Assembly: GCF_030717995.2 (NCBI RefSeq)
Contig: NZ_CP157742.1
Location: 1 to 64,000 of the forward strand
Reading direction: 5' to 3'
Source: Methylomarinum sp. Ch1-1
GTDB lineage: Bacteria > Pseudomonadota > Gammaproteobacteria > Methylococcales > Methylomonadaceae
DNA length: 64,000 nucleotides
This document shows positions 1-64,000 of the stretch, piece by piece. The notes beneath the pieces are model-generated. The model was not told where the DNA came from, made no database searches, and worked only from the letters and a program-made list of their open reading frames with translations. The position numbers were made by a program, and so were the translations under genes. Numbering within the stretch: the stretch's first letter is position 1; the number at the start of each line of letters is the position of its first letter.

Positions 1-100
1 TGGTTAATTAACCCCTTGATGGAATTTATGCTTGATGGCCTGAATATTCCAATTCCTCCCAATTCGGATTCGGGTTGAATCTCTTAAATGAGAATTGCTG
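1..100 (+). mobile_element. Right end of an IS4-like insertion sequence (partial)
   Basis: The reading frame gives LMEFMLDGLNIPIPPN followed by a stop. This matches the C-terminus LMELMLEGLDIPIPQN of the intact transposase at 9362-10708. The fragment ends in GAGAATTGCTG, the same right end as that element. The IS has cut into the tyrosine recombinase gene that continues from 101. By analogy with the 9 bp duplication of the intact copy, TATCGATGC at 101-109 should be one half of the target duplication; the other half lies outside the window. Confidence 0.8.
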
Positions 101-559
101 TATCGATGCCGAGCGTCTGCGCGTGCATATTCGTAATGCCAAAGGTAACAAGGATCGCTTAGTTCCGTTACCTTTAAATACCTTGCAGGTTCTGCGGCAT
201 TTTTGGAAACTGCATCGGCATCCCACTTTGCTCTTTCCCAACCGCAAACGGGGATTGAAGGCAGCGCACATGGCCGAGTCACCTCTTGATAGAGGCGGCG
301 TGCAAACGACTATGGCGGCGGTCGTCAACGGAATGGGGCTAAAAAAAAGATTTCCTGTCATTCGCTGCGCCACAGTTATGCCACACATCTGCTGGAGGCT
401 GGCGTCGATTTGGTGGAGCTGCAACAGATCCTGGGCCATGTCAGCCTGTTGACCACTTCGCGTTACCCCCATTTAACCGATGTCACTGGAAAGAATTCGG
501 AGCAGCAAATCAATCAGTTGATTAATGGTTTCGACCTGACCTGGGGGAACGTCAAATGA
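101..559 (+). pseudogene. Tyrosine recombinase, 3' fragment (IS91-associated)
   Basis: This is the C-terminal catalytic half of a XerC/D-like phage integrase family protein. The frame giving RVHIRNAKGNKDRLVPLPL runs to an A8 run at 341-348 and then has to move to the -1 frame. That frame contains the catalytic [18 protein letters not shown] box, the LGHVS motif and the tyrosine in TTSRYPHL, and ends at the TGA overlapping the transposase start. The same A8 run and frame change occur in the second copy. The N-terminal half is missing because an IS ends at 100. It is likely non-functional in this copy. Confidence 0.8.
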
Positions 560-1697
560 TCCCGATTTCTTCAGTTATCGATCAGTTTGAAGCAGACTTT
601 CTCAATCAGTACCTGTCCCAAATTCTGCCCAGCCAGTTAAAGGCTTTGCAGGCCTTGAAAATCTGTCGAACCCGGCACAGTCCTGTCATGCAAGTGAATT
701 GTACCGAGTGCGAACATCAGACCTTCGTGCCGCATTCCTGTGGCCACCGCAACTGCCCCCATTGTCAACATCAAGGCAGCTCTCGACCCTCCCTGGTCTA
801 CGCTGCATTCAGACTCCTGTCTATCAAAGCCAGCAATGGATCGAACGGCAGCTGCAGAAACAGGTGCCCGCCCAGTATTTCATGATCACCTTTACGCTGC
901 CGGCACAGTTGAGAACACTTGCCTGGCGACATCAACGGCTGCTTTACAGCGTGCTGTTCGAATGTGTCTGGGAAACCTTGCAAACCTTCAGCCGCAATGA
1001 CCAGAAGCTCAATGGGGATCCCGGCGTCATTGCGGTCCTGCATACGCATTCCCGCGCACTGGATTATCATCCCCCTATTCATGCCGTGATGCCCGCCGCG
1101 ATTGTGGATCAATGCAAACGCCTGTGGCGAACCAAGACAGGAAAGTATCTGTTCAATCACAAGGCACTGGCGAAAGTCTTCCGCGCCAAAATGCTGACCC
1201 GCCTTGCCCGAGAAAACCTGTCGTTGCCCAAGGCGACGCCTCACAAATGGGTCGTTGACTGCAAGCGGGTGGGTTCGGGGGACAAGGCGCTGGTGTATCT
1301 GGGGCGCTATCTATATCGCGGTGTCATCCGGGAAAAGGACATTCTGTCCTGCCGGGACGGCAAGGTCACTTACCGGTATCAAGACAGTAAAACGAAACGC
1401 TGGCAAATCAAAACGGTCTCCGGCGCCGATTTTTTATGGCGGGTGCTTCAGCATGTGCTGCCCAAAGGTTTTCGCCGGGCCAGAAACTATGGCTTCCTGC
1501 ATCCCAACAGCAAAGGTACGATCCGGATTTTGCAATACCTTAAGAAACTCGATCCCCAAAAATGGTTGCCGGTTATCCGGCAACGGCCACAAATGCGCTG
1601 TGCGTGCTGTGGTGGCGTCATGGCGGTGGGACGAACGCGCATACCGGCGATCGAGTCGATGGCTTTGGCGCAGACGCTGACGCTGACGCCCATTTAA
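556..1697 (+). pseudogene. IS91-family transposase, frameshifted (copy 1)
   Basis: The HUH-type IS91 transposase starts at ATG 556 with an N-terminal zinc-ribbon-like region (paired cysteines around HRNCPHCQ). The reading frame changes near 775-830, where an apparent insertion separates this region from the catalytic body, which resumes at QQWIERQLQKQVPAQYFMIT and runs to 1697. The catalytic body includes HTHSRALDYHPPIHAVMP, which has the expected HUH-like histidines. Compared with copy 2 there is a small in-frame extension at the very end. The shared break in both copies means it predates their duplication. Confidence 0.8.
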
Positions 1698-1866
1698 CCA
1701 AGGGACCCATTGCGGTTATGTAAATGCTATGCACTTTCGCCCCTCCCTCAAGCAGCTTAGTTCAGGTTGAGAAGAGCGTTCGGCTTGAAATCAGGATAAA
1801 TCGTTCAAAAAAGACGCTCCGTCAGAGGAGCCTAATGGAATTCTGTCCAATACCAGACCATCAGAC

Positions 1867-1902
1867 AAAAAAACAGCAGCCTGACTGTTCAATCAGGCTG
1901 CT
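1867..1902 (-). terminator. Rho-independent terminator-like hairpin (IS91 copy 1)
   Basis: A perfect stem of AGCAGCCTGA pairing with TCAGGCTGCT is followed on the minus strand by a run of seven T (A7 at 1867-1873 on the plus strand). It would stop minus-strand transcription coming from the cassette-like genes on the right. The same structure is present at 7619-7654. Confidence 0.65.
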
Positions 1903-1956
1903 CCACAAAAAGCTATTTTCATAGCATCGTTCACACGTTCACTTAGTCCCGGGCCC

Positions 1957-2024
1957 ATCCAACAAACGGTTCAGAGGGTGGCTTCGCGCGTTGCGCTCGC
2001 ACCATCTAACCTTATTCGTTATGT
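1957..2024 (-). other. attC-like recombination site 1
   Basis: A 68 bp imperfect palindrome with ATCCAAC on the left (fits RYYYAAC) and GTTATGT on the right (one mismatch to GTTRRRY). The arms ATCCAACAAACGGTT and, reversed, ACATAACGAATAAGGTT pair with bulges. The centre is a second hairpin (GGTGGC...GCACC). The stop codon of the minus-strand gene at 2019-2462 lies inside it, as in integron gene cassettes. The first 65 bp are identical to the site at 7709. Orientation is inferred from the neighbouring genes. An alternative reading is the hairpin of the IS91 origin end. Confidence 0.55.
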
Positions 2025-2462
2025 CCTGCTTTCATCGTTTTCCTCAGTAATTCTAGCCAGACCTGGTTTATTGCCCTTTAGTGTTGCCCTTCGAATTTCA
2101 TTCGGAAAATGAACAGGAAGAGAGTTAAGGAAATCATTCGTATAGACTTGGTTTATTTTTTCCCGAATTGTTTCAAGCGTCATCATTTTGTAGGAGTTGG
2201 CGGTTAAGTAACCAATAATCTGATCTTTAGCCACCTCTCGCCTTTTCTCTCTATTTGAACCAACTAACATAGCCACAACACCAACAATATACCCAAGAAG
2301 GACAATGACGAATGACCAATACATTGCGCACAAGCCCAATTCAAGCTTTTCCAATATTCGCAACCATGCTTCAAATACAAATGGAAGCGCAATGAATGAG
2401 ATCAGGAAAAGATCAAACGGAGATGCTTCCTTTAATGTTTTTAATATTGTCTTTGGGTCCAT
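2019..2462 (-). CDS. Hypothetical two-helix membrane protein (cassette gene)
   Basis: A 147-residue protein of unknown function. Two hydrophobic segments, at about residues 17-35 and 45-68 (FVIVLLGYIVGVVAMLVG), are followed by a charged, cytoplasmic-looking C-terminal half. The gene starts 2 bp after the lipoprotein gene upstream, so the two are probably co-transcribed. Its TAA stop falls within the attC-like site at 1957-2024, a layout typical of integron cassettes. I recognise no family. Confidence 0.6.
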   Translation of the reverse strand: MDPKTILKTLKEASPFDLFLISFIALPFVFEAWLRILEKLELGLCAMYWSFVIVLLGYIVGVVAMLVGSNREKRREVAKDQIIGYLTANSYKMMTLETIREKINQVYTNDFLNSLPVHFPNEIRRATLKGNKPGLARITEENDESRT

Positions 2463-3297
2463 AGCTAGTTTCTTTCAAAGGCATAATGCTCGAGTTGACA
2501 GGCAAATTTGCGTACATAATGGATGCAGCGTAGCGGAATCCGATTATGCGGGCAAGTTTGTCCTGTCGAACGCCTTAAATAACCTGCCGCCGCCACTGAA
2601 AAAGAGATTTTAAAGTTGGTAATTTCAACCTTGTCATTCCCTGAGTACGAAAATATATATATCCCTCCAAATTCTATAGAAGGTCTCATTACAAGGGGGC
2701 GTAGATTTGTTTGTAACCAATCCTGCCCAATTTCCTGGGAAGAATATTTAGGAAAAGTATAATGATAAGTTGCTTTAGCCCCAGGGCCTACAGTTACCTT
2801 ATCTAAGCGAGTATCTTGATCAATCATTGTTGGTGCATTGCGATTGACTTCCTTTGCAGCTTTTTCGAACCCTTCGATTATTTTTTTATCAACCTCTTTT
2901 TGAGAGGGTATAGTTTTATCTATTGGTTCGTCACAATAGAATTTTTCAAAAGCGTTTGCATAGCTATTGGGAGAATTTGTTGGCTCCCATGGTGTTGGTT
3001 TTCTTCCAGTATAGACTACAGTTCCATATCCCATACGTTCCGAATGCCAAGTGTAGAAAAGTGTGCGAGATTTTTTAGCTGTACAGTCTATTTCATATTG
3101 TGCTTTTTCTGACAGATACTTTCGTCCACTACGAGGAGACTCTTGAGTTTCTTTGTAACTGTATAATACCCAAGCAATAACTGAATTGCCTTTCTGCTCT
3201 GGGTTAGTATAAGCATAAGCTGTTGCTCTGTGATTTTCTCCCACTTGCGCCCATCTAGCTTGAGCATCGCAACTGACCAATACAATTATTAGAACCA

Positions 3298-3305
3298 AAA
3301 AATAT
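3298..3305. repeat. ISL3 target site duplication, left
   Basis: AAAAATAT, repeated exactly at 4698-4705 on the other side of the element. The 8 bp length is the usual one for the ISL3 family. Confidence 0.8.
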
Positions 3306-4697
3306 GGTTCTTCCGGATTTCCCGTGGGAGACCACAACATATAGTATGTTAGAAGACCGCAACGGGAGCCTCATGTAAAATAGCCAAAGGACGACTTTTT
3401 CTTTGAATGCCAATGAACCAACCGCAGATACAAATACCGTTAGACTTGCCCAATGTCCGAGTCGAAAAATACGAACAAACCGATAAGGGTTTGGTGATCA
3501 CTGTTGTCAGTACCCGTGATACGGCGGTGTGTCGTCAATGCGGTCGAACGATCGACAAATTTCACGGTTACGACAAAGCGATTACGCTACGGCATCTGCC
3601 GATTTTTGACCGACCGGTCTGGATTCGCATCCGGCCGAAGCGTTTTCAATGTCCCTACTGTGACAAAGGGCCAACGACGACGCAACGTTGCGAGTGGTAT
3701 GAGCCCAATAGTCCGCATACCAAAGCCTATGAGAATTGGATTTTACGCGAGTTGGTCAATAGCACACTCAGTGACGTCAGCCTGAAACGGTATCTCAGCA
3801 TCGGTTGTATTGAAGGCATCCTCGATCGGCATATTCAGCGCCAAGTGGACTGGTCGACAGTGCCCGATTTAGAGTTGATTGGAATTGATGAAATTGCCTT
3901 GAAGAAAGGCCATAAGGATTTTGTCGTCATCGTCTCCGGACTGACGGCGCAACGTGAAAAGTATCTCTTGGCGGTGTTACCGGATCGCAAAAAAGAAACC
4001 GTCAAGGCCTTTTTAAAGACGCTGCCGCCTCGGCAATGCCAAAGCATCCGTCGTGTCTGCATCGATATGAACGAAGGTTACTGTAATGCCGCTCAAGAAA
4101 CCCTACCCAACGCTCAGGTTGTGGTAGACCGCTTTCATGTCGCCAAACATTATCATGACTGTGCCGATAAAGCGCGCAAAGCCGAAATGAAGCAACTGAA
4201 ACAAACCTTACCGGAATCGGAGTATGCTCAACTGAAAGGCGCCATGTGGGCGTTTCGAAAGCCTTGGAATCGCTTGACCGAAGAACAGCAAATCGTTTTA
4301 TTGGCGTTATTCCGGCAGGCACCGATACTGAAAGAGGTCTATGTTCAACGTGAAGTCCTAACCGGTCTCTTTGAACAGAACCTGACCAAAGCGCAGGCCG
4401 AACAGGCGTTAACGCAGTGGCTGGACAGAATTACGGAATTGGGATTGGATTGTTTCACGCCTTTTGTCACCACATTAAACAACTGGCGTGATCACATCAC
4501 CAACTATTTTATTCGGCGTGAAACCAGCGGGTTTGTTGAAGGGTTGAATAACAAAATCAAAGTGATCAAGCGCCGCTGCTACGGTATTTATAACCTGGGC
4601 CGATTATTCCAGCATATTTGGCTGGATGTGCAGGGACGCCGGCTCTTGTTTGCGGAACACTAGATATTGGGGTTACCACGGGAAATCCTAGAGAGCC
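3306..4697 (+). mobile_element. ISL3-family insertion sequence, complete
   Basis: The element is 1392 bp. The left end begins GGTTCTTCCGGATTTCCCGT and the right end, reversed, GGCTCTCTAGGATTTCCCGT. These are imperfect terminal inverted repeats sharing GGATTTCCCGTGG. It is bounded by the 8 bp duplication AAAAATAT, and removing it restores a lipoprotein signal peptide. It carries one intact transposase gene, so it looks recent and possibly active. Confidence 0.9.
3407..4663 (+). CDS. tnpA: ISL3-family transposase
   Basis: A 418-residue DDE transposase of full family length. The N-terminal zinc-binding domain has CRQCG and CPYC pairs (about residues 38-85). The catalytic part shows IGIDEIALKKGH (first Asp), CIDMNEGYCNA and VVVDRFHVAKHY (second Asp), and ETSGFVEGLNNKIKVIKRRCYG (terminal Glu region). 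No frameshift or stop is seen. It is the only gene of the element. Confidence 0.93.
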   Translation: MPMNQPQIQIPLDLPNVRVEKYEQTDKGLVITVVSTRDTAVCRQCGRTIDKFHGYDKAITLRHLPIFDRPVWIRIRPKRFQCPYCDKGPTTTQRCEWYEPNSPHTKAYENWILRELVNSTLSDVSLKRYLSIGCIEGILDRHIQRQVDWSTVPDLELIGIDEIALKKGHKDFVVIVSGLTAQREKYLLAVLPDRKKETVKAFLKTLPPRQCQSIRRVCIDMNEGYCNAAQETLPNAQVVVDRFHVAKHYHDCADKARKAEMKQLKQTLPESEYAQLKGAMWAFRKPWNRLTEEQQIVLLALFRQAPILKEVYVQREVLTGLFEQNLTKAQAEQALTQWLDRITELGLDCFTPFVTTLNNWRDHITNYFIRRETSGFVEGLNNKIKVIKRRCYGIYNLGRLFQHIWLDVQGRRLLFAEH

Positions 4698-4743
4698 AAA
4701 AATATTTAAACATGCTTAACCACCTCAATTTAAGCGCATAGCA

Positions 4744-5178
4744 TTACTGCCTTGCCTGCAATATGTTACGTGAGCAAAAGACAATTACAACAATCCAAAA
4801 TATAATACCTAAATAGTACTGCCCAGCAAGTGTACCATTGATCATGTCTGGCAAGAATACGAATAATATCATTAATATTCCTGCCAAAATACTAATGTGA
4901 TTCCATTTACTTGGTCTTCTATTTGTATTTGTTTCAGGTAAACTCGTAGGATTATTTTCCAATGTGTATTTCTTTGAAAATGTTCCCCATGCCCATAGGC
5001 CAAAAAAAAGAATTGGGAACCATGCAGCTCCTACCACAAGCTTTTCTGCTATCATTCCTCCAGTATCACCTTGCCCATTTGCAAGAATAACTATTGTAGG
5101 CCCAATGATAAATCCAGCCGTCAAACCAGCAGCCCATTTTAAGGCTGTAATAGCTGCGGTTTTAGTTTTTGCTTTCAA
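4744..5178 (-). CDS. Hypothetical multi-pass membrane protein (cassette gene)
   Basis: A 144-residue protein with about four hydrophobic segments, around residues 14-33, 46-65, 92-110 and 118-137. The best start is TTG at 5176-5178, which has GGAGA seven bases upstream. It lies directly downstream of the attC-like site 5224-5292 and 30 bp upstream of the lipoprotein start at 4713. The three minus-strand genes therefore look like one multi-gene cassette ending at the attC-like site 1957-2024. I do not recognise its function. Confidence 0.6.
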   Translation of the reverse strand: MKAKTKTAAITALKWAAGLTAGFIIGPTIVILANGQGDTGGMIAEKLVVGAAWFPILFFGLWAWGTFSKKYTLENNPTSLPETNTNRRPSKWNHISILAGILMILFVFLPDMINGTLAGQYYLGIIFWIVVIVFCSRNILQARQ

Positions 5179-5223
5179 GATGGTTCTCCTTTATTTCGAA
5201 TTCACAGTAATCTCTATTTTACT

Positions 5224-5292
5224 GCCGAACGTTTGAATTAACCGGCTGGCGCGGCTTTATCGCGCCAGTCCGGGTTGAATGATTGGTTGGAC
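5224..5292 (-). other. attC-like recombination site 2
   Basis: A 69 bp imperfect palindrome from GCCGAAC (one mismatch to RYYYAAC) to GTTGGAC (perfect GTTRRRY). The long arms contain GTTTGAATTAACCGG and CCGGGTTGAATGATTGG, and the central stem is CTGGCGCG...CGCGCCAG. Size, spacing and end boxes fit an integron attC. It separates the membrane-protein cassette gene on the left from the IS91-like element on the right. Confidence 0.6.
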
Positions 5293-5335
5293 GGAGCCGC
5301 TAACGCGGAGAAAACCCCGCTTTATCGTAAAATCA

Positions 5336-5406
5336 AGTGTAACCTCATTTCTCCTCTTACTCATAAAAGGGTACTGTGTAAGCTCCACTAACACTGAGGT
5401 TACACT
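5336..5406. promoter_or_regulatory. 12 bp inverted repeat upstream of the recombinase
   Basis: AGTGTAACCTCA at 5336-5347 and its exact complement TGAGGTTACACT at 5395-5406 flank a 47 bp spacer, ending 3 bp before the ATG at 5410. It could be an operator for the recombinase gene or part of the element's left end. The sequence does not decide between these. Confidence 0.5.
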
Positions 5407-5409
5407 GCC

Positions 5410-6318
5410 ATGAAAACACCCAACAATACGAAATTCAACCATTATTATGCTCTGCATTGCAAACATCTAAAACTTAAAGGTCTGCAGCCAAAAACTATCG
5501 ATGCCTATTCACGCGCTATCCGTCGGATCGGTGATTATTTCGATGGCAATCTGGAGGATCTTTCCCAGGATCAGTTGCTGGATTATTTTTGTGAATTGTT
5601 GGAGCGTCTGTCTTGGAGTGCCGTCAAGCTGGATCTGTATGGTTTGAAGTTTTTCTATATGCATGTGTTGAACAAGCCCTGGACGGATATTGCACTGATC
5701 AAGCCGCCCAGGACAGTTCGTATTCCCGATATTGTCACGATCGCTGAGGCACAACAGCTGTTTCTATCAACCCGTAAGTTTGAGCTACCGGGTATTCTTT
5801 TTCACCCTTTACAGTATGGTTTTGCGATGGGGTGAAGGACTCCGATTGCAAGTCGGGGATATCGATGCCGAGCGTCTGCGCGTGCATATTCGTAATGCCA
5901 AAGGTAACAAGGATCGCTTAGTTCCGTTACCTTTAAATACCTTGCAGGTTCTGCGGCATTTTTGGAAACTGCATCGGCATCCCACCTTGCTCTTTCCCAA
6001 CCGCAAACGGGGATTGAAGGCAGCGCACATGGCCGAGTCACCTCTCGATAGAGGCGGCGTGCAAACGACTATGGCGGCTGTCGTCAACGGAATGGGGCTA
6101 AAAAAAAGATTTCCTGTCATTCGCTGCGCCACAGTTATGCCACACATCTGCTGGAGGCTGGCGTCGATTTGGTGGAGCTGCAACAGATCTTGGGCCATGT
6201 CAGCCTGTTGACCACTTCGCGTTACCCCCATTTAACCGATGTCACTGGAAAGAATTCGGGGCAGCAAATCAATCAGTTGATTAATGGTTTCGACCTGACC
6301 TGGGGGAACGTCAAATGA
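5410..6318 (+). pseudogene. Tyrosine recombinase of IS91-like element (two frame changes)
   Basis: A phage-integrase-type recombinase. Residues 1-125 carry the SAM-like core-binding domain (KTIDAYSRAIRRIGDYF). The frame then breaks near 5785-5800, with the body resuming as YRVFFFTLYSMVLRWGEGLRLQ (contains the first catalytic Arg). It breaks again at an A8 run (6100-6107), after which the [15 protein letters not shown] box, LGHVS and the tyrosine SRYPHL follow in the -1 frame. The second break is shared with copy 1 and sits on a classical A-AAA-AAA slippery heptamer; the first is private to this copy. The gene end overlaps the transposase ATG. Confidence 0.8.
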
Positions 6319-7449
6319 TCCCGATTTCTGCAGTTATCGATCAGTTTGAAGCAGACTTTCTCAATCAGTACCCGTCCCAAATTCTGCCCAGCCAGTTAAA
6401 GGCTTTGCAGGCCTTGAAAATCTGTCGACCCGGCACAGTCCTGTCATGCAAGTGAATTGTACCGAGTGCGAACATCAGACCTTCGTGCCGCATTCCTGTG
6501 GCCGCCGCAACTGCCCCCATTGTCAACATCAAGGCAGCTCTCGACCCTCCCTGGTCTACGCTGCATTCAGACTCCTGTCTATCAAAGCCAGCAATGGATC
6601 GAACGGCAGCAGCAGAAACAGGTGCCCGCCCAGTATTTCATGATCACCTTTACGCTGCCGGCACAGTTGAGAACACTTGCCTGGCGACATCAACGGCTGC
6701 TTTACAGCGTGCTGTTCGAATGTGTCTGGGAAACCTTGCAAACCTTCAGCCGCAATGACCAGAAGCTCAATGGGGATCCCGGCGTCATTGCGGTCCTGCA
6801 TACGCATTCCCGCGCACTGGATTATCATCCCCCTATTCATGCCGTGATGCCCGCCGCGATTGTGGATCAATGCAAACGCCTGTGGCGAACCAAAACAGGA
6901 AAGTATCTGTTCAATCACAAGGCACTGGCGAAAGTCTTCCGCGCCAAAATGCTGACCCGCCTTGCCCGAGAAAACCTGTCGTTGCCCAAGGCGACGCCTC
7001 ACAAATGGGTCGTTGACTGCAAGCGGGTGGGTTCGGGGGACAAGGCGCTGGTGTATCTGGGGCGCTATCTATATCGCGGTGTCATCCGGGAAAAGGACAT
7101 TCTGTCCTGCCGGGACGGCAAGGTCACTTACCGGTATCAAGACAGTAAAACGAAACGCTGGCAAATCAAAACGGTCTCCGGCGCCGATTTTTTATGGCGG
7201 GTGCTCCAGCATGTGCTGCCCAAAGGTTTTCGCCGGGCCAGAAACTATGGCTTCCTGCATCCCAACAGCAAAGGTACGATCCGGATTTTGCAATACCTTA
7301 AGAAACTCGATCCCCAAAAATGGTTGCCGGTTATCCGGCAACGGCCACAAATGCGCTGTGCGTGCTGTGGTGGCGTCATGGCGGTGGGACGAACGCGCAT
7401 ACCGGCGATCGAGTCGATGGCTTTGGCGCAGACGCTGGCGCCCATTTAA
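6315..7449 (+). pseudogene. IS91-family transposase, frameshifted (copy 2)
   Basis: It has the same organisation as the copy at 556-1697. It starts at ATG 6315 but has an additional one-base deletion near 6428 (CGACCC where copy 1 has CGAACCC), plus the shared break after the HCQH zinc-ribbon region. The catalytic part is intact in the frame that ends at 7449 (MITFTLPAQLRTLAW, HTHSRALDYHPPIHAV). With two breaks it cannot make full-length protein by normal translation. Confidence 0.8.
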
Positions 7450-7618
7450 CCAAGGGATCCATTGCGGTTATGTAAATGCTATGCACTTTCGCCCCTCCCT
7501 CAAGCAGCTTAGTTCAGGTTGAGAAGAGCGTTCGGCTTGAAATCAGGATAAATCGTTCAAAAAAGACGCTCCGTCAGAGGAGCCTAATGGAATTCTGTCC
7601 AATACCAGACCATCAGAC

Positions 7619-7654
7619 AAAAAAACAGCAGCCTGACTGTTCAATCAGGCTGCT
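7619..7654 (-). terminator. Terminator-like hairpin (IS91 copy 2)
   Basis: A perfect AGCAGCCTGA/TCAGGCTGCT stem with seven T following on the minus strand, identical to 1867-1902. It lies downstream of the lipoprotein cassette gene on that strand. Confidence 0.65.
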
Positions 7655-7708
7655 CCACAAAAAGCTATTTTCATAGCATCGTTCACACGTTCACTTAGTC
7701 CCGGGCCC

Positions 7709-7776
7709 ATCCAACAAACGGTTCAGAGGGTGGCTTCGCGCGTTGCGCTCGCACCATCTAACCTTATTCGTTAGGT
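7709..7776 (-). other. attC-like recombination site 3
   Basis: A 68 bp imperfect palindrome with both end boxes perfect: ATCCAAC (RYYYAAC) and GTTAGGT (GTTRRRY). Inner arms CAACAAACGG and CCTTATTCGTT pair with unpaired bases, and the centre hairpin is GGTGGCTTCGCG...GCTCGCACC. It lies 47 bp after the stop of the minus-strand lipoprotein gene, as a cassette attC should. It is identical to the site at 1957 except for the last bases after GTTA. Confidence 0.65.
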
Positions 7777-7823
7777 GTGCCCCATGGCCTGTTCGCACCA
7801 AAGTGCCCCAGCACTTTACCACC

Positions 7824-8522
7824 TTATTTTGCCTCTACGATGACGTCGTCCATGACGTATCGGCTATTGCTGTCCCCATCACCCAGAGCCATTCGGACGG
7901 CCAGTCCATCGGGTTCTCCAACAACCGATTTGTCATAGTGCCAAGGTAGCCATCCACTGTTAAATCCGGGAATCAAGGCTATTTGATACATCTCCTTTTG
8001 CATGTCAACGGTGATGCTGACTATTTGATTTTCCGTCTTACTGTATGACCCAATAATTTGATCGGTCCCTACTGTTCTTATCTGCCCATCCATGAACATC
8101 AGTGCTACCGGCCTCGGCATAACTGGGTTAAGTGTTCCTGTAAGATCTAAGTAAATCAGCATACGTGGGTATTGATCATATCCACCACTGAGATATTGGT
8201 GACCGACCCATTGCACGTGAATAAGATTGTAGTTACCGAGGGATTGATCTGGTTTGAACATTACCCATCCGTCAGCGTCTCGGATTTCAAGGCTCTTCGA
8301 TTTCATTTCACTACTTTGGATAACGTGTGCCACATTGCTGTTATCAAGGTAGATACTGTCGTTTACCGGTGCTCCGGCGGGTTTTGAGGCCGGCGGAAGA
8401 CCCACGGAGTCTGTATTGAAATTTGCATGGATAATCGTTGTTTTTGGGGTGCAGGCGCTAAGTAAACATAAGTTAAGCAACCCTACTGCACATGTTGTCT
8501 TACCTGGAAAATGGAATTTCAT
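7824..8522 (-). CDS. Hypothetical lipoprotein (cassette gene)
   Basis: A 232-residue protein with a lipoprotein signal: the charged start MKFHFPGKTT, a hydrophobic stretch and the lipobox LLSAC (Cys at about residue 24). The mature part is rich in beta-type sequence (ANFNTDSVGLPPASKPAG..., YVMDDVIVEAK at the end). That pattern is often seen in jelly-roll, LamG-like extracellular domains, but I cannot name a family. It is flanked by attC-like sites at 8621-8666 and 7709-7776, a complete single-gene cassette layout. Confidence 0.7.
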   Translation of the reverse strand: MKFHFPGKTTCAVGLLNLCLLSACTPKTTIIHANFNTDSVGLPPASKPAGAPVNDSIYLDNSNVAHVIQSSEMKSKSLEIRDADGWVMFKPDQSLGNYNLIHVQWVGHQYLSGGYDQYPRMLIYLDLTGTLNPVMPRPVALMFMDGQIRTVGTDQIIGSYSKTENQIVSITVDMQKEMYQIALIPGFNSGWLPWHYDKSVVGEPDGLAVRMALGDGDSNSRYVMDDVIVEAK

Positions 8523-8620
8523 ATATGCATTTCTCCTATAATTGATACGGGTGACTTATAGAGCCTTGCTATCCTAAATTACTCTTCGATTAATTTATGC
8601 CAAATACTGGATTGTTGAGT

Positions 8621-8666
8621 GCCTAACGGGTCGATGGCTCAGCGAAGCGGGGCCATCAAGTTATTA
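8621..8666 (-). other. attC-like recombination site 4 (short)
   Basis: A 46 bp palindrome from GCCTAAC (perfect RYYYAAC) to GTTATTA (weak second box), with an inner stem GATGGC/GCCATC. It is shorter than usual attC sites and lies about 100 bp upstream of the lipoprotein start. Read on the minus strand its last box is GTTAGGC, the expected cassette junction. It may be a degenerate or truncated site. Confidence 0.4.
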
Positions 8667-8721
8667 TCTAGGTCTGGCCAACGCTACGTCTTTTTTTATC
8701 TTGCTGTCAAGAATGAGGACC

Positions 8722-8757
8722 GTAAGCTGGGTTGAACAATGTGAAACCCAGCATTAC
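8722..8757. repeat. REP-like palindrome, left
   Basis: GTAAGCTGGGTT and AACCCAGCATTAC flank a short loop. A matching element lies at 9155-9190 on the other side of a REP-associated transposase remnant. REP sequences next to such a gene are typical. Confidence 0.65.
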
Positions 8758-8759
8758 AA

Positions 8760-9152
8760 TTATTCCCAATCCTGTTCGCTTAAGTCCGGTGAGGCCGCCC
8801 ATTCTTCGCTGTAAACCCCTAATTGAACCCAACGATGAATATCATCTACATGCCGCTGAAAATCTCTATCATCGCGGATTTGGTGTTCCTAATAACGGCG
8901 TTGCCATAGGCCTAGTTCTTTTTTACGCAATCGACTGTCGGATATTCTTTCGTCTTTCTCGATAGATCTGGAAAAATGCGATTTGATCAAACGCCAACGC
9001 AGCGGATAATCGTCGTCTTCTTCGGGTAATCGCCAAATACAGTGCAAATGTTCAGGTAATATCGCTATGACTTCGTTGAGCAAGATTGACGGTAAAGAAA
9101 TTAACGCCGCCTTTTGCATGGTTACGAATGTACGTGCGCATAATTGATTCAT
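8760..9152 (-). pseudogene. REP-associated tyrosine transposase (RAYT), decayed
   Basis: The frame contains ILPEHLHCIWRLPEEDDDYP and LRWRLIKSHFSR, the HUH region of TnpA-REP (Y1, IS200-like) proteins. It then reads LWQRRY followed by a TAG at 8889-8891, where the family has Trp. Beyond the stop the same frame continues EHQIRDDRDFQRHVDDIH and SEEWA to a TAA at 8760-8762. The HFNPVKHG segment is deleted and the N-terminus is replaced. RAYT proteins act on REP palindromes, and two such palindromes flank this gene. Confidence 0.75.
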
Positions 9153-9154
9153 TC

Positions 9155-9190
9155 ATAAGCTGGGTTTCATTATCATTCAACCCAGCCTAC
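9155..9190. repeat. REP-like palindrome, right
   Basis: AAGCTGGGTTT ... AACCCAGCCTAC, the partner of the element at 8722-8757. Together they bracket the RAYT remnant. Confidence 0.65.
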
Positions 9191-9289
9191 TTTTGCAAAC
9201 CCAACATCGGCTTATCGTCAATTTTCCAACATAAATAAAACTAGACCGATTGTCGCTTGTGGGTCGAAACCCACCAGTCAAAACATCCC

Positions 9290-9298
9290 CTCTAAGGG
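9290..9298. repeat. IS target site duplication, left (CTCTAAGGG)
   Basis: CTCTAAGGG immediately left of the element is repeated exactly at 10732-10740 on its right. Confidence 0.85.
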
Positions 9299-10731
9299 CA
9301 GCAATTCTCAATTTAGCCCAGGCTGGTAAACTAAGCCAATTTTTTCACCCGTTCACGGACGATGGCCTACCCTTTTATCGAGACAGAGACATTCACACAA
9401 GCGACCCTGATCAACAAAGTCAGGCAGCTCTTTGAAACATTGCCCGACGGCCGTAGCGGGAATGGCGTTTACCGGAAATACAGCATGGCGGATGCGGCGC
9501 TAAGCGCCTTTTCGGTATTTTTCATGCAATCGCCGTCCTTTCTGGAATATCAGAGGACGATGCAGAAAGAGCGGGGCAAAAATAACGCACAGAGTTTGTT
9601 TGGCGTGCATCAAATTCCCAGCGACAACCAGATTCGGAATCTGCTGGATGCGGTACCGCCCGAGGCCTTGTGGCCGTTGTACCGCTGGCTGTTGCAGGCA
9701 CTGGAAGGGCAAGGCAAGCTCAAAGAATTCCACGTGCTGGACAATAGTCTACTGGTGGCTTTGGATGGTGTGGAATACTTTAGTTCGCAAAAGGTTCATT
9801 GTGAATGCTGCTCGACGAAAACGCTGAAAAACGGTGTGACCCAATATACTCACAGTGCGGTGACGCCAGTGATTGTTTCGCCGCATCAAGCGGAGGTCAT
9901 TCCGTTGGCGCCTGAATTTATTGCACCGCAAGACGGAAACGATAAGCAAGATTATGAACTGGCTGCTGCGCGGCGTTGGTTGGCGCGCGAAAACGGCTAT
10001 TTGCCAAAAAACGTGACGTTTTTAGGCGACGATTTATATTGCAAGCAGCCTTTTTGCGAAGTCCTCAAGCAACAGGGGCGGCATTTCATTCTGGTCTGCA
10101 AACCGGAATCCCATCAAACCCTCTACGAGTGGGTCGAGGATTTTCAACGGCTCGGGCAGGTCGAAGTGGTCGAAAAACAGCGCTGGACAGGCAAGCAACG
10201 ACTGATCGAACGCTACCGCATCGCCCATCAAGTGCCGTTACGCGACAGCGATGATGCGCTACTGGTAAATTGGTGCGAAATCGAGATCACCGATGAGCAA
10301 GGCCGTGTCGTTTATCGCAATGCGTTCGCCACGGATTATGCCTTAGATGCGCAGAATGTGGTTGAAATCGTCCGCGCCGGCCGCACCCGTTGGAAAATAG
10401 AAAACGAAAACAACAACACCTTGAAAACCAAGGGCTATCACTTCGCGCACAACTTCGGTCACGGTAAAAAGCACCTCGCCGCTTTGTTGGCCAGTTTAAT
10501 CATCCTGGCTTTTCTGGTTCATACGGTGTTGCAATGGTTCGACCAATGCTATCGTTTGCTGCGCGAAGAGCTGCCCAGTCGGAAAACGTTTTTTAACGAT
10601 TTAAGGGCGCTCACGCGCTATGTTTGTTTCGATAGCTGGCAGCATTTGATGGAATTGATGTTGGAAGGGCTGGATATTCCCATTCCTCAGAACCCGGATT
10701 TATGCTGAGTTTCTTAAATTGAGAATTGCTG
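9299..10731 (+). mobile_element. IS4-like insertion sequence, complete
   Basis: The element is 1433 bp. Perfect 17 bp ends are CAGCAATTCTCAATTTA on the left and TAAATTGAGAATTGCTG on the right, bounded by the 9 bp duplication CTCTAAGGG. One intact transposase gene is inside. The right end of a second copy is at 1-100. I cannot place it in a named IS family with certainty. Confidence 0.9.
9362..10708 (+). CDS. DDE transposase of IS4-like element
   Basis: A 448-residue transposase. It has an N-terminal helical domain, a first catalytic Asp in the VLDNSLLVALDGVEYFSS region (about 120-140), a zinc-like CECC motif, a second Asp in LGDDLYCKQPFC and a C-terminal WKIENENNNTLKTKGYHFAHNFGHG (Glu). The layout fits the IS4/DDE_Tnp_1 superfamily. 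It is intact and fills the element. Confidence 0.88.
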   Translation: MAYPFIETETFTQATLINKVRQLFETLPDGRSGNGVYRKYSMADAALSAFSVFFMQSPSFLEYQRTMQKERGKNNAQSLFGVHQIPSDNQIRNLLDAVPPEALWPLYRWLLQALEGQGKLKEFHVLDNSLLVALDGVEYFSSQKVHCECCSTKTLKNGVTQYTHSAVTPVIVSPHQAEVIPLAPEFIAPQDGNDKQDYELAAARRWLARENGYLPKNVTFLGDDLYCKQPFCEVLKQQGRHFILVCKPESHQTLYEWVEDFQRLGQVEVVEKQRWTGKQRLIERYRIAHQVPLRDSDDALLVNWCEIEITDEQGRVVYRNAFATDYALDAQNVVEIVRAGRTRWKIENENNNTLKTKGYHFAHNFGHGKKHLAALLASLIILAFLVHTVLQWFDQCYRLLREELPSRKTFFNDLRALTRYVCFDSWQHLMELMLEGLDIPIPQNPDLC

Positions 10732-10740
10732 CTCTAAGGG

Positions 10741-11016
10741 GTTTGAAGTCCAATGGGACGAAAACGTACGTTAGCGGCTAATATAATTCGCTTACGGGTT
10801 TATCTCAAGCAGACTGACGGGACAACACCGGCCAAGACGAGACATCCAGCCTGCAGTCCCGAAAGTCTGGTTTAGGCTGTTGGCAGTCATTCAAGTTCGT
10901 CGACCAAATGACAGCCGAGTCTTTACCTGTCATTCACCGCTTGCCCATGTGGATGGCTAAAGTTGCACATAAACCGGTCGTTCAATCGCAGTTGGCAGGA
11001 CGCTCCGCGCTAAGCC
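10741..11016. other. Intergenic stretch, nothing recognised
   Basis: About 275 bp between the IS target duplication and the helicase gene. No gene, tRNA or clear repeat was found. It marks the edge of the GC-rich Gabija-like module. Confidence 0.5.
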
Positions 11017-12894
11017 TTAGCCCAGATGCTCAGCGCCTCGGATTACGGCCTCGGGGAATAGATTCTGCGCAACGATCGCGGTGCGGGCTGTTGCGACATC
11101 GGGCACAAAGACTACGACTGCCAGGTCCTTCATCGCACGTGAGCAGCACACATAGAATAGGCGACGGGTTCGATCGAGTACGGACTCTTCACCTGCCGCT
11201 ATGTTTGCTTCGTCCTTGTCCGAGAGAGGGACGTACCCAAGATACTTCCCATAAGAATACTGCCGAAAGCCAGCTTCCTCATCGTCGATGACGACCAATA
11301 CGCGCTCAAATTGGGCACCCTTCACTCCATGATGCGTCGCGAACGGTGACTCTTCTGTGAAGTAGCGCCGATAGGCCCAGAGTTCGTCGACACCGCATGC
11401 CAGGTAGGCTTGAACGTTCTCGAAGCCGCTGCTGCCGTCATCCACTGGCTCTGCAACCAGATGCATGGCGAAGCGGTCGTCGAGACGCAGCAACTCGTTA
11501 TCTCGCACATGCGTCAAGACATCTCGGATGGTCGCCTGCGATCCTGCTGCCAACAAAGCGACGAGCCTGTCGAGCGCTTGTTGTAGCGCTGTAAGAACGG
11601 GGGCCGTCGCTTGCCCTCGAAGCCGCGCCGGTTCAAGCTTCGGACATTCACTGCGCAAGGTCGAAATCACTGTGAACCGATCGCCCGCTCGTGCCGCGAC
11701 AACGAGCGGGAGTATGTGCTGGACAATTGGACGAAGCGGCCAGGCAGTGCCATCGCTCAGCCCTTCACTCAGACTCAAAGGTGCTCGGTCATTGAGCGCA
11801 GCATACAGACTAGGGAACCCGAGCCGGTTGGCTGCCATACGGTGCACCAGCACAAGCAGGCGGACATCGCCTTCCCGCACATCGCTTAGCCACAACTCAT
11901 CACCGGTTTCGACTGCTAACCACTGCCTAACGGCAGAGAGGCGCTCACTCCGATCCGCATCCGCCGGCAGGATGAACATATTGGAAGTGCCGGCAACCGG
12001 CTGTTCGATGCCATCAATGGTCATTGTCCGACCACGCACCTGCTCCAAGCCGTCGCCAGTGGCGCGGATTTCATTGATGACCCCGAGCACTGATGTCGGG
12101 CACCGGAAGTTCTCGGGCTTTGTTATCTCCGCCCAGCCGTCGTTCAGCGGGACAGCGCCTGCTCCGCTCATGTAGATCTTCTGCATCGGGTCTCCGAAGA
12201 ACCCGACGCACAGACCAGGATGTTCGCCCACAATGTGCCGTAACGCCTCGACGACCTCCGGATTGGTGTCTTGGCTCTCATCGACAAAGATGTAGGGAAA
12301 GCGCTTAGCGACGAGTTGCCTCAGCAGCGGATGCGCTGCGACACAGGCTGGGGTGAGCTTGAGGATATCGTCGTGGCCAAGAATGCCTTCAGCGTAGCTG
12401 CTGCCGGTGCCGTAGACGAACTTCTCTACTTCACCGATCGCAGACAGCTCAACCTCGAGATCCGCGATCTCCTGTTCGAGGCGGGCCTTCGTTTTCACCT
12501 GAGTCCGAGGCTTGTCGTAGTGTGCTCGTCGCTCCGCGATCTTTTCATCGATGCGGGTGGCTACCCAAGTTGCGATATCCGAATGGAACGGCCGGATGAC
12601 TGACCACAGGAAACTATGGATGGTCGAGATGTGGAATAGCGGCGAGACGCCGACGTCGGCCGAAATCTCACCGACGGCGACTTCGGTATATGTGATGCAG
12701 GCGATTTGCTGTCCAGCGCTGCGCAGGGCGGGACCGCGGGTCTCGGCTAAGTGCGCGATAGCCTTGATCAGCGAGGTCGTCTTCCCCGATCCCGCACCGG
12801 CGACCATGACAAACGAGCGTGGTGGCGTCTGATCGAGACACGCGCGAACATCTAGATCGGCTTGCGTGTCAGGACTGCCGATCCGGCTCGTCAT
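11017..12894 (-). CDS. gajB: UvrD/Rep-type helicase of a Gabija-like module (GajB-like)
   Basis: A 625-residue superfamily 1 helicase-like ATPase. Walker A is VAGAGSGKTTSLIKAI (about residue 33) and ITYTEVAVGEI corresponds to motif Ia. YIFVDESQDTNPEVVEAL is Walker B/motif II and FFGDPMQKIY is motif III. The C-terminal THHGVKGAQFERVLVVIDDEE and RLFYVCCSRAMKDL regions match motifs V and VI. The ATG overlaps the upstream nuclease stop by 4 bp, so the two are translationally coupled. In Gabija, GajB pairs with GajA for anti-phage DNA cleavage; this protein is longer than the roughly 500-residue reference. GC content is clearly higher than the surroundings, suggesting transfer as a unit. Confidence 0.8.
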   Translation of the reverse strand: MTSRIGSPDTQADLDVRACLDQTPPRSFVMVAGAGSGKTTSLIKAIAHLAETRGPALRSAGQQIACITYTEVAVGEISADVGVSPLFHISTIHSFLWSVIRPFHSDIATWVATRIDEKIAERRAHYDKPRTQVKTKARLEQEIADLEVELSAIGEVEKFVYGTGSSYAEGILGHDDILKLTPACVAAHPLLRQLVAKRFPYIFVDESQDTNPEVVEALRHIVGEHPGLCVGFFGDPMQKIYMSGAGAVPLNDGWAEITKPENFRCPTSVLGVINEIRATGDGLEQVRGRTMTIDGIEQPVAGTSNMFILPADADRSERLSAVRQWLAVETGDELWLSDVREGDVRLLVLVHRMAANRLGFPSLYAALNDRAPLSLSEGLSDGTAWPLRPIVQHILPLVVAARAGDRFTVISTLRSECPKLEPARLRGQATAPVLTALQQALDRLVALLAAGSQATIRDVLTHVRDNELLRLDDRFAMHLVAEPVDDGSSGFENVQAYLACGVDELWAYRRYFTEESPFATHHGVKGAQFERVLVVIDDEEAGFRQYSYGKYLGYVPLSDKDEANIAAGEESVLDRTRRLFYVCCSRAMKDLAVVVFVPDVATARTAIVAQNLFPEAVIRGAEHLG

Positions 12895-15224
12895 GCTGGT
12901 ACCTCGTCGCCGGCGGCGGCCGACGCACTCTGGGGCGCGTCATCATGCGGCTGCTCCTCTTCTGTATTATCGTCCGGCTCCGGCGGCGCGATCTCGGTCT
13001 CAAGCCAGCTCAGGCCCTCGGCGATATAGGTCGGGACCGACCAACTGCTCGGATCTTCGGCAAGCAAGGCGAGCGCGAAGTCGGTCTTGCTGAAGCTCTT
13101 AGCCTGCACGCGCTTGTGGATGCGCTCCGCAAGCGTGGTCAGGTTCTTCTCGTCGGCCTTAGCGATGCGGAGCTGAAGCGGCTTACGATTCTTGTCCTGG
13201 CACCATTCAAGATTTTCGAGCGCGAACGCTTCCTCCAGCGTGCGCCCGGCGAGCGCCAGGGTCTCTCCGCCCCAAGTGACATCGGTCCGGCACTGATAGG
13301 CAACTCGTACCAAAGCGTCATTGTCGTTCGTCCTCGCCTGAATCTTCTGCTCAGCCGTCGCCTCCCACAGAGCGGCGACCGTGTCGTATTTCGGTAGCCA
13401 TTGGAGCAAAGTCTGGTTGGACGTCGCCGCACCCGGATGACCGGCGATGCACGCCTTCCCGGGCTTTTCCGCCGTCACAAGCACATCCTCCTCGTCATCG
13501 TCTATGTCCTCAGCATCAACGCCGGCAGCCTGCGCGTTCTCGGCGGCGGGTTCCGCAGCTTCCGGTTGACCAACGGGTGCAACACCCTCGCCATCCTGCC
13601 CCAGTGGACCGAACACGCTGTCGAGATCCGTGATGATGAGCGTCGTCAGTCCGAGAAACTCGATCAGCGCCTTGAATCGGTAGCCGAACGCCCCGCCTAT
13701 CTCTAGGACGGTGAGATAGGTCGATTGCAGCCGCGGCGCGGCATTGGCGATCATCTGCGGCAATAGCAGCCGTTCGACATTGCCTTCGACCAGCACGGCG
13801 CCGTCGGCGAAGAACAGATCGCAGTGCGCGAGTTTCAAATAGCGTTCGAGGAAGCTCCGGATGTCCGGATCGGTGCTGTCGTAAAAAACCGAGAGGTTGA
13901 GCACATCGGAGGTCGACACATTCTGCGCACGGCTTCGACGAAAATAGCGGATCGGCCGGAAGCCTCGTTCGTAAAGAATATGAGTCGAGTGGGTCGTGAC
14001 GACGACCTGGCTCGTATAGTGCGGGCGGTCCTCGCCCTTGAGCGTTAGGATGTCCATCACCTTGCGGATGAAGGCTTGTTGAAGCTGGGCATGGAGGTGC
14101 GCCTCGGGCTCCTCGATGAAGATCAGGTGGACCGGCGGACGGTTTTCCTCGATCGCCAGCCATTGAGCGTGGAGGTCGAGCAGCTCGACGACCATGAAGA
14201 TGAGGTTTTTGAAGCCGAGGCCGTTATACCGATCGGGCAAGGTAGGTGGGTCGGGATTCCCGTCATCGGCTCCCAATGCATAATGGACGATTGCACCATC
14301 TCGACCGTTCATAATCTGGGCCGGGTCGAGGGCCGAGCGAATCATCATGCGTGGGTTTGAGAGGCCCGGATAACCGAGCTTCGACAAACTCTTGAGCGTC
14401 GGCTCGAACACTCGTTCGAGATGCTCATTAAGCGAGACTTCGGATGCTGCGAGGGCGCGCAACGCCTCGATATCTTCGCCTTTTTGTTCGAGGTTGTGCC
14501 CGTAGAAGCGACTGAGCACTCTGGAGAGATCCTCGGCGCGAGAGCCACCTGGACTGTCCGAGAGATGGCGCTGCGCGTTCAAGAAGTCAATATGGAGAAG
14601 GCCGTTCAAAATCTCACGACCGCTCCGATCGCGACCGGTGAGAGAGGCTGGTTCATAGCCAGCTTCTGCGACCATGTTCACATCGAACCGTGCCGTATCG
14701 AGTACGAAATAGCGCAGCTCATATTCGTCATGTAGCCTGTCGCGAAGGAACTCCCGCAGGTTACGTGGCGAGGGATCGAAGACGGATACTCCATCTTCAC
14801 CCTTAGCGACTGCATCTAGCACGCGCTGGCGCACTTCGACATAGCGTGCATGCGTCGCTGCAGGATTACTGGGCACATAGGCAACGCGCATCCCCACCAG
14901 CTTGCCTTCCCAAGCAAGGCTGGGAAGAAGATCGATGACGCGGTGAACATCGTCCGGACCGATTTCGAACCAGACGTCGATTTCCATCGTGGGAAGGCAC
15001 GCCTCGCCCTCACCCTTACCGAACGCAACGATGTCGGTCCAAAGTTCGGCGCTAAAGTCGTGTATGTTGAAGCGGCCACTGCTAGTGAACAGCTGGAGTG
15101 CGTGCCCGACCGATGTCTTGCCGCTGTTGTTAGAACCGACAAAAATAGAAATGTCGGAAGCAAGATCAATTACAACGTTTCGCAGCCGCCTGAAATTCCG
15201 GACAGCAAGCTTCTTCAAATGCAT
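12891..15224 (-). CDS. gajA: OLD-family ATPase-TOPRIM nuclease of a Gabija-like module (GajA-like)
   Basis: A 777-residue protein. An N-terminal ABC-type ATPase has Walker A VGSNNSGKTSVGHALQLF (about residues 31-48) and Walker B LIFIEEPEAHLHAQLQQA, followed by a VVVTTHSTHIL switch. The C-terminal TOPRIM domain has the metal-binding Glu in GAVLVEGNVERLLLP and the DxD in LIITDLDSVFG. An acidic, Ala/Glu-rich linker of about 45 residues follows the TOPRIM DxD. Class 2 OLD proteins next to a UvrD-like helicase define the Gabija type. The family norm is about 580 residues, so this is an enlarged version. The start ATG (15222-15224) opens the module. Confidence 0.82.
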   Translation of the reverse strand: MHLKKLAVRNFRRLRNVVIDLASDISIFVGSNNSGKTSVGHALQLFTSSGRFNIHDFSAELWTDIVAFGKGEGEACLPTMEIDVWFEIGPDDVHRVIDLLPSLAWEGKLVGMRVAYVPSNPAATHARYVEVRQRVLDAVAKGEDGVSVFDPSPRNLREFLRDRLHDEYELRYFVLDTARFDVNMVAEAGYEPASLTGRDRSGREILNGLLHIDFLNAQRHLSDSPGGSRAEDLSRVLSRFYGHNLEQKGEDIEALRALAASEVSLNEHLERVFEPTLKSLSKLGYPGLSNPRMMIRSALDPAQIMNGRDGAIVHYALGADDGNPDPPTLPDRYNGLGFKNLIFMVVELLDLHAQWLAIEENRPPVHLIFIEEPEAHLHAQLQQAFIRKVMDILTLKGEDRPHYTSQVVVTTHSTHILYERGFRPIRYFRRSRAQNVSTSDVLNLSVFYDSTDPDIRSFLERYLKLAHCDLFFADGAVLVEGNVERLLLPQMIANAAPRLQSTYLTVLEIGGAFGYRFKALIEFLGLTTLIITDLDSVFGPLGQDGEGVAPVGQPEAAEPAAENAQAAGVDAEDIDDDEEDVLVTAEKPGKACIAGHPGAATSNQTLLQWLPKYDTVAALWEATAEQKIQARTNDNDALVRVAYQCRTDVTWGGETLALAGRTLEEAFALENLEWCQDKNRKPLQLRIAKADEKNLTTLAERIHKRVQAKSFSKTDFALALLAEDPSSWSVPTYIAEGLSWLETEIAPPEPDDNTEEEQPHDDAPQSASAAAGDEVPA

Positions 15225-15603
15225 ACTTTCTCCTAGTTATTGGGCCATCCTGCTGATCCGATTGGCAGCGGCTTTTTAAACTCTCTATATATCCCATTTC
15301 ACGAAACGAAAGTGCTAGGGAAGTTCTGCTGAACGCGGTCGTTTGCTCCGAAAGACCAAGCCGTGCCCAATGACGCAAAGGGCGCATCATCTTCCACCTC
15401 GTAACATGCTACGAAAGACTGCTTTTCAACAAATCCTTGTCACACCATTCAGAAACATTTCGGTCAGCTCAGGGTCGTAACCTGATGGTCGGATTATTTC
15501 AAATGAATCATTGCCAGCGGCCGCTTTCGAGAAATTTTGCCTGGCCGGATTTTGTCGAAACCGTAAGCTTCTGTTCAAATTCTCCCGCTCTGCTAGTCTT
15601 AAT
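15225..15603. other. Intergenic stretch upstream of the defence module
   Basis: It should hold the promoter of the gajA-like operon (reading left), but I see no convincing -10/-35 pair. It contains one copy of the 73 bp repeat (15516-15588). Nothing else is recognised. Confidence 0.45.
15516..15588. repeat. 73 bp direct repeat, left copy
   Basis: It starts AGCGGCCGCTTT and includes TGGCCGGATTTTGT and TTCTGTTCAAA, ending CTCCCGC. The copy at 20887-20959 is about 85% identical by eye in the same orientation. The pair brackets two toxin-antitoxin modules, an integrase and an IS4 element. Confidence 0.65.
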
Positions 15604-15897
15604 TTAGTAACCCGCTTCTTTCTGGTGTCGAAAGGCGAGTACATAAAGGGCATTATCCTCCGGTTCGTAACGATAGAGTGCCACATAACCGGAATCGCCG
15701 AATGGAATGCGTAATTCGCGCAATTCTGGAAGCTCTTCCCACGGCCGGCCCAGTTCGGGTTCTGTTTCCAGGAGTTCAAAGTGCTGGGCAATTGCCCGCG
15801 CGGCTCTTGCCGCGGCCAACCGATTTTTTTCGGCTAAAAAGAGCCGACAGCGCTCCAAACCTTGAGCCGCTCCTTCGGTAATCATTATTCGTGGCAC
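15604..15897 (-). CDS. RelE/ParE-family toxin
   Basis: A 97-residue protein typical in size for ParE/RelE toxins, with ARAARAIAQHFELLETEPELG in the helical part and RELRIPFGDSGYVALYRYEPE in the C-terminal sheet. The start overlaps the end of the antitoxin gene by 13 bp. ParE-type members poison gyrase and RelE types cleave mRNA; the sequence alone does not tell which. It is probably repressed by the antitoxin-toxin complex binding upstream. Confidence 0.85.
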   Translation of the reverse strand: MPRIMITEGAAQGLERCRLFLAEKNRLAAARAARAIAQHFELLETEPELGRPWEELPELRELRIPFGDSGYVALYRYEPEDNALYVLAFRHQKEAGY

Positions 15898-16157
15898 TCG
15901 GGGACCGCTTGCTCATGCGCTGTCCCCCAGGTGCTCAGCCAATCGCGTACTTCCTGGCCCGTTAAATGTTGGCCCGTTTCTTGATAGGCCTGCCAGGCCG
16001 CCAAGGCCTCCTGTTTGAAGCGTTCTCGGGCTTCTTCGCGTTCCACATAGTCGCGAATGGCTTCGCGCATAATCCAATGCGATGACCGGTGCCGCAGCTC
16101 AGCCAAGTGCTGAATTCGACGTTTCAAGTCCGCATCGAGTTTAACCGATGTTGCCAT
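15885..16157 (-). CDS. Ribbon-helix-helix (CopG/ParD-type) antitoxin
   Basis: A 90-residue protein. Residues 1-45 form a CopG-like ribbon-helix-helix: TSVKLDADLKRRIQHLAELR and then HWIMREAIRDYVERE. The acidic/aromatic C-terminal tail would wrap the toxin. It precedes and overlaps the toxin gene, the usual order for ParD-ParE. It is expected to bind its own promoter at about 16160-16200. Confidence 0.85.
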   Translation of the reverse strand: MATSVKLDADLKRRIQHLAELRHRSSHWIMREAIRDYVEREEARERFKQEALAAWQAYQETGQHLTGQEVRDWLSTWGTAHEQAVPECHE

Positions 16158-16262
16158 AGTGATTCGCCTCGTTATTAAAAGGTAGTACTATTGAATACTC
16201 TAGCATAGGGGGCCGACTTTTCCCAGAAAAACGTCCGCGCAGTTGTAGTTTTGGCGCCGCCC

Positions 16263-16300
16263 ATTTTAGGTCCTATAATGTATTTTATCGGACCTAAAAT
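16263..16300. promoter_or_regulatory. 11 bp inverted repeat around a TATAATG box
   Basis: ATTTTAGGTCC (16263-16273) and GGACCTAAAAT (16290-16300) are perfectly complementary. The spacer starts TATAATG, a consensus -10 box, for transcription toward the integrase at 16354. It is a candidate operator or recombinase-binding site between the divergent antitoxin and integrase genes. Confidence 0.55.
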
Positions 16301-16353
16301 TACCCCCCCAAACTCATCCATCAATTCCGCCACTATATAAGGTATAAATCGCG

Positions 16354-17325
16354 ATGACCGACTTGCTGCTGAAAAATCCCGAACGCGCCCTCACCGCGAA
16401 ACAATTTCAACAGTTAGCCGAGGTGCCGCCGGAACTCGAATGGTTCGCCAATCTCGCTTCGGAAAAAACCCGCAAAGCTTACCGAAACGACATTCGCGAT
16501 TTCACCCAATTCATCGGCATTCAAAATCCGACTGAGTTTCGGATCGTCACCCGCTCCCATGTCATCGCCTGGCGCAAGGCGCTGGAAGCGAATAATCTGT
16601 CCGACGCGTCGATCCGGCGCAAGCTCTCGGCACTGTCGTCGCTGTTTGAGTCTCTGTGCGAGCACAACGCGGTGACGCATAATCCGGTCAAAGGCGTGAA
16701 GCGGCCCGCCGCTAATAATAACGAAGGCAAAACCCCGGCCTTGAGCAACGACCAGGCCCGGCAATTGCTGGAAGCACCGCCTGAGGACACGGTGAAAGGC
16801 CGTCGAGATCGAGCCATCTTGGCCATTCTGCTCTATCATGGCCTGCGCCGGCAGGAACTGTGCACTCTGCGGGTCAAGGATTACCAACGAAGATCCGGCG
16901 TGATGATGTTCCACGTCCACGGCAAACGCAAAAAGGAACGCTTCGTGCCAGTGGAGCCGAAAACTCAACGCTTGCTCGCCGAGTATCTGGAGATGACCGG
17001 CCACGGTACGACGGACCTGGACGGCGCATTATTTCGGCCGGTGAAAAACAACGCGACGGGCGATCTCACTAAATCGCTCAATCCGCGTTCCGTCTATCGT
17101 AATGTGGTGATTTTCTATGCCAAGCAAGTCGGTATTACGGTGGATACCCATGGCTTCTGCGTGCACTCGCTGCGCGCGACTGCCGCGACCAATGCGTTGG
17201 ATCACAAAGCCGACATCGCCAAAGTCCAGGAATGGTTAGGCCATGCCAACGTGTCGACCACCCGGCTTTACGATAAGCGGAATAGCCGGCCGGAAGACAG
17301 TCCGAGTTTTAAGGTGGAGTATTAG
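16354..17325 (+). CDS. Tyrosine recombinase / integrase
   Basis: A 323-residue XerC/D-like recombinase of full length. The core-binding SAM-like domain is at about residues 25-115 ([18 protein letters not shown]). The catalytic domain has Arg in [15 protein letters not shown], Lys in [23 protein letters not shown] (His-x-x-Arg), LGHANVST (His) and the nucleophile in RLYDKR. No frameshift is seen, so it may be active. It lies inside a segment flanked by 73 bp direct repeats. Confidence 0.92.
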
Positions 17326-17339
17326 ATGGCTGTTGCCGT

Positions 17340-17480
17340 TTTGTGATTTTCCCTTTAATTTCAATGTCCTTGCCTCAAAGCGCTGAATAGTTTGATTATT
17401 ACCTCGACTGAAAACTTTTGCCAGCGCTCGCTCTTTAAAGTCCTCAGAATATCTTGTATAGGTTTCATCTCTAATCTCAA
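17340..17480 (-). pseudogene. Remnant of an IS3/IS66-type orfA (helix-turn-helix)
   Basis: The minus strand reads YTRYSEDFKERALAKVFSRG, the start of a transposase orfA-type helix-turn-helix protein. After it the frame degenerates and no orfB follows. It is only a fragment. Confidence 0.45.
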
Positions 17481-17706
17481 ATTTTATTTTGTTCAAAAAT
17501 TTGAGACGACAAACATCGCCAGGCCGCAATCACATTTCATAACCTGTTTGTGCAATGGCATGAGATGCTGTTTTCCGTACGCTGAACAGGTCTTCGTCGC
17601 TTGATCCAGATGGAGACCGGTGCGGATGATTTATCCTACACCTCTACTCAGGGGTTCTAATCAAGGGGAAAATGAAGAATTTCGCAATTTGGGTAAATTT
17701 GTGTCT

Positions 17707-17745
17707 AGCGTTGTTCAACAGTATTAAATTTTGTTGAACAACGCT
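17707..17745. repeat. 14 bp perfect inverted repeat
   Basis: AGCGTTGTTCAACA (17707-17720) and TGTTGAACAACGCT (17732-17745) are separated by 11 AT-rich bases. There is no T-run beside it, so it is not a plain terminator. It could be an operator or the end of a lost element. Confidence 0.5.
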
Positions 17746-17895
17746 GTACCTTGGTGATCTTGGGTTTCGAGTGGGGAAACGGCCCGGCCGGAACAAGAGG
17801 TTTTTGATGCCGCTTGCACTAGGCTTCTCACCGAGCTGGAGCCTCTGATGATCCGGACATTGCCTTCGGGCTTTGTGAGCTAGGCATGGGTTGTC

Positions 17896-18087
17896 TTGAG
17901 CTGGGTAATGCTAGCAACGCACAAGGATTTAGCCCGGGAAATCAAGGAACACGATCAGCATATCGCCAATTTGTATACCTATGTCGAGCGTCTTTTAACG
18001 CCGCCGGCGGAAAAAAGAACCCTATCAGATGCATTTGGCCCAAGGATGATGAGCAGGAGTAGGCGACCCAAACATGATGTGTCTTAG
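17896..18087 (+). pseudogene. Possible C-terminal fragment of an ORF6N-type protein
   Basis: The frame reads MLATHKDLAREIKEHDQH and YVERLLTPPAEK. It resembles the C-terminal tail (LASHKDLARK..., ...LLxPPE) of ORF6N-domain phage/plasmid proteins. No N-terminal DNA-binding domain is present upstream. The identification is weak. Confidence 0.3.
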
Positions 18088-18094
18088 CTCCAAC

Positions 18095-18186
18095 CTGACC
18101 AGACAATTTTAAAAATTGATTACAATCAAGTCGTACAATTTTTTGAGCAGCTAGTTTCGGCCAATAGAAAACAGTCTGCAGCTATA
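18095..18186 (+). pseudogene. Gene-tail remnant also found near 47282
   Basis: The frame KIDYNQVVQFFEQLVSANRK ends at a TAG. A similar stretch of about 70 bp, roughly 75% identical by eye, is at 47282-47352. There it carries internal stops (FDHNPIVPFAE-stop-LVAAN). Both look like tails of the same lost gene; its identity is unknown. Confidence 0.35.
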
Positions 18187-18205
18187 GAAATTATATAGAT
18201 TGCTT

Positions 18206-19475
18206 CTCTGTACACGACAAAAATCATCTAATTAGCCTTTCAGTCATACCTTGGGAACCATTATTTCCGGTTTTTGCTTGTCGAAACCAATGATGTCGGG
18301 AGGACATATAAATAGTACCCATAGCTTCAGTAGATTCTCTGTTTTACTAAGGCCATGCAGAATCAAATCGGATAAATGATCCAACCCATAGCGGAAGAGG
18401 CTTTGCTCTATGCGGCCATGTTTCTTGGTTCTTAAAGGTCGAATCGCTTTATGCTTCCATTCGCCCGTTTTGTGCGCCCAGCAAAAAGCGATCGCTAATA
18501 ACGCCATAACCTTTTTGATCCGAAAGTAGTGCGTTATTCGTGTCTCTTCCAAATGGAACCCTCGCCCTTTAAGGCATTGAAACAGCGTTTCAATTTCCCA
18601 ACGCAAACCATAGACGTCTAACGGTTGGTCGAAGCGCTGATTACCCGCCAAAACCAATAATTCGCCACTGTTCAATTTCATACCACTGAGCCAAACCCAT
18701 TGTTGGCCAACACGTCGCTTTTTCCTGAGTAAGCGGGTTTTTCCAGCCTGTAGATTGGCAAACAACGAACGAACAGGACGCTCATAACCGCGCTGATCCG
18801 TCATCAATTGATTGTCCTTCATCCGAATCAGATAAGGAATGCGCTGATCACTGAGCCATTGCCACCACTGATCACCAATAAATTCTCGGTCACCCAATAC
18901 GCCCAAAATGTTACTGCGTCCAAATTGCCGAATATAACGTTGCAATAACGCGATGCGTTCGCGCTGGTTAGAGTTGCCTTGCTTATTCAACACCAGCCAA
19001 TACACCGGAATTGCCGTTCCCTGGTAGACGATGCCCAGCGTGAGAATATTGAGGTTCTTTTCACCCCATTTCCAGTTCGTCCGATCCAGCGTCAAATAGT
19101 AGGACTGATCATACAATCCAAACATTTCCATGATTAAGCTAGCGATAGCATCGTAGTCGAAAACAACTTCCCGGAAAAATCGTTGCAACCGGCGATAACG
19201 GGATTTAGGGTCGGCCTGACTTGTGAAAGCTAACGCTAGTTGCGTCAGGTTGACGTGCTTCAATCGTACTAATGCCAACAACATCCCTATAAAACAATCC
19301 AATCGACACTTGCCCCAGTCTAAATGTCCTTTTAGAATCACTCTCAGTCCATCGCTTACGGCCATTTCACCTCCTGTTTGGTCGCAGAGAGTGAAACTGA
19401 TTAGCGATGGATTTTCAAGTCCTTTATCTTCCTTCCTTGAAAATCAATCAGTTATATTTTTTGTCGTGTACAGAG
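18206..19475 (-). mobile_element. IS4-family insertion sequence
   Basis: The ends CTCTGTACACGACAAAAA (18206-18223) and their exact complement (19458-19475) form 18 bp inverted repeats around one intact transposase gene, about 1270 bp in all. I could not find a clear target duplication. Confidence 0.85.
18244..19365 (-). CDS. IS4-family transposase
   Basis: A 373-residue DDE transposase. Its motifs are LTLDRTNWKWGEKNLNILTL (first Asp), VLGDREFIGDQWWQWL (second Asp) and YGLRWEIETLFQCLKGRGF, which fits the IS4 signature Y-(2)-R-(3)-E-(6)-K. It is intact and fills the element. Confidence 0.92.
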   Translation of the reverse strand: MAVSDGLRVILKGHLDWGKCRLDCFIGMLLALVRLKHVNLTQLALAFTSQADPKSRYRRLQRFFREVVFDYDAIASLIMEMFGLYDQSYYLTLDRTNWKWGEKNLNILTLGIVYQGTAIPVYWLVLNKQGNSNQRERIALLQRYIRQFGRSNILGVLGDREFIGDQWWQWLSDQRIPYLIRMKDNQLMTDQRGYERPVRSLFANLQAGKTRLLRKKRRVGQQWVWLSGMKLNSGELLVLAGNQRFDQPLDVYGLRWEIETLFQCLKGRGFHLEETRITHYFRIKKVMALLAIAFCWAHKTGEWKHKAIRPLRTKKHGRIEQSLFRYGLDHLSDLILHGLSKTENLLKLWVLFICPPDIIGFDKQKPEIMVPKV

Positions 19476-19681
19476 CAATTTCAGTTGTCCCGCCATCGCC
19501 GACTGAAATTAAATAATATGCCCTAGACCAAAATCTACTTCCCTATATGGAAAAATGTTGGTTAGCCAAAGCGCAAGGCAGTCCAGGTCTATCTTTGAGA
19601 ATCTGCTTGGAATCCTGTGAAAAACTTTGAGCAAACGGATAAAGTAGCTACAATAGTCACTATTACTAAGCGAGGTTCGCT

Positions 19682-20053
19682 ATGATTACTATTCCTGCAA
19701 AAGAAGCAAAACTAAGATTCGGTCAGTTCTTAGATATGGCAGCAAAAGACACTGTTGAGATCACTAAAAACGGAAAACCGTTTATTTATTCTTTATCAGT
19801 AGATGAATATCGAAAAATTAAGTCTCACAATCAAGATCGAAAAATAAAAATAACCGAAATAAAACAGATAGTAGAAGATTTTGCCAATCTTCAAATTGAT
19901 CGTCATGAAGCGATGTATTTACTTGGGATATCATGGTATGGCGATCTTCTTGACTTAGCAGGTCAATTCGGATTGGAATTAAAACATGTTGACGAAAAAA
20001 CAGCTAATACCATGGTTGCCGACTTTATAAAAGTGATGTCTAATGACGAATAA
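19682..20053 (+). CDS. Phd/YefM-type antitoxin with C-terminal extension
   Basis: A 123-residue protein. The N-terminal ~55 residues (MITIPAKEAKLRFGQFLDMA, VEITKNGKPFIYSLSVDEY) fit the Phd/YefM DNA-binding fold. The rest is a helical extension that would contact the toxin. The gene overlaps the PIN-like toxin gene by 11 bp. The region is AT-rich compared with the integrase genes. Confidence 0.75.
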   Translation: MITIPAKEAKLRFGQFLDMAAKDTVEITKNGKPFIYSLSVDEYRKIKSHNQDRKIKITEIKQIVEDFANLQIDRHEAMYLLGISWYGDLLDLAGQFGLELKHVDEKTANTMVADFIKVMSNDE

Positions 20054-20651
20054 AACAGCCGTTCAAATGGCTATTCCTGATGCTGGGCCATTGATTACAT
20101 TGGCGAAAGTAGACGCCTTAGATTTATTATTATTGTTTAAAGATAAGGTCGGTATTGTGATAACAGATGTAGTGCACTTTGAAGTCACACAAAATGCGAT
20201 TGATCATGATGATGCAAAAGTTATTAGAGCTTTTTTAACAAAGCACAAAGATAGAATATCCATTCAAGATACCCAATATGGACAAATGCTAATCGAATAT
20301 GCAAAAAACGGAAATCATGAATTGCCTAGAGATGCAGGAGAACATTCCATTATAAGCTTTTTAAAGATTGCTTCAGGAAGACCGCCTGGGAAACCTATGC
20401 TTGTTATACTAGAAGATTCATGGTTTGAAACACATAGTGGAGCAATACCTGGAAATGTTCATCTTTTGTCAACACACTCATTTTTAGAGGGATTGCAAAA
20501 AATGAATTTATTAGCATCAGCAAAACAAATATGGGCAGAACTTTATCTTCATGGAAGATCAGGGAAATCTACAGATATTCCTGCCAAGAAAATCAATCCA
20601 GAAACTGATTGGCACTCGGAAATTGATGGAGATAGAAACAGCTTAAGTTAG
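20043..20651 (+). CDS. PIN-like domain toxin
   Basis: A 202-residue protein. IPDAGPLITLAKVDALDLLL supplies the first acidic residue of a PIN-type RNase, VHFEVTQNA an inner acidic residue, and DAGEHSIISFL and VILEDSWFE the C-terminal acidic cluster. PIN toxins cleave RNA and are paired with Phd-like antitoxins, matching the upstream gene. It is longer than VapC (about 130 residues), with an extra C-terminal ~50 residues, so it is a variant rather than a classical VapC. Confidence 0.7.
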   Translation: MTNKTAVQMAIPDAGPLITLAKVDALDLLLLFKDKVGIVITDVVHFEVTQNAIDHDDAKVIRAFLTKHKDRISIQDTQYGQMLIEYAKNGNHELPRDAGEHSIISFLKIASGRPPGKPMLVILEDSWFETHSGAIPGNVHLLSTHSFLEGLQKMNLLASAKQIWAELYLHGRSGKSTDIPAKKINPETDWHSEIDGDRNSLS

Positions 20652-21001
20652 TCATTTCCATACGAAATTTTTTAAATTTTTAGTAACTTCTCAATAACTC
20701 ATGGCACGAGCGGCCGCGCGTTGACGTATCAGTTCGGGTAGTGGCGGAATCGTATTCGCTCCCCTGGTTCGATCCAATAGAAAGTGCCAAAACGAGATAT
20801 CCAGTTTTTGGCAGGTCTTTTGGAGGCTCATTAACGTGTCTCGACACTGTCGCCCCAAATCATTTCACCCTGTTCCGGAACTTTTTAGCGGACGCTTTAG
20901 ATAAATTTTGCATGGCCGGATTTTGTTGAAACCTTAAGTTTCTGTTCAAAAGCTCCCGCCGTATTTTTGAAACAGGTTTTCAAACGCGGTATGGAGGAGA
21001 G
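20652..21001. other. Intergenic stretch with right copy of the 73 bp repeat
   Basis: About 350 bp without a gene. It contains the repeat at 20887-20959. A ribosome site GGAGGAGA lies just before the GTG at 21002. No other signal is recognised. Confidence 0.5.
20887..20959. repeat. 73 bp direct repeat, right copy
   Basis: It matches 15516-15588 in the same orientation with about ten differences by eye (AGCGG...CTTT, TGGCCGGATTTTGT, TTCTGTTCAAA, CTCCCGC). It lies directly upstream of a truncated integrase gene. Confidence 0.65.
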
Positions 21002-21886
21002 GTGGCCAATTCGATTGAACTGAAGTTTGAGAAAACCAAAAAAGAGTTTCTGAAGTTTTTGAAATACACCAAGGGCCACGCCGAGACCACTTGCTACAAC
21101 TACAACTCGGATCTGAACATCTGGATCGCCTGGCTAACCGAAGAAAAGCTGGATTGGCGCAAATGCCAGCCGACCGATGCCGAGCATTTCGTGTCGTTTC
21201 TGGCGAAAGCCAATGTCGGCGCCCACGCCATCGCCCGCAAGATTTCCTGCCAGGCCACCTTTTATAAATGGGCCAAGCGCAACGACCACGTTCAGGAAGA
21301 TCCGATCTACCAGATCGAGAAGCCGAAGCGTCCGCGCAGGATGCCGGTCTGGATGGAAGCCGAAGAGCAGGAGGCGTTCATGAAAGCGATCCGCAATTAC
21401 GACGACATCCCCGACAACATCTACGGGCGCAGCAAGCAGTCGGCGATTAAGATCCGCCAGCGCTACGAACTGCTGTTCGAGCTGATCCAGAAATCCGGCC
21501 TCCGGATCAGCGAGGCGCTGGGTCTGAAAGTGTCCGACGTGCGCGTGGTCGACGGCGTTGCCAAATCGGTGCGGGTGATCGGGAAGGGCAACAAGGAGCG
21601 CCAGGTGCCGTTGCCGGAATCCTTCGGCCGAGTGCTGGCCGTGTCGATCGCCGACAAATACCGCGACGAGTACCTGTTCGCCAAGAAACCCGGCGGCCGG
21701 CCGATCGGCCAGCATGCGGCCCGGGCTTATTGGGGTCAGCTCACGAAACGGAAAAAATCGTACGCTAAAGAATGCAGAGAGTGGCTTTTAGTTATTCATA
21801 GGGTTGCGATTTGTAGGAAGGCAATTGCCATCTCGCACGATTACCCTAAAGTAATCGTTAACCTATTTATAACTCTATCGCTATGA
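21002..21886 (+). pseudogene. Tyrosine recombinase truncated before the catalytic C-terminus
   Basis: The start is GTG 21002 with GGAGGAGA upstream. The SAM-like core-binding domain (ETTCYNYNSDLNIWIAWL) and the first part of the catalytic domain are present, with Arg in KSGLRISEALGLKV and GKGNKERQVPLP. Homology stops at about 21735 (AYWGQL). The His-x-x-Arg box and tyrosine nucleophile are absent, replaced by unrelated residues. The break coincides with a 30 bp sequence also found at 59458. It cannot recombine DNA. Confidence 0.82.
21737..21766. repeat. 30 bp sequence shared with 59458-59486
   Basis: CAGCTCACGAAACGG followed by an A-run and TCGTACGCT. The other copy differs by one A. It sits where the integrase homology ends, so it may be the end of an unknown mobile or recombined segment. 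Confidence 0.5.
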
Positions 21887-22019
21887 CCGACCTCCTTGAA
21901 ACAGAGTACGAATTCTATCGATTTAAGCATAGAAAAGCTGATATAAACAGGATTAGCTGATTATTCATATAAAAGCTTTTCGACGCTGATCGAGATTGCT
22001 GGAGTAAATCAGACACTCC

Positions 22020-22904
22020 TTATATGCGACTAACATGTGTTAAGATACCTCGCGATAATCTATCCATAGCTTCACGGAGTTCGTCTATCTGTTGGGCAAA
22101 ACATATACGTATAAATCCCTCGCCAGATTGCCCAAAACCAATACCAGGAGCGACAGCAACCCTCTGAGTTTTTAAAAGATCAAGAGAAAATTGTAGGCTA
22201 TCCTTAACTCCTGGAACTTTAAAAAATGCGTAGAAGGCTCCAGGAGGGGCGATAAATTCAATTCCATTGATTGCATTCAATGACTCTACCGCAATTTGGC
22301 GACCTTGATCACAGAAAGTACGAAATTCTTCTATAAAATCCGAGTCAGATAATGCCGCTAATGCACCATATTGAATAAACTGTGACACGGCTGAGTGGGT
22401 AATTTCAGTTATATCGCAAAAGGTATCCCTCAGACCTTTAGGCACGACCAACCAACCGATTCGCCAACCAGTCATTGCCCAAGTTTTACTAAAACTGTTG
22501 CATACTATTACCCGATCATTAGGATGTGCAACACTAAGTATTGATGGAGCACATGGCGAGCCATTATAAATGAGCCTCGAATACACTTCATCAGCCACAA
22601 TCCAAGTATTGGTTTCTCGACATATCGCGAGTATTTTTTTTAAATCTCCTTCTGATGCAACCCATCCACTAGGGTTATTGGGTGAATTAAGAAAAAAAAG
22701 ACGAGCTCCTTTAAGTTTTTCATGCAGGGCGTCTATGTCAAGTAAAAAACTTCCATCATTTTTTAACTTTAAGCTTACAATATCAATTTCTGCATAGCGA
22801 ACCCTGGCTGCATTAGTTATGTTCGGCCAAACTGGCTCATGAATGACAACGCGATCGCCAGGTTTTATCAAAAATGTCATAGCAATACCAACTGCAGCCA
22901 TCAA
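22020..22904 (-). pseudogene. Class I aminotransferase, N-terminally truncated
   Basis: The 294 residues correspond to the C-terminal three quarters of a PLP-dependent aspartate-aminotransferase-like enzyme. Visible motifs are NSPNNPSGWVAS, VADEVYSRLIY and VCNSFSKTWAMTGWRIGWL, which includes the PLP-binding Lys. RICFAQQIDELREAM closes the protein. About 90 N-terminal residues are missing, and the sequence upstream of 22904 is unrelated. It is probably inactive, and its substrate cannot be told. Confidence 0.78.
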
Positions 22905-23092
22905 TCGTGATCGTTCACCTTATTCGGTCATTTTTCTTGCTCGTATCGCCTGTCAATATGTGGTATTTGAGTTGCAGGAAAATTTATTGGAACACGCTCA
23001 AGCTCTCTTGGTTGGTTATTTCAGCACCCTGGAAAAAGCGTAATTTGTGGGGATACCTCAGACTCTGACCCCAAATATTCCAAACAACCACA
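22905..23092. other. Junction sequence upstream of truncated aminotransferase
   Basis: The plus strand carries a short frame ending YVVFELQENLLEHAQALLVG to a stop at 23043. It may be the tail of a lost gene. No promoter is recognised. Confidence 0.3.
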
Positions 23093-23476
23093 TCACGGCA
23101 CATGGACTGACTGTACATCGTAGACGTAGGTTGCTCCCTCTTCAGATATACGTATGGCCATAACTAAGTCGCTAGCACCTTCTTCAATCGTAAACAAATC
23201 AACAAGTACGTCCCAATAACCATTCATCCACTGACAGACAGAAGTATCCCAAGTCTCCTCAGGCAGACTCGTTAGTGTTGCGCCGTAGGCTAAGAGATTT
23301 TTTTCTATTCTCTTCGCATCAGTATCACTAATTGGTTGTAGACCAACTACTCTCCGTGTGACCTTAAAATCACCATCTTTAAATGCATCCACGATTTCTG
23401 AAATAGCACTTCTCCAAACAGATGCTACAGGTGTCTGATTATTTTGATCTTTTAAAACAGGAACTGTCGCACTCAT
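23093..23476 (-). CDS. Probable immunity protein for the Rhs nuclease
   Basis: A small acidic 127-residue protein with no signal peptide (DAFKDGDFKVTRRVVGL, EETWDTSVCQWMNGYWDVLVDL). It starts 3 bp after the stop of the Rhs gene on the same strand. Cytosolic proteins encoded directly behind polymorphic toxins are normally their cognate immunity proteins. The role is inferred from position; I do not recognise a named family with certainty. Confidence 0.6.
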   Translation of the reverse strand: MSATVPVLKDQNNQTPVASVWRSAISEIVDAFKDGDFKVTRRVVGLQPISDTDAKRIEKNLLAYGATLTSLPEETWDTSVCQWMNGYWDVLVDLFTIEEGASDLVMAIRISEEGATYVYDVQSVHVP

Positions 23477-23479
23477 CTT

Positions 23480-26400
23480 TCAGTTTCCAGAATGAAGTTC
23501 TTTATGACAATGGAGGCAAACCTCTGCATGATTTTCAGGTACAGTCTTCCCTCCATCTGCATGACGTTCGATATGATGCCCGGCTGAATTTGAGGCATCG
23601 ATATCAGTTCCACATCCGTTTGCACATTTGTTGCCTTGTTCAGCTCGTTTAGCTTCACGCTCAGACGGTGTAAATAGGCGCTTTGGATCTCGCTCTGATT
23701 TGGGTACAGTACCTGGCCCAGTTGGTGGCTTCGGCAGTTTTGCACCCTTTGTAACATCAACCGCATCATCAATCCGTCTAAGCGTCCCTAAAGCCGGTAT
23801 GCCTGGAAACAAGCCAATAGCATCAAGCCCTAAGTTTATCGCATTATCGGTACTCGAACATTGATAATATTCATACAGACTTTGGGCAAAGAAACCAAAA
23901 TCCAGAATATCCCAAATTAAGCCTTTAGGATCACTATAGATTAACGGATTTCCACCAACATACCCATAAGTATTCAACCCGCCGTTTAATCCTATCGGAT
24001 CGGAAGTGATATACCGCCCTAACTCCGGATCATAATACCGATGCCAGTTGTAGTAAAGCCCGCTCTCCGCATCATAATACTGCCCCGGAAAGCGCAGATT
24101 GACCGTGGCGCCGAAGCTTTGCGGCTGGCTGTCGCCGAAGGCTTGGCTTTCCCAGCGCCAGGTGATGGACCGGCTGGCGTCGGTGGCCAGGCGCGGCGTG
24201 TGCAGATGGTCGCTGTGCAGATAGTGTAGCGTTTCCCCGCTTGCCGTGCGATCGATCTGCGCGACCGGTTCGCTGCCCAGCCACACATAGTCTTTCCGCG
24301 CACTGCCGTCGGCGTTGGTTTCGCTGATCAGGTTGCCTAACAGATCGTAATGATAATGAATGACCGTGGCGCCGATGAGCTTGTGGCTGCGCTGGCCGTT
24401 GCCGTGATAACGGTATTCGGCGACGGTAACGCCGTTTTGTTGGATGGCCGTGAGCCGTCCGGCGTTGTTGTAGACGAAGGTTCGGCCCTGGGCATCCCGG
24501 ATCAGGTGGCCGGCGGCGTCGTATGTCAGCAGCTGATTGTCGATCGTCTCCAGTTGATTGCCGCCGAGCGTGAAGTCGTAAACAGAGCTTTGTTTGCCTT
24601 CGCTTCGCAGCAGGCGATTGCCGTTTTCATCATATTGATAGCCAATTTCCGCGCCGTTGTTGACTTCGCTCTGCAGACGGTCCAGTTCGTCGTATTGATA
24701 AGCGTGACGGTTAGCCGTTGTGTTGCGGGTCAGCAGATTGCTGTTGGCGTCATAGCTGAACACGGTGTCCTGACCGCTGCCCAGGGTTTGCGAAACCAGC
24801 CGGCCTTGCAGATCGTATCGCCGGGTCTCGCCGAGTCCGTTGCCGAAGTCGCGCCCGGTGATGCGGTGACTGGCGTCGTAACCGATGTGGTCCAGGATGA
24901 TTTGGCTGACGCCGGCTACGGTGGTGGTGATGCGTTCCACTCTGCCCAGGCTGTCGCGGTCATAATGTAGGGTGCGGCCGGACGGCAAGGTCTGGGCGAT
25001 CAGACGATGCCCGGCGTCATACTGAAAGAACTGGCTATAATCGGTGCCGTCTCTATGCTCAGTGATCGCCGTCAGGTTGCCGTAGGCGTCGTAGGCCAGT
25101 TGGCTATCGCCGGCTTCGTCGCTGATTCGACACAAACGCCCGATGCCGAATGCACAGGTGTCATAGGTTAAGATGACGTCTTCGCGGGCGTCCTCCGGAT
25201 ACTGGATCGCGATCAAACGGTTCAGCTCGTCGTACTCGTAGCGGACGCTAATGCCGCGGGCATCGGTCGCTTCGATCAGGTTGTCGTTGAGATCGTAGCG
25301 ATAATCGATAACCCCGCGATCCGGACTGACTTCCTGGCGAATACGGCCGAGCGGGTCGACTTGATAATCGGTTTGCGCCCCGTTCGGCGCAATCACCTGG
25401 TTCAAGTGGCCGTTGTCGTCATAGGCGTAATCGGTGACGCCCAAGCGCGCATCGATGCGTTTTATCAGGCGATTGCCGGGATCGTAATCAAAATCGGTCG
25501 GCTGGCCGTTGGCATTGATTAACAACGCCAAGTTGTCGGCCTGATCGTAATCGCTTTGTTGAACGCTGTCTTGGCCGCTGATATGCGGCTGCACGGTGTT
25601 GCGTAGGCGGCTGAGGGCGTCGAAACGCTGCGCCACGGTCGCCGCCAACGAGCCATCGCCGTTGACGCTGTTGATCCGGGTTGGATTGCCGGCGGCGTCA
25701 TAGCGATAGTCGATGCGTTGATGCAACGGGTCGCTGACGCTGATCAGGCGACCGCGCGGATCGTAGTCCAGCGTCAGGGTGATATGATCCGGTGTGGTCA
25801 GGGTTTTCACCTGACCATCGGCATGATAGATCAACGTGGTCACGCGATTCAGACCGCCGCCGCTGGGCGGTGTTTCGGTGATCGTATCGGGCAGCCCCTG
25901 AGCGTTATAGTGATAGCTTGTCGCCAGACCGTTCGGGTCGACGATTTCGACGACTTGACCGGCATGGTTATAGTCGAAATGGGTTTCGTGCCCCAAGGCG
26001 TTGATCAGCGTTTCCAGATTGCCGTTAGCCGGATTGCGCACATATCGGGTCGCCTTGCGTTGACTGGCGTCCAGCGCCATCTGATTGGCTTCGGTGACCG
26101 AGGTCAGCAGGTTAAAGACCGGATCGTAGCTGTAGCGGGTGGTCGCATTGTTGTACGATTCGGTGACCGATATGAGATTGCCGGCCTCGTCGAACACCCG
26201 ATCGATATAACTGAGTTGGTCCGGGCGGTGGGTCCTGATGGGGTTGCCGTCGCCGTCACGGTCGATCACCGTCGTCAGATGATTGGCGTCGGTGCGTCGG
26301 ATCAAGCGACCGAATGAATCGGTGTTGCTGTATTTGCTATGGCCTTCGCCGTCGGTGAAAACGCTGATCGCGGCCTCGGGACGAACCACCGGCGCCGGGT

Positions 26401-29400
26401 TGTCGGCGCTGCCGAAGGCGCTGTCGGCATCGACCAAGCCGATGGTTTGTTCATGATCGGCTTGATGGACACTGCCGTCCGCGCGGGTGACTTGTTTGAG
26501 CCGGCCATTGCCGCGGTACTCGCGAACGCCGGTAAAGCCGCGTTCGTTGGCTTCGGTGGTCATCAAATGCCGGTGATCGTAGCCGAAACGCTTGAAAGCG
26601 CCGTCCGGGAAAGTGACCTGGATCAGGTTGTTGTCGTTGTCGAAGCGGAAGCGGGTCACCCGGCCGGCCGGGTCGGTAACTTTATCGAGTCGACCGTCGG
26701 TATAGGCGAAGACGGTTTGCAAATCCGCCGGGTCGGTGATCGTGGTCAACTGCCGGTCTCTGTTGTAGGCGTAGCGGGTGCGGTTGCCGTGACGGTCGAC
26801 CACGTCGGTTTGCAGCCCTTCGGCGTTGAAGTGGATTTGCGTGCCGTTCTTTAAGGTGCGAGTAAAGCTGCCATCGTCGTTGGCAACCAGCGTTGAATAA
26901 TCGCCTTCCGACGCGTCATAATCCGATGTGGTAATGAAATGGGCGTAACGGACGCGTGCTTGAGAAGAATTGTAAAAACCGAATTTTCCGGGTACGAAAC
27001 TGTCCGCTACATCGAAAATGGTTTCGCCGTCGATGCGAATGACGATGCGGCTGTCGCTATAGACCAACTCGTATTGATAGTCGGTATTGGGCCTCCAACC
27101 CAATCCTGAACCATATTGACTGGCTAATACTTCAAGGTTTTCCCCTGTATGTCTCCATAAGTCGGCATTGCCGCCCGTCACCCGGGACAGGGTAAATCCT
27201 TGCTGAGCCCCGCTTTGATAACGGCGCTTCCAATCAAACAACAGAAATTCGTAATCGTTTGGGTGATCGCCGTTGCCGGATTGGGGGCTTTGATAGCCGA
27301 AAACAAAACCGATAAAGTCGTCATCGCTGCGGGTCTCCACTCGAAAACGACCGGTAATCGTGGTGTTAATTTGATTATCGGGACCGACGAAAAAGGATGG
27401 TTGTCCGTTGATGGTTTGCACGACGGATAAGCCGTCACCGGAGACTTGCCAATTGCCAGCGGATAATGGACCTTGTTGTTGCCATTGATTCAAGTCAAGG
27501 TTGACGCGCACACGATCGAAAACATCCTGCTGTCCGCTACCATCGTAAATCAATACCCGGCCATCATTGTTTTGTTTCAGCCTGGAAACGCCGTTGATCC
27601 CCCAGCCTGCGCCATAAGGACTGGCTTGCTCATTGATGACGACCATGGAATCGCGCAAGGTTGTCGAACGGCTTGAGCTGGCGAAATGGTTGGTCACCCT
27701 AATGTTATAAGGATAAATCCCCGTCGCCAATGAACTGGCGTCCAATAAAGAGACCGCACGCAGGGTTTCGTCGACGCTTTCGCTGAAACCACTGGTGGAA
27801 AGATAGCTGGGATTGTTTTGCCTTACGCCGCCGATAATGGCTTGATGGGATATCTTAGGCGGCACCGCAGAGCGACGAACGATGGTGGCGTCGAACGGTA
27901 TGGCCGGATTAGGCCAGGCCCGACCACTGCGGTAACTAAAGCTGAGACGCCGACGTTTACCTTGACTGGCGTAGGAAGGCAGACTGAAGCCAGAATTCAG
28001 GCAACCGCTCTGTGTGGTCAAGGTCGAATTGGTGACCGTTTGATCTTGGTCACAGGGGGAAACATGACTACCGGGCGCCTGGCTGGTGTTGTTGGCCTCG
28101 GGCGGCAAAACGCTATGCCAATCGGTGGCGCTGACGCCACCGGCAATCGTTTCAATGGACTGCCCGTCGGCCGATACCTGACCCGTCCCAACGATGACGA
28201 AGGCGCCCATTTCCGGATCGACCGACCAGATATCGACTTCATTGCCCGGTACCAGGTGATCGATATTGGGGAAGGTCAGTGTGACCGGCTCGGTGAACGT
28301 GATGCCCACCGGTTGTATCGTGACCAGCAAGCCGGGGTCTATCGTTTCCGGCATCGCCGCCGGCGCTAAGTTTCTCGGCACTTCGGAAATGGAAAACTGC
28401 CCGGTAAAATAGGAGCCGTCCGGATTCTTAGCGGTATATGGCGGCACGGTGAAGGAAACGCCCAGGTTGGGATTGGCGACCCGCGTTTCGATGGCCGGGT
28501 CGATCTGGGTCAGACTGTCGCGGTCGATGCGCGGCAGGTAGAATGGTCGCGCTTCGTGGTTTTCCACATGCGCGATCAACGGGTATTGCTCGCGAAAACC
28601 GGCATAAGGGCCGCCGACCGGGGAATCCTGGGCGGTTGCCGCATTAATATCCAAGACTTGCGTGCCGGCGGTCAGATTGCTGAGGGTAAAGTAGCCCTGG
28701 CTGTCGGAGCGTGCCGATGAACCGTTATGCCGAAACGATACCGTCGCTCCGACAATCGGCGTCACGATACCCTGCTGATAATCGTTGGCGTCCAACAACC
28801 GTCCACGGAAGCGCGTGGGAGCGCTCTCATCGACGGCCGGCACCGTGATCGCTACGGTCTGCTGGTCGCTGGCCCGGCCGTCGCTGACCGTGAAGGTCAA
28901 CGCATGAACGCCGACTTCATTGACGTCGGGCTTGAACACGAATCGGCCGCTAGCGGCATCGAGACTGGCGCCGGGCGGCAAGGGTAAATCCAGCACCGAA
29001 TAACGGAGCGTATCGCCGTCGCTATCGCTGGCGCTTAAATCGAATGTCAGTGTGCTGCCCAGCGGCGCGCTGACATTGTCGATAGGCTCGAGAATCGGCG
29101 GCGCATTGGGCTGCAGGGCGCTAATCGTCACCTGGCTCTGGGCGCTGTCCAATTGGCCGTCATTGACCACCAGACCGGCGACATAGTTGCCTTCGACATC
29201 GGCGCTGAAAGCGGCCGAGGCGGACGAGGCATTGCTTAAAACAGCCTGGCTGGCCGAGGGTTTGGCGATCAATGTCCAGCGATAATTCAGCGCATCGCCG
29301 TCGTCATCGAACGAGCCGCCGCCGTCCAACGTCACCGATGCGCCGACCGCGACGGTTTGGTTGATGCCAGCATCGGCGAACGGCGCGTTATTGACGTTGC

Positions 29401-29917
29401 CGGTGATTGCCACGGTCACCACCCCACCCGGTTTGCCTTGCAGTTGCACGCTCAGTTCATTGACCGAAGCCAGCGTCACCGGAACGCTGATAATGTCGGT
29501 GTTTTGATTGAAATTGTGAGGCCCAACCACCACGGCGCCGTTTAGCGTGATCGTGCTGCTGCTGGCGAAACTGCCGATCGCCTCATCGTCTTCCAGGCCG
29601 CCATTGTAGACAGTTAAAACAAAGCGGCCATTGAGATGTTCGGTGAAAAACGTGCGCTTTTCGGTGACCGGGGCACCGCTGGCCCGGCTAAAATGCGCCG
29701 GCTCGAAGGCGGTCACCGTTTCGGCCTGAACCAAGCTCCAGCATGACAGCATTAACAGCGTCAAGATCCCCAACATCATCGCCGTCAGCGCGGACGCTAA
29801 AGCCGCAACATCCGCCGACAGGGACGCGTAAAAAACGGCGTCGCCGCTTAAAGATTTGGAACAATTTGAAGAACGAACAGACCGAGACTGAATGCGTGGC
29901 GCCAATAGCTTTAACAT
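23480..29917 (-). CDS. Giant Rhs/YD-repeat polymorphic toxin with C-terminal HNH nuclease
   Basis: A 2145-residue protein. A hydrophobic export segment is at about residues 37-63. PKD/Ig-like domains follow at about 170-265 (PFADAGINQTVAVGASVTLDGG) and 270-360 (a cadherin-like NAPPILEPIDNVSAPLGS). A CarboxypepD_reg-like domain is at about 365-430. Dozens of YD repeats run from about 1020 to 1990, and the Rhs core ends with YITSDPIGLNGGLNTYGYVG and NPLIYSDPKGL. The variable tail of about 135 residues carries an HNH-type nuclease: NKCANGCGTDIDASNSAGHH, IERHADGG and AEVCLHCHKELH. The YD shell is expected to enclose the toxin before release. Partner secretion genes are not in the window. Confidence 0.88.
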   Translation of the reverse strand: MLKLLAPRIQSRSVRSSNCSKSLSGDAVFYASLSADVAALASALTAMMLGILTLLMLSCWSLVQAETVTAFEPAHFSRASGAPVTEKRTFFTEHLNGRFVLTVYNGGLEDDEAIGSFASSSTITLNGAVVVGPHNFNQNTDIISVPVTLASVNELSVQLQGKPGGVVTVAITGNVNNAPFADAGINQTVAVGASVTLDGGGSFDDDGDALNYRWTLIAKPSASQAVLSNASSASAAFSADVEGNYVAGLVVNDGQLDSAQSQVTISALQPNAPPILEPIDNVSAPLGSTLTFDLSASDSDGDTLRYSVLDLPLPPGASLDAASGRFVFKPDVNEVGVHALTFTVSDGRASDQQTVAITVPAVDESAPTRFRGRLLDANDYQQGIVTPIVGATVSFRHNGSSARSDSQGYFTLSNLTAGTQVLDINAATAQDSPVGGPYAGFREQYPLIAHVENHEARPFYLPRIDRDSLTQIDPAIETRVANPNLGVSFTVPPYTAKNPDGSYFTGQFSISEVPRNLAPAAMPETIDPGLLVTIQPVGITFTEPVTLTFPNIDHLVPGNEVDIWSVDPEMGAFVIVGTGQVSADGQSIETIAGGVSATDWHSVLPPEANNTSQAPGSHVSPCDQDQTVTNSTLTTQSGCLNSGFSLPSYASQGKRRRLSFSYRSGRAWPNPAIPFDATIVRRSAVPPKISHQAIIGGVRQNNPSYLSTSGFSESVDETLRAVSLLDASSLATGIYPYNIRVTNHFASSSRSTTLRDSMVVINEQASPYGAGWGINGVSRLKQNNDGRVLIYDGSGQQDVFDRVRVNLDLNQWQQQGPLSAGNWQVSGDGLSVVQTINGQPSFFVGPDNQINTTITGRFRVETRSDDDFIGFVFGYQSPQSGNGDHPNDYEFLLFDWKRRYQSGAQQGFTLSRVTGGNADLWRHTGENLEVLASQYGSGLGWRPNTDYQYELVYSDSRIVIRIDGETIFDVADSFVPGKFGFYNSSQARVRYAHFITTSDYDASEGDYSTLVANDDGSFTRTLKNGTQIHFNAEGLQTDVVDRHGNRTRYAYNRDRQLTTITDPADLQTVFAYTDGRLDKVTDPAGRVTRFRFDNDNNLIQVTFPDGAFKRFGYDHRHLMTTEANERGFTGVREYRGNGRLKQVTRADGSVHQADHEQTIGLVDADSAFGSADNPAPVVRPEAAISVFTDGEGHSKYSNTDSFGRLIRRTDANHLTTVIDRDGDGNPIRTHRPDQLSYIDRVFDEAGNLISVTESYNNATTRYSYDPVFNLLTSVTEANQMALDASQRKATRYVRNPANGNLETLINALGHETHFDYNHAGQVVEIVDPNGLATSYHYNAQGLPDTITETPPSGGGLNRVTTLIYHADGQVKTLTTPDHITLTLDYDPRGRLISVSDPLHQRIDYRYDAAGNPTRINSVNGDGSLAATVAQRFDALSRLRNTVQPHISGQDSVQQSDYDQADNLALLINANGQPTDFDYDPGNRLIKRIDARLGVTDYAYDDNGHLNQVIAPNGAQTDYQVDPLGRIRQEVSPDRGVIDYRYDLNDNLIEATDARGISVRYEYDELNRLIAIQYPEDAREDVILTYDTCAFGIGRLCRISDEAGDSQLAYDAYGNLTAITEHRDGTDYSQFFQYDAGHRLIAQTLPSGRTLHYDRDSLGRVERITTTVAGVSQIILDHIGYDASHRITGRDFGNGLGETRRYDLQGRLVSQTLGSGQDTVFSYDANSNLLTRNTTANRHAYQYDELDRLQSEVNNGAEIGYQYDENGNRLLRSEGKQSSVYDFTLGGNQLETIDNQLLTYDAAGHLIRDAQGRTFVYNNAGRLTAIQQNGVTVAEYRYHGNGQRSHKLIGATVIHYHYDLLGNLISETNADGSARKDYVWLGSEPVAQIDRTASGETLHYLHSDHLHTPRLATDASRSITWRWESQAFGDSQPQSFGATVNLRFPGQYYDAESGLYYNWHRYYDPELGRYITSDPIGLNGGLNTYGYVGGNPLIYSDPKGLIWDILDFGFFAQSLYEYYQCSSTDNAINLGLDAIGLFPGIPALGTLRRIDDAVDVTKGAKLPKPPTGPGTVPKSERDPKRLFTPSEREAKRAEQGNKCANGCGTDIDASNSAGHHIERHADGGKTVPENHAEVCLHCHKELHSGN

Positions 29918-30158
29918 ACGCTTCCCTTTATCCTTGATGGTTGATTTTGCTTCCCGTCATCCTGTGTAGATGCGCTGGGGATTAACATGAGTGCGAGAAA
30001 TTAAAGCACAACATCCTTTCGACGGCTGTCAGTCTTGGCTGAAATTTATGTCTGTAAATGCTGAAAATATGTAGAAATGCCGGATGATTCACAATAATCA
30101 CCGGCATTGAAGGATTGCTACCTCGTCTTCGCGCCTTACGAGGTTATGATTATTCACC
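29918..30158. other. Intergenic stretch upstream of the Rhs gene
   Basis: It holds the Rhs start region, with a ribosome site AAGGGAAG before the ATG. A small hairpin CTCGTCTTCGCGCCTTACGAG lies at 30122-30142. The last 8 bases (TATTCACC, 30151-30158) are the left target duplicate of the IS66 element. Nothing else is seen. Confidence 0.5.
30151..30158. repeat. IS66 target site duplication, left
   Basis: TATTCACC here and CATTCACC at 33846-33853 differ at one base. Eight bp is the usual IS66 duplication. Confidence 0.6.
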
Positions 30159-30187
30159 GGTTGAGTAGACCGGTTTCTTTCGACCAA

Positions 30188-30282
30188 ATAACATCGTACT
30201 TGCCATGCTTCTCTGGAACGCCCCGCCGCACGCGGCTACTACGTGATTGCAAATCGTTTGTTATTTCATCAATTGTTACCAA
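30188..30282. repeat. 95 bp palindromic insertion between intron domains V and VI
   Basis: The segment has imperfectly complementary ends (AAATAACATCGTACTTGC and, reversed, AAATAACAAACGATTTGC) and a GC-rich centre CCCCGCCGCACGCGGC. ACCAA occurs just outside on both sides (30183-30187 and 30278-30282), like a 5 bp target duplicate. It could be a miniature element inserted in domain VI, or an unusual long domain VI arm. Confidence 0.45.
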
Positions 30283-30292
30283 GCCCCTCACA

Positions 30293-30325
30293 GAACCGTG
30301 CTTGCGCTATTTACGCACACGGCTC
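30293..30325 (-). ncRNA. Group II intron domain V
   Basis: GAGCCGTGTGCG and GCAAGCACGGTTC on the minus strand form the conserved 33-34 nt catalytic hairpin with an AGC-type lower stem. It is followed by TGTGAGGGGC, as expected. Confidence 0.85.
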
Positions 30326-30350
30326 CTCATTAAGAACCCTATTCACGGAT

Positions 30351-31670
30351 TCAGAATAGATTCACCAAGATTTTAGGTTTCGGCAGTGGAAAACGCGCTA
30401 ACAATAGAGCAAACTTTGCCCAACTACAGCAGTTTCTCCGGCCTCGCCGATTCAGCCATTTGTGTAGAATGCGTTGCACTTGATAAAAGTACAGGTTTAT
30501 TCCTCGACTGTTATCGGTGACGCCATAGTAGCCGTAATGGCCTCGCAGTTTGCGGGCGGTTCGCTTGAGTATTTCGGCGGTCGGCAGGTTTCGGTTTGCC
30601 TTAAGCCATGCACGGTAGGCTTTCAGCTTCGCCGTTAGGCGTTTACCGATCGTCTTCCGCTTCATCCGAAAGCGTTTTCCGTCTCGCGTCCGTGTACAGT
30701 AGTGGGTAAACCCCAGAAAATCAAAGGTCACCGCCTTTTCGCCACGCGCTCTCGCACGTTTGACCGCTAACGGGCCAAATTCAATGCATTGCGTTTTCTC
30801 CGGTGCTAACGTCAGCCCAAACAGGGCGAGCCGTGCTTCTAGCTCGTTCCGGAATCGTTTGGCATCCGCTTCCTGCTGGAAGCAGACGACAAAGTCGTCC
30901 GCATAGCGTATCATTCGGACGACTCCACCGCAGCTTTTCGCAAACTTGCGGGTCATCCACAAGTCTAGGCTGTAGTGCAAATAGAGATTGGCTAGCAAGG
31001 GCGATATCACACCACCTTGCGGCGTGCCTGTTTCACTGGCTTTAAACTGTCCGTCTTCGACGATACCCGCTTTCAAGAAGCGTTTGATGTAGCGCAATAC
31101 GCGTTTGTCGGCGATACGATGCGCGAGAAAAGCCATCAGCTGCTCTTGGTCTACCGTATCGAAAAAGCCTTTTATATCGGCTTCCACAATGTGGTTTATC
31201 GGTCGATTTTCGACTGTTTGGCTTAACGCTCGCAGCGCATCATGACAGCTTTTACCCGGCCTGAATCCATACGAGTCGTCTATAAAGTCTTGCTCATAGA
31301 TAGCCTGTAAGATTTTGACCAGCCCGGCTTGCACCAGTTTGTCTTCCAGCGCCGGTATCCCTAAGGGCCTTAACTTATCAGTCCCGGGCTTGGGGATGTA
31401 AACCCGTTGCACCGGTTGGGGTATGTAGGCCATTCGGTGCAGTTTATCAACTAGCTGCTGAAGATTTTCCAGTAAGTTGTTCTCATACTGTTGCTTGGTG
31501 ACTCCATCAATACCTGACGCAGCATGATTCCTCAGCGCGTCAAAGCATCCCCATAACATTTCCACTGTCATCAGATGAAACAAGCTGGTGAACTGACAGT
31601 TCGGTTCGTTACGGGCTTTCTCCGCTATACGTTGCAGTTTCGTGGTTACCGTTTCTTCGTTTCTGGGCAC
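30351..31670 (-). CDS. ltrA: Group II intron reverse transcriptase/maturase
   Basis: A 439-residue intron-encoded protein. The RT domain includes AASGIDGVTKQQYENNLLEN, RPLGIPALEDKLVQ, DSYGFRPGKSCHDAL, GTPQGGVISPLLANLYLHY and the catalytic MIRYADDFVVCF (YADD). The C-terminal maturase part is short (FDFLGFTHYCTRTRDGKRF ... YQVQRILHKWLNRRGRR). No C-terminal HNH endonuclease is present, so it probably moves without second-strand cleavage. The gene is intact. Confidence 0.93.
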   Translation of the reverse strand: MPRNEETVTTKLQRIAEKARNEPNCQFTSLFHLMTVEMLWGCFDALRNHAASGIDGVTKQQYENNLLENLQQLVDKLHRMAYIPQPVQRVYIPKPGTDKLRPLGIPALEDKLVQAGLVKILQAIYEQDFIDDSYGFRPGKSCHDALRALSQTVENRPINHIVEADIKGFFDTVDQEQLMAFLAHRIADKRVLRYIKRFLKAGIVEDGQFKASETGTPQGGVISPLLANLYLHYSLDLWMTRKFAKSCGGVVRMIRYADDFVVCFQQEADAKRFRNELEARLALFGLTLAPEKTQCIEFGPLAVKRARARGEKAVTFDFLGFTHYCTRTRDGKRFRMKRKTIGKRLTAKLKAYRAWLKANRNLPTAEILKRTARKLRGHYGYYGVTDNSRGINLYFYQVQRILHKWLNRRGRRNCCSWAKFALLLARFPLPKPKILVNLF

Positions 31671-32393
31671 GTTCGGTATGTCTCCTTAACGTTGTTTCTT
31701 AATGTAACGGTCTTCCCTCCCGCAGCATTACCCGCGTTCATCGGTACTACACCGTTATCCGACTACCTATAGGCATTTGTCTTTCTTACTTTATGATCGC
31801 TTGTCCGACATACTCGCTTCCTTGTGAGACCTGATAGGTTCTCCCAGGTTGCCGTTTATTCCCGGTGTCCAGCATGCCATGCTCTTCGACCCCGGAGAGG
31901 CAGAGTAAGACTTGTCATGACGCCTTACTCTGTGTTGATTTCCGCATAGTTAACTACGTCATCCCTCTCTTGTCTCTGCTTTCGAGGCTCAATCACTTCA
32001 GCTTTCGCTTACGGCCTGTTGTCTTGAGTTGCTTTGTGCTTAATCTTTGGGGTTACCCCCGCCGACCCAAAGACTCTACCCAGTGGCTGACCGGCCTTCT
32101 GGGACGGGATTCTCGCCCGCTGGAATAAACGACCTTGCCTGGCCGCACTAACTACTCACCCCTAAAAAAAGTCAAAAAAAGACTTGACAGGTTTTTCGGT
32201 GCAAAAAAGACGTTTTCCGAAATAGGGACGAATGTCCCCTCAATTCGCCATGTCTATCACGCTCCTGGGATTTTGTGACAGTCACGCAAGGCCTGTTTCA
32301 AAATGTTGTTTTTCGTTCGCTCAGCGAGCGCTCTGAAGGTCGAAAAAAGGCCATGCGATAATAGCGTCATGAAAACAGACGTAGTCATAGCGA

Positions 32394-33830
32394 ATGGCAA
32401 ACCTTGATAAAACCTCAGTGCGACAGGAACTCGATCGGGTAAAAGCCGATTTTGAAGCGCTCCGGACGGCCGGTAAAGTCACGCCGGAAAGTCTGGCGGT
32501 GATGAACAGTCTGTTTATGATTGTCGAGCTGATTTTAGCGATTTTCCTGGAAAGGACAACCCGGAAGGATAATCGGAACTCCAGCCTGCCTTCGTCACAA
32601 ACGGGCCCGGATGATTCGGCGCTCGTGTCGGGAAGCCAAGGCAAAGGAAAGCGACTGGATAAACGGAATGCGGTCAATTCGCGCACCGTCGAAACGGTCA
32701 GCGTGTCGACGGTGTCGACCTGCGAGGTGTGCGGTGAGTCCTTAACGGACGTGCCTTGCCGGCATCATGAACGGCGCACCAAGATCGATATCGTGTTCGA
32801 GAAAGTGGTCGAACACGTCGATGCCGAGGTGAAGACCTGCCCGGTCTGCCAAACCATGGTGAAAGGCCGGTTTCCCGATGACTTGGCAGGGCCCCTGCAA
32901 TACGGCGATGGGCTGAAAGCGTTCGCGACCAACCTATTAGTCGGTCAGATGGTTGCCTTGAATCGGGTTCAACAGCTAATCGGGGCGATGATGGACACGG
33001 TGATCGCCGAAGCCACTTTGCTGAACTGGGTGTTACGCTGTCATCAAGCGCTGGAGGCCTGGGAACAACAAGCCATTGAACAGCTATTGGCCGCCCCCGT
33101 GATGTATGTGGATGAAACCTCGCTACGAGTCGACCGAAAAAACCAGTGGATTCATGTCTATGCGGCAGGTAGCGTCACCCTCAAGCGACTCCATCGAAAG
33201 CGGGGCAAAGCCGCGATTGAAGCCATTCACATCATTCCGCGTTATGGCGGGGTGATTGTGCATGATTGCTGGGCCTCTTATTTTGCGTATGAGGATTGCA
33301 AGCATGGCCTGTGCGGATCGCACTTGTTACGTGAGCTGACGTTTATCGTGGATGCCCACCAGTATCGCTGGGCGAAAAATATGAAGCGGCTGTTACAGGA
33401 GACTTGCGTTCAGGTCTCTAAAAAGGAAGAGAAATGTCTGTCCGACCGGGAACTGGCCAACTTGCAAAAGCGCTATCGCGCGACTCTCACCCGGGGTGAA
33501 AAGGAATTGCCGCCGATTCCGCCCAAGCCCAGCGGCAAGCGCGGTAAAATCGCCAAGTCTGATGCGCATAATTTGTGGGAGCGCTTGAAAACCCATGAAG
33601 CGTCCGTGCTGCTCTTCGCCCGCCATCCCGCCGTGGCATTCACCAACAACCGGGCCGAACAGGACTTGAGAATGGCCAAGGTCAAGCAAAAGGTCTCCGG
33701 CTGCTTTCGGTCCGAAGACTATGCTCATGCCTATTGCCGGATTTCCAGTTATTTACAGACCATGGCCAATAAAGGCTATAACCCGCTGACCGCCATTCAA
33801 TTAGCATTGGCGGGGAAGGCTTGCGAGTGA
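32394..33830 (+). CDS. tnpC: IS66-family transposase
   Basis: A 478-residue TnpC-type transposase. It has an N-terminal coiled-coil segment (SVRQELDRVKADFEALR), a zinc-binding CEVCGESLTDVPCRHHE and CPVCQT region, and then the DDE core with VMYVDETSLRVDRKNQWIHV (Asp), IVHDCWASYFAYEDCKHGLC (Asp) and the C-terminal FTNNRAEQDLRMAKVKQKVS (Glu). No orfA/orfB partners are present, as in the single-gene IS66 branch. It is intact. Confidence 0.93.
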   Translation: MANLDKTSVRQELDRVKADFEALRTAGKVTPESLAVMNSLFMIVELILAIFLERTTRKDNRNSSLPSSQTGPDDSALVSGSQGKGKRLDKRNAVNSRTVETVSVSTVSTCEVCGESLTDVPCRHHERRTKIDIVFEKVVEHVDAEVKTCPVCQTMVKGRFPDDLAGPLQYGDGLKAFATNLLVGQMVALNRVQQLIGAMMDTVIAEATLLNWVLRCHQALEAWEQQAIEQLLAAPVMYVDETSLRVDRKNQWIHVYAAGSVTLKRLHRKRGKAAIEAIHIIPRYGGVIVHDCWASYFAYEDCKHGLCGSHLLRELTFIVDAHQYRWAKNMKRLLQETCVQVSKKEEKCLSDRELANLQKRYRATLTRGEKELPPIPPKPSGKRGKIAKSDAHNLWERLKTHEASVLLFARHPAVAFTNNRAEQDLRMAKVKQKVSGCFRSEDYAHAYCRISSYLQTMANKGYNPLTAIQLALAGKACE

Positions 33831-33845
33831 GGGGCGAGTAGTTAC

Positions 33846-33853
33846 CATTCACC
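33846..33853. repeat. IS66 target site duplication, right
   Basis: CATTCACC, partner of TATTCACC at 30151-30158 with one mismatch. Confidence 0.6.
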
Positions 33854-34372
33854 ATTTATTCCCGTTCTCGAGACGAGCGGCCATGCGTTAAATGTGAATG
33901 AAAATGAATAGGAATGATATTCTTACAGATCGAATGTTACATATGCTCGTGCATAGCAAGCTCTATTCGTAATAAAACGACTATGGCTAAAAAGAGGTTA
34001 GTGCATTTAACAATACAATCCGTAAACGTGATTTTTGCTCTTCCCCACTTCCTCCTTTGCCAGCCCTGTATTTGATCACGCCAATCTCCTGATTGAAACG
34101 AAAGCCACCATGATGAGAGGCGTTACGGAGCTGATTGTCAATCATTCTCACATAACTTCGTGAATGGTTGATTTGCTGTAAAGGGATTACATCTTCCAGC
34201 TTTATCGAGCTTTTTGTATTACTTCAATGTCATAGCTTCAAATTGGTCAAATGCTCTACCTGTTATTACATTGTTAACATAGGCGGGTGTTTCAGCGAGG
34301 CTAGTAAATGCTTCAAAGACGTTGCCGTAAAATCTGCTAATATCATCAAAGTGTCTGGATTAGGAGATTGCC
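33854..34372. other. Intergenic stretch with a short gene remnant
   Basis: The minus strand at about 34005-34150 reads NQLRNASHHGGFRF, EIGVIKYRAGKGGSGEEQ, which looks like the conserved C-terminal piece of a larger protein, with no start. The remainder has no gene. A promoter for the antitoxin at 34373 should lie at its right end. Confidence 0.35.
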
Positions 34373-34687
34373 ATGACAAATAAACGTACAGACAGAATTG
34401 ATCTTAGAGTCTATCCAGAGGCGAAAGAAGCGCTTCAAGCGGCGGCATTACGGCATAAATCGGTCAGCGAATTTATCCTTGATAGTGCTTTGGATACTGC
34501 CGATGAAGTTTTGGCCGACCGTCGCCATTTCGGGTTGAATGCTGAGCAATGAAAGGCCTTACAGGTTGCTCTTGATTCCCCGCCCCGCCCATTACCACGT
34601 ATTGAGAAACTCATGCAGGAGCCGGGGATTTTTGATCGACCCAGAATAGACCACCTATCGAAAAATTCGACCGTCGTCATGATATAG
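34373..34687 (+). pseudogene. DUF1778 (TacA-type) antitoxin with in-frame UGA
   Basis: ATG 34373 opens MTNKRTDRIDLRVYPEAKEA, a ribbon-helix-helix N-terminus, and runs to a TGA at 34550-34552 (codon 60) within LNAEQ-stop-KALQVALDSPPRP. Relatives have Trp there. The frame continues RIEKLMQEPGIFDR to a TAG at 34685. As written it makes a 59-residue protein lacking the toxin-binding tail. This looks like a nonsense mutation. Confidence 0.75.
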
Positions 34688-35142
34688 ATTCCTTCGATTG
34701 TGGACAGGAAAACCTGAATCGATATTTACAGCGCTACGCTTTGATGAGTCAGCGGTCCGGTGCTGCCCAGACATATGTTGGCGTGGCGGATGAAGAAGTC
34801 ATAGGTTATTACTCACTTGTCGTGAGCAATGTCACTTACGGTGATGCTTCCGCACGCTTGAAAAAAGGACTATCCCGCAACCCGGTTCCCGTTATGTTGC
34901 TCGCCCGCCTGGCGACCAATCTTGATTGGCAAGAAAAAGGTGTTGGAGCCGGGTTGCTAAGGGACGTCATGCAACGCACCGTCCAAGTGGTCGATATTGC
35001 AGGTGTTCGGGCGTTTATAGTCCATGCGAAGGATGATAAAGCGGAAGCTTTTTATGAGCATGTTGATTTTATTCCCTCACCGACTGATCCATACCATCTT
35101 TATCTTTTAATCACAGACATCAGAAAAACGATGCAGAATTGA
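34636..35142 (+). pseudogene. GNAT-family (TacT-type) toxin lacking a proper start
   Basis: The open frame reads PIEKFDRRHDIDSFDCGQEN and LNRYLQRYALMSQRSGAAQT, the typical N-terminus of GNAT toxins that acetylate aminoacyl-tRNA. It continues through LARLATNLDWQEKGVGAGLL (acetyl-CoA binding) and FYEHVDFIPSP. No ATG/GTG/TTG precedes the conserved N-terminus in frame; the first usable start is TTG 34741, which removes it. With the antitoxin also broken, the pair looks decayed. Confidence 0.7.
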
Positions 35143-35666
35143 TTGGTTCTATTGTGCCCTCCTCTCCGAAAAAGGAAGGGTTTCAAGTGGGTTTCAGGAC
35201 AAACCGTTCTTTTGGTCAGATGACCCCGGCTTGACTCTTCCTATTTGGCAGCAAATTTAGTCAAAAGCAATCCCAAAAGCCAAGTTGTTGGAATACATTT
35301 TGACTATGGCCACCCTCCCTGCGTCTTTTTTTGAACGAGAAGCAGTTTCAAGAATTGGAAGGCACATAGATATTGAGATATTGCACGGAAACTTTGAATT
35401 TTCAACCGTTACAGTCGATCACGAAATAAAAGGACGAAACCTATCTTGACAAACATCGAATTAGTGGCAACGATAAGAGCTTATATACGAACACTCCAAT
35501 CTAGATGTCAAGAGGGTATAGAGAATTCTTGTTAGTTTCTTGAATAGGTCGTTGTCATCGTCGATGTATATTAGCAGCTGAAATCCTAAAATATACAGGC
35601 CACCCGTAAATCACCAAATACATGATTTATACCATATTTTTTTTCAAAACTTAAAGTTAACAGGTC
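35143..35666. other. Intergenic stretch before the histidine kinase gene
   Basis: About 520 bp. A frame near 35308-35449 reads FDYGHPPCVFFEREAVSRIG and IDIEILHGNFEF to a stop, perhaps the tail of a lost gene. The AT-rich last 90 bp likely hold the kinase promoter. Nothing firm is seen. Confidence 0.4.
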
Positions 35667-39458
<3,792 letters not shown>

Positions 39459-39460
39459 TT

Positions 39461-40468
39461 ATGATAAACAGCCCGATTCTATGCGCCGATGATGAGCCTT
39501 ACAACCTAGGGATCCTGCGCATGGCGCTGAAAGAGCATCATCCCCTGGTCTTTTCCCGTAGTGGTCAGGAAACCCTGTATGCCGTTGCCAAGCATCGTCC
39601 TGCACTGATCCTGCTCGATGTCCAAATGCCCGACATGGATGGCTATGAGGTTTGTCGACGACTCAAGCGTGATGCCGACACCGAGAATATTCCTGTCATA
39701 TTCGTGACGGGAATGACACAGGAAATCGACGAAAAGGCGGGGTTCGAGGTCGGCGCCGTGGATTACATCACCAAGCCTATTTCGGTACCGATCGTGCAGG
39801 CCAGAGTACAAACTCACCTGTCGCTGGTGCGAGCCGACAGGCTTAAAGAAAGTTATCACGATGCGATCCATATGCTTGGCAAAGCAGGCCATTACAACGA
39901 TACCGACACCGGCGTCCATATTTGGCGCATGGCGGCTTACAGCCGGGTTCTTGCCGAGACTATAGGCTGGGACATGGAAAGATGTAACCTGCTGGAACTG
40001 GCCGCGCCGATGCATGATACCGGTAAAATCGGCATCCCCGATGCTATTCTAAAAAAACCAGGAAAACTCGATCAGGAAGAGTGGAAGATCATGAAGAGCC
40101 ATTCCAGCATAGGGCATGGGATCCTCAAACAAAGTAAAGCTCCGTTATTTCAACTTGCAGCGGAAATTGCGCTGAATCACCATGAAAAATGGGATGGTAC
40201 AGGTTATCCCAATGGCCTGTCGGCAATGGAGATTCCTGAATCGGCGCGCATAGTGGCCATTGCCGATGTATTTGACGCCCTTTCGATGAAACGTCCCTAT
40301 AAGGAGGCTTGGTCACTGGCCAAGATACAGGACTACTTAAATGAGAATGCCGGAAGCCATCTTGATAGCCAACTGGTAGAGGTATTCATGGATATCATGC
40401 CAACAATTCTGGAGATCAAAGCCAATTGGGACGCTCGTGAGCTGGCATTGGTAGAGAATTTTTCATGA
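39461..40468 (+). CDS. Response regulator with HD-GYP c-di-GMP phosphodiesterase domain
   Basis: A 335-residue protein. The receiver domain (1-120) has CADDEP and phospho-acceptor Asp53 (LLDVQMPDMDGYE). The HD-GYP domain (about 140-325) has MHDTGKIGIPD (His185-Asp186), NHHEKWDGTGYPNG and IADVFDALSMKRPYK, so the catalytic residues are present. I chose ATG 39461, with GGAGG 10 bases upstream, over TTG 39455. It is expected to hydrolyse cyclic di-GMP when phosphorylated, most simply by the kinase encoded just upstream. Confidence 0.9.
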   Translation: MINSPILCADDEPYNLGILRMALKEHHPLVFSRSGQETLYAVAKHRPALILLDVQMPDMDGYEVCRRLKRDADTENIPVIFVTGMTQEIDEKAGFEVGAVDYITKPISVPIVQARVQTHLSLVRADRLKESYHDAIHMLGKAGHYNDTDTGVHIWRMAAYSRVLAETIGWDMERCNLLELAAPMHDTGKIGIPDAILKKPGKLDQEEWKIMKSHSSIGHGILKQSKAPLFQLAAEIALNHHEKWDGTGYPNGLSAMEIPESARIVAIADVFDALSMKRPYKEAWSLAKIQDYLNENAGSHLDSQLVEVFMDIMPTILEIKANWDARELALVENFS

Positions 40469-40487
40469 GAGTCAGCGCCACGGTGAT

Positions 40488-40981
40488 GTGTCAACACTTT
40501 TCCGGACACATTGTTACACAGCTTTTTGCTGTATTTCGTAGTCCACCGGTGACAAATAGTCATTGGCAGAATGAAGGCGTTCTCGATTATAAAAGACCTC
40601 GATATATTCAAAAATCGCCTGCTTACCTTCTTCACGAGTTTTAAATCGACAATGATGGGTCAATTCCGTTTTCAAGGTATGAAAAAAACTTTCGGACACG
40701 CTATTATCCCAGCAGTTTCCTTTACGACTCATCGATTGAATGACATGATGCTCCTTTAAAATCGCGCGATGGCTATCAGAAGCATACTGGCTGCCGCGAT
40801 CGGTAGCCAGACAAGCCCTTTCTCCGGTTTGCGCTTCCACAGAGCCATTAATAAAGCGTCATTGACTAGCTTGGCCTTCATCCGACTATCCATCGACCAG
40901 CCGACCACCTTTCTGGAAAACAAGTCAATGACCACCGCCAAATATAACCAGCCTTCTTCGGTGGCAATGTAGGACTAGCGG
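40488..40981 (-). pseudogene. IS3-family orfB remnant (frameshifted, 5' truncated)
   Basis: The minus strand reads [20 protein letters not shown], then after a frame change near 40810 [20 protein letters not shown] and [19 protein letters not shown]-type sequence ([20 protein letters not shown]), the C-terminal DDE part of an IS3 orfB. The terminal sequence TGTCAACACTTTTCCGGACA at 40486-40505 is the likely IS end. There is no orfA and no second end, so it cannot transpose alone. Confidence 0.8.
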
Positions 40982-41278
40982 GGGCATTTCTGAAATACGG
41001 CTCAATCCAGACCATGAGATTTTTACAGATCCCGGTTACAGCATGATTACCGGATAACTTTTTGAGGAAACTCTATTGTAGTCATTAAAGCCTATGGCTC
41101 AATGGTCTGTATTGGGTCGGTAGCTGTGATTCGTGCTACAAAGAAACGGTGATCCGGTACGTCGGCTTTCAGAGGAGCGAAGTGTCAGCAAAGGCCGATG
41201 GGGGCATCGCATTTCCGGTTAGTATAAAGCAGTTCAGCCCTGCCGCCGGATGTTTTCGACAGATTCAAATGGCGGCTG
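40982..41278. other. Intergenic stretch, junction debris
   Basis: About 300 bp with no intact gene, between the IS3 remnant and the DUF3147 fragment. No repeat pair or promoter is recognised. Confidence 0.4.
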
Positions 41279-41476
41279 GTGACACGACTGCTTGTTCTAC
41301 CCCTTCCTTTGGTGTCAGTGTTAGCGATGCTTTGGCTCTATATCGATACAAAGGATGTAAGCAAGGTTGGCTCTCTGGCATCAAACGTATTTTGGCTAGT
41401 GCTCCCATCATTGGCTTTATTTCTGGTACTGCCACATTTGTTGAAGTATGGATTGAATTTTTATATTAGCCTTGGC

Positions 41477-41484
41477 CTTTCAAT
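41477..41484. repeat. IS target site duplication, left (CTTTCAAT)
   Basis: An exact 8 bp match to 43042-43049. Confidence 0.85.
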
Positions 41485-43041
41485 CTGAAGTTTCCCAATT
41501 TTTTGAGGGCAAGAATATCAGATAATGCTAATATTCAGCTTAAACATTAGCTGACTCTAATATTGATTGTTAGGCTATGGCGAATCTCATTAAAAACAAT
41601 AGCTTATGGGTGAATGAGGTCGCCTTTTGTAGTATAATATTGGTTTCTAAATCATTGATTACACAAACAAAAGGGCCTCATTCATGTTCATTTTACGCGA
41701 TCTTCTCCGCCCTCTCCAAGCCCATTTTTCCGAGACTGATCTGGGACGGGAGCGAGCTTCTTTGTTTGTCTACACGCTGCTCGCCGTGATTGTTCCGTTT
41801 ACCTCATCGATGTCGTCTAATTTATGGCGGGCCTTGGAGACTTTGTTCGGGATCGAGATTAAGCAAAAGCGGTTCTATACCTTCATGGCTTCGTCGACAC
41901 TGCCCTGGGAAAGGCTTTGGACGACGCTGTGGGATTGATTCCGTCCCCACGACCGATGGCCGCTTATTGATTGGCTTGGACGATTTTATCAACCTCAAAG
42001 TGGGTCAACACATTTTCGGCTGCGCGTCGATTTTCGATCATGCCGCCAAAGCGAATCAAAGCCGTTACCCTGGGCGCAAAATGTGGTGTCGATCGGCTTA
42101 CTGAAGCAGGTCAAAGGTCGTTGGGCCTGTTTGTTTTGGGCTTTCGTTTTACTTACCCCGTCACATGATCGCCGAACAAAAGGAAACCGCCAAAATCAAA
42201 GGCCAGTCGCGCCGTTTCAAAGCAAACTCACGCAAGCGGCGGAATTGCTAATCGCCGTCGCCGGTCACTTTGCTTCGACACCAATGCTGGCGGTCACCGA
42301 CAGCTGGTTTGGGAATCAGGGTTATGGAAGCCGGTGCGCCAAACGGTAGGCGAACGTTTTCACCTGTTATCCCGATTGCGCAGCAACCAGGTGCTCTATG
42401 CGCTCCCCGACGCCCGGTCCGCCGATGCCAAGACACGCGGACGCCCCCGTAAATACGGCCAGCGTCTGGGGACCGTGACCGACCGAGCGCACGCGCTCCG
42501 GCAGCAAACTGCTGCCTATCAGGTTAACCTGTATGGCAAAGTACGCGAAGTACTGGCGGTTGAGAAAACCGTCATGCTGAAGACCTTAAAATGCCCCATC
42601 AAGGTCGTGTGGGTGTTTCGTAAAACCCAGTGGGTCGCCTTGTTTACGACCGATCTCGACTTGTCGATCACCCAGGTCATCGAATATTATGGCGCTCGCT
42701 GGAAGATCGAGTCCGGCTTTAAAGAACTCAAGCAAGACATTGGCAGTCAAAAATGCCAGAGCCGGAATGCCCAGGCCGTGATAAACCACCTGCATTTCTG
42801 TATGATGGCCACCACGGTCACCTGGATGTACGCCGATCGCATCAAAGCGGATCCGCAACGTCGGCACAAGGTCAAGGGGCGGACGAGTTTCGCCTTTTCC
42901 GATGTCCGGCGCCTCATCGCCGAAGCCTCACTGAGTGAAGATTTTGATAGGCTTTGCCATAAACCCACCAATCCCATGAAAAATTCGCTGGTCGCGGTGT
43001 TGTTACGCATGGTGGCTTGAGGCGTTTTTAGGAAACTTCAG
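41485..43041 (+). mobile_element. IS4-superfamily element inserted in DUF3147 gene
   Basis: The element is 1557 bp, with ends CTGAAGTTTCC (41485-41495) and GGAAACTTCAG (43031-43041) and the perfect 8 bp duplication CTTTCAAT. The transposase frame is broken several times, so the copy is dead although its ends are intact. Confidence 0.85.
41684..43020 (+). pseudogene. IS4-superfamily transposase, multiply frameshifted
   Basis: The pieces in order are MFILRDLLRPLQAHF..., LLIGLDDFINLKVGQHIFGC (first Asp), VVSIGLLKQVKGRW..., LLIAVAGHFASTPMLAVTDS (second Asp), then VRQTVGERFHLLSRLRSNQV and VIEYYGARWKIESGFKELKQ (terminal Glu, Y-R-E-K pattern). They lie in different frames with breaks near 41930, 42080, 42150 and 42320. 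A decayed transposase. Confidence 0.85.
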
Positions 43042-43097
43042 CTTTCAATTACAATCACCGTGATCTGCTATTTCCTAATGGTGTCCGCACTAAATTA

Positions 43098-43364
43098 TTA
43101 TGGTGTAAAATTATAAAGCGCTGACGAAGAATTTTTTGAGTAACCTTTCTTGATTTTTTGATTGAGTAACTTCCATTCGGCTTCAAGCGCTTCTTTTTTT
43201 GTATCGAACCAGTTTTCCCGGATCGTGCCGGGTGATCCGATCCGGCCCCATTCACGGATCAAAGCCCAATCGCCGAAGATTGTTTGGGTCACATGCATTG
43301 CGTAAAACCGTTGCATGTTTCTATCGGGATCACGTTTCTCCAGATAGAGCCGATTTATATTCAT
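43098..43364 (-). CDS. WGR-domain protein
   Basis: An 88-residue protein consisting essentially of one WGR domain (RLYLEKRDPDRNMQRFYAMH, LIREWGRIGSPG, FDTKKEALEAEWKLLNQK). WGR domains are nucleic-acid-associated in PARPs and MolR-like proteins; stand-alone bacterial copies have no fixed role. Its start overlaps the stop of the ATPase gene upstream by 4 bp, suggesting co-expression. Its 3' end overlaps the tail of the DUF3147 remnant on the other strand. Confidence 0.82.
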   Translation of the reverse strand: MNINRLYLEKRDPDRNMQRFYAMHVTQTIFGDWALIREWGRIGSPGTIRENWFDTKKEALEAEWKLLNQKIKKGYSKNSSSALYNFTP

Positions 43365-44545
43365 TGGTTATGAACGTTGTTTTTTAATTCTTGCACTAAT
43401 TCAAGCAGACTGATGATGTCGGTTTCTTCTGTCATAGGATAACGGTCTTTTCCGGCATAAACAACAAAACTCCGGTCAGGCTTAATATCCTCAAGGGCAT
43501 GATAAAACCCTTTTTCCGGTTTTGCGGTTAGTCCGCTTTTTATTTCAACAGTCCAGGTTTCGCCGCCGGATAGTTGTAAAACCAAATCAATTTCCGCCCC
43601 TGCTGAGGTACGGTAAAAAGATGCCGCCGTTCTATCGGGTGCGGCTGAAAGTAAGTTTTCAATGACAAAGCCTTCCCAACTGGCCCCAAAGACGGGATGC
43701 CCTGAAAGTTGATTATAATCGGCGAGTCCTAATAAGGCGTGGGTAATACCGCTATCGCGGACAAATATACGCGGTGATTTGACCAGGCGTTTTTTTACAT
43801 TGCTATGAAACGGCGGCAAGCGTCGCACCAGTAAAAGATCAACCAATAAATCAATATAGCTACTGACTGTTGGGGCAGAAATAGACAAACTCCCGGCGAG
43901 GCGGGATGCATTCAAACATTGCCCTTGACTATGGGCCAACATAATCCACAACCGCTCAAGCGTTTCGGCAGGGATACGCGGCCCGAATTGCGGTACATCC
44001 CTTTCCAGATAGGTCCGGATAAAATTGCGCCGATAAGCATAACTATCCTGATCGTTAGCGGCCAGGTAACTATCCGGAAAGCCACCTCTGACCCATAACT
44101 TTTCCGGATCATCGTTACCTTCGGCACTGGTTTCGGAGATATTCAGCGGTCCCATATCAATATATTCAATGCGTCCGGCTAAGGTTTCTCCTGATTGTCG
44201 AAGCAAATCAATGGAAGCCGATCCCAAAATTAAAAACCGGCCCGAGCGTAAGCCTTTCCGGCGACCCCGGTCGATAAGCCCCCGCAACGTTTGGAAAAGC
44301 TCCGGCATACGATGAATCTCATCGAGAATAACGAGTTTCCCTTCATTCTTAGACAGAAACAATACGGGGTCTTTGAGTTTTTCCCGGTCTTCGTAAGCTT
44401 CAAGGTCCAAATAAACCGCTTTCCGGGTATTTGCGATCTCTAAGGCGAGTGTTGTTTTGCCCACTTGTCGGGGTCCGATCAATGCGACCGCTGCCTGCCG
44501 GTTAAGCGCCTGCAATAATTGTTGCTGTTTGTTTCGTGTTATCAT
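43361..44545 (-). CDS. AAA_14/DUF4143 ATPase
   Basis: A 394-residue protein. The N-terminal P-loop ATPase has ALIGPRQVGKTTLALEI (Walker A, about residue 23) and KLVILDEIHRMPELF (Walker B), followed by FLILGSASIDLLRQSGETLA. The C-terminal DUF4143 domain is restriction-endonuclease-like (GASWEGFVIENLL, YRTSAGAEIDLVLQLSGGET, VEIKSGLTAKP). This is a common archaeal/bacterial family of unknown cellular role, often in mobile DNA. The gene is intact and has an AT-rich upstream region at 44546-44590. Confidence 0.88.
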   Translation of the reverse strand: MITRNKQQQLLQALNRQAAVALIGPRQVGKTTLALEIANTRKAVYLDLEAYEDREKLKDPVLFLSKNEGKLVILDEIHRMPELFQTLRGLIDRGRRKGLRSGRFLILGSASIDLLRQSGETLAGRIEYIDMGPLNISETSAEGNDDPEKLWVRGGFPDSYLAANDQDSYAYRRNFIRTYLERDVPQFGPRIPAETLERLWIMLAHSQGQCLNASRLAGSLSISAPTVSSYIDLLVDLLLVRRLPPFHSNVKKRLVKSPRIFVRDSGITHALLGLADYNQLSGHPVFGASWEGFVIENLLSAAPDRTAASFYRTSAGAEIDLVLQLSGGETWTVEIKSGLTAKPEKGFYHALEDIKPDRSFVVYAGKDRYPMTEETDIISLLELVQELKNNVHNQ

Positions 44546-44756
44546 CCTTGCATATTAAAAATATATATTTTAAATTACAAGGATGATGTGCGAATTGTTT
44601 GAAGGAATAAACTACAAAGAGACGTTTGTGGCTTATTGGGGTTAATTAACCAAAAGAACGGTTTGTCCCGGCACTCCTCTGAAACCCTTGATATCATTGG
44701 TCTGCAGACGAAAAATAGATTTCAAGTTGACCGATTGATTTATCTCTGAATTCACA

Positions 44757-45071
44757 ATGGATGACAACGAACTACAAAAAGCCAGAGAAGAGGCGATCGC
44801 AGCCGACAAATGCTTTTCCAAGGGGCGATTGCGGGATGAATTCAGGATGAAACCCAAACCCGACGCCATTCCCATCAAGTTTTATAAAAACGATTATGGA
44901 CGAAAATACGGGGTTTACCGGATAGCCGACTGCGTGCCAATCCGTACCATCCAGCGACGCGAACCGACAGAGAAGCAAAAACGGGCCAGAGAAGCCCTGG
45001 CCCTAACCCGGATATTTCACCAGCCCCAGAAAGCAGCTCCAACATCCAAATTAATTTTGGAAAACCGATAA
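44757..45071 (+). CDS. Hypothetical small basic protein
   Basis: A 104-residue protein, charged and without hydrophobic segments (QKAREEAIAADKCFSKGRLR, FYKNDYGRKYGVYRIADCVP). The last third is Arg/Lys rich. Possible companions are the exonuclease at 46594-47208, which was its neighbour before the IS1380 element inserted. No family is recognised. Confidence 0.5.
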   Translation: MDDNELQKAREEAIAADKCFSKGRLRDEFRMKPKPDAIPIKFYKNDYGRKYGVYRIADCVPIRTIQRREPTEKQKRAREALALTRIFHQPQKAAPTSKLILENR

Positions 45072-45162
45072 TGTTGAGGAATCGATGGATAAAGATGGCA
45101 ATTAATAACTGATTTTCGTTTTTCAGGCGCAACTTCCCCTTACCCCATTGTTTATCAGCGTG

Positions 45163-46591
45163 CCGGGCACAGCACTCTGTTTGTACTAATCAGGGCACAG
45201 GCGCTGACAAACGGATTGAAACAGGGATTGAAACGGATACTGACTGCTGAACAGCAGTCGAATACGACGGGTGTTACGAATGATGACGGCGCCGATTTTA
45301 AACAATTTCAGGCGAATAGTGGCACAAGTGGCTGTCGCCAGTTCGGTGTTTTTGAGGGCGATTCGGCGAATCGCATGGATCAGCGTATAGGCCAAGGTGG
45401 ATAACAGCAAACGAAACTGATTGGGCCACCATAAGCTGCAACTGGTGCGATCGGCAAACAGATCCAATTGTTGTTCTTTAATCCGGTTTTCCATCTCGCC
45501 GCGAGCGCAATAAACTTGTTCATAAAGGCTTTGTGCATCGCCGTCCAGATTGGTCACGACATAGCGCGGGTTGCTTCCCTGGCTCATGTGTTCGGCCTTA
45601 AGAATGACACGGCGTCGGCGTTTCCAGGTGCCGGCTTTATAGTCGAAATCGGTAAAGAGACGCTGTTTCTGCTGTTCGCTTTGGAACTGTTGCCGGGCTT
45701 GTTCAATCCAGGGTTGGCTTAAGCGCGTTAAGCATTTATTTTTGGCCAAACCGACGATGTAGTGAACGCGATGCCGCTCACACCAACTCAGCATTTTATG
45801 GCGACAAAAACCGCCATCGCCGCGAAACGTGATGTCAACGTCCGGCCAAGCCTGACGCAAGCGCCTGACCAACAAAGCCAGAATGGCCCAGCTGTGCTTG
45901 GCGCCATCAATATTGCTGGGACGTAGATAACTGACCAAGCAGTGATGGCCGCAAAAGACATACAACGGCAGGAAGCAATAGTGCCGATAGTAGCCATGAA
46001 AAAAACGTCCGTCCTGTTCGCCATGAACCGGATCATCGGTGGCATCGAAATCCAGGATCAAAGATTTCGGCGCTGTCTCATAAGAGGCGATAAACTGTGT
46101 GAGCAGCTCTTCATGTACCCGCCACATCAACCCCCGGTCCGCTTGCTGTTCGAACCGGCACAAGGTCGATGGACTACTGAGTGTGCGATCCTGCTCGACC
46201 GCTGTCTGCAAGGCAATATCGTTTCTCAACGCGCCATGATCGTTCAAATCCTCATAACCGCAGGCTAGGCCATAAACTCTTTGTCGCAACAAGTCGACAA
46301 GCGAGTGTTGGATTTTGCTAGGGTCTCGGTAATCAGGGATGTGTTTAGCAATCCGTTCAGTTAATCGTAATTGCTGATCAACCGATCTTAACAACAGTAC
46401 GCCGCCATCACTGGTGATAGCGCCTCCGCTGAATTGGGCCTCTATTTTGCGGCGTTTTAAGGGAGGAAATTCTATTTGAGCTGGAGTACAATTTGTCATG
46501 GGCAAGTTGTTGGTTAAATTCAATATAAGCAACTGAATTTTATCAAATATCAACAAACTTGCCCGTTCCTATCATGAAATATCCGGGCTAA
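45163..46591 (-). mobile_element. IS1380-family insertion sequence
   Basis: It contains one intact IS1380-type transposase. The right end reads CCCGGATATTTCATGATAGG on the minus strand. The left end is near GCCGGGCACAGCACT. The inverted repeats are weak and I could not fix a target duplication, so the coordinates are approximate. It has removed the start of the exonuclease gene on the right. Confidence 0.7.
45186..46556 (-). CDS. IS1380-family transposase
   Basis: A 456-residue frame. The natural start is probably the inner ATG of MTNCTPAQIEFPPLKRRKIE (about residue 20). DDE motifs are LILDFDATDDPVHGEQDG (Asp), ITFRGDGGFCRHKMLSWCE (Asp) and YCARGEMENRIKEQQLDLFA (Glu). The gene is intact. The family includes elements that mobilise neighbouring genes, but no passenger is evident here. 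Confidence 0.92.
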   Translation of the reverse strand: MLIFDKIQLLILNLTNNLPMTNCTPAQIEFPPLKRRKIEAQFSGGAITSDGGVLLLRSVDQQLRLTERIAKHIPDYRDPSKIQHSLVDLLRQRVYGLACGYEDLNDHGALRNDIALQTAVEQDRTLSSPSTLCRFEQQADRGLMWRVHEELLTQFIASYETAPKSLILDFDATDDPVHGEQDGRFFHGYYRHYCFLPLYVFCGHHCLVSYLRPSNIDGAKHSWAILALLVRRLRQAWPDVDITFRGDGGFCRHKMLSWCERHRVHYIVGLAKNKCLTRLSQPWIEQARQQFQSEQQKQRLFTDFDYKAGTWKRRRRVILKAEHMSQGSNPRYVVTNLDGDAQSLYEQVYCARGEMENRIKEQQLDLFADRTSCSLWWPNQFRLLLSTLAYTLIHAIRRIALKNTELATATCATIRLKLFKIGAVIIRNTRRIRLLFSSQYPFQSLFQSVCQRLCPD

Positions 46592-46593
46592 AG

Positions 46594-47208
46594 GCGAAAC
46601 TCCGCAGCAACGAAGCGCGGGCCGGCGAAATCGCATGCGCCTGGCTTGACGAAGACCCGCTTTTTCTCGACACGGAAACCACCGGTCTCGGTTATAACGC
46701 CCAGATTATCGAACTGGCCCTGGCGGACGCCGCCGGCCGCATCCACCTCGAAACCCGAATCAAACCGACCGTCCCTATCGAAGATGGAGCCGCCGAAATA
46801 CACGGCATCGATGAAGCCGCCTTGGCATCGGCGCCGGCTTGGCCCGAAATTGCCCATCAGGTCAAAGAGCTGGTCGCTGGTAGGCCTGTCGTGATCTTTA
46901 ATGCCGAATTCGACTCCCGGATAGTATGGCAAACATGCGCGGCCTTCGGCGAAACCACGGACTGGTGGGAGGTGATCGAAACCAGGTGCGCGATGTACCT
47001 TGCGGCCAAGGCCTTCGGCTCCACGAACCGCTACGGTTCAATTTCACTGGCGACCGCGACATCGATAGCCGGCATATCATGGACAGGTTCCGCGCATTCG
47101 GCCACGGCCGACACGTTAGCCACCGTCGACCTGGTGAATTCGATCGCTGAATACCGGCGGGATATCGAACGGCAACTGGGCGAATTGGAGGCACTACAAA
47201 AACGTTGA
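46594..47208 (+). pseudogene. DnaQ-like 3'-5' exonuclease, N-terminally truncated
   Basis: The open frame runs from the IS1380 end: PLFLDTETTGLGYNAQIIEL (Exo I, DxE), VVIFNAEFDSRIVWQ (Exo II, Asp) and HSATADTLATVDLV (Exo III, H-x(4)-D). All catalytic residues of a DEDDh exonuclease are present. There is no start codon with a ribosome site before the first motif, because the IS has replaced the 5' end. It is expressed only if a start inside the IS end is used. Confidence 0.75.
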
Positions 47209-47406
47209 CATCCTAATTGCTAATTTAACTAATAAATATATATATGTTAGTTAAAAATAGAATAATCTGTATTAGCGAGACCCGATCTGACAATTTTTAA
47301 TTTGATCACAATCCCATCGTACCATTTGCTGAGTAGCTGGTTGCGGCCAATACCAGCCTGTCGAGGCGTTTTTTTGAATGGCTGGTTTACATCTGTAATT
47401 GCTCAT
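47209..47406. other. Intergenic stretch with a gene-tail remnant
   Basis: It holds TTTAACTAA...TTAGTTAAA, a palindrome around an AT tract (47222-47256). At 47282-47352 is a sequence about 75% identical to 18095-18166, which looks like the tail of the same lost gene. No intact gene. Confidence 0.45.
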
Positions 47407-47465
47407 TCATAACAGGGAAGATCACCGGGCCGCGTTAGCGGCTCCGGTGCATTGCCAAGTTAGGC
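47407..47465 (-). other. attC-like recombination site 5
   Basis: On the minus strand: GCCTAAC (perfect RYYYAAC), then CACCGG...CCGGTG around a GCCGC/GCGGC stem, ending GTTATGA (two mismatches to GTTRRRY). It is 59 bp long. The TAA stop of the Sel1 gene is inside GCCTAAC, a hallmark of gene cassettes. It shares GGAGCCGCTAACGCGG with 5294-5309, next to attC-like site 2. Confidence 0.55.
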
Positions 47466-49259
47466 ATGCCCATCATACTCAACAGACGGAAAATAAATCT
47501 GTCCCCTTTGTTCACTTCCGGAATCAGCCGAGAGCGGCTTAAGAGTAATTGTGCAGTTTTCAAGATCACTCCGGCTCGGTGGGCCGGCCCACTTGGGCCA
47601 CTTATCGAGTACCGACAGATTGGGCTTGATAACGATCGCTTGGTCTTTAATCTCACCCCGAAAAAAGTAATCCGAATTCATCGCATCAAGCACGGAAATA
47701 GCAGATTCTGCGATGGCAGCCTCATTCTTGAGGCTCAATTCCTTGCCCTCGTGCGTGACCCTGATAACAACTTGCGCCTCTATTCCGTGCTGCTCTATCT
47801 CAATCCCGCTCTGGCTCCGCTCGTGTATGACGCCAACCCAAGCCGACTGGATTTTCGCACATGACTCGGTGGTCTCGCCTTTATATGCCCCGGAAATAGT
47901 CTTATAACCTCTCTGTTTGATCGCTTCCCCGTATAACGAGAGCCGCTTCTCGTATCTGCCTCGGTATTCCTCCACGTTGCTTTTGGTTATTGTTTTGTCC
48001 GGAAGATTAATAGTGGCTCCTGCGTCCACGGCGGGAAGGAAGTGCAACATTTTCTTCACCCAGAGATAACTCATAGCTAATGCCTCTGGAGGATAGGCCA
48101 CAGCTTTCAGAAGCAGTGCTGAGGCCGACGTGCCTTGCGCATCTTCAAATCTCTCTACAGGGAAACCAGCCTTTCGAAATTTGTCAACAGCTAACTTATA
48201 CCACATTGCTGCTTCAGCAACGTTCTGACCTATACCCCATCCTTCGATATACAGACGACCCAACCAAAGTGCTCCATGTGGATTTCCCTGCGATGCAGCC
48301 TTTCGAAACCATTTCTCAGCTTCGGCATAATCTTTGGAGACGCTTTGTCCATTCGCATACATAGCGCCGACTCTCCATTGTGCATCTGAATACTCCTGTT
48401 CAGCAGCTTTCCGATACCATTTCATTGCTTCGGAATAATCCCGTGATACCCTTTGTCCTTGGCCATAATACATTGTTCCAAGCGCTGTCTGAGCAGGCGG
48501 ATATCCCTGCTCAGCAGCTTTGCGGTACCATTTCATTGCTTCGGAATAATCCCGTGATACCCTTTGTCCTTGGCCATACATTGTTCCAAGCGCTGTCTGA
48601 GCAGGCGGATATCCATGCTCAGCAGCTTTGCGGAACCACTTCATCGCCTCCGAATAATCCTCATCCACACCCGAACCACTGTGATACATCCAGCCGAGAA
48701 CAGCCTGTCCTTTTGGGTACCCTTGCTCAGCGGATTTACGGAACCACTTCATCGCCTCCGAATAATCTTTGCTCACGCCGCGGCCTTCCGCATACATTGT
48801 ACCAAGAGCATACTGTCCTCTAGGGTTTCCCTGTTCGGCGGATTTACGGAACCACTTCATCGCCTCCGAATAATCTTTGCTCACGCCGCGGCCTTCCGCA
48901 TACATTGTACCAAGAGCATACTGTCCTCTAGGGTTTCCCTGTTCGGCGGATTTACGGAACCACTTCATCGCCTCCGAATAATCTTTGCTCACGCCGCGGC
49001 CTTCCGCATACATTATACCAAGAGCATACTGTCCTCTAGGGTTTCCCTGTTCGGCCAGAGGTGTCAAAAGGCGGATTGCTTTTGCATAATCTTTGGAGTC
49101 AAAGGCTGATCGTGCCTCCTTTATATCTGCGTCAGAAGTTTTTAAGGTAATGGCCGCTTGTCCCTCTTCCCGGTCTGCGTTCGGTGGTACAGAGGCACAT
49201 GCAGCACTCAACAAAATGAGCAAAAAGACTGCCTTGAACGATAACCTGCTGGTATTCAT
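47460..49259 (-). CDS. Sel1-repeat lipoprotein (cassette-like gene)
   Basis: A 599-residue protein. The lipoprotein signal has lipobox LLSAAC (Cys about residue 21). Eight Sel1 repeats of about 36 residues lie between about 62 and 355 (consensus GQYALGxMYAEGRGVSKDYS, EAMKWFRKSAEQG). A C-terminal domain of about 240 residues is unrecognised. Three repeats are nearly identical at DNA level (48740-49060), suggesting recent expansion. Sel1 proteins are scaffolds in the periplasm or cytoplasm. The stop lies in an attC-like site, and GTTAGGC occurs 28 bp upstream of the ATG, as if the gene were a mobile cassette. Confidence 0.82.
   Translation of the reverse strand: MNTSRLSFKAVFLLILLSAACASVPPNADREEGQAAITLKTSDADIKEARSAFDSKDYAKAIRLLTPLAEQGNPRGQYALGIMYAEGRGVSKDYSEAMKWFRKSAEQGNPRGQYALGTMYAEGRGVSKDYSEAMKWFRKSAEQGNPRGQYALGTMYAEGRGVSKDYSEAMKWFRKSAEQGYPKGQAVLGWMYHSGSGVDEDYSEAMKWFRKAAEHGYPPAQTALGTMYGQGQRVSRDYSEAMKWYRKAAEQGYPPAQTALGTMYYGQGQRVSRDYSEAMKWYRKAAEQEYSDAQWRVGAMYANGQSVSKDYAEAEKWFRKAASQGNPHGALWLGRLYIEGWGIGQNVAEAAMWYKLAVDKFRKAGFPVERFEDAQGTSASALLLKAVAYPPEALAMSYLWVKKMLHFLPAVDAGATINLPDKTITKSNVEEYRGRYEKRLSLYGEAIKQRGYKTISGAYKGETTESCAKIQSAWVGVIHERSQSGIEIEQHGIEAQVVIRVTHEGKELSLKNEAAIAESAISVLDAMNSDYFFRGEIKDQAIVIKPNLSVLDKWPKWAGPPSRSDLENCTITLKPLSADSGSEQRGQIYFPSVEYDGHA
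48734..49058. repeat. Tandem 108 bp repeats inside the Sel1 gene
   Basis: Three units of 108 bp are almost identical, each containing GCCGCGGCCTTCCGCATACA. They code for one Sel1 repeat each. Confidence 0.8.
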
Positions 49260-49286
49260 CGATCTGTGTCCCTATGCGCTACGTGC

Positions 49287-49293
49287 GCCTAAC
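49287..49293 (-). other. Cassette junction-like GTTAGGC box
   Basis: On the minus strand GTTAGGC (perfect GTTRRRY) lies upstream of the Sel1 gene. With the attC-like site at 47407-47465 it would delimit a cassette of about 1.88 kb. I find no paired RYYYAAC box to its right, so it is only a half site. Confidence 0.35.
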
Positions 49294-49508
49294 AAGTAAT
49301 TATATAGTTTTCTGTATATCATCCATGATTACCTCACTCTGGGCAATAAATTCAGCGTATACCATCAAAACGCTAACGGTATATCTTATCGTATTGGATG
49401 ATATAGGGTTTCTTCTTATCTTATCGATTGCCTGCTATTCAACAATAACCAGTCACTCAAACAATTGTGATAAAAGACCGATTTGGGTCGTAACCCGCCC
49501 CGCCCCCC
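49294..49508. other. Intergenic stretch downstream of the rep gene
   Basis: AT-rich, with no supported gene. A plus-strand open frame here has no ribosome site and ends inside the rep gene's 3' region. Confidence 0.4.
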
Positions 49509-50396
49509 TTACCTCAACTTCTTCTTAACATCAGCCAACTCCCGCTTCCTCGCCAGCGCCTGATCAAACGTGTCCCCGGGCTTGGCGAATTCCGCCACCG
49601 ATGTGCCGGTCAAACGCGCGATCACCGCCGCCCTGGTCTCGCCCGGCCTGGCCGCCCGGTCGATTTCCTCTTCGGTCAGTTGCTTCCTCTCCTTCGGCTG
49701 GCCTTTCATGCCGAATTGGAACTGAAAATGGGTCACCGTTCGGCCGGATTTGCGCTGGCCGTATTTAACCCACAGGTTGGAATGCGCGTTGATCTCCTCG
49801 ATGGCCGGATCGATTACCCGCTTCTTCAGATCCCCCAGTCGCTTGTATTTGTCGCCGACCTGGAACTGATTTTTCAGCCACTCGACCTCGATTTCCCGCT
49901 CGCCGACAGAGCTCCATTGCACTAACAATTCGTATAGGCGGATCGAATAGATGCTCTCGAAGCGGGCGACATGCTTGAGCTTGTACTGGGTGAACTCCTT
50001 CGACAGCCTGGACAGGTAGGGAATGATGCCGGAAGCGAAGTTCAGCACCAGCTTGCCCTCCCCCGGTATGTAATCGATGCTGCTGATCCAGCGGGTCTTG
50101 CGTTCGGTGATCTGGGGGTTTTCGGGATCGGGATCGTTGATGACCACGCTGCGGTCGTACAGCTTTTCCGCCGCTTTCTTCAGGTCCCGGTAGGCGTTCG
50201 TGAAGCTGTCCAGGCCGGCCAGGTCGACAATCTCGGCGGCCGAAACTTCGAATTGATACTGCTCTGTCAATTCCTCCCTGGAATCAATCTGGGCGATGCA
50301 CGCCAGCAACACGCGCTGTTCCGACAGGCTCAGCAGATAGCTGGCCTCGACGACTTTGTTGGATTTAACAACGATCAAGGACGCGGGCTTTTCCAA
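49509..50396 (-). CDS. repA: Plasmid replication initiator (Rep_3 / RepB family)
   Basis: A 295-residue protein with two winged-helix domains typical of Rep_3 initiators. The first is VVEASYLLSLSEQRVLLACI ... VSAAEIVDLAGLDSFTNAYR. The second is FTQYKLKHVARFESIYSIRL, YELLVQWSSVG, FQVGDKYKRLGDLKKRVIDP and AIEEINAHSNLWVKYGQ. It would bind the iterons directly upstream (50490-50850) to start replication and repress itself. This is the main evidence for a plasmid replicon. A C-terminal tail of about 65 charged residues exceeds the core family. Confidence 0.92.
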   Translation of the reverse strand: MEKPASLIVVKSNKVVEASYLLSLSEQRVLLACIAQIDSREELTEQYQFEVSAAEIVDLAGLDSFTNAYRDLKKAAEKLYDRSVVINDPDPENPQITERKTRWISSIDYIPGEGKLVLNFASGIIPYLSRLSKEFTQYKLKHVARFESIYSIRLYELLVQWSSVGEREIEVEWLKNQFQVGDKYKRLGDLKKRVIDPAIEEINAHSNLWVKYGQRKSGRTVTHFQFQFGMKGQPKERKQLTEEEIDRAARPGETRAAVIARLTGTSVAEFAKPGDTFDQALARKRELADVKKKLR

Positions 50397-50463
50397 GGGA
50401 ATATAACGACATCAAATAAGTGTTGTCTGACTATACACCCGATTCAATGCTAAAACAACGACA

Positions 50464-50850
50464 AATAAACCGCCATGTCGTCATGTAACGATCAATTTGT
50501 CGTTGTATGAGATCAATCTGTCGTCATATCCAAAGAACCAACGATCAATTTGTCGTCATATCGGCGCTGCAGGCCTTTAAAATCAAGGGTTCACTAGCAA
50601 ATCCAAGATTTATAGAGCGCTCAACGATCAATTTGTCGTCATATGAGATCAATTTGTCGTCATGTAACGATCAATCTGTCGTTGTTAAACGATCAATTTG
50701 TCGTCATATAGAGATCAATTTGTCGTCATATCGGCGCTGCAGGCCTTGATTTTACTGACCAAAAACGCCCTTAAAATATATTAAAAAAGGAAAAAACAAA
50801 AAAGGGAAAGGGAGGAATTTTTGATTAACGATCAATTTGTCGTCATATTG
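50464..50850. other. Iteron-type replication origin
   Basis: Nine copies of GATCAATTTGTCGTCATAT (with small variants) start at 50490, 50511, 50543, 50626, 50647, 50669, 50691, 50713 and 50830. The core runs are spaced 21-22 bp, i.e. on one helix face. Two copies are followed by the same TCGGCGCTGCAGGCCTT tail (50560 and 50730 regions). An AT-rich stretch at 50757-50810 could be the unwinding element. It lies immediately upstream of the Rep gene. Confidence 0.88.
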
Positions 50851-50854
50851 CCCG

Positions 50855-51055
50855 TCAAAGCTCCTCCTCGTCGACCTCCAGATCGCCCAAATCAGGGATC
50901 ACTTTTTGCATCCGTTCCGGCCAATCGGCCCTTTCTTTTACAGTCAGGTAGATCCTGATTTCCTCCGGGCTCAAGTTCAGCCGCTGAAATTCGGCGGTTC
51001 CGACAACGGCCAGCCGGGAGGAAATGATCGATGGAACTAGACTACTTTGCTTCAT
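50855..51055 (-). CDS. Hypothetical small acidic protein downstream of kfrA
   Basis: 66 residues from ATG 51055, which lies inside the end of the kfrA-like gene (14 bp overlap, probably translational coupling). The sequence includes LVPSIISSRLAVVGTAEFQR and ends in an acidic tail. It has no recognised domain. It sits between kfrA and the origin and may be a copy-number or maintenance accessory, which is a guess from position only. Confidence 0.55.
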   Translation of the reverse strand: MKQSSLVPSIISSRLAVVGTAEFQRLNLSPEEIRIYLTVKERADWPERMQKVIPDLGDLEVDEEEL

Positions 51056-51995
51056 CTGACTTCTTTCTCGACGCACCCAGCGATTGATAAACCTCCAGCC
51101 GGCCTTCCAGGTTCGCGACTTGTTTTTCGGCCTGAGAAGCGATTTTCTTGGCCTCTTTCAGCTCATCCCTGGCCGCTTTCAGGTCAGTTAGCGTGGATTC
51201 ATAGCGAACGCCCAGCTTCTCCAGTTCAACTGCGCAGGCGGAAAGCTCGGAAGCCTTGCTTTTGATGTCCGATTTCAGTTTGTCGTTGGCGTTGACGGTG
51301 GTATCCAAGGAAGTTTGCAGCTTGTGGACCTGCATGTCCAGCGACTTGATTTCGGCGTCCTTCCTTTTCAACTCAATGGCATGACTGTCCTGAAGTGCTT
51401 TCCGTTCCGCCTCGGCCGCTTTGTCGCGTTTTTCCAGTTCGGCGATTCGTTCTTTTAGCGCCTCGACTTCACTTTGAAGCTGTTCGTTGTCTTTGCTTAA
51501 ACCGACGTTGACCTTCCCAGCATCAATCAGGTCGCTGACCGTTTGATTGTGCTCCCGGATTTTTTCATCCAGCTGGGCATTGATGTCGCCCAGATGCTCC
51601 TCCAGACGCTCGATTTTCATCGACTGGGCTTCGGAAAAGGCAAAAGCTTCCTCGACCCTGGCCTGATTGTCTTTTTCCGCCTGTTTCAATGCCTCCCGCT
51701 GGACATCCAGCTCTGCATCCGCAATGCCTTTGGCGATGTTCCAGATTTTTTTCAGCAGATCCTCGCCGTCCTTGGAAAGCTCTTCCGGCAGCTGAATAAC
51801 GGCCGGCAGCGACTCGATGTCCAAGGCCTGGGCCTCTCCGGTCATCTTCCAGGTGTTTAGGTACTTGGTGATCGTCGTCAGGCTGCCCCGGCCCAGCTTG
51901 TCCAGCAGCTTGACCGCGGTGGGGCTTTCGCCCTGGGCGGCGATGTCGGCGCAGGCGGCGTGTACTTCTTCTTCGGTCAGTCGGGGGGCAGCCAT
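51042..51995 (-). CDS. kfrA: KfrA-like DNA-binding coiled-coil protein
   Basis: A 317-residue protein. The N-terminal ~65 residues (RLTEEEVHAACADIAAQGES, VKLLDKLGRGSLTTITKYLN) match the KfrA DNA-binding domain. Residues about 90-300 form one long alpha-helical coiled coil (heptads such as LEEHLGDINAQLDEKIREHN). KfrA proteins of IncP and related plasmids bind their own promoter and support stable inheritance. The gene is intact, between the nuclease gene and the origin. Confidence 0.88.
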   Translation of the reverse strand: MAAPRLTEEEVHAACADIAAQGESPTAVKLLDKLGRGSLTTITKYLNTWKMTGEAQALDIESLPAVIQLPEELSKDGEDLLKKIWNIAKGIADAELDVQREALKQAEKDNQARVEEAFAFSEAQSMKIERLEEHLGDINAQLDEKIREHNQTVSDLIDAGKVNVGLSKDNEQLQSEVEALKERIAELEKRDKAAEAERKALQDSHAIELKRKDAEIKSLDMQVHKLQTSLDTTVNANDKLKSDIKSKASELSACAVELEKLGVRYESTLTDLKAARDELKEAKKIASQAEKQVANLEGRLEVYQSLGASRKKSDEAK

Positions 51996-52133
51996 GGTGT
52001 GCTCCTGATAGGGTTGGGTTAGATAACAGTATAGCAGCTTATTACAGTTTGTAAAGTGTAAATATGATAATTACATAATTATGATAATTATCATTTAAAA
52101 TTACACCTTGCTTTCACCCCCTTCTTCTCAATA
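51996..52133. promoter_or_regulatory. kfrA upstream region
   Basis: AT-rich, with AATTATGATAATTATCATTTAA forming an inverted repeat (ATGATAATTATCAT, 52081-52094). It is a likely promoter and operator for the kfrA-like gene, since KfrA proteins repress themselves. The assignment is inferred. Confidence 0.4.
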
Positions 52134-52997
52134 TCAACCTTTGTTGCAGCCCCTTGGGATCATCCAGGACCTGGACGGCCTGTCGTGCTTGGCGTAGTCC
52201 GCCACCGGGATAGTCTCGCCGGTGGCCCGCTCGATTTCGTCGACGCTGACCAGGTAGCGATCCAGCTGGCCGCGCTTCGCCTCTTGTGAATTCGGCATGA
52301 TCCAGGCAATCGCCCGCTCGTTCTGGCCGCCGCCGCGGACGATTACTTTCCAGAACGCTGCCGGGGTCCTCACGCCGTGCGATTGGATGAAATAGTCGTC
52401 GGCGGGATTGTCGCCCCAGATCACGCCGCCGATCACCAGCAGCTCGTCGATGTCTCGGTAGCACTCGACAATCTCTTCCGTCATCAACCAGGCGCCCCGG
52501 TTCATGTTCGCGGCCTGCGGCAGGATGTTGGTCATCGTGTTGCTCTGCTTGATCGCGGTCTTGGAGTGGTCGAGGTGGTTGGCCGGCACCAGGTGGCCAC
52601 GGTCATAGCGTTTTCCGTAAGCCCTAGCGCTGGTTTGCTGGCACTCGACCGGAACGGATGGGTCCAGGAAAAACCGGCTGCTGCGCTTATGGCTGCCGGC
52701 GTCATGCTGGGCGTTATAGCGAAACTTCACCGCCCCCTTTTTTTCGCAATCGAGCCAGATCGTAAAGCCTTCGTAGTCCAGGCGGAGCAGTCTGTTTGAT
52801 TGGGAAATAGATGCTTGCCGGGGGAGCGGATTTGATGCCGCCACCCTTTTCAAGTGCACTGCTTTTTTCGGTTTGTGGCAATGATAGTCGCCGGTTTTGC
52901 GGTTGGTATGACAGCCTTCGGCGTTGGTGCCGCCGGAATGGGCGTAGATTGCTAAAGATGTAAACAGTAGAAATACAAACCATAAACAACGATACAT
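52134..52997 (-). CDS. Secreted DNA/RNA non-specific endonuclease with YHYH-like head
   Basis: I start it at ATG 52997, which has AGGAGGAG six bases upstream (287 residues). It has a signal peptide (MYRCLWFVFLLFTSLAIYA), then GCHTNRKTGDYHCHKP, a small Cys/His metal-binding head seen on secreted nucleases. The NUC1 domain follows with catalytic His in YDRGHLVPANHLD and metal-binding Asn in NILPQAANMN. It probably acts in the periplasm or outside. Plasmids sometimes carry such nucleases near maintenance genes; the role here is unknown. Confidence 0.87.
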   Translation of the reverse strand: MYRCLWFVFLLFTSLAIYAHSGGTNAEGCHTNRKTGDYHCHKPKKAVHLKRVAASNPLPRQASISQSNRLLRLDYEGFTIWLDCEKKGAVKFRYNAQHDAGSHKRSSRFFLDPSVPVECQQTSARAYGKRYDRGHLVPANHLDHSKTAIKQSNTMTNILPQAANMNRGAWLMTEEIVECYRDIDELLVIGGVIWGDNPADDYFIQSHGVRTPAAFWKVIVRGGGQNERAIAWIMPNSQEAKRGQLDRYLVSVDEIERATGETIPVADYAKHDRPSRSWMIPRGCNKG

Positions 52998-53237
52998 AAC
53001 TCCTCCTTTTTGAGCAAAAAAGGCTGACTGTATCACTGATTAAAAAAGGTGCCTAAATCATCAGCCTATTCAATTTTAAGCCTTGCGGCGGTCAGGGGCA
53101 GGTAAGAGCGAATTGGGCGTAGCTGGATGGTTTCTGTTCGGCAGGGCAAAGGTCGAGGCGTTGTAGGGTGCGCTGCCTTTTGGCGCTGACGCGGTTTGTT
53201 GTCGGTTTGCCGATGGGAAGCGGTAAAGAAAAATTCC

Positions 53238-53262
53238 AAAAAAAATGCGGCTAAGGAGCCGC
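53238..53262 (-). terminator. Rho-independent terminator of the ParA operon
   Basis: On the minus strand GCGGCTCCTTAGCCGC forms a perfect six-base-pair stem, followed by AT and eight T. It is 82 bp after the stop of the ChaN-like gene. Confidence 0.8.
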
Positions 53263-53343
53263 ACGCGGAGAAGGGTATTTGACCTTAACCGTAACAACGG
53301 GTGAGTTATATCCTAGTCTCCGTTCTGGATTTGCGGAATGTGG

Positions 53344-54117
53344 CTAATTGCCGCGCGGCCGTTTGTCGCATTCCCAGGCGATGATTCCATCGACCACGCC
53401 TCTCGCCGTTTGATAGTCGAAGGCGTTGAGTAATGAAATCAGATGTTGGTTCAGCAGCCCCAATGCTTCCGGCGAATCAGGCTCAATAAATCGGGCTTGG
53501 CTTGCGCAATCTCCCGCCCATAGTTGCGAATAGGACCTGACGTTTTCGCCCTCTGACGCCAGAATTTCTGCCGCATACGGTGAATATTCAACCATCGCCG
53601 GGTCCCAGTTCACCCGTTTCAGCGTATGCAGATTGCCGAGTAAAACCAATATAGGTGTCTCCCCTGCCCGCTTCGCCAGCTGCATCGCCATCCATTCGTC
53701 ACGCCGCATCTTGTTACCAAATCCAGCGTCGATGGCGACCAGACTCAGGCAGGCACCGGCATTGCGCAGCGCCGCCAAGCTGTCGAGCATGTCCCGGTAA
53801 GCTTGATGATCGATCGCCGGCGCAATGTCGATATCGGCTGCCGTCACACCGTCTCGCCCGATCTTCTCGATCGTGTCCTGCTGATTGCTGGCGATCTCCA
53901 GCGCGACGGTCAGGCAGTCGCCCTGCTTCAAATGTTCATTGATCATCGAGCGAAACAGCCTAACCGATTCCGGGCGCTGATGGGATTCGCCGATGAAAGT
54001 GATGCTGTTCGGTTCAGGATTAAGATGGCCGTGAATTTGGCCGAGATCCCCCGCCATCGACATAACGGGGATCAGGAGTAATATGATATGGTATGATATG
54101 ATATTATTCCATATCAT
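53344..54117 (-). CDS. ChaN/EreA-superfamily secreted protein
   Basis: A 257-residue protein. FIGESHQRPESVRLFRSMIN carries the Gly-Glu-x-His motif of the ChaN/TIKI/EreA superfamily, with LVLLGNLHTLKRVNWDP supplying the second His motif. The N-terminal hydrophobic signal (IISYHIILLLIPVMSMA) is encoded by the pentamer repeat block 54081-54124, and the ATG lies in that block. The gene is last in the ParA operon, followed by a terminator. Members bind haem or metal or act as peptidase/esterase-like enzymes; no function is proven. Confidence 0.75.
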   Translation of the reverse strand: MIWNNIISYHIILLLIPVMSMAGDLGQIHGHLNPEPNSITFIGESHQRPESVRLFRSMINEHLKQGDCLTVALEIASNQQDTIEKIGRDGVTAADIDIAPAIDHQAYRDMLDSLAALRNAGACLSLVAIDAGFGNKMRRDEWMAMQLAKRAGETPILVLLGNLHTLKRVNWDPAMVEYSPYAAEILASEGENVRSYSQLWAGDCASQARFIEPDSPEALGLLNQHLISLLNAFDYQTARGVVDGIIAWECDKRPRGN

Positions 54118-54124
54118 ATCATTT
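54081..54124. repeat. Pentamer repeat block A
   Basis: In 5 bp register: ATATG ATATG GTATG ATATG ATATT ATTCC ATATC ATATC ATTT. The left part is the reverse complement of the right, giving a palindrome ATATGATATGG/CCATATCATAT. It lies between the parG-like gene and the ChaN-like gene. Confidence 0.85.
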
Positions 54125-54415
54125 AGTCAGCTCCTTGATTTTCTTGTCGATTTCTTTCTCGACAGCGGCTAGGCAAAACTTCTGCATGCTGTCCGGCGTG
54201 TGCTCGGCGATGTATTTCAGTTTCAGCAAATAAGGTTCGGACAGTCTCAGGTTATAGACCTTGATGATGTCCTCGCGCACGCTTTCCGCTTCCCATGGAT
54301 AAGCGGCATTGCGTTTCGGTTTGGCCTTCGGCGTCGTTTTCTCTTCGGCGCCGGTTAAAAAATTATCCAGGTCTGACGTCTTTTTAGTCGGGGGTCTGCT
54401 TTTCAATTCACTCAT
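54119..54415 (-). CDS. ParG/omega-like ribbon-helix-helix partition partner
   Basis: 98 residues from ATG 54415, which overlaps the parA stop by 8 bp (ATGAGTGA). The first ~45 residues are charged and probably disordered. The C-terminal part [20 protein letters not shown] followed by [18 protein letters not shown] has the strand-helix-helix pattern of a ribbon-helix-helix. Small centromere-binding proteins encoded directly after a short ParA define type Ib partition systems. Its likely targets are the pentamer blocks. A longer upstream start exists but would begin inside parA. Confidence 0.72.
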
Positions 54416-55055
54416 CGGCAAATACCTCGTTGTACAGTGTTTCCATCTCACTAACCGCTTTCGGGTCCTTGGGCTTCAATTCGACTACAGCCTGGCCGTC
54501 TTTGGCCGCTTTTCGATACGCGATGCGGTCGCGGATGATGACGTCGGCCAGTTCGAGATTGTCGAAATCATCCAATAGTTTTCCGGTGTCGTCGGATTCA
54601 TGAACGGACGGGTTGGTCGAAGAACGGCTGATCACGACGGTGGCTTGCAGGTCCGGGTTGAAGCCCTTGGCTGTCTCAACCAGCGTATCCATCTGGTCGA
54701 GTGTCCAGATGTCGAATTGCGACGGCTGGATGGGGATATAGGCTCTTTCGGCGGCCACTAACGCCGACCTGAGTTCGATCGAGTCGCGTCCGCCGGCGTC
54801 GATGATGATGTCCTGGTAGCGCGTCGCGAGATCCTTGACTTCCGCCGCCAGGCCTTTGCCGAATTTCTGCACGCAAGCCACCCGCGGAGTGATGTTCTCC
54901 TCGTCCCGACTCTGCGCCCAATAATTCGCGCTGCCCTGCGGGTCGGTATCGATCAACAGAACGTCGCGTCCGGTCAAGGCGCGCATTGCAGCCAGGTTCG
55001 TCGCCAGCGTGGTTTTGCCGGTGCCGCCCTTCTCGCCGCCAATTAAAATAATCAT
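54408..55055 (-). CDS. parA: ParA-family partition ATPase (type Ib)
   Basis: A 215-residue protein. The deviant Walker A is [19 protein letters not shown], Walker A' is [15 protein letters not shown] and Walker B is [18 protein letters not shown]. It lacks an N-terminal helix-turn-helix, which places it in the short type Ib group where a separate small protein binds the centromere. The ATG overlaps pentamer block B. It moves plasmid copies apart on the nucleoid together with the downstream gene product. Confidence 0.92.
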
Positions 55056-55113
55056 ATTATATCATCCTATATCATATCGTATGGTATGAAATCATATCAT
55101 ATCATATCATACT
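55053..55113. repeat. Pentamer repeat block B
   Basis: In register: ATATT ATATC ATCCT ATATC ATATC GTATG GTATG AAATC ATATC ATATC ATATC ATACT. Twelve units run between the 179-residue gene and parA, reaching the parA start codon. Confidence 0.88.
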
Positions 55114-55117
55114 GTTT

Positions 55118-55657
55118 TTAATCTCGATCATCAGGCAGTGTCAATCCGCCCCGCTCCATGAGTCGTGCTTTTTTGAGCATCGAATGGGCTGTCGGGTAAG
55201 TCTTGTAAAGCTCGCCTATCGTCCGGTAATAAGCGATGGTGTCGAACGGTTTTTCGGCTTGCTCGACGGTGGCCCGGGCGAGCAGTCGCCTGAAATCGGG
55301 GGAGGCGGTGACAATGCGGATGCCCTGGATGATCGAGGTAGCCGAATCGACCAGCAGCAAATGAAAGGGCAGGTAGCTTGAATTGTCTTCTATGGCTTCG
55401 TCGCCGGCCAGATGAATGGTGAAGGCCAGGTCGGACCAATCCAGGAAGCCGTCGATCTTGAACAGGAAGAACAAGACGTCATGTTCGTACGCAAGACCGA
55501 AAGAGGTGGAGCCGTTCAGGAACGCGGCGATTTGCTTTTCGGTCAGCGAAAAGTTGAAGGTCAGCAAGGGGCTGCCGCTGGCCAGCATGATGCTCATGCC
55601 TTCGGCCGGCATATCGTGATCGAACCTCTGACCGACTCCTAAGCGTAGTAAATCCAT
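55118..55657 (-). CDS. Unknown protein of the ParA operon (179 aa)
   Basis: No family is recognised. The protein is mixed alpha/beta with FNFSLTEKQIAAFLNGSTSF and YEHDVLFFLFKIDGFLDWSD, followed by VDSATSIIQGIRIVTASPDF, and a helical C-terminus with AHSMLKKARLMERGGLTLP. There is no signal peptide. Both ends of the gene touch pentamer blocks (B downstream, C upstream). Because of that placement it is probably co-regulated with parA. It could be a host-interaction or maintenance factor, but this is only inferred from context. Confidence 0.7.
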   Translation of the reverse strand: MDLLRLGVGQRFDHDMPAEGMSIMLASGSPLLTFNFSLTEKQIAAFLNGSTSFGLAYEHDVLFFLFKIDGFLDWSDLAFTIHLAGDEAIEDNSSYLPFHLLLVDSATSIIQGIRIVTASPDFRRLLARATVEQAEKPFDTIAYYRTIGELYKTYPTAHSMLKKARLMERGGLTLPDDRD

Positions 55658-55670
55658 GTCAGCGTCTTTA

Positions 55671-55725
55671 GTATGATATGGTATGAAATGATATCATATC
55701 ATATCATACCATATCATATCATACT
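55671..55725. repeat. Pentamer repeat block C
   Basis: In register: GTATG ATATG GTATG AAATG ATATC ATATC ATATC ATACC ATATC ATATC ATACT, eleven units. The orientation inverts after the fourth unit. It lies between the two unknown genes. Confidence 0.88.
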
Positions 55726-56269
55726 ACTTTTTAGCCGCCGTGCTGTACAGATTGCTGAACAAGCGGATCACTACAAAGATCATGGTTTGGGTGATCTTGA
55801 TCGCCGGAACCCGGCTTGGGCTTTCGGAGGCGAAATCATCGATGGCGTCGTTCATGAATTTCACCAGTCCCGTCTGGGTCACTTCATCGGCCGCGCGCTG
55901 CGAGAAACGCTCCTGCAATTTGGCCCGCATCTTCGGGTCCATTGTTTTTTCGGCGATCAGCGATTGCAACTCGGCGTCGAGCAGGGCGGCCTGTTTTTCC
56001 ATCCACTCCCCGCTAAGCTCGTTTTGCTTGGGCGTTTCCCCGAAAGCGTGTTGGAAAACGCAGATGACGTCGAAGCATAAGTCCATGAACAGATAGGCCA
56101 TGTCCTGATCTTGTTCGGCGACGAAGTTCGGAAAGATGGCGAAGATCGCTTGCGCCAATGCCGGCTGGTCAATCTGGAATTGGTCCAGGATCGATTTGCC
56201 GGTTTCTTCGTCGACGCTTTTGGCGTATTCCAAAGCCTTGTAGAGTTCGGGGGTGCTGAGTTCGTGCAT
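55724..56269 (-). CDS. Unknown protein of the ParA operon (181 aa)
   Basis: Mostly helical and acidic: ELYKALEYAKSVDEETGKSI and MAYLFMDLCFDVICVFQHAF, then MDPKMRAKLQERFSQRAADE. The C-terminus is hydrophobic (ITQTMIFVVIRLFSNLYS), possibly an amphipathic or membrane-touching helix. It is first gene of the operon, with block D just upstream of its ATG and block C at its stop. I do not recognise a family. Confidence 0.7.
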   Translation of the reverse strand: MHELSTPELYKALEYAKSVDEETGKSILDQFQIDQPALAQAIFAIFPNFVAEQDQDMAYLFMDLCFDVICVFQHAFGETPKQNELSGEWMEKQAALLDAELQSLIAEKTMDPKMRAKLQERFSQRAADEVTQTGLVKFMNDAIDDFASESPSRVPAIKITQTMIFVVIRLFSNLYSTAAKK

Positions 56270-56279
56270 GGTCTTGTTG

Positions 56280-56324
56280 GTATGATATGATATTATTTCA
56301 TATCATACTATATCATTTCATATT
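56280..56324. repeat. Pentamer repeat block D (operon promoter side)
   Basis: In register after the first bases: TATG ATATG ATATT ATTTC ATATC ATACT ATATC ATTTC ATATT. It lies 10-55 bp upstream of the first gene's ATG, where the operon promoter should be, so binding here would repress or organise transcription. Confidence 0.82.
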
Positions 56325-56388
56325 ACGGTATTGCTGGGAGGCGAATCCCGACGCCTCAATGCCAGTCCGGCCGGGGTGGGAGCATTGG

Positions 56389-56409
56389 GCTGTATAAAAA
56401 TTATACAGC
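56389..56409. promoter_or_regulatory. 21 bp palindrome
   Basis: GCTGTATAA-AAA-TTATACAGC, perfect 9 bp arms. It is a probable operator upstream of the ParA operon or the origin-like region. Confidence 0.5.
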
Positions 56410-56455
56410 TCGAAATTGTCATTTAAATTCAAATAAATAGCGCGTTTTTAACGGG

Positions 56456-56464
56456 TTATCCACA
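56456..56464 (+). promoter_or_regulatory. DnaA box
   Basis: TTATCCACA is an exact consensus DnaA site. It lies in a non-coding region with an AT palindrome ATAATAATTATTATT (56621-56635), so a second origin or a regulatory site is possible. Confidence 0.5.
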
Positions 56465-56851
56465 GGTTTATGCGCAGAAATTGTGAAGAACTGTGTGTTT
56501 ATTCACCGGCGGCCAAAATCATCCACACCGAACTAACAGTTTATCGTTAGCCGTTCGAACAGGGCGCAAGCCTTGTGGTTGCTGACGTTGCTCTATCTGC
56601 CCACAGAAAACCGGTCCTCTAATAATAATTATTATTGCTGTGGACGACGACAGCGGCACGGCAAAGCCCTTGTGAGGAAAGGCTGGAAACAGACAGCGCT
56701 CCGGCTGGCAACAGGCATTGAAAAAGACTAATTCCGGGGCTTTGGCGGGCGGGGGAGGCGGCGGACATCAAATAACCGGCGCCGCAGGCAGAGGCATCGC
56801 TGGGATTGCGCAGCGCAGGGAGAGCGATGATTGGCGGTCGATAGCAATAAG

Positions 56852-56888
56852 GCCAGCCAAAACTTCCACCGTGGGAGTTTTGGCTGGC
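56852..56888. ncRNA. Strong 18 bp-stem hairpin
   Basis: GCCAGCCAAAACTTCCAC and GTGGGAGTTTTGGCTGGC pair over 18 positions (one G-U) around a single-base loop. There is no T-run after it on either strand, so it is not a standard terminator. It may be a structured RNA, a replication/cruciform element or a processing site. Confidence 0.5.
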
Positions 56889-56974
56889 GTATAACGAATC
56901 ACAGCCGTTAGATCAATGGATACATGCTTGAGGGCAAGGACGCCCGAGCCGGGGATGGCAGGATGCGCAGAATA

Positions 56975-57168
56975 GCAAGGCTTCGGCTGCAATCAAGTAG
57001 ATTAGATGCGCTGGCGGTTGGGCGGCGAGAACATGGATGGTTTCGCCGTGCAGCCAGGGAGGGCAATGCCCGATGCGCTGAATAACCACTGAGGCGAGCA
57101 ATTCGGGAGGGCATAGGGCAAAACAAGGAAGTTTTGCGGTTGCCCGGACGAGTTGCGGAGGAAGCGCG
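56975..57168. repeat. CRISPR-flanking direct repeat, left copy (~195 bp)
   Basis: It contains GCTGGCGGTTGGGCGGCGAG, GTTTCGCCGTGCAGCCAGGG, GAGGCGAGCAATTCGGGAGG and TGCCCGGACGAGTTGCGGAG in this order and spacing. The same blocks recur at 58291-58488 beyond the CRISPR array. A small stem CAAAAC/GTTTTG here is CAATAC/GTATTG in the other copy, a compensatory change. Possibly a structured non-coding RNA. Confidence 0.65.
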
Positions 57169-57214
57169 CTAACGTCAGATTAGAGCGCTCGGCAGAAAGT
57201 CGAGTTTCTGTGCC

Positions 57215-58089
57215 GTCTTAATTCCTTCTTCATAAGGTCTGGTGTTCGAACGTCAAGCGGGCAACCTATTTGCTCGAGTTAGATTGTGTCTTAATCCCTT
57301 CTTCATAAGGTCTGGTGTTCGAACGCATATTTTGCAAACGTTGGGCACGGACTGGGGTCTTAATCCCTTCTTCATAAGGTCTGGTGTTCGAACGTCTCAA
57401 GGGCGGCAGCCAGACTTGGATACTCGTCTTAATCCCTTCTTCATAAGGTCTGGTGTTCGAACACGGCGGGCCGAAGGATTGGCCGCAATCGCTAGGTCTT
57501 AATCCCTTCTTCATAAGGTCTGGTGTTCGAACTACCGGGATTTGACAATATGACCGTCCACTTTGTCTTAATCCCTTCTTCATAAGGTCTGGTGTTCGAA
57601 CTTTGAGGAAAATATTATGAGCTTACTATGCCCAGGTCTTAATCCCTTCTTCATAAGGTCTGGTGTTCGAACACCTTAATAAGGTAGAGCTGTATGTTCA
57701 GTATAGCGTCTTAATCCCTTCTTCATAAGGTCTGGTGTTCGAACGTCCTTTATGTAGAGAATGTTCCAAAGAATTGGTCTTAATCCCTTCTTCATAAGGT
57801 CTGGTGTTCGAACTCACAGGTTCCTGTATAATGGAAACCCAGTTAGGTCTTAATCCCTTCTTCATAAGGTCTGGTGTTCGAACATTACAGGCTAATCTAA
57901 ACTGATGAAAGAGTCTTAATCCCTTCTTCATAAGGTCTGGTGTTCGAACTTGGCAGAATCATGGATTCAGACTCAGTTAAACTGTCTTAATCCCTTCTTC
58001 ATAAGGTCTGGTGTTCGAACTTAACAAAGAAGAAGATTAGAGGCATGTCTAGGTCTTAATCCCTTCTTCATAAGGTCTGGTGTTCGAAC
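57215..58089 (-). CRISPR. CRISPR array, 13 repeats and 12 spacers
   Basis: The 37 bp repeat on the plus strand starts GTCTTAATCCCTTCTTCATA and ends TCTGGTGTTCGAAC; reversed it starts GTTCGAACACCAGA and ends GGGATTAAGAC. Spacers are 29-36 bp, mostly 32-34, all different. The first repeat (57215) has a C to T change, marking the old distal end. The AT-rich flank at 58090-58200 is therefore the likely leader, with transcription on the minus strand. CCTT...AAGG in the repeat can form a small stem. No cas gene is in the window. Confidence 0.96.
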
Positions 58090-58200
58090 TGCTCGAATCT
58101 ATAAACAATTTAATATCAATGGCTTGCAAAGGTGGTTGTCAGGAATTTTCAATTCTGAAAAGTTAGCGTATTGCATAGTCGCCAATGTTACATTTTCGAG
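58090..58200 (-). promoter_or_regulatory. Putative CRISPR leader
   Basis: AT-rich sequence directly right of the last perfect repeat (AATCTATAAACAATTTAATA). It is assigned as leader because the degenerate repeat is at the other end of the array. Confidence 0.5.
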
Positions 58201-58290
58201 CGTCATGAACACAACATTCAGTGTACCGGAGCCATCTCGTTAGAACAACAAATTATTGTCCTGTACGATGTCCCATTTTTTCGCGGGAGA

Positions 58291-58488
58291 GCCGGGCTTC
58301 GGCCGCGATCAAGCCGATTCAGCGCGCTGGCGGTTGGGCGGCGAGAACAGGGATGGTTTCGCCGTGCAGCCAGGGAGGGCTATGCCCGGAACTTTTGGTG
58401 ATCCACCGAGGCGAGCAATTCGGGAGGGCATGGGAACAATACAGGGAGGTATTGTGCTTGCCCGGACGAGTTGCGGAGGAGGCACGCA
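58291..58488. repeat. CRISPR-flanking direct repeat, right copy (~195 bp)
   Basis: Same orientation and order of conserved blocks as 56975-57168, about 75-80% identical by eye. The stem CAATAC-AGGGAG-GTATTG replaces CAAAAC-AAGGAA-GTTTTG of the left copy. Sequence to 58680 has further GC-rich motifs but no credible gene. Confidence 0.65.
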
Positions 58489-58893
58489 GGCGCTCGATCG
58501 ACGATGCTTCGGGGTGGTAGGCGCCGGCTATCGGCTCGATGCTCAATGGGCAATGGACAGGGAGGTCGATTGCCCGTGGTCCAGGGATGGCACTTCACCC
58601 GGAACGCTCAAATTGCCACGGTGGCCAGCATTTGCGCCGGAGAGTTCAAAAGCAGACAGGGACGTGGGCTTTTGAGCCGGAGGCGCAAGTGCTGATTAAT
58701 GAAGATTAATTGATTGGAAAAAATTATTTTGTCAACTGAGTATAGAGAAAGATACACTAATTTGGAGTCTAGTTAATAAACTAACGGTATTTTGAATAGC
58801 ATTTGTAACAAAATCTAAGCGGGTGAAATGTCCTACACTCTAAATTCTGTGAGCTGTAAGTGCTTATTTTCTTAATTATCAAGGGGAAGAACA
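58489..58893. other. Non-coding stretch before the thioredoxin-like gene
   Basis: A GC-rich part to about 58690, then AT-rich. The promoter of the gene at 58894 should lie within 58730-58880, and AAGGGGAAG precedes its ATG. Nothing else is recognised. Confidence 0.4.
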
Positions 58894-59385
58894 ATGGACT
58901 ATAAATTAATAGAAGTAATAAAGCACCCATTTGCCCTCATATGGAGTCCATTTATTGAATGGCTTGCTAAAATAATATTAGCAGCAAAACCAGTATGGTA
59001 TGTGGATTATGAAGAAGCCCTTTTGAACGCCAATCAAAATGGCAAAATTGTATTGGCAAATTTTACGGGTAGCGATTGGTGTCCACATTGTATAAACTTA
59101 AAAAAAGAGGTATTTAATACGGTCTATTTCTGGCTCTGGGCCAATAAGAATGTAATTCTTTTGGAACTCTATTTTCCAAATAATCCAGAAGATACGATAG
59201 CGCAGAACCAGATGCTGCAAACAAAATATGGTGTCAACTCATATCCTACTGTAATTGGTATTAATGCCGATGGGTCGGAGAGAGGTCGCGTTAGTGGCTA
59301 CAGTTCGGGAACAGGAGTGATTAACTGGATATCGATGTTTGAAACCGTAGTGGGTCTAAATACTTCCCCCGCGAACGATACCTGA
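58894..59385 (+). CDS. Thioredoxin-fold protein with WCPHC motif
   Basis: A 163-residue protein. An N-terminal hydrophobic segment (about 11-31, HPFALIWSPFIEWLAKIILA) may anchor it. The thioredoxin-like domain has FTGSDWCPHCINLKKEVFNT (redox CxxC at about 62-66) and YGVNSYPTVIGINADGSERG with a cis-Pro. This is the DsbD-gamma/thioredoxin_7 style found in small redox proteins. The ribosome site AGGGGAAG lies just before the ATG. It has no obvious partner nearby. Confidence 0.82.
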   Translation: MDYKLIEVIKHPFALIWSPFIEWLAKIILAAKPVWYVDYEEALLNANQNGKIVLANFTGSDWCPHCINLKKEVFNTVYFWLWANKNVILLELYFPNNPEDTIAQNQMLQTKYGVNSYPTVIGINADGSERGRVSGYSSGTGVINWISMFETVVGLNTSPANDT

Positions 59386-59624
59386 TGAGAAGTTGTATAT
59401 AAAATTTAAGTTGCCTGATTTTAGATTGTTGGCTGAATCAAAATTAGAAGTAGGGGGCAGCTCACGAAACGGAAAAATCGTACGCTCAGCCTCGCGGGAC
59501 TCCCGTAGAGGCCGAAACTTACATGCTCGTCATATGATTCTGCCGCCAAATCTAGTCCCTGTCAGACGGATGTGCTCCCAGCCCAACGGTGAGATGCCAT
59601 TACGATGGATTAAGAACCGTCAAA
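59386..59624. other. Intergenic stretch with shared 29 bp sequence
   Basis: It contains 59458-59486, a near-identical copy of 21737-21766. The remainder includes a hairpin-like CGCGGGACTCCCG at 59495-59507 but no gene is supported. Confidence 0.45.
59458..59486. repeat. 29 bp sequence shared with 21737-21766
   Basis: CAGCTCACGAAACGGAAAAA then TCGTACGCT. One A shorter than the other copy, same orientation. Confidence 0.5.
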
Positions 59625-60440
59625 TCAATGATCGCTATACGTCGTTTTGCAAACATTTCTTTGGTCGCATGCCACAGTTTTCTTGATAGTAGTTGGTTTT
59701 CGTACTGGTTGACTTGAAGCCACCGTACTAGAGCTGGACATGCTAGGTTCCGTGTGAACTTGCGTTACAGGCTTACCGTTTGCCACAAGTGTTAGGATAT
59801 TTTGGTTTTGTGTCATGCGAAAATATCGCAACGTATTCATGCCGATCAACACTTCATCGAGGTGACCATTTATCTTGGCATCCAGATTACGGATCAGAGC
59901 ATTACCAATCTTTAGGGTATTAATGGTGGTTTTACGTACTGACACGCTTCCGCCAGCTGTATTCGCTTGAGCATATTGACCATAGGGAAGTCTTGCTGAG
60001 GCCGCGAACTTTTCTGGTATTACGGTCTTAGTGGCTCCGGTATCGATCAGAAAGGGCATGGGGACATTATTTATCAGGACTGTGCCCCTGAAGTGCCCCT
60101 GTTTGTCCGCCTTTATTCTTATACCGCCAGATATAGCTGGGATTGGTTGTGCGGAAGTAGGCGCTGGGGCTGGTCTTTGCTCTGGAATGTACACAACCTG
60201 GGGATTTTGTTTAATGGCTTGCCTTATCTTAATCTGTTCCATGAGCAAGCCGGAGCCATACCAAATAGCGGCTAATGACAAGATTGTGGGTATCAGATAC
60301 CGAGATCGATGGTTCTGTGGTTTCCTTCTATAAGGGGTGTGCGCCCGGTTGGTTCGACGAAGGTCCGTAAAATTAAAATCATCTTCCTCCAATGTTTTTT
60401 TGTACTTTTCCCAATAATAATCCCGATCCTGTATGCCCAT
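59625..60440 (-). CDS. Membrane-anchored retropepsin-like aspartic protease
   Basis: A 271-residue protein. A cytoplasmic N-terminus of about 45 residues is followed by one TM segment (YLIPTILSLAAIWYGSGLLM, about 49-67), a Pro/Ala linker and a retropepsin-like domain from about 105. The domain has PFLIDTGATKTVIPEKFA (catalytic DTG) and EVLIGMNTLRYFRM. This fits the TIGR02281/clan AA single-chain protease group, expected to act in the periplasm as a dimer. A Ser/Thr-rich C-terminal tail follows. Confidence 0.82.
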   Translation of the reverse strand: MGIQDRDYYWEKYKKTLEEDDFNFTDLRRTNRAHTPYRRKPQNHRSRYLIPTILSLAAIWYGSGLLMEQIKIRQAIKQNPQVVYIPEQRPAPAPTSAQPIPAISGGIRIKADKQGHFRGTVLINNVPMPFLIDTGATKTVIPEKFAASARLPYGQYAQANTAGGSVSVRKTTINTLKIGNALIRNLDAKINGHLDEVLIGMNTLRYFRMTQNQNILTLVANGKPVTQVHTEPSMSSSSTVASSQPVRKPTTIKKTVACDQRNVCKTTYSDH

Positions 60441-60448
60441 TTATCCTC

Positions 60449-60739
60449 TCAACATTGTAGTTTTTTCCATAATTCTTTGATGATCATCTCGGAAGCGTCG
60501 TCCGGATGAACTGTACCGCAATCAACCAGTAATTTGTTACCAGGCTCGTGCAGCCCAAAAGCGTTTCGGATCGCTAGACCCAGCGTGAAATGCAGATCGA
60601 ATAGCTCGTCTTCCGGCGTCAGCGCAAGCATGAGCTTTTGTTCGCCGGTTAGAATGGCTAGTAGTCGTTTTACAGCGTCGGCAACAGTTTTCGGCGGTTC
60701 CGTTATGTTTTTCAGCTGACGTGACCAAGTATCTGTCAT
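60449..60739 (-). CDS. Small conserved protein, paralogue 1 (DUF6794-like)
   Basis: 96 residues from ATG 60739 (MTDTWSRQLKNI). The motif pattern PPKTVADAVKRLLAILTGEQ, LFDLHFTLGLAIRNAFGLHE and LLVDCGTVHPDDASEMIIKE matches the gene at 60933-61238 point for point. This family of about 95-100 residues has no known function; the label DUF6794 is from memory. It precedes the protease gene by 8 bp. Confidence 0.7.
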   Translation of the reverse strand: MTDTWSRQLKNITEPPKTVADAVKRLLAILTGEQKLMLALTPEDELFDLHFTLGLAIRNAFGLHEPGNKLLVDCGTVHPDDASEMIIKELWKKLQC

Positions 60740-60932
60740 GAACCAATGTGATAGAGGTGGAAGTATGCCCTGAGTGAGTCCTTCAAACACAGGGCATGGG
60801 GTCTTAGTTAATGAAATACGCCTTCCGGCATATTGCAAGATAGTTCAAGGGTGAATTTTTGCAAATATTGGGGCGCCTATTTATCGGAAACCCCAAATTC
60901 ATTGGCAGACTAGGGCAGGAGCTCTAAGAGAG

Positions 60933-61238
60933 TTAAGCCCTGGTTTGTTCCATTGTCAGTCTTTTCCAGGTTTTGTTGATGATCACCCCGGAAGCGTCGT
61001 CCGGGTGATCGACGCCGCAGTCGGCCAATAACCGGCTGTTCTTGTCATGCAGGCCGAAGGCATTCCGGATCTCCGCCCCAAGACCGAAATGCAGATCGAT
61101 CAAATCTTCCTCACGCATCGAGGCGATGGCGGCCTTGTCCTCATCGCTCAATATCGACAAGAGCCGGGCAACGGCTTCGTGGACGGTGATCGGAGGTTGG
61201 AAATTGTTCTGGAAAAAGGTGGACCAATTCTGCATCAA
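60933..61238 (-). CDS. Small conserved protein, paralogue 2 (DUF6794-like)
   Basis: 101 residues. PPITVHEAVARLLSILSDED, DLIDLHFGLGAEIRNAFGLH and LLADCGVDHPDDASGVIINK mirror the neighbouring gene. Such proteins commonly occur singly, so the tandem pair suggests local duplication with divergence (about 50% identity by eye). Function unknown. Confidence 0.7.
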   Translation of the reverse strand: MMQNWSTFFQNNFQPPITVHEAVARLLSILSDEDKAAIASMREEDLIDLHFGLGAEIRNAFGLHDKNSRLLADCGVDHPDDASGVIINKTWKRLTMEQTRA

Positions 61239-61647
61239 TATGACTTAGTTTTTAGGGCTCGTAATTAGGGGAGGGGATAATTACCACATCCGCCGGATTT
61301 TGCTTTTCTCTTGCTCGATTTTCTTGCCGACCAGGCGGTCCCAAAGTTTGATGCCCGACATCGTTATCAATTTCTTTCACCTTTCGAGCATTTTGTGTTG
61401 GCCGATATACGATATAGCGGCTATTTACTTAGTGCCGTTTGGGATCGCACATGCGCGATTAGTCGCCTGATCCTGTGTCGCTCAAGCCCTGTCATGCCTG
61501 GCTTTCACGGCGTTAACCGGGGGGCTGATATTTATTGGTGTCCTCTGTTCGGTTGCTGGCAGTGTAATGATTACACTAAAAGCATTCCTAGTTATCAATT
61601 TCTTTCACCTTTCGAGCATTTTGTGTTGGCCGGTATACGGTTAGCGG
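61239..61647. other. Intergenic stretch with a duplicated segment
   Basis: It holds the first copy (61363-61490) of a 127 bp duplication and the start of the second. The 100 bp between them contains GTAATGATTAC. No gene is supported. Confidence 0.5.
61363..61490. repeat. 127 bp direct duplication, first copy
   Basis: From GTTATCAATTTCTTTCACCT to CGCTCAAGCCCT. The copy at 61591-61717 has only a few differences (GATATACGATATAGCGG versus GGTATACGGTTAGCGG). Confidence 0.85.
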
Positions 61648-61717
61648 CTATTTACTTAGTGCCGTTTGGGATCGCACATGCGCGATCAGTCGCCTGATCC
61701 TGTGTCGCTCAAGCCCT
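61591..61717. repeat. 127 bp direct duplication, second copy
   Basis: It includes the last ~70 bp of the gene 61648-62082. The free copy at 61363 is therefore a duplicate of this gene's 3' end and downstream region. Confidence 0.85.
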
Positions 61718-62082
61718 TTCACCAGGCCTAAATGCTTGGCTGTTTCGTCATAGGTTGGATGCATTGGGTTTGCATCGGCGTGAAAAAACGCGAGTTTTTC
61801 ATCCGGTGTGGCATTGAGGTCTTTGTGCGCCGTTAGCCAAGTCGTCCATATTTTTTGGTTTTCCTCCGTCATATGAGAATGCAGCACTTTGATTAGATAG
61901 ATTGCTCTCATTAACCCGGGCCGATCATAACAAGCCAGCTGATCAATCAATGCAATCGAATCTGTTGTTGAGTTAGATAATAGAACTTTGATGCAAATTA
62001 CCAGATCGGGATACATATCCCGGGATCTGGAAAAGCATTCGTTATGGCACAGTTTGAAAAAACTATCCAAAAATTCACTCAT
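61648..62082 (-). CDS. Hypothetical helical protein
   Basis: A 144-residue, probably all-helical protein (FFKLCHNECFSRSRDMYPDL, RPGLMRAIYLIKVLHSHMTE, KIWTTWLTAHKDLNATPDEK). There is no signal peptide. Its start overlaps the metallophosphoesterase stop by 8 bp, so it is in the same operon. The 3' end is part of the 127 bp duplication. No family is recognised. Confidence 0.6.
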   Translation of the reverse strand: MSEFLDSFFKLCHNECFSRSRDMYPDLVICIKVLLSNSTTDSIALIDQLACYDRPGLMRAIYLIKVLHSHMTEENQKIWTTWLTAHKDLNATPDEKLAFFHADANPMHPTYDETAKHLGLVKGLERHRIRRLIAHVRSQTALSK

Positions 62083-62920
62083 GCTCCAACTCGATTAATT
62101 TGTTTACGGAAAATTCCGGACAAAGATACTTAGGGTATCCCCTCGGATTGGAGACAATCCGAACGTTGGCCACCCGATAATCGACCGGCTTGTGAATATG
62201 GCCATGACACCATAAATCGATGCAATTCGCTCTTTTGGCTATGAACTCTTCCAGGTTTGAAGCGTAGGTAAAATCATTGTCTTCCGTCGAACGCAGAGAA
62301 GGGGCGTGGTGTGTTACCACTACCGTTTTGCCTTCATATTGTTGGGCCAGCTGGTGGTCAAGCCAGCTCAGTGATTGCTGATGAAGCAGATAGGCCACCG
62401 TTGGTGAAAAATAAACCGGGTCGAAGCCGAAAAACGAATCCGTTAATGCCGTCATCAGTTCCTTTGCCTGCTCCAAATTATCAGTGTTTTGCCACCATTG
62501 TTGACATTTGATGTAGCGATAATCATTCATGTCACGTTCTGCTGTAGTCACGGCCTCAATGGAGTAGCGATCGAAGTCGGTCCAGAGTGTCGTACCGAGG
62601 AAACGGACACCATCGATGATCACGGCGTCCTTTTCCAGAAAATGAATGTCCAGCTCCCGGGCTTTGGCACGCATGTCGTCGAGAGCGCTCAGATCGGATT
62701 CGTAATACTCATGGTTACCGGGGACATAGATGATGTCCTTGGTGGAGAACCGTTTTCTGGCCCATTCAAGTCCGTTCGTCCGTTCGCCGATATCGCCGCA
62801 CAAGACGATCACGTCCGCTTCGCGAGGGTAACTAAAGCGAAGTTTTTTGTGATTGAACGTCATGTACGCTTGGTGATGCGCCATTTCGATATGAATGTCG
62901 CTAACCAAAAATAGCTTCAT
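62075..62920 (-). CDS. Metallophosphoesterase 1
   Basis: A 281-residue calcineurin-like phosphoesterase. Motifs in order: FLVSDIHIE (DxH), DVIVLCGDIGER (GD), YVPGNHEYYE (GNHE), VVVTHHAPS (H) and LWCHGHIHKPVDY (GHxH). All metal ligands are present. It is likely cytoplasmic. It overlaps the next phosphoesterase gene by 4 bp, so the two are translationally coupled. The substrate is unknown. Confidence 0.9.
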   Translation of the reverse strand: MKLFLVSDIHIEMAHHQAYMTFNHKKLRFSYPREADVIVLCGDIGERTNGLEWARKRFSTKDIIYVPGNHEYYESDLSALDDMRAKARELDIHFLEKDAVIIDGVRFLGTTLWTDFDRYSIEAVTTAERDMNDYRYIKCQQWWQNTDNLEQAKELMTALTDSFFGFDPVYFSPTVAYLLHQQSLSWLDHQLAQQYEGKTVVVTHHAPSLRSTEDNDFTYASNLEEFIAKRANCIDLWCHGHIHKPVDYRVANVRIVSNPRGYPKYLCPEFSVNKLIELEHE

Positions 62921-63594
62921 GTAAAAATTTCTCCCGCCAGGTTAACTACGCCGCCCATAGCTACTCCGTTGACAGCTAATCCGTTCTGCAATCGAGTGCG
63001 ATAATCTTCATGATGATGGCCGTGAAAGACTTGTTTTGCACCGATAGCGTGGGCCAGCTCATCGATGACGGCAAAGCCGAAACGGTGACAACTCGGGGCT
63101 TCGTGTGTCACTAAAATATCGGCTTTGATATTCGCTTTCATCCACTCAAACTCATGGTGCCAAATTGCGTGCTTGATATGCAGCGGCATTTTTTTCACCG
63201 ATCGCGATTTGCAGGCCAGCCAACTTTCACGGTTCGGCCATTTTGGCTCTTTCCCAGGCCTCCAGACACGACCGAGAAAAATACCTCCTAGCCCAGCTAT
63301 TCTCAGTCCGCCGACCTCGATCACCTTCAAATGCAGGTTGTTGTCGCCGAATGCCGAGTGATACAGGTTTTCGTATTCCGCCTGAGAATCGAAATCATGG
63401 TTGCCCGGGATCCAGTAGATTTGTGTCATGCCGATCACTGCCTGTAGATAGTTCTCCAGTGGCATCTCCAGGTTGTAATCTCCCAACATTACGACGGCTG
63501 CCGGCCGATACTTGTGCACGGCATAAATCAAGTTATCGAAGCAGCCGTGCGGGTCGCCGGCGAACAACAAGTGATTGTGTTTTTCGTTATCCAT
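62917..63594 (-). CDS. Metallophosphoesterase 2
   Basis: 225 residues from ATG 63594 (MDNEKHNHLLFAGDPHGCFD); the longer frame upstream overlaps the ATPase gene and is less likely. Motifs: FAGDPHGCF (DxH), VVMLGDYN (GD), WIPGNHDFDS (GNHD), ILVTHEAPS (H) and VFHGHHHEDY (GHxH). It is a second, divergent calcineurin-like enzyme in the same operon. The substrate is unknown. Confidence 0.87.
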   Translation of the reverse strand: MDNEKHNHLLFAGDPHGCFDNLIYAVHKYRPAAVVMLGDYNLEMPLENYLQAVIGMTQIYWIPGNHDFDSQAEYENLYHSAFGDNNLHLKVIEVGGLRIAGLGGIFLGRVWRPGKEPKWPNRESWLACKSRSVKKMPLHIKHAIWHHEFEWMKANIKADILVTHEAPSCHRFGFAVIDELAHAIGAKQVFHGHHHEDYRTRLQNGLAVNGVAMGGVVNLAGEIFT

Positions 63595-63605
63595 TGCCAA
63601 CCCCG

Positions 63606-64000
63606 CTAATGCACAAAGCCGATCGGACGGATTTTTCCGGTTAAGGAATTCTTTATCACTAGGTCTTCCGCCTGAAGCGTGATGTGCTCGGTATTGCTTT
63701 GCTCTTGCCGTAACACCGCCCGGCCACAAGCCCGAACCAGTTCGCGCTGAATCAGTCTTGGATCGACCTGGCTACCGATGATCTTGTCAACGACCTCATC
63801 GGCTAAGCGCTCACTGAACCGATGTCCCCAGCTATGTTGGCGCCTGATATTTTTAAAAATAGATTGCAGCACATTACGCATTTGACGGGCGTTCGGCTGC
63901 TGGACCTCAAGCACGGCTAAACGTGACACGATCGGATCCGGAATCCGGTGCAACTCATTGGCCGTCGCTACCCAAACGATATGCGAGCAATCCACTGGCA
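63606..64000 (-). CDS. AAA+ ATPase, C-terminal part (runs off the window)
   Basis: At least 131 residues with no start in the window. HIVWVATANELHRIPDPIVS followed by RLAVLEVQQP is the sensor-1/arginine-finger region of an AAA+ ATPase. A small helical lid domain follows (DEVVDKIIGSQVDPRLIQRE, LVRACGRAVLRQ). It resembles Lon-like or MoxR-like ATPases. It lies 11 bp upstream of the phosphoesterase pair and probably heads or belongs to that operon. Confidence 0.75.
   Translation of the reverse strand, partial: PVDCSHIVWVATANELHRIPDPIVSRLAVLEVQQPNARQMRNVLQSIFKNIRRQHSWGHRFSERLADEVVDKIIGSQVDPRLIQRELVRACGRAVLRQEQSNTEHITLQAEDLVIKNSLTGKIRPIGFVH

Follow-up and report, generated by a model that had tools for sequence, protein, structure and literature searches.

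In the pSM19035 delta/omega/parS system, to go by the excerpts of two accounts (PMC9499535, PMC5016525), a short ParA and a small ribbon-helix-helix partner, omega, are transcribed separately, the partner's sites being contiguous 7-bp WATCACW units, direct or inverted, that form several blocks and overlap promoters; at least four in a row are needed for ParA activation (PMC9499535), the operators and the centromere coincide (PMC5016525, PMC9499535), and these excerpts mention no array inside coding sequence. In TP228 parFGH, as described in part of PMC7308502, a ParA-type ATPase is accompanied by the ribbon-helix-helix partner ParG, which has flexible N-terminal tails, coats a centromere of degenerate tetramer boxes and AT-rich spacers, and represses its own operon. 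The par2 system of pB171 has two centromere regions, its constructs being written parC1-parA-parB-parC2 in the excerpt of PMC4270457.

The window examined here (the whole 64,000-nucleotide stretch analysed, belonging to a plasmid contig of 81,342 bp from a relative of Methylobacter) carries an operon in which the partner gene directly follows parA, as in the type Ib plan (Table 1). Its likeness to pSM19035 lies in a short ParA, a small partner predicted to be of the ribbon-helix-helix type, and contiguous direct and inverted repeats in several blocks, whereas its units are 5-bp (G/C)ATAT and an array lies inside coding sequence. It likewise shares with TP228 a ParA-type ATPase with a partner, of a fold predicted here, but has contiguous pentamers at most junctions instead of spaced tetramers, and it resembles pB171 par2 in having more than one repeat region around its genes. 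The parC1 and parC2 regions of pB171 are made of other short repeats, and we know of no blocks at other junctions of par2.

Table 1. Coordinates of the operon genes and array blocks within the window.
Feature	Position	Strand	Description	Basis
P5	55724..56269	-	181-aa conserved operon protein	conserved in relatives
P4	55118..55657	-	179-aa conserved operon protein	phrog_12389, E 2.8e-29
parA	54408..55055	-	short ParA-family ATPase, 215 aa	AAA_31, CbiA, NF041546, phrog_164
Small partner	54119..54415	-	98 aa, ribbon-helix-helix-like C-terminus, proposed array binder	25-row alignment A2, weak Arc-like matches in relatives, model
ChaN-like ORF	53344..54117	-	signal-peptide-like N-terminus encoded by block 1	PF04187
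Array block 4	56280..56324	.	upstream of first operon gene	9 lattice steps
Array block 3	55671..55725	.	between P5 and P4	11 lattice steps
Array block 2	55049..55113	.	5' of parA	13 lattice steps
Array block 1	54081..54125	.	after partner gene	9 lattice steps

The short ParA proposed by an earlier first-pass annotation of this DNA is confirmed. Its product matches AAA_31 (E 2.5e-16), CbiA (E 7.5e-15), phrog_164 (E 6e-45) and, over residues 3-210, NF041546, the model for a 'ParA family partition ATPase', at 167.3 bits (E 3e-49), short of that model's 180-bit cut-off; it is judged from its sequence to be a close relative that falls below the family threshold. Its length, together with best Pfam matches that begin at residues 2-3, agrees with the type Ib trait of a ParA without an N-terminal DNA-binding domain. 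Among the remaining genes, P5 has no Pfam, NCBIfam or PHROG match and is also found 5' of parA in L009, L021, L024, L025, L028 and L029; P4 has relatives in L024, L025, L028 and L029 and a partial one in L022; and the ChaN-like ORF matches PF04187 at E 8.3e-4 and 19.8 bits, below the model cut-off of 27.7.

Four blocks of pentamers lie where the first-pass annotation had placed them, with the edges of blocks 1 and 2 redrawn, and Tandem Repeats Finder returned period-5 arrays at these positions, together with one period-10 row. All four blocks share a single 5-bp lattice, (G/C)ATAT on the minus strand, variants included. The inversion reported inside the blocks is a switch at the G/C position, from G-runs to C-runs, through which the register is mostly kept. 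The blocks had been placed upstream of or between genes, and they overlap coding sequence as well: both the parA ATG and an AGGA ribosome-site-like step lie within block 2, block 1 takes in the TGA stop of the partner together with the opening codons of the ChaN-like ORF, and the last codon of P5, a TAG stop (55726-55724), shares bases with the edge of block 3. This overlap, and the continuity of one lattice through the orientation switches, had been missed earlier. Repeats had furthermore been ascribed to every gene junction; they are present at most, but the parA/partner junction, where the two genes overlap, has none. Block 4 sits between the best promoter-like site, TTTAAA-16-TATAAT (10/12), and the first gene.

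The sequence ATATCATATC occurs nine times in the window, in all nine cases inside the blocks, where shuffles lead one to expect 0.07 copies, and the eight copies of the 12-mer ATATCATATCAT in the 4.77-Mb genome all fall inside the four blocks, which rules out a genome-wide repeat family. A unit-density scan of the full 81,342 bp returned the four blocks and one spot of five units (52063-52093), located 5' of kfrA at the same place as a 9-bp repeat. The 246-kb contig C3 was considered as the site of a further array and discarded, there being a single 12-mer match at 132106 and no array in the surrounding 10 kb. The RNA family search of the window gave two group II intron matches only, both away from the blocks.

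The first-pass annotation had named absence of the repeats from related plasmids that share these genes as one refuting condition; the comparison shows that they persist there. With near-duplicates removed, along with the partner-only loci L032 and L037 (no adjacent parA), a lattice scoring above the threshold of 20.6 is found within 250 bp 5' of parA in 25 of 26 loci that hold parA and partner; scores among these 25 begin at 22.4, as against a maximum of 21.2 in 223 control windows. Judged by sequence, direct and inverted repeats 5' of the operon, a further type Ib trait, are present in 25/26 loci. An array directly 3' of the partner gene exceeds the threshold in 13/26, another lies within or just 5' of the partner coding sequence in 3/26, and some operons carry arrays at five separate positions. 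No array accompanies the ParA-partner fusion L012; in L032 a run of 17 pure units stands beside the partner gene with no parA between, and L037 retains a short remnant only. Across the order, the partner is present in 16 of 311 genomes and the exact 15-mer ATATCATATCATATC in four of the 311, all four among those 16. Related ParA genes with different partners carry different repeats in nine hand-picked contrast loci (H22, H23, H24, H26, H27, H28, H31 and H33 from the ParA listing, and L042). Two loci, L018 (19.4) and L022 (18.1), fall just under the downstream threshold of 20.6, yet arrays are visible in both.

Self-similarity at lag 5 in the region 5' of parA reaches z 17.3 against shuffles and remains high at lags 10 (z 14.4), 15 (z 12.2) and 20 (z 11.4); 3' of the partner the lag-5 figure is z 12.2, and the lag-5 value is 0.43 as compared with 0.25 and 0.28 in two control regions. 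These figures come from 23 loci, from which the near-duplicates L023 and L031, the UR115 locus L015 (identical to L039), L012 and L013 were left out, and they include upstream regions that are weak when taken singly (L036, z 0.1; L011, z 1.8). Neither the heptads of an omega-type parS nor the spaced tetramer boxes of ParG/parH are seen: the lattice is contiguous with period 5, lags 7 and 14 give z 2.8 and -6.1, and lag 8 gives z 2.3 only. In 75 blocks of 24 loci, 324 of 329 forward-forward unit distances are multiples of 5 (L032 alone supplies 136 of the 329), as are 95 of 108 reverse-reverse distances, and forward-to-reverse distances leave a remainder of 2 modulo 5 in 278 of 310 cases. The phase is steadier than the inverted arrangement, and some blocks hold units of a single orientation. 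Loci for the distance analysis (24) and the lattice fit (23) were chosen among those with blocks, with L012, L013, L015 and duplicates set aside; the fit also omits L032, and the phase of each of its blocks was chosen to fit.

In six loci the array 3' of the partner doubles as coding sequence for the signal-peptide-like start of the following gene; the overlap with the start of the ChaN-like ORF recurs in L020, L021, L024, L025 and L026. Codon choice favours the array in coding sequence: in all ten coding stretches compared, which were chosen after the arrays had been seen, units are more numerous than under synonymous recoding (p 0.0002-0.027). As the arrays are retained among related plasmids, within coding sequence too, they have the appearance of a dispersed docking site by which the plasmid would be shared between daughter cells.

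The ribbon-helix-helix-like character that the first-pass annotation gave to the partner is plausible rather than proven, given a sequence pattern and a low-confidence model. The Pfam search gave no match for the window's own partner, and likeness to the Arc-like DNA binding domain PF03869 is seen in its relatives as weak matches below significance, in 2 of 7 scanned (best E 0.027) and in 4 of 19 scanned (best E 0.034). The model (mean pLDDT 67.8, pTM 0.25) places helices at 60-72 and 77-97, in the expected helix order, and no strand; the partner sequence gave no matches in a search of the PDB, and a Foldseek search of the PDB with the model gave two matches only, both with E above 3 and neither a meaningful fold match.

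On this basis, we consider it likely that the locus is a type Ib-like partition system in which the lattice, covered by a ribbon-helix-helix-like partner, serves as centromere and probably also as operator. The partner would act as a dimer whose beta-strand KVYNLRL reads the pentameric lattice (G/C)ATAT, while its N-terminal tail, with a conserved FxxGA patch, would contact ParA. On each block, 9-13 steps long at roughly two steps per helical turn, dimers would bind next to one another; once occupied, the blocks, which extend over about 2.2 kb, would jointly form a centromere moved by ParA along the nucleoid. With the promoter-like site on one side of block 4 and the first gene on the other, and with block 2 over the ribosome site and start codon of parA, the same binding would repress the operon. 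A stricter version, offered tentatively as a single proposal and in our view somewhat doubtful as a whole, would have dimers at every 5 bp with neighbours on opposite faces of the helix, giving a two-sided filament; the filaments at successive junctions would make up one spread-out centromere and an operator for each gene, and the DNA code would matter enough to be kept inside a signal peptide and the partner's own linker. In the same proposal, loci from a wider ParA clade (Allochromatium, Trichlorobacter and others) might keep this half-turn step, their units differing to match different partners.

That the arrays are operators only, at which the partner represses at each junction while the true centromere lies elsewhere or in just one block, seems to us unlikely. 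The array upstream of parA is indeed the most widespread (25/26, as compared with 13/26 after the partner) and covers a ribosome site and start codon, and the promoter-like site 5' of block 4 would suit an operator; however, arrays also follow stop codons and sit inside coding sequence, the plasmid scan revealed no further block with such a lattice, and the two roles coincide in the excerpted accounts of pSM19035 (PMC5016525, PMC9499535). We give considerably less credence to an action in mRNA, where hairpins at each junction would govern processing or stability, or couple translation. The convergent G-then-C order does make inverted repeats, three of the four blocks in the window fold better than their shuffled versions (z -3.06, -5.95 and -3.71) and the pure direct array of L032 does so too (z -6.92); but the block before parA, at the most conserved position, shows no such advantage (z -0.86), the same holds for the L038 block 3' of the partner (z 0.20), and neither the steadiness of the phase relative to the inverted order nor the single-orientation blocks favour a hairpin. 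It is more improbable still that the arrays are read by some other DNA-binding protein, be it a host factor, ParA itself, P4 or P5: the last two belong to the operon and in several loci have arrays on either side, but a search of 29 loci, each limited in length, gave no match to them in the majority, including the array-bearing L014 and L033-L036, and L032 retains array and partner without an adjacent parA. Least probable of all is a functionless selfish or slippage-grown simple repeat, for while slippage could expand pentamer units, as the pure run in L032 might suggest, within this genome ATATCATATCAT occurs at the par locus alone, the lattice recurs at the same place in 25/26 relatives, its phase carries across interruptions, and synonymous codon choice favours it.

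If the partner does read the lattice, as we consider likely, these loci would offer a short-step centromere with clear rules of unit, phase and orientation order and many natural variants, in which the packing of ribbon-helix-helix partition proteins, and the way in which repeat number, repression and segregation are linked, would be directly testable. They would in addition be natural cases of a partition site hidden in protein-coding sequence, and the lattice would be a signature by which partition loci in methanotroph plasmids could be spotted. Among the matches listed in our literature search, a 5-bp partition array is not described; the matches listed in one part of it contain neither '5-bp repeats' nor 'pentanucleotide', and the only match with 'pentamer repeat' among those listed in another concerns a human kinetochore, as represented by its title and abstract.

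Phage-borne arrays were considered and set aside, viral contigs having yielded 59 partner pattern matches and three P5 matches, none confirmed in either case. Single array-like palindromes of 17 bp are found at two places in chromosomes, one of them in a genome where the partner was not found, and a further array-like palindrome, also single, stands in a viral contig with neither parA nor partner. The metagenome-assembled contig titles of L019 (Rhodospirillales) and of L025 and L029 (Dehalococcoidia) may reflect binning errors, because the genes of these contigs are close to methanotroph ones.

The blocks stand in an operon of five genes on C1, one of three contigs of a 4.77 Mb genome (another, C3, spans 245,923 bp), and we take C1 (81,342 bp) for a plasmid because genes for a Rep3 initiator, KfrA and a nuclease lie on it. 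When the whole 81 kb was scanned for unit density, the four blocks stood out, along with a single weaker spot upstream of kfrA. The sequence ATATCATATC occurs 9 times against 0.07 expected, and the 8 matches to ATATCATATCAT in the whole genome all (8/8) fall inside the blocks.

Features of the plasmid window (C1) and of the loci compared with it
Feature	Replicon or locus	Position (strand)	Remark
P5	C1	55724-56269 (-)	181 aa
P4	C1	55118-55657 (-)	179 aa
parA	C1	54408-55055 (-)	215 aa
partner	C1	54119-54415 (-)	98 aa; start overlaps parA end
ChaN-like ORF	C1	53344-54117 (-)	
block 4	C1	56280-56324	before P5
block 3	C1	55671-55725	P5/P4 gap
block 2	C1	55049-55113	P4/parA gap
block 1	C1	54081-54125	3' of partner
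promoter-like site	C1	56427-56400	
Rep3 initiator gene	C1	49509-50396	Rep3_N E 2.2e-38
22-bp repeats, about five	C1	50623-50731	upstream of Rep3 gene; likely replication iterons
9-bp TAATTATGA repeats	C1	52059-52091	upstream of kfrA; overlap the plasmid's only other unit-dense spot
108-bp tandem repeats	C1	48295-49055	
CRISPR-like array, ~37-bp repeats (GTCTTAATCCCTTCTTCATAAGGTCTGGTGTTCGAAC)	C1	57217-58090	by eye
two group II intron matches	C1	30160-32113 (-)	RF02005, RF00029
gene with motif GGQTGVDRAALD	L028	3611-4096	operon gene flanked by arrays
gene with motif GGQTGVDRAALD	L024	3667-4146	operon gene flanked by arrays
palindrome TATGATATGATTTCATATCATAC	L083	1501-1517	G000:C2:3839810 (own genome)
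palindrome TATGATATGATTTCATATCATAC	L079	1501-1517	G582:C2:1207219
array-like palindrome, single	L104	5818-5839	viral contig without parA or partner
second array copy	L022	713-873	with a stretch matching parA's first 40 residues, just 5' of full parA

Searches for the partner, the 98-aa product encoded after parA, gave 22 loci in GTDB genomes and 6 plasmid records; it is present in 16/311 genomes of the order, and across 369 genomes of the class only the own genome and 2 weak matches were returned. By record titles the loci are mostly from methanotrophs, with Nitrosococcus, Competibacteraceae/Contendobacter (L033-L035), Myxococcales (L036 and L038), and the alphaproteobacterium UR115 besides (L014 and L015 being the first and last of these); in another genome of the same family (G450), contig C3 matches the plasmid of Methylobacter sp. 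YRD-M1 (L009). The first-pass annotation had tied its reading to the occurrence of arrays next to parA in related plasmids, and this was borne out: the lattice lies upstream of parA in 25 of 26 non-redundant loci with parA and partner, above all 223 control windows. The sole exception is Methyloprofundus L012, in which a single gene encodes ParA together with a shortened partner and is adjoined by a second parA. Self-similarity upstream of parA reaches z 17.3 at lag 5 (23 loci), is high too at 10, 15 and 20, and is flat in control regions; single loci can be weak at lag 5 (L036, z 0.1; L011, z 1.8). An exact 15-mer occurs in 4/311 genomes, all 4 among the 16 bearing the partner (hypergeometric 4.8e-6, kinship ignored). 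A 17-mer occurs at 10 places in 5 genomes, 8 of them within 2 kb of the partner on the same contig; the remaining 2 are single chromosomal palindromes with no surrounding array, in the own genome and in G582, where the partner was not detected.

Read on the minus strand, the blocks run in the manner of AGTAT GATAT GATAT GGTAT GATAT ... CATAC CATAT CATAC and onward, and the pentamer over 684 lattice positions in 23 loci is G/C 72%, A 76%, T 75%, A 74%, T 71%, the phase of each block having been chosen individually. Distances between forward units are multiples of 5 in 324/329 cases (136 of the 329 contributed by L032), those between reverse units in 95/108. Forward-to-reverse distances are 2 mod 5 in 278/310, and therefore a switch of orientation mostly preserves the register; TATGATA and TATCATA are one site with its central base pair turned. 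Orientation is non-random, neighbours agreeing 251 times against 182 ± 8 in shuffles, and among differing neighbours G-then-C (62) exceeds C-then-G (36), each below the 83 of shuffles. Single-orientation blocks also exist, L032 having 17 identical units in a run.

The number of array places varies among relatives. L024 has six genes (the GGQTGVDRAALD-motif gene, P5, P4, parA, partner and ChaN-like), with arrays before the first gene and at every junction save the overlapping parA/partner, five places in all; L025 and L028 have arrays at five matching places, L028 with one further 4-unit spot and a first gene resembling that of L024. Methylobacter L009 is without P4, and the two arrays that flank this gene elsewhere lie about 100 bp apart. 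Taken together, these relatives suggest that genes have been gained and lost between arrays. The lattice stands directly 3' of the partner in 13/26 loci, and between the parA end and the C-terminal part of the partner in 3/26: within partner coding sequence in Methylocaldum L011, likewise in Methylomagnum L013 if the long start is taken, and in the parA-partner gap of Myxococcaceae L036, which has a 4-unit array inside coding sequence as well.

In six loci (the window, L020, L021, L024, L025 and L026) the array 3' of the partner is also the start of the ChaN-like gene, where its translation gives a MIRNHIISYLIILLLLP-type segment resembling, by eye, a signal peptide. We compared ten coding stretches, these six starts and four partner-linker segments, with synonymous recodings at each locus's parA codon usage. 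Array units exceed the recodings in 10/10 stretches (p 0.0002 to 0.027), and lag-5 similarity gives p < 0.05 in 6/10, values to be taken as guides, since the stretches were picked after the arrays were known. This comparison points to selection acting on the DNA itself.

As to which protein reads the lattice, parA and partner are common to the loci; P5, P4 and the ChaN-like gene were matched in a minority of the 29 searched, some of which end early at contig ends. In L032 the 17-unit array lies about 80 bp before the partner gene with no intervening parA, and ParA relatives in that genome were matched over the P-loop region only. The partner's C-terminus is strongly conserved with a ribbon-helix-helix-like pattern, and the case for this fold is modest: Arc-like matches appear in 4/19 partner members (best E 0.034), and the predicted model (mean pLDDT 67.8, pTM 0.25) shows an extended segment followed by helices at 60-72 and 77-97, with the strand absent. 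Comparison of the partner with the PDB gave no sequence match and no meaningful fold match.

Repeats of other kinds stand beside related ParA genes with other partners: Allochromatium has CAAGT-type steps (top lags 20, 5, 14, 10), Trichlorobacter ATTGT/ACAAT (lag 5), Burkholderia ACTCA (lags 8, 13) and Polaromonas a 9-bp step. Lag 5 is in the top two upstream lags at 4/9 such contrast loci, one of them (Aquicella) lying in very AT-rich DNA; with 21 lags tried at each, a z near 4 is suggestive only. An FxxGA-like N-terminal patch, FLTGA in the window partner, recurs in 5/6 other partners examined from related ParA loci (Trichlorobacter FIAGA, Allochromatium FTAGA, Burkholderia FVDGA, Aquicella FIEGA, Spongiibacter FASGV) and is absent from that of Polaromonas. 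Where legible (the Spongiibacter frame ends early), the C-termini of these partners are unlike that of the window partner. The pattern fits, short of proof, a division in which the N-terminus would contact ParA and the C-terminus would read the local unit.

Omega dimers (pSM19035) bind contiguous heptads in either direction, at least 4 in a row being needed for ParA activation (PMC9499535), and ParG (TP228) coats its centromere and represses its own operon (PMC7308502). By analogy, partner dimers may fill each block and so present many N-termini to ParA. Since units 5 bp apart are rotated against each other by roughly half a turn of the helix, dimers could either occupy both faces or take two steps each. 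The locus follows the type Ib plan and departs from it in unit and step, in how many places carry arrays and in the coding overlap; no description of such arrays was found in the literature searched, most subscription journals lying outside its reach. Block 4 is downstream of the promoter-like site and block 2 covers the ribosome site and start codon of parA, and for this reason we infer that block binding likely represses the operon.
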